Positions 1 through 39,706 of a stretch of DNA of 39,706 bases are shown in pieces (the first letter of the stretch is position 1; each line of letters opens with the position of its first letter). This DNA comes from Candidatus Bathyarchaeota archaeon. GTDB lineage: Archaea > Thermoproteota > Bathyarchaeia > Bathyarchaeales > DTEX01. The notes beneath the pieces are model-generated. The model was not told where the DNA came from and searched no databases. It saw nothing but the letters and a program-made list of their open reading frames with translations. Location of the stretch: the NCBI GenBank assembly GCA_018396995.1, contig JAGTQB010000012.1, forward strand, positions 1-39,706, given 5' to 3'. The position numbers were made by a program, and so were the translations under genes.

Positions 1-155
1 CAATAGTTGTCCAGTGGCAGAGGAAAGATAACAAGCTCACATACGAAATCCTATACCCATATGAGATGAAGACATCAAACCCAACACCAATGCCCACATG
101 GGAAGAAAAAGAAAAATGGCCAACACTGCAAATAGAGCTAAGATACTCACGTTGA
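1..155 (+). CDS. C-terminal fragment of a probable branched-chain amino-acid ABC transporter substrate-binding protein (5' cut by window edge)
   Basis: An open frame enters from the left edge; the first whole codon is at position 3 and TGA is at 153-155, giving 50 residues. It begins IVVQWQRKDNKLTYEILYPY. A V-Q-W-Q motif followed by a short charged loop and a V/I-L-Y-P strand is how many periplasmic leucine/isoleucine/valine-binding (LivK-type) proteins end, so an extracytoplasmic solute receptor is the best guess. The domain itself is outside the window. It converges with the glycyl radical enzyme gene that ends at 235, and a T-rich stretch follows the stop. Confidence 0.5.
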   Translation, partial: IVVQWQRKDNKLTYEILYPYEMKTSNPTPMPTWEEKEKWPTLQIELRYSR

Positions 156-170
156 AATGTAACGTCATCC

Positions 171-182
171 CTTTCCTTTTTT
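171..182 (+). terminator. T-tract terminator after the partial solute-binding gene
   Basis: About 16 bases after the TGA at 155 the sequence becomes a pyrimidine tract ending in six T. Archaeal RNA polymerase terminates at T-runs without needing a hairpin. The convergent gene ends at 235, so a stop here would limit readthrough. Assigned from base composition alone. Confidence 0.35.
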
Positions 183-234
183 ATATACAGAGTTTTAAAG
201 GCGACAAGGATAAAAATGGAGGGACAAGTTAACC

Positions 235-2847
235 TTAGTATACATCATGCATTGTTCGGGCTATAATCTCGTCCTGGACGCTTGGTGGTAAATCAACGAA
301 GTATGCGCTGTAGCCTGCTACCCTCACCACTAGGTGTCTATATTTCTCTGGGTTCCTTTTCGCCTCTATCAATTCCTCCGGGCTATGAATGTTGAACTGA
401 ATATGCCATCCACCACGCCTAAAGAACGTCTTCACCAAAGCGGCAAGTTTTTCAAGCTTTTCACGAGTATTTAGCATTGTCTTGTTGATCTTAACATTTA
501 ATGGGCCGCCCGCTAAACGCCAGTAGCTAACTTTTGTTGCTGAGGAGATGAGGGCTGTGGGCCCCTTTCTATCCATTCCAGGCATCGCTGAAGAAGCTCC
601 GTCATTGACTGGCGTGTAGGCCAATCTTCCATTAGGCAGCGCTCCAACGACTCTTCCATGAACAATATGTCCAGTTGCAGCGCCCTTAAATGTGAATGGT
701 TTACACCCAGTAAAGGGATCCGATCTTTTTTGCAGGATTTCTTGAGTCTTCTCCCAAATTAATGTATGAATGTCGTCTACATAGGGGTCATCATTACCAT
801 ACTTCGGAGCGTTTAAGCACATCTGCCTTACATCTTCATACCCTTCCCAATTAGCCTTAAGGGCTTCTAAAAGCTGTTCCATAGTTACTTTCTTTGTATC
901 GAAGACTAGATATTTGATTGCGGCAAGGCTATCGGCGACGTCAACTGTACCACGATCACCAAACCATATAGTCATCGCGTCAGGATAAGGTGCACTTCCC
1001 TCCAATATCGGTTCACCTTTGGCTAAAGTATATTCAAAATGCATGGCTGCTCCGAGAGCGCTGTGAATGTGGTTAGGCGATAAGTGGAGGGAGAGCCTAT
1101 GAACAAGATAATCCTTCCACATCTTTTCAGCAAAGTAGTCTACCTGCTTTAGAAAAGCATCTATAAATTGCTCAATAGAGGTGAACTTTGTAACATCACC
1201 CGTCTGCAATCCAAGTTGCTTTCCCGTGCGGGGGTCAAATCCGTTATACAAAGTTACTTCAAATATTTTTGCTAAGTTGAGATTAAATGTGCCTGTAGCA
1301 TGCATGCTGCATGTCAAGTGATAGCCAAGACAGCCGCTTGCTATCCAATCAACCGCATCCTTTGGCGGAACGCCACGCTCCAGATATCGAGCTGTGCCAA
1401 GCTTATCGTTCAAGAAAGCTGGGTTACCGCCACCATAATCTCTATTACATTCCAGAGCATAAATTAAAAACTCGTCGCTCATGTTCTCATGCCAACGTAG
1501 GTACACTGCTGGCTCCGATAGCTTAAGCTGCCGCATAACCTCCAATATTAGGCATGAAAGTTCATTAGTAACGTCATTTCCATTCTCGTCGGCACCACCA
1601 ATGGTAATATGGGGCAATAATGTGCCCGGTGCATGTCTAACATCTCTTCTTTCTGGGTCAAACGCTTCAAATGTGCGGGTCTTTATAAAGAAGAGGGCGA
1701 GCAGCTCCGCAGCCTGTTCTCGCGTCAACCTTCCTTCTCTTACGTCCTTTTCATAATAGGGCCATAACTCCTTATCAAGCCTGCCAATAGAGCTATCCCT
1801 CGAATATGGATTCTCTTTAAATAATACGAGCCTTAAGAAGTGAACCGCCTGAAGGGCTTCCCAGAAGCTCCTCGGCGGATTTGCTGGAACCCACTCACAA
1901 ATCTCAGCTATTTTCTCAAGTTCCCTCTTTCTTAAAGGATCAGATTCTTTTTTAGCCATCTCTCTAGCTAGCTCAGCATGTTTCTTAGCCCATTTAATGA
2001 CCGCTTCGCAAACAATTATTATTGACTTTGCCAGAATATACCTTTCACAAACCTCGCGTGGAGGCGCTGGTCTACCAGCATTCTCCTCCTCTATTTCAGC
2101 AATTACTCTCTTTGCTTGCTCAATGATGTGATTAAGGCCATAATGTATTACTTTAAGGCGGAAGTGTGGTGCTCCTCCAACACCCATCGGGGATGTAGGT
2201 CCATTAAAGAAGCCAAATATACCACATTCTAAATCAGTATCAGCTCTTAACGGCAGACCCTCAAGAACCATTGCGCGATCCATAAGTAGGTCTAAATGAT
2301 CCTCTCCAAGGAGATCCTGCCTAAGTTTATTCGCAAAATCCGGAGCCACCTTGTCAGACCAGTATTTTGCATCCTCCAATAACAGTTGTCTATCTTCATC
2401 CGTCATTATGAACCTAGCACGTTCACTCGCTTTATTGTCTATAACTCCCTCCTCAAGGGCCTTTAAAATCCGTTTGGGAAACATGGCTGCTATGACATCA
2501 GCTCCTCGGAGATATTTAGTGGGGGAGCCGACAATTAACTCATCCTCCCATATCTTTACGGGAGCCTCCTCTAATATTTTTGCAACTGCCTTCGCCCACC
2601 TTAGGGTGAGTGGTTCACCCTCAGTCTCCTTCCAAGACTTAGTGAATGACAATGAGGACTCGGGGCATAGGTGGACAGGGGCTTCCTCCCAAGCTTTTAA
2701 ACGCTTTTGCACTCTGGGCGTCAAAACATTAATTCTCTTTATCTCTTCGATAGTTTTCCTCCAAACCTCTTCCCTCTTCTCCCTACTTAATGCAGCGATA
2801 TCTAAGCCATTAAGCGGCCCTCTACCAACAGAGACTATTTTCTCCAT
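235..2847 (-). CDS. Glycyl radical enzyme, PflD / pyruvate formate-lyase-like
   Basis: A 870-residue protein of the PFL/glycyl radical enzyme family. An N-terminal PFL domain covers most of the length, and the C-terminal radical loop RVAGYSAYF carries the radical Gly845 followed by the typical QDEIIART tail. The thiyl-radical cysteine is Cys506 in ASGCLGYH. Many C-O and C-N lyases of the family (glycerol dehydratase, choline TMA-lyase) have GCxE here; this protein has Gly two residues after Cys, so the substrate is unlikely to be diol or choline. Such enzymes are oxygen-sensitive and need a radical-SAM activase; none is visible in the window, but the downstream side is cut at 1. I start at ATG 2847, six bases after GGTGAGG, rather than at GTG 2862. 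The substrate is unknown. Confidence 0.88.
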   Translation of the reverse strand: MEKIVSVGRGPLNGLDIAALSREKREEVWRKTIEEIKRINVLTPRVQKRLKAWEEAPVHLCPESSLSFTKSWKETEGEPLTLRWAKAVAKILEEAPVKIWEDELIVGSPTKYLRGADVIAAMFPKRILKALEEGVIDNKASERARFIMTDEDRQLLLEDAKYWSDKVAPDFANKLRQDLLGEDHLDLLMDRAMVLEGLPLRADTDLECGIFGFFNGPTSPMGVGGAPHFRLKVIHYGLNHIIEQAKRVIAEIEEENAGRPAPPREVCERYILAKSIIIVCEAVIKWAKKHAELAREMAKKESDPLRKRELEKIAEICEWVPANPPRSFWEALQAVHFLRLVLFKENPYSRDSSIGRLDKELWPYYEKDVREGRLTREQAAELLALFFIKTRTFEAFDPERRDVRHAPGTLLPHITIGGADENGNDVTNELSCLILEVMRQLKLSEPAVYLRWHENMSDEFLIYALECNRDYGGGNPAFLNDKLGTARYLERGVPPKDAVDWIASGCLGYHLTCSMHATGTFNLNLAKIFEVTLYNGFDPRTGKQLGLQTGDVTKFTSIEQFIDAFLKQVDYFAEKMWKDYLVHRLSLHLSPNHIHSALGAAMHFEYTLAKGEPILEGSAPYPDAMTIWFGDRGTVDVADSLAAIKYLVFDTKKVTMEQLLEALKANWEGYEDVRQMCLNAPKYGNDDPYVDDIHTLIWEKTQEILQKRSDPFTGCKPFTFKGAATGHIVHGRVVGALPNGRLAYTPVNDGASSAMPGMDRKGPTALISSATKVSYWRLAGGPLNVKINKTMLNTREKLEKLAALVKTFFRRGGWHIQFNIHSPEELIEAKRNPEKYRHLVVRVAGYSAYFVDLPPSVQDEIIARTMHDVY

Positions 2848-2862
2848 TACTTTCCTCACCAC

Positions 2863-3132
2863 TTAACTAAATTTAAGATACTTTGCACTAATATCTGTTT
2901 GCTAAGTTTTTCCTCGATTACAAATAAGTTAAAACGATTGTTTTGAATATATTATAGAAGAGAGATTAGGATTAGCCGAAGAAAAGTTAAAAATTTTTAA
3001 GGGCAGGATAGTAATTGACCAAAAAGAATTCTTTAGGGGGATTTTAAGCGAACATTCTAGGCAATCCCTAACTAAAATAAAACAAAATAAAATTGTTAAA
3101 AGGATGAAGAGAGGGGTTCCATTTTCACGCTT
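2863..3132. other. AT-rich spacer with an open frame but no start
   Basis: About 270 bases lie between the glycyl radical enzyme start and the stop of the small winged-helix gene. The minus-strand promoter of the enzyme should be here; rc of roughly 2868-2880 reads as a TATA-like AT stretch. On the plus strand a frame is open from 2933 and continues to 3421. Its first third reads like protein (EERLGLAEEKLKIF...), but it has no upstream start codon or SD and then runs antisense through the winged-helix gene. I regard it as spacer or a decayed gene. Confidence 0.3.
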
Positions 3133-3303
3133 CTACTTAAGTTTGTACTTGCCCTCAGCGGTTTTCTCTACTTTTCCTTCTTTAATTAGCCTCGTTAATT
3201 GGCCTTTTACGATGCCCGGTTTAGAACCTGTTGCCTTAACTAAATCCTCAACAGTCTTGGCACCAGCTTTTAGCTCTTCAAGGATCTTTGCCTTAACGCT
3301 CAT
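3133..3303 (-). CDS. 56-aa winged-helix DNA-binding protein
   Basis: The protein begins MSVKAKILEELKAG and folds as a single compact helix-turn-helix with a beta wing: helix 1 (2-12), helix 2 (17-24, TVEDLVKATG), recognition helix (27-38, KPGIVKGQLTRLI) and a wing ending in EGKVEKTAEGKYKLK. It has no effector domain, so it may bind DNA directly or work as a small dimeric repressor. ATG 3303 has GGGGGAT six bases upstream and a TTTATAAA element about 40 bases upstream. The longer GTG start at 3324 would lie almost on that TATA. It stands alone, pointing away from radA. Confidence 0.65.
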   Translation of the reverse strand: MSVKAKILEELKAGAKTVEDLVKATGSKPGIVKGQLTRLIKEGKVEKTAEGKYKLK

Positions 3304-3551
3304 GGATTTATCCCCCTTACCCACTTTATTGATTTATAAATGGATAAATAAAACTTTTTCGGTCATCAAAATTCAAAAAAATGGATTTATAATCCTATTA
3401 AAAATGTCCAATAAGTATTAGAGACAAAAATATGGCATTATTCATATATTTAAATTTTATGGTGTGGAGAATATCATGTGATTGCAACAGAGCTAGTGCA
3501 CTAATAAAATAAGCTTATATTGACTAGAGAAGTAAATTTATTGAGTAAGAA

Positions 3552-4550
3552 ATGTATGCAAGTGAAATTGAAAGTGAGAGGAGACGATACTTAAGTATTG
3601 AGGAGGTTCCAGGCGTAACCCCTTCTATAGCCGAGAAACTTCGTGAACTCGGCTTTAATACTGTTGAAGCCCTTGCGATGGCAACTGTACGTGAACTCGA
3701 GCAGGCGGGTTTAAGCGAGAAGAAGGCACTTGAGATAATTAGCGCTGCAAGATCATCAATTATGCTGAATTTTATGCGTGCTGATGAATTATTAGAGAGG
3801 AGAAAGAATGTGCTCAAGGTTACTACTGGAAGCAGGAAACTTGATGAACTTTTGGGTGGCGGGCTTGAAACTCAGACAATAACAGAGTTTTATGGCGAGT
3901 ACGGTACAGGTAAAAGTCAAATCGCTCACCAGGCATGCGTTAACGTTCAATTGCCGCCGGAGAAAGGAGGGCTTGGCGGCGGAGCTCTTTATATTGATAC
4001 AGAGAATACCTTTAGACCAGAACGAATAGTCCAAATGGCGAAGTTTAGGGGGCTAGACCCACAAAAAGTCGTCAAAAATATAATTTGGGCTGAGGCTTAT
4101 ACATCAGATCACCAGATGTATCTTCTGGAAAACGCTGACAAAATAATTAAAGAGAATAATATACGTCTAATAGTAATTGACTCACTTACAGCACATTTTA
4201 GGAGCGAGTATATTGGCCGCGAGAACTTGGCATTAAGGCAGCAGAAACTTAACCAACATCTGCATAAACTCATTAGATTAGCAAGGGCATTTAATGCAGT
4301 CGCGTTGGTGACAAATCAGGTTATGTCTAGTCCAGAGGCATTCTTCTCAGAGACGATACGGCCAATAGGCGGGCACATAGTCGCCCACACTAGCCACACA
4401 AGAATATTTTTGAGGAAGGGAGCTAAGGGGCCGATAAGGATAGCGCGGCTCGTTTCAAGTCCGCATCTTCCAGAGGGCGAGTGCGTATTTAAGATAACAG
4501 AGAATGGCATAGAGGATGTTACAGAAGAAGATAGAGTTGAGTATGGATAG
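3552..4550 (+). CDS. radA: DNA repair and recombination protein RadA
   Basis: A 332-residue archaeal RecA/Rad51 recombinase. Residues about 15-70 form the N-terminal helix-hairpin-helix domain ([18 protein letters not shown]). The ATPase core follows, with Walker A GEYGTGKS (115-122) and Walker B LIVIDS. The DNA-binding loop region ([10 protein letters not shown], then [10 protein letters not shown]) and the basic C-terminal RIFLRKG are intact. RadA polymerises on single-stranded DNA and drives strand exchange in homologous recombination. Length and motifs are normal. A CTTATATT element about 35 bases upstream is the likely promoter. The stop overlaps the start of the next gene, so the two are probably co-transcribed. 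Confidence 0.97.
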
Positions 4551-4908
4551 AAGTGGTATACCAAAACAGTTATTAAATGATTTCTTTAAGGCCGTATCAG
4601 ATAAAAAGTTTAGTGAAGCGGAAAAGATTCTTCAGGAGATAGAAGGGAAAGTGGAAAGCGAAAGCGAATTTAGACGCGGCTTCATTCAGGGACTTAAGGG
4701 CATACTTTACATGAGCCGATCCAATGAGCAGTACACATTTCTGAGCACGCTCAACTTAGACAATATTGACTTATTGAGAGAATACTATGAGGAGTTTTTG
4801 GAGAACTCCAAGAAAAAACTGCGCCCTAACTATGATAAGGGATATTTTTTAGCGCTAGCGGAATATATTCATTTTTTATTAAAAAATGTCGAATTTAGGA
4901 AGGAGTAG
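4543..4908 (+). CDS. Uncharacterised 121-aa protein translationally coupled to radA
   Basis: ATG 4543 overlaps the end of radA by eight bases (ATGGATAG), a layout typical of translational coupling. The product is soluble and helical: [20 protein letters not shown] forms a charged helix, followed by a conserved-looking [14 protein letters not shown] and [19 protein letters not shown] see no catalytic motif, metal ligand or membrane segment. The repeat-like helices could form a small TPR-like bundle. Position suggests, but does not prove, a role with RadA. It ends two bases from the convergent EMC6-like gene. Confidence 0.75.
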
Positions 4909-4909
4909 T

Positions 4910-5170
4910 TTAAGAGAAGAGAGTGTAAAAGAGAATCCAGAAGAAGATCCAGGATGCCAAATATATCTCAATGCCAGTTCTTGTAATGATTGATGACTTA
5001 CTAACCTTCGTGATAAAGACCTGCTTCAAAATTTTATCACTGATTAAATAAATAGCTATGCATAGTACTATTCCAGAGAAAATATTAGTGATTTTCAGGG
5101 CTGTGCATAGAGCGGCGGATAAGATGCCAAGGCCGAGCTTAATCCAATAAATAAGGTTTAAAGGCTCCAT
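4910..5170 (-). CDS. Small membrane protein, archaeal EMC6 / Rab5-interacting-factor-like
   Basis: An 86-residue protein with three hydrophobic helices at about 5-25 (LIYWIKLGLGILSAALCTAL), 30-46 (IFSGIVLCIAIYLISDK) and 70-86 (YLASWIFFWILFYTLF), separated by a short Lys/Ser loop. The YWIKLGLGILSA start, the G-I-V middle helix and the W-I-F-F-W-I-L end match my recollection of the archaeal EMC6-like family, related to a subunit of the eukaryotic ER membrane protein complex that inserts membrane proteins. This is pattern recognition; a profile search would settle it. Its start lies 29 bases from the divergent rqcH start. Confidence 0.65.
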   Translation of the reverse strand: MEPLNLIYWIKLGLGILSAALCTALKITNIFSGIVLCIAIYLISDKILKQVFITKVSKSSIITRTGIEIYLASWIFFWILFYTLFS

Positions 5171-5199
5171 TTAATATCAATCCTTCCTGATGAAGTCTT

Positions 5200-7194
5200 A
5201 TGAATGAAATGAGTAGCTTCGACATAGCTGCTGTTACAGCAGAGCTCAATAAAATTATTAGAGGCTCTCGAATAAATAAGATTTACCAGGTAGATCCAAG
5301 AACTTTGTTGATTAAGCTCCGTGGTCAAGGTGAGACTTTCAACCTTTTGATAGAGGCTGGTAGGAGAATTCACATAACAGTCTATGAGGTTGAGAAGACC
5401 AAGAAGCCGCCTAGCTTTTGCATGGCCCTCAGAAAATATTTGGAGAACGGTGTTATTGAGGATATCTACCAACATGATTTTGAACGAATAGTTGAGATAC
5501 AAATTAGATGCGGGGGACAGAAATATAAGCTTATAGCAGAGATTTTTAAGAGGGGAAACATTATACTTGTTGACTCAGAGAACAAGATATTACATGCGCT
5601 TTCTTATCAAAGGATGAAAGATAGGAATATTATACGTGGCGAAACATATAAGCACCCGCCCCAAAGGGGGTTAGATCCTGGAAAAGTGGGGCCAGAAGAT
5701 CTTTATAGGCTCAGAGATTTCGGTGAGATAGAAGCTGTCAAAGGGCTAACGAGACTCCTAGGAATAAGCGGCTCCTATGCCGAAGAGATCCTTTTTAGGG
5801 CTGGCATTAATAAGACTAAACAATGCTCATCACTAAGTGATGAAGAAGTAAAAGCATTATTCAACAGCATGAGTAGAATACTACACGAGATTAAAGCTGG
5901 TAATTATGAGCCATGTATAATCGTTGATGAGAATGGAGACTGGGTTGGTGCGGCGCCCTTCATGTTAAAGAAGTATTCAGCCTACAACATTATTAGGATG
6001 GAGACATTTAACAGGGCTCTTGATGAATATTATGCAAGGACTATATCCCAAGAGAGAGCTAGAACTCTTGAGGAGAAAGCTAAGCAGGAGATAACTAGAC
6101 TGGAGAAGGTTCTTGATGAACAAAAAAGAAAACTTGAGGAACTTGAAGAAAAGGCTCACGCCTACCGCCAGATTGGGGATATAATTTACAGTCACTTACA
6201 TGAACTCAACTCGTTGATAGAAAGGATTATGCATGAGAAGAGGAGTGGAAAGGAGTGGAAAGATATCATTGCGGGATTACTTAGAGAGAAGGAAGATGGT
6301 ATAACTCCCTCCACGTACTTCATGTCTCTGGATCCGAATACATTAACACTTAAGGTCTCAGTTGAAGGACAATCGTTCAACCTAAATCTCAAGGCGCACG
6401 CCCAAGATGAAGCCAACAAATATTATGAGGGGGCTAAGAAAGTTGAAGAAAAAATTAAGGGAGTAAGGAGGGCTATTGAGGAGACTATTAAGAAGATTGA
6501 GGAGATTAGGGCTGAGACAATTGAAAGCATTGAGGAGTCGCCTCCATTAAAGCCAGCTAGGAAGAAAGAATGGTATGAAAAATTCCGGTGGTTCTACTCC
6601 TCCGAGGGCTTCCTTGTTATAGGCGGGAGGGATGCGTCAACAAATGAGACGCTAATACGCAAGTACATGGAGGACCATGACATAGTCTTCCATGCAGATG
6701 TCCCGGGATCGCCATTCACCTTAATTAAAACTTATGGGAAAGAGCCGGGTGAGGAAACAATGTTTGAGGCTGCGCAATTTACGGCATCATACTCCCGGGC
6801 GTGGAGGGAGAAGTTTAGGGCGATAGATGTTTATTGGGTTAAGCCGGAGCAGGTCAGCAAGACGCCGCCCTCAGGACAGTATTTACCGATGGGATCCTTC
6901 ATGATATATGGGGCCAGAAACTACGTTAAGAATGTTCCTCTGGAGGTGGCTATAGGCGTGAAGATGAAAAACGGCGAGCTAAAGATTATTGGCGGACCCT
7001 TAAGCGCCATCTCAAAACAGACAAAAATCTATGTGAGAATAGTTCCTGGGAACATGACCAGTGGGAAACTGGCTAAAATCATTAGGGGGAAATTGGCCAG
7101 CATGGTTCCCCCAGAGGAGCGTAAAACGATCCTAAGAATACCGCTAGAGGATATTCAAGCATTCATACCCCTAGGTCATGGAGAAATCGCTTAA
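5200..7194 (+). CDS. rqcH: RqcH / NEMF-Rqc2 homologue (NFACT ribosome-quality-control factor)
   Basis: A 664-residue NFACT protein. The order is NFACT-N (1-260), a helical linker, a coiled coil (about 285-330, rich in E/K/R, and again near 410-445), and the C-terminal NFACT-R domain starting near 455 (WYEKFRWFYSSEGFLVIGGRDASTNE). These proteins bind 60S/50S subunits with stalled peptidyl-tRNA and add C-terminal alanine or CAT tails. The tRNA-contact pair is usually Asp-Arg in a DRIV motif; here it is Glu95-Arg96 (DFERIVEI). ATG 5209 is an equally good start. A TTTAATAT element around 5168-5176 sits 25-30 bases upstream, inside the first codons of the divergent membrane gene. Confidence 0.92.
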   Translation: MNEMSSFDIAAVTAELNKIIRGSRINKIYQVDPRTLLIKLRGQGETFNLLIEAGRRIHITVYEVEKTKKPPSFCMALRKYLENGVIEDIYQHDFERIVEIQIRCGGQKYKLIAEIFKRGNIILVDSENKILHALSYQRMKDRNIIRGETYKHPPQRGLDPGKVGPEDLYRLRDFGEIEAVKGLTRLLGISGSYAEEILFRAGINKTKQCSSLSDEEVKALFNSMSRILHEIKAGNYEPCIIVDENGDWVGAAPFMLKKYSAYNIIRMETFNRALDEYYARTISQERARTLEEKAKQEITRLEKVLDEQKRKLEELEEKAHAYRQIGDIIYSHLHELNSLIERIMHEKRSGKEWKDIIAGLLREKEDGITPSTYFMSLDPNTLTLKVSVEGQSFNLNLKAHAQDEANKYYEGAKKVEEKIKGVRRAIEETIKKIEEIRAETIESIEESPPLKPARKKEWYEKFRWFYSSEGFLVIGGRDASTNETLIRKYMEDHDIVFHADVPGSPFTLIKTYGKEPGEETMFEAAQFTASYSRAWREKFRAIDVYWVKPEQVSKTPPSGQYLPMGSFMIYGARNYVKNVPLEVAIGVKMKNGELKIIGGPLSAISKQTKIYVRIVPGNMTSGKLAKIIRGKLASMVPPEERKTILRIPLEDIQAFIPLGHGEIA

Positions 7195-7259
7195 TGGCGG
7201 AAACGTTAATAACTGTTATCTCGGTCTACATTATTATTCAATATTGTTTGGGATAGATA

Positions 7260-8492
7260 ATGGTTGATATCTGGCTCCCCTATGGAAAGACTGAAGTGCA
7301 TGCCAGGATATCCAGCGAGAACCTAATGGAGATAGCCGAAGTGCATAGGGAGCCGGGTCTCGGAGATGCCGCTAAGGAGATTGAGAAGGCAATAGAGGGG
7401 GCAACGCTTCCAGATATAATGTCGAGAGCCGTGCAGCTAGGCGGCAAAATAGTGCTAGCTTTAAACGTCCCAGAGATAAACTTGGCTAAATATGTAGTTT
7501 CTTCCGTTATAAGGGTTGCTGAAAAAGTTGGTGTGAAGATTGCAGACTTAGTAGTGTTGCACATGAAAAATTCTTTCATACATGGCATCACCCATAACTT
7601 TGAAGGAATTTCACCCTTAGGGGTGAATATAGTTACACATGACCCCTTTAATGGTAACATATATATTTGCGATATTGGAAGTGGGGTGAAGGTCTACCTG
7701 AACAGAACTTTTTACGAGGCAAACGCCAAGATAGTAGCAAGTACCTTTGAGCCGAATCCATACACTTTATATAACTGCTGTGAGAGTGGATTAACTTTTG
7801 GTTTAACAGGAATAGAGACAATAAAAGGTATCCTAAATTCAATCTTAGATTTGGAGGATCTCCAGGAGAGACTGTTTAATGAAGCTATTGAAGTCGCAAA
7901 GATCGCCAAAATAGATTTTAGCATAAGCATTGTAAGAAGTTTTTCTGGAGAGGTTATTAAATGCTTTGCTGGTGAGCCAGAAGAAACATTGCATGGGAGC
8001 TTAAATGTAGCTGACTCATTATATAAAGTGTCTTTCACGGGGAGGCCTGATGTAATTATTATCAGCCCCGGTGGCGCTCCATTTGATAATAACCTTCTCA
8101 GCGCCTGCGGTTGTCTAGAAAATGCGATTAAGATTGTGAAAAAGAATGGGTTTGTAATTCTTGTTGCAGAGTGCTCAGAGGGTTATGGGGAGACTGGTTT
8201 TCACCAAATGGTTAAGAGAGTTAGGGGAGATTTAAAAATATTAGAGGAGGTTTTAAGGAGCGACTTTAATGTAAATGGCTTTATATTTTATCGGTTCCTT
8301 AGAGCCCTTAAAAAGGCTAATCTAGCTATGGTCTCAGCAGTGCCAGATTACTATGCTTCAGAGATACCCGGGCTAAAGATTTTCAGGTCCGTAAACGATG
8401 CTTTAAACAACGCCTTAAGCAAACTAGGAGCTAAAGCTAAAATAACCGTGGTCCCTCATGGAAACTTTATAATCCCGGTTATCAAAGAATAG
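7260..8492 (+). CDS. Divergent LarA-like (DUF2088) nickel-racemase family protein
   Basis: A 410-residue protein that matches LarA lactate-racemase relatives in general plan: an N-terminal substrate-domain half with GITH (His112) and THD (His127-Asp128), and a C-terminal half with DVIIISPGGAPFDNNLL and a KNGFVILVAEC strand. In LarA a second catalytic His and the Lys that carries the nickel-pincer cofactor lie in a PH-x-AGFSGG-x-K segment. Here that stretch reads EPNPYTLYNCCESGLTF, with Asn for His and no matching Lys, so racemase activity with that cofactor looks unlikely. It follows rqcH by 65 bases on the same strand. Function unknown; the family assignment is moderately sure. Confidence 0.6.
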   Translation: MVDIWLPYGKTEVHARISSENLMEIAEVHREPGLGDAAKEIEKAIEGATLPDIMSRAVQLGGKIVLALNVPEINLAKYVVSSVIRVAEKVGVKIADLVVLHMKNSFIHGITHNFEGISPLGVNIVTHDPFNGNIYICDIGSGVKVYLNRTFYEANAKIVASTFEPNPYTLYNCCESGLTFGLTGIETIKGILNSILDLEDLQERLFNEAIEVAKIAKIDFSISIVRSFSGEVIKCFAGEPEETLHGSLNVADSLYKVSFTGRPDVIIISPGGAPFDNNLLSACGCLENAIKIVKKNGFVILVAECSEGYGETGFHQMVKRVRGDLKILEEVLRSDFNVNGFIFYRFLRALKKANLAMVSAVPDYYASEIPGLKIFRSVNDALNNALSKLGAKAKITVVPHGNFIIPVIKE

Positions 8493-8560
8493 AAATATTC
8501 TTTTTAAATTGAAAATATAAGTAAGTTTGGGGATAAGGTAATTAAGACGCCGGGTCCGAT

Positions 8561-9031
8561 TTGGAACGAAAGTTTACTTTAAGGAGATTTAGAGAGGAAG
8601 ATTTAGAGCAAGTAATGTATATAAACAGAACCTGCTTACCGGAAAATTACTCGACATATTTTTTCATGGAGCTATACATAAATTACCCAGAGACTTTCCT
8701 TGTTGCCGAAGTGGATGAGAAGGTTGTCGGATACATTATGTGCCGAATTGAAACTGGTTTCTCGGGCTTTGGTTTGATAAAGAGGGGGCATGTGATATCG
8801 ATTGCCGTTCTGCCAGGATATAGGCGCATGGGGATAGGAGAAGCATTATTAAGAGAGGCCCTCCGGGCGATGGTTGAGTATTACAATGTCAAGGAGTGTT
8901 ATCTAGAGGTCAGGGTTAGTAATACGCCCGCAATAAACCTTTATAAGAAGATTGGATTTGAGGTTGATAGGATTATTCGGGGATACTACGCCGATGGAGA
9001 AAACGCTTACCTAATGCGTGTAAAAATGTGA
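8561..9031 (+). CDS. GNAT N-acetyltransferase, archaeal Ard1/RimI type
   Basis: A 156-residue GNAT protein. Recognisable parts are the N-terminal LRRFREEDLEQVMYINR, the beta4 strand HVISIAVLPGYRRMGIGEALL with the acetyl-CoA pyrophosphate loop R-R-M-G-I-G, and the C-terminal SNTPAINLYKKIGFEV plus RGYYADGENAYLM, hallmark features of protein N-alpha-acetyltransferases such as Sulfolobus Ard1. It likely acetylates N-termini of nascent proteins. The frame has a TAA at 8543 and the first usable start is TTG 8561; GGGT lies just upstream. It precedes gatC by 13 bases, so it probably shares its transcript. Confidence 0.88.
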   Translation: MERKFTLRRFREEDLEQVMYINRTCLPENYSTYFFMELYINYPETFLVAEVDEKVVGYIMCRIETGFSGFGLIKRGHVISIAVLPGYRRMGIGEALLREALRAMVEYYNVKECYLEVRVSNTPAINLYKKIGFEVDRIIRGYYADGENAYLMRVKM

Positions 9032-9044
9032 TGGTGGGCTAGGC

Positions 9045-9338
9045 TTGAAAAAACGGTATGTTACAGAGAAAGACGTAGAGCGTATAGCTTGGCTAGCCCA
9101 CATAGAGTTAACGGAAGATGAGAAAGAAATGTTTACAGAGCAGTTTAATAGGATCTTGGAGTTTTTCAGGAAGATTGATGAAGTTGATACTGAGGGCATC
9201 CCACCAACATATCACGTCTTAGACCTCGTAAACATATTCCGCAAGGATGAGGTTAAAGATTCGCTGCCAAGGGAAGAGGCTCTAAAGAACGCTCCTAAAA
9301 AGGAGGACGCCTTCTTCAAATCCCCAAGAATAGTTTAG
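9045..9338 (+). CDS. gatC: Asp/Glu-tRNA amidotransferase subunit C
   Basis: A 97-residue GatC. The signature VTEKDVERIAWLAHIELTEDEKEMF is at the N-terminus, followed by NRILEFFRKIDEVDTEGIPPTYHV, and it ends with the DAFFKSPRIV tail usual for the family. GatC wraps around GatA and GatB in the GatCAB complex that converts Asp-tRNA(Asn) and/or Glu-tRNA(Gln) to the amide form. TTG 9045 is the only start compatible with the conserved N-terminus; GGTGGG precedes it by about seven bases. gatA follows at once. Confidence 0.95.
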   Translation: MKKRYVTEKDVERIAWLAHIELTEDEKEMFTEQFNRILEFFRKIDEVDTEGIPPTYHVLDLVNIFRKDEVKDSLPREEALKNAPKKEDAFFKSPRIV

Positions 9339-9356
9339 CCTAATAAGGTGAGCACT

Positions 9357-10820
9357 ATGCCAAGACTACATGAACTAACAGCTCTAGAAGTAATTGATAA
9401 AGTTAGGCGTCAGGAGATAACCTCCGAGGAGTATATAGTCTCCCTCATTGAAAGGATTCGGATGGTTGAAGGGAAGATAAACGCCTACATAACTACGGTA
9501 TTTGAGGAAGCCCTTAGACAGGCAAGAGAGATCGATAAGAAAATTCAGTGTGGCGAGAGACTGGGTAGGCTAGCTGGCGTAGCTGTTGCAGTCAAAGATA
9601 ACATATGCACCCGCGGAATAAGGACAACATGTGCCTCAAGGATGCTCGGTAACTTCATACCGCCATACGATGCAACGGTTATTGAGAGACTTAAGCGTGA
9701 AGACGCTATTATAATTGGAAAGACTAATATGGACGAGTTTGCAATGGGCTCAACAACGGAGACCAGCTATTTTGGCCCTACAAGAAACCCATGGGATCTA
9801 ACAAAGGTTCCAGGGGGTTCCTCAGGTGGGAGCGCTGCTGCGCTCATAGCCGATGAGACGGCATTAGCCCTTGGCTCTGATACGGGTGGCTCCATAAGAT
9901 GCCCGGCGAGCTACTGTTCAGTTATAGGGCTTAAGCCAACATATGGTCTAGTTAGCCGTTATGGGCTTATAGCATACGCTAACAGTTTAGAGCAAATAGG
10001 GCCTATGGCTAAGAGCACAGCTGATTGCGCCCTTCTACTCTCGGTTATAAGCGGATATGATCCAAGAGATAGTACATCAGTTAATGTCCAGCCGCTCGAT
10101 TACTTAAGTTGTCTCGTAGATGATGTAGGGGGATTAAGGATTGGCGTCATCAAGGAGTTTTTCGGCGAGGGTGTCGAGGACTCCGTTAAAAAGCATGTTT
10201 GGCGGGCTATACACCTACTCGAGAAATTAGGAGCTACTTATGAGGAGGTCTCTCTTTCAAGCTTAGAGTATGCTCTAGCGGCATACTATATTATTGCCAT
10301 GTCAGAGGCCAGCTCAAACCTAGCCCGCTATGATGGCTTAAGGTATGGGTTCAGGATTGATTATGATGATGCAGACTGGTCCAAGATATATGCTAAGAAT
10401 AGGCGAATAGGTTTCGGAGCCGAGGTTAAGAGAAGAATAATGCTCGGAACATTCGCTCTATCAGCTGGCTACTATGAACAATATTATCTAAAGGCTTTAA
10501 AAGTTAGAACAATAATCCGCAGGGAGTTTGAAAACGCCCTGAAAAAATTCGATATCTTAGTCGGCCCAACAATGCCCCTACCACCCTTCAACCTAGGCGA
10601 AAAAATACAAGATCCACTCACACTATATATGTGCGATATATTGACTGTACCCGCAAACCTAACTGGATACCCGGCTATATCAGTTCCATGCGGCTTTGAG
10701 GGAAGCTTACCAATAGGACTACAAATAATTGGGAAACCATTCGATGAAGCCACACTCCTAAAAGTTTCATATGCATTGGAGAGAAACACAGATTTCACAA
10801 GAAGAAAACCTGAGCTATAA
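9357..10820 (+). CDS. gatA: Asp/Glu-tRNA amidotransferase subunit A
   Basis: A 487-residue amidase-signature enzyme that frees ammonia from glutamine for the GatCAB complex. The Lys-cisSer-Ser triad is complete: Lys80 in AVAVKDNI, Ser155 in PGGSSGGSAAA and Ser179 in GSDTGGSIR. The spacing matches bacterial GatA. ATG 9357 has GGTGA five bases upstream; the in-frame GTG 9348 would overlap that SD. gatB is not in the window. Together with the archaeal-type AspRS at 27.9 kb this suggests at least the indirect route to Asn-tRNA. Confidence 0.96.
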   Translation: MPRLHELTALEVIDKVRRQEITSEEYIVSLIERIRMVEGKINAYITTVFEEALRQAREIDKKIQCGERLGRLAGVAVAVKDNICTRGIRTTCASRMLGNFIPPYDATVIERLKREDAIIIGKTNMDEFAMGSTTETSYFGPTRNPWDLTKVPGGSSGGSAAALIADETALALGSDTGGSIRCPASYCSVIGLKPTYGLVSRYGLIAYANSLEQIGPMAKSTADCALLLSVISGYDPRDSTSVNVQPLDYLSCLVDDVGGLRIGVIKEFFGEGVEDSVKKHVWRAIHLLEKLGATYEEVSLSSLEYALAAYYIIAMSEASSNLARYDGLRYGFRIDYDDADWSKIYAKNRRIGFGAEVKRRIMLGTFALSAGYYEQYYLKALKVRTIIRREFENALKKFDILVGPTMPLPPFNLGEKIQDPLTLYMCDILTVPANLTGYPAISVPCGFEGSLPIGLQIIGKPFDEATLLKVSYALERNTDFTRRKPEL

Positions 10821-10896
10821 TAGTTATATAGTGCACCACAATACTTATCTCAGATGAGAGCCGTATACTGGCGTAATGTTTTGAGGCTTTAGTAGA

Positions 10897-11913
10897 ATGA
10901 ATAGTTTGGCTAGACCAGTAGTTGGCATAACTATTGGCGACCCAGCGGGCATCGGTCCAGAGATCTCTATAAAGGCCCTTTTAGAGAAGAGTATTTTTAA
11001 TGAATGCATGCCCATCCTTGTGGGCGATTTAAGCGTCCTAGAAGAGGTTAATAGGCGGCTTAGTTTGGGTGCAAATTTCAGGGTTATAGATTTTCTGGAG
11101 GAGGCGAGGGGTATTGCGGGAAGGATCGAAGTAATCGATGCAAAGAGTGTTGATGTTAAGGATATTACTGTAGGCGCGGCATCCGCCACCTCGGGCAGAG
11201 CCTCAATATTATATATTAAGATGGCTGTGGAACATGCTTTAAGGGGAAAAATTAATGCGATAGCGACGGCGCCAATAAACAAAAAAGCCATCAATATGGC
11301 TGGGAGCGAGCATATAGGTCATACGGAGATCCTGGCAGCGCTATGCGGTGTTAGGGATCCGCTTACAATGTTTTATGTGAGGGGTCTCAGAATATTCTTT
11401 CTCACGAGACACGCGCCATTAGCTGAGGCTATAAAGGCTGTTAAGAAGGAAAGAATTATTGAGGCGACATTAAGGATTAACAAGGCTTTAGGGTGGATTG
11501 GAATACATAATCCTAGAATAGCCATTGCAGCGCTGAATCCACATGCCGGTGAAGATGGCTTAATTGGAGATGAAGAGATAAGGGAAATAATTCCAGCAAT
11601 AAAGGAGCTCCGAGACATGGGTTTAAATGTTGTTGGCCCGCTTCCAGCAGACAGCATATTTCATCAATCTTTAGAGCGAGGCTATGACGCAATATTATCA
11701 CTTTATCATGACCAGGGGCACATAGCCGCTAAAACCCTAGACTTCTACGGCACCGTTGCCGTGACCCTTGGTCTCCCATTCATCCGCACATCAGTTGACC
11801 ATGGAACAGCATACGATATTGCTTGGAGGGGATTAGCAAGCCCAAAAAGCTTAATAGAGGCCATAAAGTTGGCTGCAAGGCTCTCAAAAATCTATAACCT
11901 GAGCAAGGGATAA
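10897..11913 (+). CDS. pdxA: PdxA-family 4-hydroxythreonine-4-phosphate dehydrogenase-like protein
   Basis: A 338-residue member of the PdxA family. It starts with GITIGDPAGIGPEI, followed by IATAPINKKAINMAG, the metal-site histidines in GHTEIL, LNPHAGEDG and SLYHDQGHIAAK, and closes with GLPFIRTSVDHGTAYDIA. All metal ligands appear intact. Archaea normally make pyridoxal phosphate by Pdx1/Pdx2, so this is probably a PdxA2-type dehydrogenase acting on another phosphorylated hydroxy acid; that substrate is not readable from sequence. A TTATATA element at 10822-10828 may be the promoter. The PIN gene begins four bases after its stop. Confidence 0.85.
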   Translation: MNSLARPVVGITIGDPAGIGPEISIKALLEKSIFNECMPILVGDLSVLEEVNRRLSLGANFRVIDFLEEARGIAGRIEVIDAKSVDVKDITVGAASATSGRASILYIKMAVEHALRGKINAIATAPINKKAINMAGSEHIGHTEILAALCGVRDPLTMFYVRGLRIFFLTRHAPLAEAIKAVKKERIIEATLRINKALGWIGIHNPRIAIAALNPHAGEDGLIGDEEIREIIPAIKELRDMGLNVVGPLPADSIFHQSLERGYDAILSLYHDQGHIAAKTLDFYGTVAVTLGLPFIRTSVDHGTAYDIAWRGLASPKSLIEAIKLAARLSKIYNLSKG

Positions 11914-11917
11914 ATTA

Positions 11918-12310
11918 ATGCAAAGAGTTATATTAGATACAAACTTCCTGCTACTTCCACTACAATTTAAGATAGACATATTTGCCGAGATAGAGAGACT
12001 TATTGGGAAGTTTGAGCCAATCGTTTTATCTACGACGCTTAATGAGCTTAAAAAACTTGTAGGTTCTAGGTCCGTTAAGATTAGCAGATTAGCGCTGTCG
12101 GCTATGGAGATTGTTAAGAAGTGTAGGATTATAGAAGTAGATGTTAAGCCGGAGGAGAACTACGATGACGTGATATTACGCATTGCAAAGGAAAACAATT
12201 ATGTAGTCGCAACTAATGATAGGCTCCTTAGGAGAAAATTAAGGAAAGCGGGTATAACGACCATATTTCTTAGGCAGAGGGCTTATTTAGACATAGAGGG
12301 ACACACGTAG
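11918..12310 (+). CDS. PIN-domain nuclease, archaeal Fcf1/Utp24-VapC9 type
   Basis: A 130-residue single PIN domain. The acidic residues expected for metal-dependent RNA cleavage are visible: Asp7 in VILDTNFLL, Glu in LNELKKL, Asp in NYDDVIL and Asp in VATNDRLLRRKLRKAG. The C-terminus RKLRKAGITTIFLRQRAYL is typical of the archaeal relatives of Fcf1/Utp24, which are thought to act in ribosomal RNA maturation rather than as toxins. No antitoxin gene sits next to it, supporting the housekeeping reading. It follows pdxA by four bases. Confidence 0.85.
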   Translation: MQRVILDTNFLLLPLQFKIDIFAEIERLIGKFEPIVLSTTLNELKKLVGSRSVKISRLALSAMEIVKKCRIIEVDVKPEENYDDVILRIAKENNYVVATNDRLLRRKLRKAGITTIFLRQRAYLDIEGHT

Positions 12311-12345
12311 AGGAAAGCACTGAAAAACAAGATGACAGAAAAATG

Positions 12346-12366
12346 TTTTAAAGGAAAAATTTTAGG
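12346..12366 (-). terminator. T-tracts after the 43-aa acidic gene
   Basis: Read on the minus strand, the segment after the TAG at 12404 contains several runs of four to five T (rc of the A-runs near 12346-12362). These would serve as a T-tract terminator for the small acidic gene. The same bases are A-rich on the plus strand, so they cannot terminate the PIN gene. Confidence 0.35.
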
Positions 12367-12403
12367 GGTCTCTTTTATAATGGGAGGAGGGGAAATTTTG
12401 GGG

Positions 12404-12535
12404 CTACCACTCTTCCTCTTCTTCCTCCCACTCTTCCTCCTCTTCCCACTCTTCCTCCTCGCCCCAATCCTCCCATTCCTCTTCTTCTTCCTCTTCTTCC
12501 TCCTCCACCTTAGGCGGTGTCTTCTTTCTTGACAT
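12404..12535 (-). CDS. 43-aa tryptophan/glutamate-repeat acidic microprotein (not described to my knowledge)
   Basis: ATG 12535 to TAG 12404. The peptide has a basic, proline-containing head (MSRKKTPPKV), then ten Glu, then WEDWG, and then blocks EEEEW, EEEEEW and EEEEEEW to the end. Trp is at 21, 24, 30, 36 and 43; about 28 of 43 residues are acidic. GGTGA lies four bases before ATG, and TTTATTTAA (rc of 12572-12580) is about 40 bases upstream, predicting a start of transcription near 12550. T-tracts follow the stop. Acidic peptides with spaced Trp occur as protein-binding tails or DNA mimics (eukaryotic DSS1/Sem1 binds RPA and the proteasome this way), but no homology is claimed. It stands alone in an AT-rich gap. 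The opposite strand reads as a low-complexity Leu/Phe frame without SD. Confidence 0.65.
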   Translation of the reverse strand: MSRKKTPPKVEEEEEEEEEEWEDWGEEEEWEEEEEWEEEEEEW

Positions 12536-12556
12536 TATCTCACCAGCCGAGATAAT
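12534..12556 (-). promoter_or_regulatory. 8-bp perfect inverted repeat covering SD and start of the acidic microprotein
   Basis: The plus strand reads ATTATCTC, a 7-base loop ACCAGCC, then GAGATAAT: eight perfect pairs. On the minus-strand transcript the first two bases of the AUG and the purines behind the SD lie in the stem, and GGTG is at the loop edge. As RNA the hairpin could hide the ribosome site. As DNA the repeat spans the predicted transcription start and could be a repressor operator. Both readings are inference from the sequence. Confidence 0.55.
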
Positions 12557-12571
12557 TAGGTGTTCTAAGAG

Positions 12572-12580
12572 TTAAATAAA
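12572..12580 (-). promoter_or_regulatory. TATA element for the acidic microprotein
   Basis: On the minus strand the sequence reads GGTTTATTTAAC, a TATA-like box. Its centre is about 26 bases from position 12550, which would give a short leader carrying the GGTGA SD. Assigned by position and composition. Confidence 0.4.
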
Positions 12581-12795
12581 CCTTACCTAAAAATTCTAAA
12601 AACAAGAGAACAAATAAGTTGATTATAAATTAAGAAATAAAAGCCAAATTTTCCAAAAAAACAAAAATTTATAGATATTTTTTAAAAATATATCATTAAA
12701 GTTGTTTTTTATGAAAAATGCTTTAAGTTCATTATGGAAATTCTTAACTTAAGTAGCCAAGTTTTATGATTTAAGCGTTACTGTGATTTTATTCA
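12581..12795. other. AT-rich intergenic spacer, no gene seen
   Basis: Strongly AT-rich, without a convincing frame on either strand. On the minus strand it contains T-runs (rc of the A7 at 12654-12661) that can terminate the Ogg2 transcript, and further TATA-like stretches (rc of about 12621-12632). I see no tRNA-like cloverleaf or conserved RNA box. Confidence 0.4.
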
Positions 12796-13455
12796 TTACT
12801 TTAAGACCTTCCCGGTTCTTATATACCAGAGGTATAAATCCAATTCGCCTAAAGACAGGTTAACCATTCGGGCTAAATCGCCAAACAGATTCTCAATCTC
12901 CAAATATTTAAGCCTAGATAACCTCTTTGGCTTTTCAATTAATCCATGTTCTGTCAATATGCTAAGTATATGACGGTCTATAATAGCAACGTTCATGAAA
13001 CCTATATTTCTTAGGAAGTGGCTCGCCTCCTTATAGCCAAGGCCCTTAATGTTTCTTACAAGCCACTCCCTCAGCAATCTCTCATCAGAAACGTTCTTTA
13101 GGAGCGCTTCCAAATGTGGAATATCTCTTCTTGCCTCAACAATGTACTTTGCCCTCGAATTAGGATACCTATGGCCAAGAGATCTCAGCTTCTCAGCAAG
13201 CTCGTGCTCCGGCATAAATAGGAAACCGTTGTTTATTTCTAGTTGCATTTTTATAGCTTTCTCCGCACTGAAATTAGCTGTCAATATACAGAAACACAAT
13301 TCCTTAAAGATTTCATTAATAGGCTTAGTTCCATTCTTTTTAAACTCTCCAACCCTTTCATCAATCACCTTCCCAATAGCGCTACCCTTAAGCGGTTCAA
13401 TCAGAGAAGCAAGCCTACGTAGACCATCTGCTCTCGAATTATTTTTAGGAAACAT
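12796..13455 (-). CDS. ogg: 8-oxoguanine DNA glycosylase/AP lyase, archaeal Ogg2 family
   Basis: A helix-hairpin-helix GPD-type glycosylase. The hairpin reads NIKGLGYKEASHFLRNIG, with the Schiff-base Lys142 in GYKEA and the catalytic Asp160 in IIDRHIL, 18 residues apart as in Methanocaldococcus Ogg. It excises 8-oxoguanine opposite C and nicks the strand. The protein ends in ELDLYLWYIRTGKVLK, the usual C-terminus of this subfamily. I prefer ATG 13455 (219 aa, AGGCGAG upstream). A TTG at 13509 would add 18 residues and overlap the preceding gene by 17 bases. It follows the 61-aa gene on the same strand. Confidence 0.9.
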   Translation of the reverse strand: MFPKNNSRADGLRRLASLIEPLKGSAIGKVIDERVGEFKKNGTKPINEIFKELCFCILTANFSAEKAIKMQLEINNGFLFMPEHELAEKLRSLGHRYPNSRAKYIVEARRDIPHLEALLKNVSDERLLREWLVRNIKGLGYKEASHFLRNIGFMNVAIIDRHILSILTEHGLIEKPKRLSRLKYLEIENLFGDLARMVNLSLGELDLYLWYIRTGKVLK

Positions 13456-13492
13456 AAGCAACTCGCCTTTTATACTAGCATAATCCTCCTTG

Positions 13493-13678
13493 TCACTTTT
13501 TCTGGCCAATTATTTGGAAGGTAACTATAAATCTTTCCTCCAGCTCCTCAATCTTTATAATTTCGGTTACTAAACCCATACCTTCAAGCAAAAACTTGTA
13601 ATCTTCAAAGTAGTCATAGAAGCCACAAGTGTAGCAGAAAGAGCCAGTAAACTCGATCTTAAATATGTCGCCAGCCAT
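13493..13678 (-). CDS. Uncharacterised 61-aa protein upstream of ogg
   Basis: A short protein starting MAGDIFKIEF with one CxxC pair (Cys15, Cys18 in FCYTCGF), a middle of aromatic/acidic residues and a C-terminal beta-rich RFIVTFQIIGQKK. A single CxxC is not enough for a zinc ribbon unless it dimerises. It may be co-transcribed with ogg, which starts within or just after its 3' end. An imperfect palindrome lies directly before its ATG. No function can be assigned. Confidence 0.65.
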   Translation of the reverse strand: MAGDIFKIEFTGSFCYTCGFYDYFEDYKFLLEGMGLVTEIIKIEELEERFIVTFQIIGQKK

Positions 13679-13683
13679 AAAGA

Positions 13684-13705
13684 CCAGTCTAACTTTAGAC
13701 TCTGG
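13684..13705 (-). promoter_or_regulatory. Imperfect palindrome in the leader of the 61-aa gene
   Basis: The plus strand reads CCAGTCTAA, CT, TTAGACTCTGG: GTCTAA pairs with TTAGAC and CCA with TGG, with two unpaired bases on one side, giving nine pairs. It is six to 27 bases before the ATG at 13678. It may be an operator, an RNA hairpin, or part of the boundary of the nearby TnpB cassette. Confidence 0.4.
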
Positions 13706-13737
13706 AGATCTATACCTACTATACTCTTCAATCGCCT

Positions 13738-13777
13738 AACGCGACTGTTTCGGTTTTCATATAGGTTTATGTCGCTT
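13738..13777. repeat. Possible left-end hairpin of the TnpB cassette
   Basis: AA-C-GCGAC at 13738-13745 pairs with GTCGC-TT at 13771-13777, leaving one C bulged out. IS200/IS605 elements carry terminal hairpins with an unpaired base, and this one sits just outside the 47-aa gene at the expected left side of the cassette. The 25-base loop is longer than usual, so it could equally be a chance pairing or an RNA terminator. Confidence 0.25.
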
Positions 13778-13781
13778 GATG

Positions 13782-13925
13782 TTATTCTTCTGCTATGATT
13801 AGTGCATAGACTTCTTTTCCGTGGAGATGTTTTATCTTCTCTTTGTCTTTGCCAAGCGGGTAGAGGACGTAGTCCCCTCTCCTGTACTTTATGATGCTGC
13901 ATCTAACAATCTCGATTCTAGCCAT
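13782..13925 (-). CDS. 47-aa protein divergent from tnpB, probable cassette partner
   Basis: ATG 13925 to TAA 13782. The sequence starts MARIEIVRCSIIKYRRGDYV and continues YPLGKDKEKIKHLHGKEV to a beta-strand tail YALIIAEE. The strand-strand-loop-strand pattern resembles small AbrB-like or transposon-associated DNA-binding proteins, but I cannot place it in a named family. AGGTGGAT is five bases before ATG, and the TTATAA box at 13959-13964 gives a predicted transcript start near 13936, so expression looks well specified. It is absent from most annotations by size alone. A repressor or antitoxin-like role towards tnpB is possible; that is inference. Confidence 0.65.
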   Translation of the reverse strand: MARIEIVRCSIIKYRRGDYVLYPLGKDKEKIKHLHGKEVYALIIAEE

Positions 13926-13956
13926 ATATCCACCTATACAGATACTGGAGAGAAAA

Positions 13957-13965
13957 AATTATAAG
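13957..13965. promoter_or_regulatory. Palindromic TATA box shared by tnpB and the 47-aa gene
   Basis: AATTATAAG contains TTATAA, its own reverse complement. It lies about 25 bases before the tnpB ATG (leaderless start on +) and about 37 bases before the ATG of the 47-aa gene (leader of about 11 bases holding AGGTGGAT on -). It is the only TATA-like element in the 61-base gap. Confidence 0.5.
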
Positions 13966-13986
13966 CTCTTCTCTACAGTTCTAGAT

Positions 13987-15216
13987 ATGGTGAGCTACTC
14001 GGTGAAGGGTGGAGGGCTTGTTGAGGCGCTTAAGATGAGGGCTCTCCCCGAGGGTAGCAATGATTATCTTGCTCTACTCGAGTTCCTGAAACTCTATCGT
14101 GATGCTGTTCAACTAGTGGTAAACAAGTTGTGGAGTTTAAACGAAATACCTTCAATCAAAACTCTACACAAGATGTCCTACTCAGAACTTAAGAGATATG
14201 GTTTTAGAGCACACCACGTGAAGCAGGTATATACCTACGCTAAAACTATCGTTAGAGCTAGTAAGCGGAATGGTGGAAAGAAGCCAGTTCTAAGGAGGTT
14301 AACAGCTAGAGTAGATAGATATGATTACAGGCTTGACCTAGAGAATAGAACACTTATCTTGAGGATACATGATGGTAGAGTGGTTATATTAAAACTATTA
14401 ACATCTATTGAGAGGATAGAGAAGTTTAGGGGTTGGAGCAACTACGAGATAGCTATAAAGGTTATCGAGAATGAGGTCTATGTAGCGGTATACTTCAGGA
14501 GAATAGTTAAATCAAGGAAAACCAAAACCATCACAACCATCGACGTTAACTTCGACAACGTTACTTTAGCCGTTTTCACATCTAGTGGGAAGCTGTTGAA
14601 GCTGAAGCGGTACAAAACACCTCTCAGGAAAATCTTAACCCACAGGATATGGATCGAGAGAATACAGAAAAGGTACTCTAAATCTTGGGGATTTGTTAAA
14701 GGAGTTAGAGAAGTCATCGAGAAGCACGGTGATAGGATGAAGAGCATAGCTTTGGACTACGCACATAAGATAGGTGATAGAGTAGCGGAGATAGCCAATG
14801 AACACAACTCAACCATAGTTCTCGAAAACCTAAACAAACTTAGGGATAGAGCCAACAGCAATAGCTTATTCAACAAAAAGCTATCACTATGGTTCTACAG
14901 AAAAATACAGTTCACTATAAACTATGAAGCTCTTGAGAGAAGACTAGAGGTTAGCTACATTAACCCAATGAAAACATCATCAACATGCCCAAGGTGTGAA
15001 AGCAGATTAAAAGATAATGGCGATAGAGTACTGAAGTGCAGTAAATGTGATTTCACAGGAGATAGAGACGTGGTTGCATGCATAAACCTATTCTACAGAT
15101 ACTCAAGATGTGGGGTGCCTAGGGTCGCCCTGAACGCCCCCAAGGGTGATGCAAACCTAAGACCAATGCAGGGGAAAAGAGATGAGGCAATGAAATCAAC
15201 TTATATCAGAAGCTGA
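13987..15216 (+). mobile_element. tnpB: TnpB, RNA-guided nuclease of an IS605/IS1341-type element
   Basis: 409 residues from ATG 13987; a longer frame opens at 13891 but lacks family similarity before this point. The RuvC-like catalytic residues are all present: Asp186 (TTIDVNFD), Glu280 (IVLENL) and Asp361 (GDRDVVACINL). The zinc ribbon has CPRC (334-337) and CSKC (351-354). The tail GVPRVALNAPKGDANLRPMQG is the conserved C-terminal stretch whose DNA overlaps the guide (omega) RNA scaffold in related elements. TnpB cuts DNA next to a short TAM under RNA guidance and helps keep the element. No TnpA (Y1 transposase) is present, so the copy needs one in trans. It appears intact. Confidence 0.93.
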
Positions 15217-15270
15217 ACCCCTCTAAAACAATGTTACTTCGAGAGAAGATGTCTTCATCTCCTTATTAAG
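15100..15270 (+). ncRNA. Candidate omega RNA / right end of the TnpB cassette
   Basis: In characterised TnpB elements the guide-RNA scaffold is encoded by the 3' end of tnpB and the right end of the element, with the guide being the flanking DNA. Here the last part of the gene is G/C-rich with pairing G-runs and C-runs (GGGTCGCCC, CGCCCCCAAGGG), unlike the AT-rich surroundings, and a GAAG-ATGT-CTTC hairpin lies near 15247. The exact right end and therefore the guide cannot be fixed from one copy. Confidence 0.35.
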
Positions 15271-15291
15271 TAATTAAAATGAGGGTTAGTT

Positions 15292-16242
15292 CTAGAGGGT
15301 TACTATGAATAGCAGTTGCTCCATTAACTCCTTAAACCTATTCCTTATGGTCACCTCTGTAACATTAGCTATCTCAGCTATCTCCCTCTGTGTACGCTTC
15401 TCCCCAATAAGCACAGATGCAATGTAACTAGCCGCAGCAGCCATACCCACAGGTCCTTTGCCAGAGGTTAATCGAGCTCTCGATGCAATCGCAAGAATCT
15501 TATTTGCTATCTCCTCAGCCTTACCTTGGAGTGCTAGCTGATTTGAGAATTTCGAGATATATTGGTTAGCCTTAGGTGGCGGTAGAGCTAAGTCCAGTTC
15601 CTTAATGAGGAAACGGTAGCATCTTCCAACCTCCCTCTTACTTATATTAGCAGCACTTGCGATCTCATCAAGCGATCTAGGTAAGCCGCACTGTCTACAG
15701 GCTATGTATACTGTTGCCGCGCATATTCCTTGAATCGATCTCCCTCTCATAAGGCGCTTTTTAATAATCTTCCTATAAATTATGGAGCTCGTCTCAAGGA
15801 CGCTCTTCGGTAGAGAGAGAACATTAGCTATCTTCGTTATCTCTGAGAGGGCGAAGGCGAGGTTCCTTTCAGACGCGTCTGAAACCCTTATTCTCCTCTG
15901 CCACTTCCTCAACCTGTATATTTGTGCCTTCTGATCAGCATCAAGCTTCTTCCCAAAAATGTCCTTGTCATGCCAATCGATTGTTGTTGAGAGGCCCTTA
16001 TCATGAATTGTGAATGTAATTGGCGCCCCCACCCTAGACCTCTTCTCCTTCTGTTCGTTATCAAAGGCTCTCCACTCCGGACCCTGATCAGCTATCTTCA
16101 TGTCCACCACAAAGCCGCACTCCATGCAAACAACTTCAGCTGCATCGTAATCACGCATAAGTTTGGTGCTACCGCATTCCGGGCATCTCTGAATCTCGCC
16201 TAGGATTGGGGGAAGAGAAGGCACCTCATCATTCTCACTCAT
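15292..16242 (-). CDS. tfb: Transcription initiation factor B (TFB)
   Basis: A 316-residue TFIIB homologue. The N-terminal zinc ribbon uses Cys20, 23, 39 and 42 (CPECG and CMECG). The B-reader/B-linker follows with WRAFDNEQKEKRSRVGAP, then two cyclin folds (about 110-205 and 210-305), the second ending in ANVTEVTIRNRFKELM, the helix-turn-helix that reads the BRE. TFB recruits RNA polymerase to TBP-bound promoters. The start overlaps the end of gar1 by eight bases; this gar1-tfb pairing is common in archaea. Confidence 0.97.
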   Translation of the reverse strand: MSENDEVPSLPPILGEIQRCPECGSTKLMRDYDAAEVVCMECGFVVDMKIADQGPEWRAFDNEQKEKRSRVGAPITFTIHDKGLSTTIDWHDKDIFGKKLDADQKAQIYRLRKWQRRIRVSDASERNLAFALSEITKIANVLSLPKSVLETSSIIYRKIIKKRLMRGRSIQGICAATVYIACRQCGLPRSLDEIASAANISKREVGRCYRFLIKELDLALPPPKANQYISKFSNQLALQGKAEEIANKILAIASRARLTSGKGPVGMAAAASYIASVLIGEKRTQREIAEIANVTEVTIRNRFKELMEQLLFIVTL

Positions 16243-16519
16243 TCCGTCTCTTCCCCCTCACGCCCTTATCTTTGGGCGAAATATAGATTGGCGAATTAAT
16301 GAGTTTTCTGGGATCCTGCTCCATAACTCTTATTTCAATGTAGGGTGATTTAACTGGCCCGAAAATGTCTATGACTTGACCAATGGGCTTTCGCCTAATA
16401 TCAAAGACTGTTGATCCAGGTTTCGGAGCAACTTTGACTTTTGCTACAGCTCTATTACCTTGAATAACATGCAGAATCTCACCGATCTCTTCCAAACTAA
16501 CCCCCACCAAAAAAGACAA
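16235..16519 (-). CDS. gar1: H/ACA RNA-protein complex component Gar1
   Basis: A 94-residue Gar1. The beta-barrel core is visible as EIGEILHVIQGNRAVAKVK and then TVFDIRRKPIGQVIDIFGPVKSPYIEIRV, ending in a basic tail (KDKGVRGKRR). It binds Cbf5 and helps product release in pseudouridylation guided by H/ACA RNAs. The start is TTG 16519; GTTTAAATA near 16540-16548 is about 25 bases upstream, compatible with a leaderless transcript. GTG 16507 is an alternative. It overlaps tfb. Confidence 0.93.
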   Translation of the reverse strand: MSFLVGVSLEEIGEILHVIQGNRAVAKVKVAPKPGSTVFDIRRKPIGQVIDIFGPVKSPYIEIRVMEQDPRKLINSPIYISPKDKGVRGKRRNE

Positions 16520-16556
16520 AAGAGATGATGGCAGACGATTATTTAAACGTTTCTTA

Positions 16557-16850
16557 TTATGGCTGCTGGCAAAGCTTAATTAATTCAGAGGCAACTTCCC
16601 TCAAAACCTGGGATTTATTTTTTCTATCTTTACTCACAGCCACAAAGCCCATCTTAATCCAAGGTAATCTTGGATAACTTGCCTCCGGATGAACCTCATA
16701 TTTTAAACTAAGATTTTTAACTGCCCTTTCAAGCATGCTTATATTTAGAGAACGGACACAAAGCTTCTTCGGTAATCTTCTACCCTCACGCCTAGATCTT
16801 AAAGCATCAAAATAGACTGGCCAAAGTATTATCTCATTTTTTCTACGCAT
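16557..16850 (-). CDS. srp19: Signal recognition particle 19 kDa protein
   Basis: A 97-residue SRP19. The N-terminal IILWPVYFDALRSRREGRRLPK is the diagnostic core that contacts the tips of 7S RNA helices 6 and 8, and YPRLPWIKMGFVAV is the matching second-half strand. It prepares the RNA for binding of SRP54 in co-translational membrane targeting. Length is normal. It follows rps8e by 20 bases. Confidence 0.95.
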   Translation of the reverse strand: MRRKNEIILWPVYFDALRSRREGRRLPKKLCVRSLNISMLERAVKNLSLKYEVHPEASYPRLPWIKMGFVAVSKDRKNKSQVLREVASELIKLCQQP

Positions 16851-16870
16851 CCCTCAATCACAGATAATCT

Positions 16871-17263
16871 TTATGCTTTTTTCTCAATCAATACCGCGTT
16901 TAGGACGCCATCTTGCCCGGGTCTAGACGTCACCTTAACTATCCCTAATGGGGTCTCCAGAAGGCAACCCTTAGTTATTACCCCTCTTCTATCATAGTCC
17001 ACGTTAGCCGGGTTTTCCATGACTCTTAAAATTTCAACCCTTTTTGTTTCTCCAGTTTCCGGATCTGACACATTAACCCATTTGGCGCTTACCAGCCTGA
17101 TTTTTATGTTGCCTCCTTTTCTGCGGCTAATCTTTACCTTATCTTCGCCTAGCTTTGTTTCTATTGGGAGGGACCCCATCTCATACTTCCGCTTCCCTCT
17201 ATACGGTCTCCTCTTACCGCCAGTAGGCTTCCTCTTGTGCAGATCACCATGCCAAACAGACAT
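16871..17263 (-). CDS. rps8e: Small ribosomal subunit protein eS8 (S8e)
   Basis: A 130-residue S8e with the unmistakable start SVWHGDLHKRKPTGGKRRPYRGKRKYEMG, a beta-barrel (KIRLVSAKWVNVSDP), the NPANVDYDRRGVITKG stretch and the C-terminal TSRPGQDGVLNAVLIE. It is a protein of the archaeal and eukaryotic 30S/40S subunit. It lies between scpB and srp19, with gaps of 45 and 20 bases. Confidence 0.97.
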   Translation of the reverse strand: MSVWHGDLHKRKPTGGKRRPYRGKRKYEMGSLPIETKLGEDKVKISRRKGGNIKIRLVSAKWVNVSDPETGETKRVEILRVMENPANVDYDRRGVITKGCLLETPLGIVKVTSRPGQDGVLNAVLIEKKA

Positions 17264-17308
17264 CCAGGATCACACGCATCCTTAAAAATAAGATCATGAA
17301 ATATAAAT

Positions 17309-18046
17309 TTAGCGGATTAAATTTTGCGCATCCCCAGAGTCATGAGTTGCGGTCATCTGCTCCCTACGTTTCAGAACCTGCTCTTCTATTTTAGCCATCT
17401 CTCTTCTATCCTCATCTTCAAGTGACGCTGGTAGAATCTCTTCACCACGCTTCTCAAAAATTCTCCTTAGCTGACGTTTCATAACCTCAATGTTTCGACT
17501 GAGACCGAAGTAATCTGCGAAGAAATCGGTCGTTCTTAAGATATAATCTCTGTTGCACTTTTCCCTGTTGATAAAGCCCATCTTAATGAGCTCCCTAATG
17601 TGGCTGTATGCATGTTTACCCCTTACTTCAATAACCTGTTTCTGTGTTACTGGCTGCTTATATGCTATGTAAGACAGTGTCCTCAGTGGTCCAGCTGTTA
17701 GCAGTGGTCTTATGGCTAGCCTCTTGACTTTATCAGCATATACCGTCTTGAGCTGCATCACGTATCTTCCATCATCAAGCTCAAGTACTTCCATTGCACA
17801 GTTACGCCGCTTATATTCTTCAACGAGCCACCTGGCGAGCTTGCGTACCCTCTCCTGGGAACGTGAACCTACAATGCTACATAGGGTTTTTAGGTCTAGG
17901 GGTCTACCAGCTACATATAATGCCGCTTCAATGAGTCTAACTTTCTCCTTTAAATCCTCAGTCAAATCTTTTCTATTCCCAATACGTAATGCTTTATCAT
18001 CTCTCCCCTCACTTCTCTGAGAGAACTCTGTCGCTAACACCACCAT
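17309..18046 (-). CDS. scpB: Segregation and condensation protein B
   Basis: A 245-residue ScpB (kite) protein with two winged-helix domains: residues about 35-110 (RLIEAALYVAGRPLDLKTLC, then YVMQLKTVYAD) and 115-190 (RTLSYIAYKQPVTQKQVIEVRGKHAYSHIRELIKMGFI). The C-terminal 50 residues are charged and probably disordered. It dimerises on ScpA to close the SMC ring. The gene begins five bases after the scpA stop, so SMC, ScpA and ScpB are made from one message. Confidence 0.93.
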   Translation of the reverse strand: MVVLATEFSQRSEGRDDKALRIGNRKDLTEDLKEKVRLIEAALYVAGRPLDLKTLCSIVGSRSQERVRKLARWLVEEYKRRNCAMEVLELDDGRYVMQLKTVYADKVKRLAIRPLLTAGPLRTLSYIAYKQPVTQKQVIEVRGKHAYSHIRELIKMGFINREKCNRDYILRTTDFFADYFGLSRNIEVMKRQLRRIFEKRGEEILPASLEDEDRREMAKIEEQVLKRREQMTATHDSGDAQNLIR

Positions 18047-18050
18047 TTCA

Positions 18051-18728
18051 TTATTCCCCGCTACTAATCGCTATATATATTTCATCCGAATCTTCGGTCT
18101 GAAGGAGTGAAATTTTACCTCTATGGGCTAAAAATAACAAAATTATGAAAGTTTTAATGGCCTCAATCTTACTTAAGCCCTTTATGAGACTTGAGAACGT
18201 CACCGTCTCGCCCATTTTATGGAGCATGCATATTTTCTTGAAGAGCCCCTCAAGCATCTCTTCAATTTCTAATAGGAAAGCACTTATTATTGGCGTGAAC
18301 TCGGAGGGCGCCAGCACCGGTTTATCTCTAACCTTGAGGGATACGGAAGACTCATGCTGTAGTGCCTCCTCAAGAGCGGTGAGCAAGCTTTCTAGGGTTG
18401 TTGTCGTAAGCTCGTAGCGTAGTGGCGGAAGGAGGACGGGAACTACTTCGGCGCTTCTCGTAGACTCTTTGGGCTCTATCTGACCCTGGGGCTGAGACCT
18501 TTCAAACCTTAGGAGGAAATTTGATTTCAGAAGGTATATGAGGGCTGATGAATCTAGGGCGACGCCGGAAGCTCTAAAGTCTATAATGGCCCTCCGTTCC
18601 ATTTCTTCGAGGAAGGAGAGTAGGAGGAATGCTATGTTAATGCTCCATGGATCAACCCTCTGTAAGCGTTGTGGATCAAAGAGTATATCCCAGGGAGGTC
18701 TAAGATAAAATGGTCTAATCTCGCTCAT
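18051..18728 (-). CDS. scpA: Segregation and condensation protein A (kleisin)
   Basis: A 225-residue short archaeal kleisin. The N-terminal helices DPWSINIAFLLLSFLEEME and the SALIYLLKSNFLLRFE segment match the region that contacts the SMC neck, the middle is variable (SQPQGQIEPKES), and the C-terminal winged helix (EEMLEGLFKKICMLHK, TVTFSSLIKGLSKIEAIKTF) binds the SMC cap. The ATG overlaps the smc stop (ATGA). Confidence 0.9.
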   Translation of the reverse strand: MSEIRPFYLRPPWDILFDPQRLQRVDPWSINIAFLLLSFLEEMERRAIIDFRASGVALDSSALIYLLKSNFLLRFERSQPQGQIEPKESTRSAEVVPVLLPPLRYELTTTTLESLLTALEEALQHESSVSLKVRDKPVLAPSEFTPIISAFLLEIEEMLEGLFKKICMLHKMGETVTFSSLIKGLSKIEAIKTFIILLFLAHRGKISLLQTEDSDEIYIAISSGE

Positions 18729-21700
18729 TTAGCTATCACACCCTTCAGAGTCATTGAAACTACATGTGAGGCGCCGCTCCGCCCATAAACGCCGTAAACC
18801 TTATCAGCCTTGCTAATCATCTCCGGCTTAAGAGTTATAACTATAAATTGAAGCTGTTTACTCGCAGCTTCATTAGCGAGGAGCTCGCCGAGTCTCTCTA
18901 CGTGAAATGCATCTAAATGGGCATCTATTTCATCAAAGAGGTAAAAGGATGCTGGTGAGAATTCCTGTAGGGCTAGGAGGAAAGCCACGGCTGAAACCGA
19001 TCTCTCCCCACTACTTGCGCCGCTTACTGGTATTGGAGACTTATTTGGGAATTGAACTATCATGTCCACGCCTCCGGAGAAGGGGCTCTCCGGGTTCTCA
19101 AGCTTCAGGTAGGCGCTTCCTCCCCCCGTCAACCTAGAGAAATAACTGTTTACCTTCTCATTTATCCTGTTAAAGGCATCCATGAAAATTTTAATTTTCT
19201 TTTGCTCAATCTCGTCAATAAACTTGAGTATTGCTTCCCTCTCCCTCTCGAGCTCATTTAGTCTCGTGGAGATCTCTCTATAACGTGAGACTTCCTCTAT
19301 ATATTGGGATTCAGCGAGTTGATTTATAGCTCCTATATGCTTGAGCTCCTCTTCAATTGCCCTTATCCATGAGTTGAGTTCACTGATGGATAAGCCCTCC
19401 TGAATATCCAGCGGTTTCTCATATCCGAAGTCTTTTAACCGCTCCCTCAACCTATTTATTTGGAGATGAACCGATTGCACCCTAATCTTCAAGTCATTTA
19501 TGGTTTTCATCTCCCTCTCATATTCTATGTCTAGTTTAGATATCTCCGCTTCAAGGGAGTCTATCTGAGATGTAAAGCTTCCTATTCTCTCTTTAGCCTC
19601 CTGTATTTCCATTGAGAGCCTTTCTCTGTCCCTATTAACCTCCTCAATCTTCCTGCGTATTTCCTCCTCTTCCCCAAGGTATCTCTCCAACTCTCTTTCT
19701 AAGTTGCTGATTTGCGCTGAAACTTCATTGAGCTGCGCTAATGAAGCTTCCATATCCTTCTTTAAAACCCTCTCAACCCTAGCCCTTAAGGTTGATAACT
19801 CTGACTCAACACTACTATACTTCTGCTTAAGATTAATTAGCTCCTGAGCAATTTCAGCCCGCTTCTTCTCAACATCTTGGATCTTCAGGAAATCAATTTC
19901 ACTCTTTAGGCGCTCATGCTCTTCGCTTAAAGGTTTCTCCACCTCGCTTAGCTCTTTAAGTCTCTCCTCAATATAGACAAGCCTTTCACGCCCATTATTT
20001 ACACGGTTCACTAAGTCCGCCATAACAGATTCCAAGCGCTTGATCTGTGCATCAGCCTGAAGTAAGCTCTTCTTAACACGGTCGACCTCAGCCTCGATCT
20101 TAGCCGATGATTCTGAGAGATTCATAATTTCATTCTGGATCCTAGAGATCTCGCCCTCAAGCTCCGCAATAATGTTCTCCCTATTATCGAGATGCCTTTT
20201 TAGGGCGGAGACAGCTTTATCCAAGCTTTTTAGAGATTCGTCGCTTGGTATAAAGGATGATAAGTCAATATACTTCCTATGGACGCCGCTCTCAACTCCT
20301 CCCCAAGCCTCATAAAGACTCCCATCTGTTGTGACCACCCTGAATCCATCCTTTGACGCCCTCATCGCAGCATCCTCGCTTAAGGCTAGCAGAGTATCTC
20401 CAAAGACAAATTCCACGGCCGGTTTATAGCGCTCATCACAATAGACGAAGGATGAAACCCTGCCTAAAATGCCGTCAATATCGACGGCTCTATCTATAAT
20501 GTTGCTTGGTGAAAGGTTTTTGAGGGGGATAACCTTTATTCTTCCAATTTTCATACGTTTAAGGGTCTCTATACACGTAAATGCGACATTCATATCCTCA
20601 ACGATTAGTGAGTCGAGCCAACCTGAGGCGGCTGCCTCAATAGCCTTAATGTATTCGCCGTCAACCTTTATAAGATCCCTCAGCCTACCATACACTCCAT
20701 TTATCACGCCAGTAGCGCTCAGCTCCTCAATGTACCTTAAAGCCATTTCCTCCGGCTTAATCTTCTTAAGGAGGTTTTTCTGAGTCTCAAATTTTATGAG
20801 GGCTTCTCTGGCCATTTCAGCTATCTTCTCAGCCTCTTTAATCTCTTCTTCGATAGTCGACCTCCTTTTAACGCGCCTTTCTAACGTCGATTTCAGAGCT
20901 TCAATATGCTTTTTCTGGGCGCCTGCAGTCTCCTCAAGTCCCGAAAGTAGTTCTTGGAGCTTCTTTTGCGTGGACAATAATTCTTCCCTTTTGCTTTTTA
21001 AATCCTCAATCCTCTGGGTGTAGACGTTTATCTCGGATTGAAGTCTAGTACGCTCACCCTCAAGCTCTATTCTCTCCCTACGTATTTTATCTATCCGTCT
21101 CTCCAGCTCACTTATTTGCCTGGCTTTCTCCTCAAATATCAACTTAACCTCGGAGAGATCCTTTAATATGGAGTTGTAGATTGCCTGTTTCTCCCCCAAA
21201 TCTTTACTTAGATGCTCAAGGAGGGCTGTTAGCTGGCTTATCTTCTCCTCGGAGCTTAAGAGCTCATTTTTTATAAGTGCTATTTGCTGCTCAAGTCTCT
21301 CCTTAGTATGCTTTAGTTTATTGAGGCTTAACCGCCCAGCATCCACTTTGGAGAGTATCTCATTGAGCCTAGACCTTAGGCTTCTCAGGTTTACTTCGAT
21401 ATCGATCATCCGACTATTCTTTTCTTGAAATTCATCAAAGCCTATTTTACGCAGTTCGCCCTCAAGCTCCCTGCGCTTAGCCTTAAGAGATTCTCTCCGC
21501 TCCGATAGCAGCTTACATCTTTCCTCAGCCTTAGATAATTCATCCAAGAGCTTCTTGGATTCGGCTTCAAGCTCCCCTATGTTCCAAGAAATCTTCATTG
21601 ATTCGAACAGCGCCAACTCTTTTCTAAGTAAATTGTAGCGTAAGAGGTTATTTCGCTCCCTTTCTAAGTTCTCTACTCTCCTCTGAACCTCACTTATCTG

Positions 21701-22285
21701 TCCAAGGGCAGTCTTTATCGCCACATCAGCCTCTTTAAGCTTCTGCTCCGCCTCCGCCTTCTCAGCATCATATTGAGCTATCCCAAGCATATCCTCAATA
21801 ATCTTCCTACGCTCAATAGTCGATATCTCAGCCATTCTAGTGAGAGTCCCCTGTAGAACAATGTTATGACCGTAGGGTGTTATGCCAGCTACTGATAGGA
21901 CTTCAAGTAAATGGGCTCTCGGAACCCTTCGGCCATTAATTCTATAGACGCTCTCACCATTCTTATCAATCTCACGGGCTATTGTCACCGTCGTCGTCTC
22001 CACAGGTATGCACCCATCAGAATTATCGAACTGAATGGCTACCTTAGCTATGTTTTTCCTGATGCCAGACTTATCTCCCCCATTAAATATTAGGTTCGAG
22101 AAATTCTCAACCCTAAGTCTCTTAGCGCTAAGCTCACCGAGACAAAAGAGGATCGCATCAATGATATTAGTCTTACCACTACCATTCGGACCAGTTATTA
22201 CAGTAAACCCTTTATCAAACGTTAGTACGGTCTTTAACCCGAACGTTTTAAATCCATCTATCTCAACGCGCTTAATATACGGCAT
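18725..22285 (-). CDS. smc: Chromosome segregation ATPase SMC
   Basis: A 1186-residue SMC. Walker A is GPNGSGKTN near residue 33. Two long coiled coils flank the hinge (about 520-670, VYGRLRDLIKVDGEYIKAIE to HRKYIDLSSF). The C-terminal head has Walker B FYLFDEIDAHLD and a signature loop reading SGASSGERS instead of the usual LSGGE. The head homodimerises on ATP and the ring compacts and segregates DNA. It follows a DUF2096-like gene by 49 bases and overlaps scpA. Confidence 0.97.
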   Translation of the reverse strand: MPYIKRVEIDGFKTFGLKTVLTFDKGFTVITGPNGSGKTNIIDAILFCLGELSAKRLRVENFSNLIFNGGDKSGIRKNIAKVAIQFDNSDGCIPVETTTVTIAREIDKNGESVYRINGRRVPRAHLLEVLSVAGITPYGHNIVLQGTLTRMAEISTIERRKIIEDMLGIAQYDAEKAEAEQKLKEADVAIKTALGQISEVQRRVENLERERNNLLRYNLLRKELALFESMKISWNIGELEAESKKLLDELSKAEERCKLLSERRESLKAKRRELEGELRKIGFDEFQEKNSRMIDIEVNLRSLRSRLNEILSKVDAGRLSLNKLKHTKERLEQQIALIKNELLSSEEKISQLTALLEHLSKDLGEKQAIYNSILKDLSEVKLIFEEKARQISELERRIDKIRRERIELEGERTRLQSEINVYTQRIEDLKSKREELLSTQKKLQELLSGLEETAGAQKKHIEALKSTLERRVKRRSTIEEEIKEAEKIAEMAREALIKFETQKNLLKKIKPEEMALRYIEELSATGVINGVYGRLRDLIKVDGEYIKAIEAAASGWLDSLIVEDMNVAFTCIETLKRMKIGRIKVIPLKNLSPSNIIDRAVDIDGILGRVSSFVYCDERYKPAVEFVFGDTLLALSEDAAMRASKDGFRVVTTDGSLYEAWGGVESGVHRKYIDLSSFIPSDESLKSLDKAVSALKRHLDNRENIIAELEGEISRIQNEIMNLSESSAKIEAEVDRVKKSLLQADAQIKRLESVMADLVNRVNNGRERLVYIEERLKELSEVEKPLSEEHERLKSEIDFLKIQDVEKKRAEIAQELINLKQKYSSVESELSTLRARVERVLKKDMEASLAQLNEVSAQISNLERELERYLGEEEEIRRKIEEVNRDRERLSMEIQEAKERIGSFTSQIDSLEAEISKLDIEYEREMKTINDLKIRVQSVHLQINRLRERLKDFGYEKPLDIQEGLSISELNSWIRAIEEELKHIGAINQLAESQYIEEVSRYREISTRLNELEREREAILKFIDEIEQKKIKIFMDAFNRINEKVNSYFSRLTGGGSAYLKLENPESPFSGGVDMIVQFPNKSPIPVSGASSGERSVSAVAFLLALQEFSPASFYLFDEIDAHLDAFHVERLGELLANEAASKQLQFIVITLKPEMISKADKVYGVYGRSGASHVVSMTLKGVIAK

Positions 22286-22334
22286 TCCTCATTTTTCTCC
22301 CTAATATTGATCCCTCCATTAGCTAAGCAGGGTT

Positions 22335-22862
22335 TTAAATGGATGAATGACTTTCTCTGAGGGCGCGCGTCCTCTCAGATAACTTCCTAACAAAAGCCTT
22401 TAATTTCTCCTCAGCACCATACACAAGCACATATCCGTCCTCTTCAACCCTAAATTTTAGGTTTAGTTCACTGGCGGTCTCCTCAATAAATTCAAGTGGA
22501 GTTATCTCCGACACCTGAATTCTAACCCACCTCTCCCCTCTTGGTAAGCCTGGACGAAATCTTGTTGGCTCCTCAAGAATAAAGCCCTCAGTCTCAAGCT
22601 CACATAGTTTCCTCAAAATATTATCGATATATTCCTCTCCAAACATATCCCTCGCAGCAGACAAGACGTAGCTCTCCACATTGCTTAAAAGCTCTTCTAA
22701 ACGGGCAATACTTTCCGCGCGAGTTCTATCAGCCTTAACAACCTCTATCATCACCTTAGCGGAACGTAGATCATTAATTACGTTTTGCGGCACCCTCCCC
22801 CCACGCTTATATAGCTCAACGATGACGTCAGACAGTATTTTCCAGCGTGCATCCCAGCTCAT
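22335..22862 (-). CDS. DUF2096-like archaeal protein upstream of smc
   Basis: 175 residues from ATG 22862, which has GGTG seven bases upstream. An in-frame extension to 22961 looks unrelated. The protein opens MSWDARWKILSDVIVELYKR, continues with LRSAKVMIEVVKADRTRAES and a coiled helix NVESYVLSAARDMFGEEYID, and ends with a small beta domain carrying RWVRIQVSE and FRVEEDGYVLVYGAEEKLKAF. This pattern is what I remember of DUF2096, an archaeal family of unknown role. Position at the head of the smc-scpA-scpB run suggests a chromosome-related job; that is inference. Confidence 0.75.
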   Translation of the reverse strand: MSWDARWKILSDVIVELYKRGGRVPQNVINDLRSAKVMIEVVKADRTRAESIARLEELLSNVESYVLSAARDMFGEEYIDNILRKLCELETEGFILEEPTRFRPGLPRGERWVRIQVSEITPLEFIEETASELNLKFRVEEDGYVLVYGAEEKLKAFVRKLSERTRALRESHSSI

Positions 22863-23082
22863 AAAAGCACCCTGCAAAACAAATAGGGTTAATTCGGTCA
22901 TAAGCTTATCGCATGAAAAGTAATTCACTGTAACGTTATAATTATGTAGCATAACACCCACGCCATAAAAATCGTGTCAACACTAAATAATTATTAATTT
23001 CTAATATGCTGACCTACATGTATAAAATAGCAGTAGAAGAGGAAGAGAAATAAGGGGCTGAGTAATTTCTCCTTCTAAGGAT

Positions 23083-23451
23083 ATGTGTAGCTCAGGTTTT
23101 AGGATAAAGCAGGTGATCGTGCTTAGATCTGATATAAAGATGAGCCCAGGGAAGGCTGCGGCACAGGCTAGTCACGCGGCTGTCTCCTCAGCTGAGGAAG
23201 CTAGAAGGAATTATCCATCTTGGTGGAGGGAGTGGATTGAGGGGGGTCAATGTAAAATTATATTGAAGGCAAATTCGGAGACAGAATTGCTGGAGATGGA
23301 GAGGAAGGCTAGGGACATGAAGCTCCCAACAGCCCTCATAACTGACATGGGTTTAACGGAGCTGGAGCCGGGGACAATAACCGCCCTTGGAATAGGACCA
23401 GCTCCATCAAACCTAATAGACAAGATTACTGGAAGCTTACCGTTATATTGA
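23083..23451 (+). CDS. pth2: Peptidyl-tRNA hydrolase 2
   Basis: A 122-residue Pth2. The active-site segment KMSPGKAAAQASHAAV is intact, followed by WREWIEGGQCKIILK, ITDMGLTELEPGTITALGIGP and the terminal GSLPLY. It recycles tRNAs from peptidyl-tRNA released by stalled ribosomes, in the same salvage area as RqcH. AAGGAT precedes the ATG, and a TATAAAATA element lies about 60 bases upstream. truD starts nine bases after its stop. Confidence 0.96.
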   Translation: MCSSGFRIKQVIVLRSDIKMSPGKAAAQASHAAVSSAEEARRNYPSWWREWIEGGQCKIILKANSETELLEMERKARDMKLPTALITDMGLTELEPGTITALGIGPAPSNLIDKITGSLPLY

Positions 23452-23460
23452 GGATTAAAT

Positions 23461-24834
23461 ATGCTTAAGGTTTCAAGTATAGAGGAGAACGCTGGAATAG
23501 AAGTTTATGCGACTGAGTGTAGGGGGGTAGGGGGCTCTATAAAAAGGGTCCCTGAGGACTTTATAGTTGAGGAGATATTAGTCGACGGTTCTAAGGCTTC
23601 TGTTAAACTGGATGAAAACGTCGCCAACAACCTCGCTGGGCATGGCCGCTACCTTATCTGCGTCCTCATTAAGAGGGGGGTGGATACAATATTGGCTATA
23701 GAGGAGATAGCTGACAAATTAGGAGTTAGTCCTGACAGGATTGGATTCGCTGGAATAAAGGATACCAATGCCCTAACAGCTCAATATATAAGTATAGGCG
23801 GCATTCCAGCCAACAAAATATCGCTAGTAAATGTTGAGGGGCTTCTAATTAAACCACTTGGCTACTCCAATGAGGAAATGTCACCAAAGAAACTCTTTGG
23901 AAATAGGTTCACAATAACTGTTAGGGGGATAACGCTTAAGGAGAAGACTATTAGGAGAAGGATTGAGAAAATAATGAGCGAGATAAAGGATTTCGGCGGC
24001 ATACCGAACTTCTTCGGCCACCAAAGGTTTGGGACAATAAGACCCATAACGCATATTGTCGGCAAATATATTATTAAGGGGGATTTTGAGGGGGCTGCCC
24101 TAACATTCTTAACGTATGTTAGCCCTTTTGAGGGGCCAAAGGCTAGGGAAGCCAGAAGGGAGTTGGCTGAGACGATGGATTTCAAAAGGGCCCTCAAAAG
24201 GTTTCCTGAGACATTGATGTATGAGAGACTAGTCCTCGAGCACCTAGCGAAAAGTCCAAGGGATTACATAGGGGCATTTCATAAGCTCCCAGCGAATCTT
24301 CGAAGGCTCTTCATTCAATCGTACCAGTCATACCTTTTCAACAGGTTCTTAAGCGAGAGGATAAAACGTGACATACCATTAGAGGAGGCGCAAACTGGAG
24401 ACTATGTCGTAAGACTGAGCAGCCTAGGACTACCGACAAGAAAATTTATCAGGGTTAAAGACAGCAATATTTCCTCAGTGAATGAGGAGATTAAAGCTGG
24501 AAGAGCAGCCGTAGCGCTGCCGCTCATAGGCCCAAAGCAGCCGCCCTCAGAGGGACTGCAGGGGGAGATTGAAAGAGAAATTCTTGAGAGAGAGAATGTC
24601 TCAGGTGAGGACTTTAAGAGGGCAAGTATAATTAAAGTTAACCTTTTCGGCGGGTTAAGGGTGGCATTAGAGAGAGTGATGGATTTAAGGGCAAGAGTCA
24701 TCTCCGAAGAAGGAGCCGCTGAGAACAGCGTTAAGTTCGAATTCACCCTCCACAAGGGCACATATGCAACCATAGTCTTAAGGGAGTTTATGAAGCCAAG
24801 AAATGATAGAGAGTTGATAGAAAGCGGCTTTTAA
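23461..24834 (+). CDS. truD: tRNA pseudouridine synthase D
   Basis: A 457-residue TruD. The catalytic Asp101 is in GFAGIKDTNALTAQYISI, and the NFFGHQRFG motif and an inserted TRUD domain (SPFEGPKAREARRE..., FIQSYQSYLFNRFLSER) are present. Archaeal TruD makes pseudouridine 13 in tRNA and is longer than the bacterial enzyme because of the insertion. It forms a two-gene unit with pth2. A short basic micro-ORF begins within its stop codon. Confidence 0.96.
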   Translation: MLKVSSIEENAGIEVYATECRGVGGSIKRVPEDFIVEEILVDGSKASVKLDENVANNLAGHGRYLICVLIKRGVDTILAIEEIADKLGVSPDRIGFAGIKDTNALTAQYISIGGIPANKISLVNVEGLLIKPLGYSNEEMSPKKLFGNRFTITVRGITLKEKTIRRRIEKIMSEIKDFGGIPNFFGHQRFGTIRPITHIVGKYIIKGDFEGAALTFLTYVSPFEGPKAREARRELAETMDFKRALKRFPETLMYERLVLEHLAKSPRDYIGAFHKLPANLRRLFIQSYQSYLFNRFLSERIKRDIPLEEAQTGDYVVRLSSLGLPTRKFIRVKDSNISSVNEEIKAGRAAVALPLIGPKQPPSEGLQGEIEREILERENVSGEDFKRASIIKVNLFGGLRVALERVMDLRARVISEEGAAENSVKFEFTLHKGTYATIVLREFMKPRNDRELIESGF

Positions 24835-25028
24835 TGAAGAAAGCACCATATGGTAAAAGAGTGGAGCCTTTTGAGATTGAGGGGGAGGGGTAGGTTTCTA
24901 ATTGTTAGGAAAAAGCGGATTATTATGCTTGAAAAACGTTTATAGAAGATGCTTAAAATTAATGAATTAAATACCCAAAATTTACGCATAAAATTTATTA
25001 AAAACCGCAAAAATTGAGGGAAAATGTT
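24835..25028. other. Spacer between convergent truD and the secreted protein
   Basis: AT-rich 194-base gap. It holds two overlapping short frames: 24834-24893 (19 aa, MKKAPYGKRVEPF..., ATG overlapping the truD TAA) and 24850-24945 (31 aa, very basic). They would join into one 36-residue peptide if a frame shift occurred in the G-rich run near 24882-24893. No SD supports either. Confidence 0.25.
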
Positions 25029-25562
25029 TTATGTTGAGGAGCCTTTTTCAATAACCTTTACGTTCATCACAACTATTCTAGTGACAGCCCCGGCTTTAAG
25101 GTCCACTTCTACGCAGGCTCTACCCCCATTGCCGTTAGTTAACACTACTATGGCTTTAATGGCCTCGATTGCGATCTCTCCACTCTCTCGAACTACAAGC
25201 TTTACCTGAGCTATCTTTATACTGCTGACATTATAGCCTTCATTGAGAAGTCTCTGTACATCCTCATCCGACTTTATTATCTCAAGAACCCTGTTCTTAA
25301 AGCCTTCACTCAACTCTACTTGGAAGCCCCTGAAAAATTTGTCTCTCATAGACCACTCCCAGCCACGCTTTGGAATACACGTGAAGTTTCGTGAATCCAC
25401 GATACATGGGGATATTTTCAGCCCATTCTTCTGAGTAAACCCATTATCGAAGCCAACGCAGGCTAAAGAGGCTAAAGCATTGTATAAAGAGAAGATCACA
25501 GCTCCCAACACAGCTAAGCCTAGAATCACTAATAATACGCTTCTCCTCAACTTGCTCACCAA
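25029..25562 (-). CDS. Membrane-anchored or secreted protein of unknown function
   Basis: A 177-residue protein with an uncleaved N-terminal anchor or signal (RRSVLLVILGLAVLGAVIFSL, about 6-27) and an extracytoplasmic domain containing four Cys (in ACVGF, SPCIV, FTCIP and RACVE), which may form disulfides. The C-terminal half is beta-rich (VKLVVRESGEIAIEAIKAIVVL). TTG 25562 and GTG 25559 are both possible; TTTATAAA about 25 bases upstream predicts a leaderless message. It is last in a run led by a winged-helix gene. Family unknown. Confidence 0.65.
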   Translation of the reverse strand: MVSKLRRSVLLVILGLAVLGAVIFSLYNALASLACVGFDNGFTQKNGLKISPCIVDSRNFTCIPKRGWEWSMRDKFFRGFQVELSEGFKNRVLEIIKSDEDVQRLLNEGYNVSSIKIAQVKLVVRESGEIAIEAIKAIVVLTNGNGGRACVEVDLKAGAVTRIVVMNVKVIEKGSST

Positions 25563-25631
25563 AAGTAGGAGGAAAGCCCGGTTTATAAAAGGATTTTTCA
25601 GAATTACATCAAATTTTTGTCAAAAAAGGAC

Positions 25632-26192
25632 TCATTTAAGACTTAGATATAATAGGATTACTAGGGCTATTAAGGCAAATGCATCTGGCAGCATGGCAAA
25701 GGGGCCTAAACCGATGGCTCTGAAACCAAAAAGTATTTGTATAAATGGATTTGACGAGATCGTGTAAAAGAGGAGAATTAATGAGAATATTATTAAGCCA
25801 AGGGCAAATTGAGCGTTAGTTTTACGATAAATATCCAAATATATTAGGAGCAGAAACGCTACAATCACAATATTTACTGTCGAAATAACTGATTTAACTG
25901 TATAAAAGATTTCTAAGTCTGGCACTGGTATATTTGGTGGTGGGGCGAAACCCCATTCCCTAAATCTCATCAGCACGGCGGCTTCGAGCTCAATAGGGCT
26001 TATGTCCCCCCGCCTATATCTCTCCATAATTTGCCTAATCTCCTCTAATTGGCTTCTAGATAAGCCCCAGCGCACTCTAGTTTGGCGCTCCGGAGAAGCG
26101 CCAGCAATGCTTAAGCTACCTATAGCCGCGGCAATAGCCGCAAGTACCACAATAATTATTACAAGGAAGATAATTTTGTCTCTACTATTCAT
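25632..26192 (-). CDS. Four-helix membrane protein, unknown family
   Basis: A 186-residue protein: an N-terminal hydrophobic segment (7-30, IIFLVIIIVVLAAIAAAIG), an outside loop with two amphipathic helices (SQLEEIRQIMERYRRGD, ISPIELEAAVLMRFREWG), and three further transmembrane helices (about 95-117, 124-142 and 164-184). Such a segment with an N-terminal anchor resembles sensor-type loops. GGGAGAG is directly upstream of ATG. It lies 21 bases after the winged-helix gene, so they are co-transcribed. No catalytic motif. Confidence 0.7.
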   Translation of the reverse strand: MNSRDKIIFLVIIIVVLAAIAAAIGSLSIAGASPERQTRVRWGLSRSQLEEIRQIMERYRRGDISPIELEAAVLMRFREWGFAPPPNIPVPDLEIFYTVKSVISTVNIVIVAFLLLIYLDIYRKTNAQFALGLIIFSLILLFYTISSNPFIQILFGFRAIGLGPFAMLPDAFALIALVILLYLSLK

Positions 26193-26213
26193 CTCTCCCT
26201 TTCACCATTCTAC

Positions 26214-26603
26214 TTACTTCCTTTTCTTCTTTTCTCTAAATTTCTTCCAAATCTCCTCAAAGACTGCGTAGTTCTCCACCATCTCGGGGGTTAGGAAGTA
26301 TGTGACGCTATATTTCTCCCCCACAGATATAACTATCCTGTTCTTTTCGAGCACCTCAAGATGGTGCCTTATTGTCCTATAATCGACTCTCAGGAGATTG
26401 GCCAGCTGATTGGCGTTCATTGGAGAGTCCTTTAACGCCATGATTATCTTAGCTCTCATAGCACCGCCCCTTGTCCCAGTAATGAGCCAACCAAGTATAT
26501 ACCTTAGTTTCTCAGCCCAATAGTCCATTAATTTGGTCTCCAGACAGAGAGTCGGATAACCTACTAAACTTTCTTTCCCAAAAATATTAATGGATTCTGA
26601 CAT
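26214..26603 (-). CDS. ArsR-like winged-helix transcriptional regulator
   Basis: A 129-residue protein with one winged helix at about 45-105: RAKIIMALKDSPMNANQLANLL (helices 1-2), RVDYRTIRHHLEVLEKNRIV (recognition helix) and the wing VISVGEKYSVTYFL. The C-terminus is a charged helix (EEIWKKFREKKKRK). Such one-domain regulators paired with a membrane protein are frequent in TACK archaea. The 44-base gap to the divergent HtrA gene is the only intergenic DNA for both, so it likely controls one or both. Confidence 0.85.
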   Translation of the reverse strand: MSESINIFGKESLVGYPTLCLETKLMDYWAEKLRYILGWLITGTRGGAMRAKIIMALKDSPMNANQLANLLRVDYRTIRHHLEVLEKNRIVISVGEKYSVTYFLTPEMVENYAVFEEIWKKFREKKKRK

Positions 26604-26647
26604 AATTACGAAAAACGCTTTTATCCACCCACTTTAATGCAGATATC
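26604..26647. promoter_or_regulatory. Divergent promoter gap between regulator and HtrA genes
   Basis: CGCTTTTATCC at about 26612-26622 reads as a TATA box on the plus strand about 28 bases before the GTG of the protease. Its reverse (GGATAAAAG) is TATA-like for the minus strand, too close to ATG 26603 unless the regulator starts further in. The compact gap puts one regulator-binding site within reach of both genes. Confidence 0.35.
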
Positions 26648-27892
26648 GTGGAGGTGTTCGCCTTAGAGGAGAATAGAAACAATAAACGGATGATTTTACT
26701 GCTGGTGATTCTCCTTCTAGTTGTAGGCTTCTCCGCAGCTGGATACCTCGGTTACTCGATCGGCTACATGACCGCCGTTGATGAGATAAAGAGACTAGAG
26801 GAGAAGGTCGAATCCTTAAGCGAAAACGTTATAACTTTACAGAATACCCTAGAAGCGATGGCTCAAAATGCAGCTCAACAGAATATACTAATTGAGAATA
26901 TTAGTCTCTCAGAGATCTATGAGCGGGTCAAAAACTCTATTGTTATGGTGAGGGGGCTTGTACGTATACCGAATATCTTTGGATACAGCTATAGCTGGGT
27001 TCAGGGATCCGGCTTCATCTACAATTATACTAAACGAATGATTATAGTTACGAATTATCATGTTGTGCGAAACACAGTAAATGTAACTGTAACGTTCGCC
27101 AATGGGAACAGCTATCCCGCCTCTATACTCGGATATGACCCATATGCCGATCTAGCAGTCTTGGATGCAGATGCACCCGAAAGCGAATACTACCCACTAA
27201 AGGTTGTTAGCTCTTCAATGCTTAAGGTTGGAGATATAGTTATAGCAGTGGGCAACCCCTACGGTCTCCATGGATCAATGAGCGTTGGCATAGTTAGCGC
27301 ACTGGGGAGAACAATAACAGTGGAAACCGCTGGAAATTATCCAATAGCAAACGTTATACAAACAACAGTCCCCCTCAATCCAGGAAACTCCGGAGGCCCG
27401 CTCCTGAACGCTAGGGGTGAGGTTGTTGGAATAACGACTGCAATAGTAAGCGGCTCTCAGGGTGTGAGCTTCGCCATACCGTCAAACACACTATTAAGGG
27501 AAATCAAATGGTTGGTTGAGGAGGGAAGATATGATAGGCATCCATGGCTCGGCGCAGCTGGCTTAGATATGACTTATGAAATTGCAAAGGCAATGGGTGT
27601 AAACGTGACATATGGCTGGCTGATAACGGAAGTCTTTAAAGGGGGCCCGGCGGATAAAGCTGGCTTAAGAGGAGGAACAAGGACGGTGAGGATAGCTGGC
27701 GAGCTAATTCCAATTGGGGGAGATATAATAATTGCCGTTGACGGCTTCAGAATTACTGGAATAGATGATTTATCATACTACCTGGAAGAGTATACTGAGC
27801 CGGGGCAGATAATTAGGGTTACGGTAATTAGAGAAAAACAGCTGCTGGTACTGGAGGTTGAGTTGGGCACTAGGCCGCGATTACTTGAATAG
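26648..27892 (+). CDS. Membrane-anchored HtrA/DegP-like serine protease with PDZ domain
   Basis: A 414-residue protein. A transmembrane segment (about 15-38) is followed by a coiled coil (44-85), a trypsin-like protease domain with His138 (TNYHVV), Asp168 (DPYADLAVL) and Ser248 (NPGNSGGPL), and one PDZ domain (about 300-405, AGLDMTYEIAKAMGV to VTVIREKQLL). The catalytic triad is complete. HtrA proteins degrade or refold damaged proteins outside the cell membrane. It starts with GTG 26648. It is divergent from a winged-helix regulator and its membrane partners. Confidence 0.94.
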   Translation: MEVFALEENRNNKRMILLLVILLLVVGFSAAGYLGYSIGYMTAVDEIKRLEEKVESLSENVITLQNTLEAMAQNAAQQNILIENISLSEIYERVKNSIVMVRGLVRIPNIFGYSYSWVQGSGFIYNYTKRMIIVTNYHVVRNTVNVTVTFANGNSYPASILGYDPYADLAVLDADAPESEYYPLKVVSSSMLKVGDIVIAVGNPYGLHGSMSVGIVSALGRTITVETAGNYPIANVIQTTVPLNPGNSGGPLLNARGEVVGITTAIVSGSQGVSFAIPSNTLLREIKWLVEEGRYDRHPWLGAAGLDMTYEIAKAMGVNVTYGWLITEVFKGGPADKAGLRGGTRTVRIAGELIPIGGDIIIAVDGFRITGIDDLSYYLEEYTEPGQIIRVTVIREKQLLVLEVELGTRPRLLE

Positions 27893-27897
27893 TGGGT

Positions 27898-29229
27898 TTA
27901 TGGCGTAAGTCTAAATCTGTCCCTCGGAAACAATATTACTTCTCTTATATTTCTTATACCAGTTAGCACCATTATTAGGCGTTCAAGCCCAATCCCCCAT
28001 CCGGCGTGCGGGGGCATACCATAGTCGAAGGCTTGAAGGTGATACTTAAAGGATTCTAAGCTGAGATTCTGCTCCTTTAGGCGTTTAATTAGGAGCTCCT
28101 TGTCATGTATACGCGTCCCACCAGAAGCTATCTCAACCCAATGCCACATTAGGTCGAAGCTCTCGCTTATTTCAGGTTTATCATCCCTCGGCTTTATATA
28201 AAATGGCTTTAGTTGAGTGGGCCAATCAACTATGAAATAGAAGTATGGGTGCAGCTTTCCAAGGGTTCTAAAAGCCATCGTGGGTATATCTTCGCCCCAA
28301 TTAATCTTTATCCCAGCCTCCCTAAGATCGTTGAGTATCTCATCATACGTAAAGCGTTTAAAGGGTATCTGAGGGACATCAATCTTATGTTTAAGTATCT
28401 CTAGCTCCTTTCTACACCTCTCGCTAACCACCCGGCATACATATTGTAAGAGTCTCTCAGCGACTTCCATGACATCCTCAGCTGTGGCAAACGCCATCTC
28501 TATGTCAACAGAAATAAACTCAGCTAGATGGCGTCTAGTATGGGATTTCTCAGCCCTAAAAGCCGGTCCAATCTCATAAACCTTCTCGAAGTCTATTACG
28601 AGCTGCTCCTTATACAGCTGTGGACTCTGCGCTAAAAAAGCCTCCCTCTCAAAATATATTACTGGGAATAGACTTGCACCGCCCTCTGTTGCCGTGGCAA
28701 TTATCTTTGGCGTGTGAACCTCAATAAAACCATTCTTAGAGAAGAATTCCCTAATAGCCTCTAAGGCCACATGCCGTATCCTAAAGATCGCTTGTGGTTC
28801 ATCCCTAACTAAATCAAGAACCCTAGCATCTAACCTAACATCTATATCTGCCGGCGTCTTTCCAGTGATATCTATTGGAAGGGGCTGCTTCGCCCTATTC
28901 AAAACAATTATACTCTCTGGTATGACCTCAACTCCTCTAGGAGCCTTATCCATCTTCTTAACAGTCCCTCTAACACTTATACAGTCCTGACGCTGGAGAT
29001 CCTCAGCAACTTTAATTACACTTTCATTAACCTTATCTTTCGGGATCGTTACTTGGATAAATCCTTCCTTATCCTTTAACACCAAGAATTTTATGCCGCC
29101 TAAATCTCTAATCTCCCTTACCCAGCCCGCTATAATAACTTCTCTCCCATCAAGCTCAGGAGTTATATCACTCGTGTAATGTGTCCTTTTCCATAGATAT
29201 GCGTGAGATGAAGTCTTTTCGAGACCCAT
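27898..29229 (-). CDS. aspS: Aspartyl-tRNA synthetase, archaeal type
   Basis: 443 residues from ATG 29229, six bases after GGTG (GTG 29238 is three codons earlier). The N-terminal OB fold ([21 protein letters not shown]) recognises the anticodon. The class II core has motif 2 [15 protein letters not shown] and motif 3 [11 protein letters not shown]. It charges tRNA(Asp); archaeal enzymes of this type often also charge tRNA(Asn), with GatCAB making the amide, and gatCA is in this window. Whether it discriminates is not readable here. It touches the upstream KH gene. Confidence 0.96.
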
Positions 29230-29238
29230 CGGCCACAC

Positions 29239-29748
29239 CTATTCAGTAAACTCAACACGCAGCGTTATCCCTTTAACCCTCTTCGCAATTTCCTTCGCAA
29301 CATCAATATTAAGCGATTTCTTACGCTTATTCTTTCCTCTAAGGATAACCCGCGTCTCAACAGAGCCATCCGGCAGCCAAATCTTATTTATCGTAACAAC
29401 ATTTAAGGGTGCAAAAAGATCCTCAATAAATTTCCTCTCACTAGAGTTATACTCGAGTACACGGATATTCTTACCAACCTTACTCTCCAGAGCCTTAATT
29501 ATTTTTCCACCATAACTTAATATCTTATTCATGTCGCCCCTTTTAACAAGTATAACTAAAGTATTGTTAATCTCAAGCGCTCCATGGAAATAAACATCTT
29601 GGAGCAAGGGGTATTCATCTTCGAGAGAAACAAGTATGCGGGCGACCTCTAAATCTAATCGCGTTATCTCGCCCTTTTCAATTTTTACCCTACATTTAGG
29701 ACATAATATCCCGCTTCTCAGGCAGAATTGGCATAGCTCAGACCTCAC
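29239..29748 (-). CDS. Zn-finger and KH-domain NusA-like RNA-binding protein
   Basis: A 169-residue protein: an N-terminal zinc knuckle CQFCLRSGILCPKC (residues 6-19) and two KH-like halves, with ILVKRGDMNKILSYGGKIIKALESKVG carrying the GxxG-type loop and VAKEIAKRVKGITLRVEF at the end. It is like the archaeal NusA-like or KH proteins that bind nascent or ribosomal RNA. GTG 29748 follows a GG-rich SD. It is immediately followed by aspS, with no gap. Probable co-transcription. Confidence 0.8.
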   Translation of the reverse strand: MRSELCQFCLRSGILCPKCRVKIEKGEITRLDLEVARILVSLEDEYPLLQDVYFHGALEINNTLVILVKRGDMNKILSYGGKIIKALESKVGKNIRVLEYNSSERKFIEDLFAPLNVVTINKIWLPDGSVETRVILRGKNKRKKSLNIDVAKEIAKRVKGITLRVEFTE

Positions 29749-29802
29749 CTTCTCTTGATCCCTCCAAACTGGGAGGGCGGCAGAGCGACGTCTTCAAAGC
29801 CA

Positions 29803-30078
29803 TCAGCGCGTCAGCGTTATCTCGATTGTACTCACGTTCACTGGAGTTGGCCTATCTTTAGGCTGAACCTGCTCTGTTCCAATATTAATGTTTTTAATTT
29901 TAATGTCTGTTAGGAAACCTCGTCTAAGAGCTTCGGCTACGCTTACAGCCTTACTTATCGCTCGCCCCCTAGCCTTGATAATAACTTCTTTTGCGCCACT
30001 ATAGAATAATGTTAGACAAGCCATAACATAGTTTAATACAGGCTTCTTACCCACCAATATAGAGGCACTCTCCGGCAT
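29803..30078 (-). CDS. albA: DNA/RNA-binding chromatin protein Alba
   Basis: A 91-residue Alba with the core SILVGKKPVLNYVMACLTLFYSG, the RGRAISKAVSVAEALRRGF helix and the final beta hairpin STIEITLTR. The acetylatable Lys sits in VGKKPV. Alba coats DNA and RNA as a dimer. An SD-like GGTGAAG precedes ATG 30078, and the 144-base gap to the divergent KaiC-like gene holds AT-rich promoter elements for both. Confidence 0.96.
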   Translation of the reverse strand: MPESASILVGKKPVLNYVMACLTLFYSGAKEVIIKARGRAISKAVSVAEALRRGFLTDIKIKNINIGTEQVQPKDRPTPVNVSTIEITLTR

Positions 30079-30231
30079 GCTTCACCGCCTCTCCTTAATT
30101 CAAAAGACATGTAGAACAACTGGATAAATATCTTACGGTTTTCCACTATAAAATTTTATGGCAGAAAATAACTGTTATATATTTACATCCTCAAATTAAA
30201 TTACTGACCAGCCTAATTATAGGTGGAGAGA
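30079..30231. promoter_or_regulatory. Divergent promoter region of albA and the KaiC-like gene
   Basis: Plus strand: TTATATATTTA at 30174-30184 is a TATA box about 50 bases before the KaiC ATG, with GGTGGAG six bases before that ATG. Minus strand: rc of about 30119-30130 (GATATTTATCC) is the TATA candidate for albA, with GGTGAAG before its ATG. Assigned by position. Confidence 0.4.
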
Positions 30232-30981
30232 ATGGCTATCGAGAGGATTCAGACTGGGATACCTGGATTTGACGAGATATTAAATGGCGGGATACCGAAA
30301 CGTAACGTCGTTCTCTTAGCTGGTGGCCCGGGCACTGGAAAGTCTATTCTTGGCTATCAATATCTTTATAATGGATTAATTAGAAAGGAGCCCGGGGTGT
30401 TTGTCGCCTTAGAGGAACACCCCGTTCAGGTTAGGCTCTCAATGACCCAGTTTGGTTGGGATATTACGCCCTTTGAGGAGAAAGGGCTATTTGCCCTCGT
30501 AGACGCTTTTACTGCCGGTATTGGCGAAGCGGCGAAGAGGGAAAAATATGTTGTTAAGGCGCCAGATGACTTCCAAATGCTTATCGATGTCCTAAGGGCC
30601 GCTATAAAGGACGTCGGCGCTGAGAGAGTAGTTGTGGACTCTGTCACAACATTGTATATGACCAGGCCTGCAATGGCCAGAAGCATGGTTCTCCAGCTCA
30701 AGAAGGTCCTATCTGGTTTAGGGTGTACTTCAATACTAGTCTCACAGGTGAGTGTGACGGAGAGGGGTTTCGGTGGGCCTGGTGTTGAGCACGCCGCTGA
30801 TGGAATAGTCAGGCTCGATCTAGACGAGGTTAACGGTGAACTCAAGCGCAGCATTATTGTCTGGAAAATGCGGGGGACGGCTCACTCAATGAAGAGACAT
30901 CCTTTCGAGATAACGGATAAAGGTATTATTGTAAAATCAAAAGAAGTTTTTATGGCAGCGCAGAGGAGGTTTGGAGAATGA
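30232..30981 (+). CDS. Single-domain KaiC-like RecA-superfamily ATPase
   Basis: 249 residues from ATG 30232 (GTG 30223 is the longer option, but it overlaps the SD GGTGGAG). It has [19 protein letters not shown], Walker A GGPGTGKS, the KaiC-type catalytic Glu pair in VALEEHP, Walker B VVVDSVT and the sensor LVSQVSV. Such archaeal KaiC proteins are ATPases of signal or gas-vesicle-like regulatory systems and are not circadian by themselves. The last bases overlap the next gene (ATGA), so the two proteins form a pair. Confidence 0.92.
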
Positions 30982-31451
30982 GTGAGATACCGCTTGCACC
31001 GGTTGGTAAAGAGCAGATTCATAAGCTTGAGACTATATTATTAGTGAGTAGTATTATGAGACCAGAAGTTCTTGAGGAGCTAAGAAACCCAGAGGAGAGG
31101 TTAACTTGGGTTGATAGTCTAGCAGTTGCAGCCGCTGCATTAGCTATGGAGAAAGCTAAAATGCCAATATCAAAGATAGCTGAAGAACTCGGCAGAACCG
31201 AAGCTACCATAAGAAGCCACCTGCAAGGCAAGACTAAGGCTGGGCAAATCGTGAGGGAAACATATGAAAGGTTAGCTAGAGAAGGTGTAAAGATCCCGTT
31301 ACCAGAGCCAATCTCGGCGGGGGAGGTACAACGCCTTAAGAGTGAACTGGAGGAGGAGAGGAGAAAGAGGCAAGAAATACAGAGCGCGCTTAGGGAAATA
31401 TATAATATGCTGACACAACTACTCAGCCAAATAGAAAAGCTGACAGCCTAG
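30978..31451 (+). CDS. KaiC-associated HTH regulatory protein
   Basis: A 157-residue protein with N-terminal helices ([27 protein letters not shown]), a helix-turn-helix ([37 protein letters not shown], about 80-115) and a C-terminal coiled coil (about 121-155, [20 protein letters not shown]) that probably dimerises it. It overlaps the KaiC-like gene by four bases. The same order occurs in other archaea, where it is taken as a transcription regulator controlled by the ATPase; here that link rests on context. Confidence 0.8.
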
Positions 31452-31497
31452 AAACATAAATTCCAAAACACTCCTCTAATATGTTGGAGAGAAGCCT

Positions 31498-32019
31498 ATG
31501 GATGTTTTTGAAACAATTAGATCAAGAAGGAGTATACGAGCCTTTACTGGAGAAGATGTTAGTGATGAGCAAATAGAAAAGATTCTTGAGGCGGCAAGGT
31601 GGGCACCTTCGGCGGGAAACCTACAGCCATGGGAGTTTATAATAATAAGAAGACCTGAAATTAAAAGGGAGGTCGCCAGGGCAGCTCTAAACCAGACCTT
31701 TATAGAGGAGGCCCCAGTAGTTATAGTTGTGTGCGCCAATGAGATCAGATCTGGAAGCGTGTATGGAAGTAGGGGTATGAACCTCTATTGTATACAGGAT
31801 ACAGCCGCTGCAATTGAGAATATGTTATTGGCGGCATGCGCCCTCGGATTAGGAGCATGCTGGGTTGGCGCCTTCAATGAGGAGGAGGTCAGAAGGATAC
31901 TTAAGATTCCTAAAGGAGTAAGACCAGTAGCAATAATACCCATAGGGCACCCAGCCGAGAAACCAGCTCCACCACGTAGGAGAACACTAAAAGAAATAAT
32001 GCACTATGAAACATTTTAA
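31498..32019 (+). CDS. Nitroreductase family FMN oxidoreductase
   Basis: A 173-residue single-domain nitroreductase. The FMN phosphate-binding start FETIRSRRSIRAFTGEDVSD, the AARWAPSAGNLQPWEF loop, the dimer helix DTAAAIENMLLAACALGLGACWVGAF and the end PIGHPAEKPAPPRRRTLKEI are typical. FMN-dependent reduction of quinones, nitro compounds or flavins is the family activity; the physiological substrate is unknown. GGAGAG precedes ATG 31498. It converges with the orphan gene that ends at 32025. Confidence 0.93.
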   Translation: MDVFETIRSRRSIRAFTGEDVSDEQIEKILEAARWAPSAGNLQPWEFIIIRRPEIKREVARAALNQTFIEEAPVVIVVCANEIRSGSVYGSRGMNLYCIQDTAAAIENMLLAACALGLGACWVGAFNEEEVRRILKIPKGVRPVAIIPIGHPAEKPAPPRRRTLKEIMHYETF

Positions 32020-32024
32020 AGATC

Positions 32025-32465
32025 CTACACTCTCCTTATATGAGAGATTCTTTCAGCCACCTCTAGAATTTTTGCTGCTTGATCATTCGTGAGCTGAAAG
32101 CCATGGAGATACTTTCCTTTCAGCTTCAATTCGGCTAAGAAGGTTTCTTTGATGGGTATAGGTGGCTCAAACTTATATATCTCTCTAAAGATTATTGCCC
32201 CTTTCCAGTTCATGATGTCGCACTCAAGCCTCTCTTTATCGCTTAAATTATCCTTTCTAACAAAGTCTTCTATGACCCCATAACCGATGAGGGAGTCGCC
32301 TGCTTCAGATCTCCTAGCGAAAAACACCAAACCACCTTTCTCCCAACACCTAGGAACCCCTGGATAATACTTCTTTAGCATGAAAACTCTTTTCAACCAA
32401 TCTTCCCTAGCTATCCTCAATATAAAGTTCTTGAGTTTAGGGGCGACTGATCCAGGCGAATCCAT
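32025..32465 (-). CDS. Uncharacterised 146-aa protein, EVE/PUA-like in outline
   Basis: A soluble protein with the strands KRVFMLKKYYPGVPRCWEKGGLVFFARR and SLIGYGVIEDFVRK, then an internal IIFREIYKFEPPIPIKETF, and a C-terminal helix NDQAAKILEVAERI. The alternation of a short strand, a W-x-x-G-G turn and a G-Y-G-V strand recalls PUA/EVE domains, which bind modified bases in RNA or DNA, but I cannot name the family. It follows aIF2 gamma by 61 bases on the same strand. Confidence 0.7.
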   Translation of the reverse strand: MDSPGSVAPKLKNFILRIAREDWLKRVFMLKKYYPGVPRCWEKGGLVFFARRSEAGDSLIGYGVIEDFVRKDNLSDKERLECDIMNWKGAIIFREIYKFEPPIPIKETFLAELKLKGKYLHGFQLTNDQAAKILEVAERISHIRRV

Positions 32466-32526
32466 ACGCTTTCCCGAAAGAATTAATCTGGGAAAGATAA
32501 GATTATAGCAAGTTCAGTTTCTTTTC

Positions 32527-33765
32527 TTACTTTATTATCCCATAGCCGATGAGCCGCCACCTTCCCATTATTTTACGGCTTATAGCGGCCCTTGAGCCAG
32601 TCTCCGCGCAGACTGGCCTAGCGAGCTTGATCTCAATAGCGCTACCGCTAATGTGAGTTACGTTGCCAGTTGTGATGGAGGTTCCAACATCCAGTAATAG
32701 TGTTTCGCCAATACTAATCTGCTTAACCTCGGTCTGCTCCTTAGCCCCAATAACCCGCTCAAATAGGTGAGTCTCTAGCGTTAACTCATACCTCGTCGGC
32801 GGGAGCAAATCTGGTTTACCAACAACGTTCCCTGCCAGTCCATCAGCCTTAGTTAATGAGGGGTCTAGGAGGGTACCAACGCCCACCAATCCACCGCAAA
32901 TAGCTTCATCAATATTTCTCCCACCACTATGTAAGCTTACTACTTTAGTGAAGAGAGGCTCATAGGCACCTCTAGCTGAGACGCTTACCCCAGGCCTTAT
33001 CTCAATCTCATCCCCAACCCTAAACTTCCCCTGAAGAATTGAGCCGCCTATAACACCACCTACAAGTTTCTCTATTGGGGTCCCGGGCTTGTTTACATCA
33101 AAAGATCTCACAACATACATGCGGGGCGGCTTGGTTAGGTCACGTATCGGGGTTGGAATATATTTCTCTATTGCGTAAAGAAGAAGGTCTATGTTAACTG
33201 AGTGTAACGCTGAGACAGGGATGATTGGAGCATTCTCAGCCACTGTACCCTTAACAAACTCTTTTATCTCCCTATAGCTCTCTAGCGCACGTTTCTTGTC
33301 AACCAAATCTATCTTTGTCTGCGCTATCACCACCCTTTTAACACCAATTACCTCTATGGCGGCAAGATGCTCCCTAGTTTGCGGCTGCGGACAGGGCTCG
33401 TCAGCTGCAATAACGAGTATAACGCCATCCATAACAGCGGCTCCAGAAAGCATTGTCGCCATTAAAGCCTCGTGTCCCGGCGAGTCCACAAAGCTAAGAG
33501 CTCTAACGAACTCTGTCTTAGAGCCGCACCTTGGACATATTTCGCTCGTTGAATAGTTGTGTGGTGGCTCGCAGGTCGGACACTTATATACTGGGGCATC
33601 AGCATATCCAAGCTTTATTGTTATACCCCTCTTTAGCTCCTCACTATGTCTCGCCGCCCAAACACCGGTAATCGCCTCTACAAGCGTAGTCTTTCCATGA
33701 TCAACATGACCTATTGTGCCAATATTGATTTCGGGTTGACGTGGGAGACCACCAGCTTTACTCAT
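32527..33765 (-). CDS. eif2g: Translation initiation factor 2 gamma subunit
   Basis: A 412-residue aIF2 gamma. The G1 motif is [12 protein letters not shown]3 DSPGHEA and G4 TKID, and the zinc knuckle CPTC...CPRC is about residues 60-81. Domains II and III follow (VGGVIGGSILQGKFRVGDEIEI). It carries initiator Met-tRNA to the small subunit with the alpha subunit, whose gene is at 35 kb in this window. No unusual residue seen. Confidence 0.97.
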   Translation of the reverse strand: MSKAGGLPRQPEINIGTIGHVDHGKTTLVEAITGVWAARHSEELKRGITIKLGYADAPVYKCPTCEPPHNYSTSEICPRCGSKTEFVRALSFVDSPGHEALMATMLSGAAVMDGVILVIAADEPCPQPQTREHLAAIEVIGVKRVVIAQTKIDLVDKKRALESYREIKEFVKGTVAENAPIIPVSALHSVNIDLLLYAIEKYIPTPIRDLTKPPRMYVVRSFDVNKPGTPIEKLVGGVIGGSILQGKFRVGDEIEIRPGVSVSARGAYEPLFTKVVSLHSGGRNIDEAICGGLVGVGTLLDPSLTKADGLAGNVVGKPDLLPPTRYELTLETHLFERVIGAKEQTEVKQISIGETLLLDVGTSITTGNVTHISGSAIEIKLARPVCAETGSRAAISRKIMGRWRLIGYGIIK

Positions 33766-33872
33766 GTCCCATCAACACTAGAGGAAAAAATAATGGTTAG
33801 AATAATATAAAGCCATCGAGCATGGAAGAGTTTATAGAGATCTCGCCTACAATACATTTATGGTGATATTAG

Positions 33873-34496
33873 GTGGTTAAGTGCAGCAATTGCGGCTTTG
33901 AACTACCAGAAGATGCCTTTTTCTGCCCAAATTGCGGAGCCCCCGTAAGAAGGATTGTAGAGATTCAAAGGGTTCCTGAAAATGTTTGGAGGAGTGTAAG
34001 GTTAAGCTTGATAGGAACATTTCTCTCAATAATTATCAGCTCAATAATTGCTGTTGCGGCTGAGGGATTCGATCCATATTTCATACCGACATTTATCTCA
34101 GCCTTAATAATTATATACATGTCTGGAACAAAAAGTCTTAGAGATGCACTTATCATCTCAACGCTAATTTACCTAATTACAGAAGCCATATTATCTGGGA
34201 TATTCCTTGGAACATTATATGTGCAGGGTATAAAGTTGTCCACTTATTATTCAATGTATTATGGGGAGGCGCCAACATTAACTGACGTAATACTTTATTC
34301 GATCTCTCCGATAACCGCTGTATTAGCTGGATTTATTGGGTATAAGATATCTTTAGGGAGAGAAGTAAGTTATGAGAGATTTAGAGAGGAGCCTAGCCCC
34401 ACACTCTTCTCTAGTGCAAAGGTTTCCCTCAAAAAATTTAAATATATTTTCCTCGGCTTTTTCATAAAAAGCAAGCTGGATGCGGAAGGGCGCTGA
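33873..34496 (+). CDS. Zinc-ribbon multi-pass membrane protein, unknown family
   Basis: 207 residues from GTG 33873, five bases after GGTGAT. The N-terminal zinc ribbon (CSNCG, CPNCG) lies in the cytoplasm, followed by four hydrophobic helices (about 43-66 LIGTFLSIIISSIIAVAA, 70-85, 92-119 and 140-160) and a basic tail SLKKFKYIFLGFFIKS. The next gene starts one base after its stop, so it is at the head of an operon of ribosomal and translation genes. The role is not known. Confidence 0.75.
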   Translation: MVKCSNCGFELPEDAFFCPNCGAPVRRIVEIQRVPENVWRSVRLSLIGTFLSIIISSIIAVAAEGFDPYFIPTFISALIIIYMSGTKSLRDALIISTLIYLITEAILSGIFLGTLYVQGIKLSTYYSMYYGEAPTLTDVILYSISPITAVLAGFIGYKISLGREVSYERFREEPSPTLFSSAKVSLKKFKYIFLGFFIKSKLDAEGR

Positions 34497-34497
34497 G

Positions 34498-34773
34498 ATG
34501 AAGGTTCCTAAGGAAATAAGGACATATTGCCCAAAGTGCAATAAACATACGATACATACTGTCTCACTATATAAGGATGGAAGGCGTAGGACTCTCGCGA
34601 AAGGGGAGAGGGCTCACGAAAGGGAGAGAAAAGGTTATGGTGGACAGAAGTATCCGATACTTAAGCGTAAGGCTAAAACGACAAAGAAACAATCGTTAAA
34701 GCTTCAGTGTAAAAACTGTGGGTACACATTTCAGAAAGAGGGCATGCGCCTAAAGAAGCTTACAATAGAGTAA
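34498..34773 (+). CDS. rpl44e: Large ribosomal subunit protein eL42 (L44e)
   Basis: 91 residues from ATG 34498. It begins MKVPKEIRTYCPKCNKHTIH, has the middle KGERAHERERKGYGGQKYP and the second zinc pair CKNCG, as expected for L44e near the ribosomal E site. An in-frame longer start at 34480 would overlap the preceding gene and lacks family support; GGAAGG stands upstream of ATG 34498. rps27e follows after 21 bases. Confidence 0.96.
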   Translation: MKVPKEIRTYCPKCNKHTIHTVSLYKDGRRRTLAKGERAHERERKGYGGQKYPILKRKAKTTKKQSLKLQCKNCGYTFQKEGMRLKKLTIE

Positions 34774-34794
34774 GCGGGCCGGTGATATTTAAGT

Positions 34795-34992
34795 ATGAGA
34801 ATATGGGAGAAGATTATACCAAAGCCGAGAAGCAACTTTATCCAAGTAAAGTGTCCGGAGTGCGGCAATGAGCAGATAACCTTCAGCCATGCCACCGTCA
34901 TCGTCCGCTGCAATATTTGTGGTACAGTTCTCGCAGAGCCGACTGGTGGGAAAGCAAATATAAAAGGTGAGGTTGTAGCTAAGTTTGAGTAG
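34795..34992 (+). CDS. rps27e: Small ribosomal subunit protein eS27 (S27e)
   Basis: A 65-residue S27e: IPKPRSNFIQVKCPECGNEQITFSHATVIVRCNICG gives the full four-Cys zinc ribbon, and LAEPTGGKANIKGEV is the usual end. GGTGAT lies about nine bases upstream. It sits between rpl44e and aIF2 alpha, a common archaeal order. Confidence 0.97.
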   Translation: MRIWEKIIPKPRSNFIQVKCPECGNEQITFSHATVIVRCNICGTVLAEPTGGKANIKGEVVAKFE

Positions 34993-35005
34993 CAGGTTGA
35001 GTAGT

Positions 35006-35800
35006 ATGCCAAAGAAAGATGAATGGCCTGAAGTTGGAGAATTAGTTATTTCAACAGTTACTGAGATAACAGAGTATGGCGCATACGTAAAACTTGACGA
35101 GTATGGAGGAAAAGAGGGTTTTCTACACTTATCTGAAATATCATCTGGGTGGATAAGAAATATCCGTGACCATGTTCGCGAGGGTGAGAAAGTAGTTTTA
35201 AAGGTTTTAAGGGTTGATCCTGCAAGAAAACAAATAGACTTATCGCTTAGAAGAGTTACACAGCGTGAAAAAAGAGAAAAAATTTTGCTTTGGAAGAGGA
35301 GTAAGAAGGCAGAGAGCTTGCTTAAAAGCGCATCTCAGAAGATGAACATAAGCCTAGAGGAGATCTATAATTTAGTCTCTGAGCCACTCGAGAAGGCCTT
35401 CGGCAGCATTTATGATGGGCTTGAGGCAGCTGCGAGGGAGGGGGCTGAGGTTTTAATCAAAGCAGGAATAAGGGAAGACCTGGCTAAAACGTTAGCGGAA
35501 ACCGCTAAAGAGAAAATTAAGGCAACCTCCGTTAAGGTTAGAGGAACATTAAGCATGACGTGTATTAAGCCCGATGGGGTCTTAAAAATAAAAGAAGCTT
35601 TAACTAAAGCTATAAAGAGCGTTTCCTCCAGAGGGGTGGGTGTCAACATATATGTCATTGCCCCGCCGAGATATCAGGTAGAGGTTATTGCTAAAGATTA
35701 TAAAGAGGCAAACGCCGCCCTAAAGAGGGTTGCCGATATAGCTATAGAGGCTATAACTAAGTTCGGCGGCCAGGGAACGTTCACGCCTGAGAGTGGATAA
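35006..35800 (+). CDS. eif2a: Translation initiation factor 2 alpha subunit
   Basis: 264 residues from ATG 35006 (a TTG at 34985 would add seven). Domains in order: S1 OB fold (GELVISTVTEITEYGAYVKLDEYGGKEGFLHLSEIS), helical domain (about 90-170), alpha-beta C-domain (VSSRGVGVNIYVIAPPRYQVEV). The loop position phosphorylated in eukaryotes is in the GKEGFLHLSEISSGW area. It partners eif2g and is followed directly by nop10. Confidence 0.97.
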   Translation: MPKKDEWPEVGELVISTVTEITEYGAYVKLDEYGGKEGFLHLSEISSGWIRNIRDHVREGEKVVLKVLRVDPARKQIDLSLRRVTQREKREKILLWKRSKKAESLLKSASQKMNISLEEIYNLVSEPLEKAFGSIYDGLEAAAREGAEVLIKAGIREDLAKTLAETAKEKIKATSVKVRGTLSMTCIKPDGVLKIKEALTKAIKSVSSRGVGVNIYVIAPPRYQVEVIAKDYKEANAALKRVADIAIEAITKFGGQGTFTPESG

Positions 35801-35804
35801 AATA

Positions 35805-36011
35805 ATGGTTTGGCTGCTAAGGAGATGCATTAAATGTGGGAAATACACGCTTAAAAGAGACTTCTGCCCATATTGTCATGGGGAGGTGCGTGTCCCACAC
35901 CCGGCTAAATTTTCGCCCGATGATAAATACGCTGTTTATAAAGGTATGTTAAGGAGCAGTATCCTAGATGAGGAGGACAGTAATAATAGAGATAGAGGAG
36001 ATAGAATTTAA
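35805..36011 (+). CDS. nop10: H/ACA ribonucleoprotein component Nop10
   Basis: 68 residues from ATG 35805, with GTGGAT six bases before it; GTG 35793 would extend it four residues into the aIF2 alpha stop. The small zinc ribbon CIKCGKYTLKRDFCPYCHG and the linker VRVPHPAKFSPDDKYAVYKGML match Nop10, which with Cbf5 and Gar1 (also in this window) forms the pseudouridylation complex. Its tail RSSILDEEDSNNRDRGDRI is longer than usual and overlaps the next gene in another frame by 44 bases. Confidence 0.92.
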   Translation: MVWLLRRCIKCGKYTLKRDFCPYCHGEVRVPHPAKFSPDDKYAVYKGMLRSSILDEEDSNNRDRGDRI

Positions 36012-36738
36012 GAACCCGGTTTTAATAGAAGGGCTACCGGGCTTAGGAATGGTTGGTAGGGTAGCAGTAAAGTATTTAATAAGGCAGCTTAAAGCGAAAA
36101 AGTTCGCCGAGCTATATTCACCACACTTTGCCTATTACGTCCTCATAGATAGAGAGGGAATCATAACATTATTAAAAAATGAGTTCTACTATTGGAAGAG
36201 TGACCATGGAGACACCGATTTAATACTCTTAACCGGCGATTCCCAGGCGCAAACAATTGAGGGACAATATGAAGTTGCTGAAACTATACTTGAGTATGCA
36301 AAGAAGAAGAATGTTAAGGCGATTATAACGGTCGGCGGCTATAGGAAGGATATCGTAGGCACACCACAAGTTTTTGCCTCAGCCACGGATCCAGAGACTC
36401 TCAAAAAGGCTTTAGAAGCTGGGTCACTAAGCAGCCCCCCCGGAAGCCCCATTGTCGGAGCAGCTGGCCTACTTATAGGCTTAGCTAAGTTTAAGGGTAT
36501 TAACGGAATATGTCTCCTCAGCGAAACGCCTGGTTATATGCCTGACCCAAGAGCTGCAAAGAGCGCATTAATGGTTATTGCAAAGATGCTAAACTTGAAG
36601 TTAGATTTAGCAGGCCTTGATAGAGAGATAGAGAGGATAGCTAGAATAGAGGAAGAATTACGTAAAATGGAGGAGCGCAGAGCTATTGAGGAAGAAATTA
36701 TGAGGAAAGAAAGGGAAAGGTTATCCTACATTGGATAA
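35968..36738 (+). CDS. PAC2-family protein (proteasome-assembly-chaperone-like)
   Basis: A 256-residue PAC2 homologue: LIEGLPGLGMVGRVAVKYLIRQL at the N-terminus, ILLTGDSQAQTIEGQYEVAE, VGGYRKDIVGTPQVFASATD and LLSETPGYMPDPRAAKSALM, then a charged C-terminal coiled coil (about 215-250). This family is related to chaperones that help assemble 20S proteasomes. The order aIF2 alpha, nop10, PAC2 is conserved in archaea. ATG 35968 has AAGGAG about 16 bases upstream; part of the gene overlaps nop10. Confidence 0.92.
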   Translation: MRRTVIIEIEEIEFKNPVLIEGLPGLGMVGRVAVKYLIRQLKAKKFAELYSPHFAYYVLIDREGIITLLKNEFYYWKSDHGDTDLILLTGDSQAQTIEGQYEVAETILEYAKKKNVKAIITVGGYRKDIVGTPQVFASATDPETLKKALEAGSLSSPPGSPIVGAAGLLIGLAKFKGINGICLLSETPGYMPDPRAAKSALMVIAKMLNLKLDLAGLDREIERIARIEEELRKMEERRAIEEEIMRKERERLSYIG

Positions 36739-36741
36739 TCA

Positions 36742-37293
36742 TTATATTATGAAGACTTGATCTCTTTTTACATGCGCCTGCAAAACCTTTTTAAATTCCT
36801 CAAGATCACGAATTGTATGATTAATTATGCTTATATGAAAGTTTATTACTTCATATACTTCATTCTCGGAATCCGCCTCAAGAACATCGCTCTCAATCTG
36901 ATCAATAATTAACTCCGTCAACTCATTCCTCTTGGGAATAGATTTAAGCGAGTTTAGGATCATCTCCTTTAACTCATTAACACATGGTTTTGGCAGATCA
37001 CCCTTAATAACTTGATCCACAATACTATTTATTATGTCCTCATCCGATAAAGAGATGCTTTTCCTTGATGCAATAGTGCCTTTAGGTGTTAGGAATATTA
37101 CTAGCGGAACACTATTAACATTGTAAAGTTCCGTCAGCTCAGTATTTTCCGGGTCATCAATATCGACGAGACGAACATTTATATCCTTTCTTTCCCTTCT
37201 AAGCTTCTTCACCACTGGCAATAAACTTTTCTTACTTTCATATAGGCCTGAGTAAAAGTATATTATTTCAACTTTCTTTTTTCTTTCACCCAT
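36742..37293 (-). CDS. Thioredoxin-fold protein without CxxC
   Basis: A 183-residue protein. Residues 8-90 match the thioredoxin fold: strand VEIIYFYS, a helix ESKKSLLPVVKKLRRE, strand NVRLVDIDDPE, ELYNVNSVPLVIFLTPKG with the cis-Pro63, and ISLSDEDIINSIV. The place of the redox WCGPC loop reads YSGLYESKK, with no Cys; the only Cys (104) is far off. It can bind but not do dithiol exchange. The C-terminal half (about 105-183) is helical and unfamiliar. It follows EF-1 alpha by 93 bases on the same strand. Confidence 0.75.
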   Translation of the reverse strand: MGERKKKVEIIYFYSGLYESKKSLLPVVKKLRRERKDINVRLVDIDDPENTELTELYNVNSVPLVIFLTPKGTIASRKSISLSDEDIINSIVDQVIKGDLPKPCVNELKEMILNSLKSIPKRNELTELIIDQIESDVLEADSENEVYEVINFHISIINHTIRDLEEFKKVLQAHVKRDQVFII

Positions 37294-37386
37294 GTCTTCC
37301 TAAACCTCTAATGAGATGAAGCATTAACTTTACGCTAAAAAATAGTGAGAAGATAATAATGGTCGCTAATAAGTTCCTTAACTATC

Positions 37387-38688
37387 CTATGCCTTCTTAG
37401 TTATCTCTTTAACTACCCCAGCAGCGATCGTCGTGCCCATATCGCGTATAGCAAATCTACCCAGCTGCGGAATCTCGGAATAATTCTCCATACATACAGG
37501 TCTTATCGGCTCAAACCTAACTAGGGCAGCGTCACCAGTTTTAAGGAAGGCGGGCTTCTCCTCCACCACCTGACCAGACCTCGGGTCAATCTTCTTCAAT
37601 AGCTCAGCAAATCTAACAGCAACCTGCGCCGTATGAATATGCATTACAGGCGTATAGCCAGCTGCAATTGCTGTCGGATGGTAGATTACAAATATCTGTC
37701 CAATAAACTCTTTTGCAACAGTTGGCGGATTATTCGGATGGCCTGCGACATCACCCCTCTTTATCTCATGTTTAGCGATGCCCTTAACGTTAAAACCTAT
37801 ATTATCTCCAGGCTCAGCCCTTGGTATCCTCACATGGTGGGTTTCAATGGACTTAACTTCACCAGTCTTCCCCAAAGGCATTATTACTATTGTATCGCCT
37901 TCCTTAAGCACACCAGTCTCAACACGGCCAACTGGCACCGTACCAACACCAGTTATTGAATAAACGTCTTGTATCGGTACTCTCAAGGGCTTATCAATAG
38001 GCTTAGGTGGCACCTCAAAGTAGTCTAAGGCCTCAAGAAGCGTTGGACCGCTATACCATGGCATGTTGGAGCTTGGCTTGATAAGGTTGTCTCCAAGCCA
38101 TCCTGATACTGGTATAAATGGTACCTTATCGACCTTATAGCCAACAAGCTTCAACATCCTGCTAACTTGATCTTTTATCTCCTCATAACGTTGCTTGCTC
38201 CAGTTCACTGTTGGATCATCCATCTTATTGACTAAGACTATGAGCTGCCTAACTCCAAGTGTAAAGGCTAAGAACGCATGCTCTCTCGTCTGGCCTCCTG
38301 GACCTATACCAGCCTCAAACTCTCCCTTCTTAGCTGAGATAACTAGAACCGCGGCATCAGCTTGGCTTGCGCCAGTTATCATGTTTTTAACGAAGTCTCT
38401 GTGTCCAGGAGCATCTATGATTGTGAAGAAGTATTTTGGCGTCTCAAACTTTAGGTATCTTAGATCTATTGTTAGGCCTCTCTCCCTCTCCTCCTTAAGA
38501 TTGTCGAGTATCCATGCATACTTAAATGATTCTTTACCCATCTTTTTTGCTTCTTCTTCGTACTGCCTGATTGTCCGCTCATCAACGACACCACATAGGT
38601 ATAGGAAGTGACCCATTGTCGTTGACTTGCCATGATCCACATGCCCAATTACGATTAAGTTAAGGTGGGGCTTCTCTGGCTTACTCAT
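37387..38688 (-). CDS. tuf: Elongation factor 1-alpha
   Basis: 433 residues from ATG 38688, eight bases after GGAGG (GTG 38703 is a longer option). G1 [11 protein letters not shown]2 region [18 protein letters not shown]3 DAPGHRDF, G4 NKMD, then the two beta barrels ([21 protein letters not shown] and [23 protein letters not shown]). It brings aminoacyl-tRNA to the ribosome. Not followed by rps10 as in many archaea, but by the thioredoxin-fold gene. Confidence 0.97.
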
Positions 38689-38765
38689 CTGTTTATCCTC
38701 CACACTCTATTCTGTACTTTGTTCAATCTGTTTGATTAATCATATTAAGTTCCATTATTTTAAGT

Positions 38766-39706
38766 TTACTTTTCCGGGCGTTTAGATCTTTTAGGCTTTT
38801 TCATGTATAAAAGTGGATTTGTTATGTCTTCCACCGGGTCAACATACTTAATTGACGCCCTTCTCTCCGGGCCTATTATTAGTCTAGGTCTCTCCAACAG
38901 TTCAAATCTGAACAATGATGACTTATACCAGCATATTCCAGGGTTCTTATCAACTGGAAAGTTGAGTTTTGAGATGAATCTCTCGTAGTCCGCGGTCTCA
39001 TAAGTCATTCCATAGCTTGAGAAGTCCCTGATTATATCTGTTATTATACAATTCATTCTTAGGAGCATCAGCTCCACAGCCTTCCATTTCTTGACTGAAG
39101 ATTCTGCCGTTGTGAGACCAACGTACCCAACGCCGCCTTCACTTAGGCAGGCTACTCCTCTAGAGAGGAAAGCCCTTAATCCACTGAGAGTCTCAAGGGG
39201 CTCCGAGGAGAAAACATTAAATTTACCTATTAAATCTTTTGGCAGCGGATTAGAGACATCATACTGCTGAAACTCTATGTTTAAGCCATATTTTCCGCAT
39301 ACCCTGCTCAAGTATTCCCCGAGTCTAGCATCAATGTCTAATACAACTATTCTTGAGGGGAGGTTAGTTAAGGCCAGAGCTATACTCAGTAGGTCGTCAT
39401 CGCCTATGAGCACTATAGACTTATCAGCCAAGTCATTATAATAATGCATTAGCGCCACCCTCGCTATTACGTCTCTCTCGCACATATAACCTTGAAAGAA
39501 ATTTACGTCTGGTTGAGGCCTATCTTTAACTATCTCTGAAAACTTCTTAGCGACCTCCTCAAACCTTCCAGCGAAGGTTATTCTCTTCCCCTCACATTTA
39601 CTGCATCTCCCACTCTTAAATTCTAGAGCCCTCCTATCAATTCTCTCAAGCCCCTTCCCCGTCAAGTAAATCCTGCCATCCTTCACCCCTATAGTGCCCT
39701 CAGAAA
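38766..39706 (-). CDS. bpsA: BpsA-like branched-chain polyamine synthase (5' end cut by window edge)
   Basis: The gene reads to TAA at 38766; the frame is still open at the right edge, upstream of GTG 39686, so the true start and part of an N-terminal winged-helix domain (ending IGVKDGRIYLTGKG) are missing. The visible part has a CSKC zinc-like motif, then NFFQGYMCERDVIARVALM, the substrate loop VLIGDDDLLSIAL with the Gly-Asp-Asp-Asp motif, the Rossmann strand RIVVLDIDARLGEYL and SSEPLETLSGLRAFLSRG. BpsA adds aminopropyl groups to spermidine to make N4-bis(aminopropyl)spermidine, a polyamine of hyperthermophiles. It runs towards EF-1 alpha, 77 bases ahead of that ATG. Confidence 0.88.
   Translation of the reverse strand, partial: SEGTIGVKDGRIYLTGKGLERIDRRALEFKSGRCSKCEGKRITFAGRFEEVAKKFSEIVKDRPQPDVNFFQGYMCERDVIARVALMHYYNDLADKSIVLIGDDDLLSIALALTNLPSRIVVLDIDARLGEYLSRVCGKYGLNIEFQQYDVSNPLPKDLIGKFNVFSSEPLETLSGLRAFLSRGVACLSEGGVGYVGLTTAESSVKKWKAVELMLLRMNCIITDIIRDFSSYGMTYETADYERFISKLNFPVDKNPGICWYKSSLFRFELLERPRLIIGPERRASIKYVDPVEDITNPLLYMKKPKRSKRPEK

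Follow-up and report, generated by a model that had tools for sequence, protein, structure and literature searches.

ABCE1 (Rli1) is the ribosome-splitting ATPase that acts after each round of protein synthesis, and it is active in both archaea and eukaryotes. Archaea, to our knowledge, have no eIF3 and hence no eIF3b, the subunit that structural work has defined as the partner of the eIF3j acidic Trp motif. Among small acidic proteins, DSS1/Sem1 is disordered and carries Trp in an acidic context. The eukaryotic factor Hcr1/eIF3j binds ABCE1/Rli1 directly through the ABC2 domain, and deletion of hcr1 is suppressed by overexpression of RLI1 (PMC3836723). In human eIF3j, Trp52 of the N-terminal acidic motif (NTA) fills a hydrophobic pocket of eIF3b, with acidic flanks raising the affinity; in yeast, wild-type growth needs no more of Hcr1 than the half with the acidic Trp motif (PMC2824034). 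Yeast NTA mutants deficient in eIF3 binding have no termination read-through defect (PMC3836723), which counsels caution about a role of this motif at ABCE1 itself. On the archaeal side, PMC6791870, which cites an aP1–ABCE1 crystal structure, describes the C-terminus of the stalk protein aP1 as docking on translation factors including the ATPase aABCE1.

A Glu/Trp microprotein gene in the window

The locus studied here lies within the window, by which we mean the whole analysed stretch of 39,706 nucleotides, and comprises the following features.

11918..12310, plus strand: PIN-domain (PIN_9/Fcf1-like) gene, convergent neighbour (Pfam PF18477, PF04900)
12340..12359, minus strand: T-tracts 3' of the microgene stop, possible archaeal oligo-T terminator (from sequence)
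12404..12535, minus strand: CDS of a 43-aa Glu/Trp microprotein, ATG to TAG (translation, genus conservation, third-position synonymous pattern)
12540..12544, minus strand: SD-like GGTGA, 5-9 nt before the ATG (from sequence, kept in genus copies)
12572..12584, minus strand: promoter-like element, purine-rich BRE-like AAGG and then a TATA box (from sequence)
12796..13509, minus strand: archaeal 8-oxoguanine DNA glycosylase (Ogg-HhH), upstream neighbour (Pfam PF22175, E 6.6e-62)

Translation of the minus strand at 12404-12535 gave MSRKKTPPKVEEEEEEEEEEWEDWGEEEEWEEEEEWEEEEEEW followed by a stop, and bore out an earlier note on this DNA, which had read a 43-residue frame here from ATG to TAG with Trp at positions 21, 24, 30, 36 and 43, the last being the end of the protein. 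The acidic residues, put by that note at about 28 of 43, number 27. The SD and TATA box that it had placed before the ATG were found at 12540-12544 and 12572-12580 (TATA box TTTATTTAA, centre ~40 nt before the ATG), and both are kept in same-genus relatives, which agrees with its proposal that the microgene probably forms its own transcription unit on the minus strand. T-rich DNA also lies 3' of the microgene in relatives, where it is not alignable base by base. The assembly of the source genome (1.46 Mb, 42 contigs) contains a single match to the Trp/acidic pattern described below.

An inverted repeat (ATTATCTC...GAGATAAT) occupies the leader and start of the microgene at 12533-12555 on the minus strand and could hide the SD. 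It is strong in the window and in L057 (family codes f1, f2 etc., locus codes L and genome codes G are working labels), and most relatives show it weakly or not at all. The idea of a conserved hairpin covering the SD was rejected: the stem in the window has 9 bp, but folding in the relatives is not consistently more stable than that of shuffled sequence.

The Ogg-HhH neighbour recurs in 8 loci of the genus and is confined to it; it is not part of the ABCE1 system proposed below. In other members of the genus the microgene lies apart from the PIN gene, and another gene is convergent. About 5 kb from the microgene, at 5200-7194 on the plus strand, the window also holds an NFACT gene (aRqcH-type ribosome quality control), a family whose functional connection with the subunits split by ABCE1 is established. 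The window further encodes, at 13891-15216 on the plus strand, a TnpB-type transposon protein of 441 aa that has a Cas12f1-like TNB domain.

Conservation among same-genus copies

The genus comparison covered ten microgene copies from nine genomes, the window copy included. All ten keep an MS[RK][RK]K head and the Trp blocks and end in Trp; upstream, each has TTTATTT 36-46 nt and GGTG(A) 9-14 nt before the ATG. Over all pairs of the ten copies, codon differences were 495 synonymous vs 186 non-synonymous (73% synonymous; expected share 28%, calculated from all transitions), and 639 of the 854 base differences fell at codon position 3; the pairs are non-independent and the poly-Glu alignment is loose, so these counts are descriptive, with an unambiguous direction. 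The earlier note had proposed looking in relatives for a frame, Trp blocks, ATG and SD that are kept while Glu codons swap between GAA and GAG, and this is what they display. It had also named the opposing Leu/Phe frame as a possible target of selection. The plus-strand ORF opposite the microgene (12332-12532, 66 aa) is not favoured in this way: since the plus-strand reading of relatives alternates and swaps Leu and Phe and its stop positions shift from one relative to another, it is not the conserved frame. The window microORF is almost certainly a real gene.

One assembly, G003, contains two microgene loci (C59 and C6; L054 and L053) with differing Trp spacing and a common convergent neighbour, either a duplication or mixed strains.

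A microprotein family across the phylum

A strict DNA pattern, defined as three Trp codons among Glu/Asp codons with no demand for a terminal Trp, matched 101 of the 398 genomes analysed in the phylum and, when reversed, 0, which places the microORF pattern far beyond chance. The matched loci are short ORFs, nearly all free-standing, ranging from ~20 aa (MREEEEEWEEEEEEEWEEEEW) to ~70 aa. Variants missed by the pattern were found directly upstream of ABCE1 (e.g. MEEEWEDIEEEEWEDIEEEEDWEEDEW), and a looser, tail-anchored pattern added members in further families. A C-terminal Trp closes 90 of 103 distinct tails and an EEEEW end is present in 66 of 103, a minority of the 103 coming from the looser search, which did require a terminal Trp. 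Because the strict pattern made no such demand, the terminal Trp is a property of the family. Successive large hydrophobics in the tails are mostly 3-8 residues apart or doubled. The strict pattern had zero matches in the large family f19 and in f51, where the factor would be dispensable or replaced.

Searches with four family members against Pfam and NCBIfam at E up to 10, and against PDB sequences, gave no match, including none to the eIF3j family (Pfam, NCBIfam) or to the stalk protein and DSS1/Sem1 families (Pfam), a test limited by low complexity. A literature search returned no paper on small Glu/Trp proteins of archaea or on a microprotein linked to ABCE1. Orthology between families was judged by single-locus occurrence, shared tail and synteny, with no alignment score for such near-homopolymeric sequence; since low complexity prevents a formal between-family homology test, some members could be convergent. 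The window ORF fits the family in being free-standing and Trp-ended, with 27/43 acidic residues, 5 Trp and one match in its genome. We regard these ORFs as an unannotated microprotein family across an archaeal phylum, new in that no library or paper searched contained a match, and the earlier note was right that gene finders would miss such a gene.

Two further ORFs have similar tails. At L081 (G373, minus strand, 1447-1701), away from ABCE1, a Trp/Glu tail is joined to a small zinc-ribbon-like Cys-rich head (MPICDICGMEVASVHQCSQCGANFCDECGD...), which is either a fusion or convergence. At L227, on an IMG/VR contig (5392-5727, plus strand), a 111-aa ORF ends in a similar acidic Trp tail, MWEDEEEIDWDDDDW. 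The scan of viral contigs matched two contigs and gave nothing pointing to a viral family.

Linkage to ABCE1

Neighbour clustering and locus reading revealed a recurrent same-strand downstream neighbour starting MTRIAVLDxDKCKPKxC..., the iron-sulphur head of ABCE1, and the neighbour was identified as ABCE1 by NCBIfam NF009945 (855 bits). ABCE1 was located in 371 of the 398 genomes. Linkage was counted over the 54 genomes, from 21 families, listed with both microORF and ABCE1 positions. In 30 of the 54 (14 of 21 families) ABCE1 follows the microORF on the same strand at a distance of 45-531 nt, and in 5 at 600-1500 nt; the microORF is divergent from ABCE1 within 1.5 kb in another 5 and elsewhere in 14. 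Within 1.5 kb of ABCE1 the counts are accordingly 35/54 on the same strand and 40/54 on either strand, and the expectation for a random place, by a rough null, is ~1 in 3000. The linkage is far beyond chance, even counted by families.

Reading the loci directly placed the microORF 27-69 nt upstream of ABCE1 in f22, and the pair was also read in f7, f10, f11, f20, f24, f64, f13 and f15. A TFS-like zinc-ribbon gene stands between the two in loci of f44, f45 and f67. The remaining neighbourhood differs between families (asparaginase-like in f2/f8, an ABC-transporter ATPase in f22, dehydrogenase-like in f28), and only ABCE1 is shared so widely as a neighbour in the loci examined. Since the other neighbours vary by family, the microORF–ABCE1 pair does not simply belong to a frozen block. 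In ABCE1-linked families an SD-like sequence precedes the start of several of the microORFs read, and ABCE1 starts separately after a T-rich stretch. The DNA from the microORF stop to the start of ABCE1 has oligo-T stretches in several loci (L065, L082, L090, L097, L174), possibly as an attenuator setting the ratio of both products.

The ABCE1 loci of the window family itself (L199-L202, L202 from the source genome) have no microORF. In this family the microORF adjoins the 8-oxoguanine glycosylase gene or, in other genera, lies near hypothetical genes. Family f4 offers an intermediate: at L062 an asparaginase-like gene, the microORF and ABCE1 fall within ~1.5 kb with two genes between, and in the other f4 genome ABCE1 is on a different contig from the microORF. 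The microORF is likewise not beside ABCE1 in f1, f25, f38, f40 and f50, nor, by the looser search, in f26. It is thus not always in cis upstream of a regulated gene, the window-family copy being unlinked, and because it persists as a gene apart from ABCE1, under its own promoter, a trans-acting protein is favoured over a cis leader.

Proposed role and rival explanations

Given this linkage, there is about an even chance that the microprotein is a disordered trans-acting accessory factor of ABCE1 and ribosome recycling. We infer that it is translated in vivo and disordered, and that it would bind ABCE1 and affect recycling. The Trp spaced within acidic residues, together with the C-terminal Trp, would insert into basic-ringed hydrophobic pockets of ABCE1 or of the ABCE1-bound small subunit, and such docking may tune the recruitment, ATPase cycle or release of ABCE1. 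This docking mode borrows, by analogy, from known acidic Trp motifs, and the contact would be of the type that eIF3j/Hcr1 forms with its own eukaryotic partner. Because the acidic/hydrophobic tail of the aP1 stalk docks on aABCE1, an acidic tail with a bulky end residue is also plausible, by the same kind of analogy, as an ABCE1 ligand or stalk mimic. The earlier note had suggested that the protein binds through spaced Trp and acidic residues, which was right in kind as short-motif docking; its link to DSS1/Sem1, SSB and the proteasome went unsupported, the recurrent partner gene across families being ABCE1. Ribosome binding came closest among its suggestions.

Several other explanations were weighed against such a factor. 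The microORF might instead encode a partner of another information-processing machine, such as TFS/RNA polymerase; alternatively, its product might serve basic ribosomal or nucleic-acid-binding proteins as a general chaperone or charge mimic. Its place near ABCE1 would then reflect a shared translation/transcription superoperon. The TFS-like gene immediately downstream in several families, the highly acidic make-up and the unlinked copies near varied genes speak for this, but many families have ABCE1 immediately after the microORF and no TFS-like gene between, the pair persists while the remaining neighbours vary, and a generic acidic chaperone would need neither Trp at regular spacing nor a Trp at its C-terminus; we consider it unlikely. 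A cis leader peptide (uORF), whose acid-rich nascent chain would destabilise or slow ribosomes, report recycling capacity and set transcription or translation of the downstream ABCE1, appears quite improbable. It would account for a microORF 27-134 nt upstream of ABCE1 in many families with oligo-T stretches between, and N-terminal acidic runs do abort translation in bacteria and yeast (PMC9718836). However, in the window family and others the microORF stands by itself away from ABCE1 and under its own promoter, and no such ORF occurs in their ABCE1 leader; elsewhere a TFS-like gene separates the two or the microORF is divergent from ABCE1; and the conserved C-terminal Trp is superfluous for an N-terminal destabilisation signal.

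The similar make-up, with spaced Trp in acid, and the 8-oxoguanine glycosylase upstream in the window genus could suggest a DSS1/Sem1-like or SSB-tail-like protein binding single-strand-DNA-binding proteins or the proteasome. This we hold to be very unlikely, as the glycosylase neighbour is limited to that genus, repair, SSB and proteasome genes are not recurrent neighbours among the loci read, and Pfam, searched up to E 10, matched no relevant family, DSS1/Sem1 included. The last reading, a purine-rich low-complexity repeat open by accident, draws on the low complexity, the near-pure GAR/TGG codons and the tendency of all opposite frames to stay open. It is scarcely credible against the synonymous third-position pattern, the conserved TATA/SD and head, the single locus, the phylum-wide spread, the terminal Trp and the ABCE1 linkage; the codon pattern and this linkage effectively exclude it.

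The precise role of ABCE1 in initiation is still to be elucidated, according to a paper on the archaeal post-splitting complex (PMC7196836), and a small conserved gene adjacent to ABCE1 bears on how the release of ABCE1 is triggered or its cycle adjusted in archaea without eIF3. The microprotein is easily made as a peptide, so a role at ABCE1 is directly testable. The family also illustrates that length and complexity filters in annotation can miss a phylum-wide gene family, and that strong selection is possible on near-homopolymeric proteins.

Comparison with known systems

DSS1/Sem1 shares the small, Trp-in-acid design, but the microprotein sequence is much simpler and no proteasome, RPA or recombination gene family is linked to it among the loci read. 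Acid-rich leader peptides, which act by intrinsic ribosome destabilisation, resemble the microORF as short acidic ORFs upstream of a gene for a translation-linked factor, and differ from it in that the microORF is also kept unlinked with its own promoter. The archaeal stalk protein aP1, like the microprotein, has an acidic run followed by bulky hydrophobics at its extreme C-terminus, whereas its tail is SEEEALAGLSALFG-like, belongs to a ribosomal protein, and has one motif and no Trp repeats.

As in the microprotein, whose disorder is predicted, eIF3j/Hcr1 is disordered and sets Trp in short acidic runs (W37, D38 and E40-43 in yeast; W52 in human); the Trp-centred acidic motif common to both is a resemblance only, with a tail spacing of mostly 3-8 residues in the microproteins. 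The tie of eIF3j/Hcr1 to ABCE1/Rli1 is functional and physical; for the microprotein a strong gene linkage to ABCE1 was observed. Whereas eIF3j is a protein of ~25-30 kDa (PMC5737393), the archaeal ORF is in essence the motif repeated, over 20-70 aa and with a C-terminal Trp. Tentatively, the microprotein may be a dedicated partner of ABCE1 in ribosome recycling and, at a recycling-initiation junction older than eIF3, represent a minimal archaeal equivalent, or the evolutionary precursor, of the acidic Trp motif in eIF3j/Hcr1.
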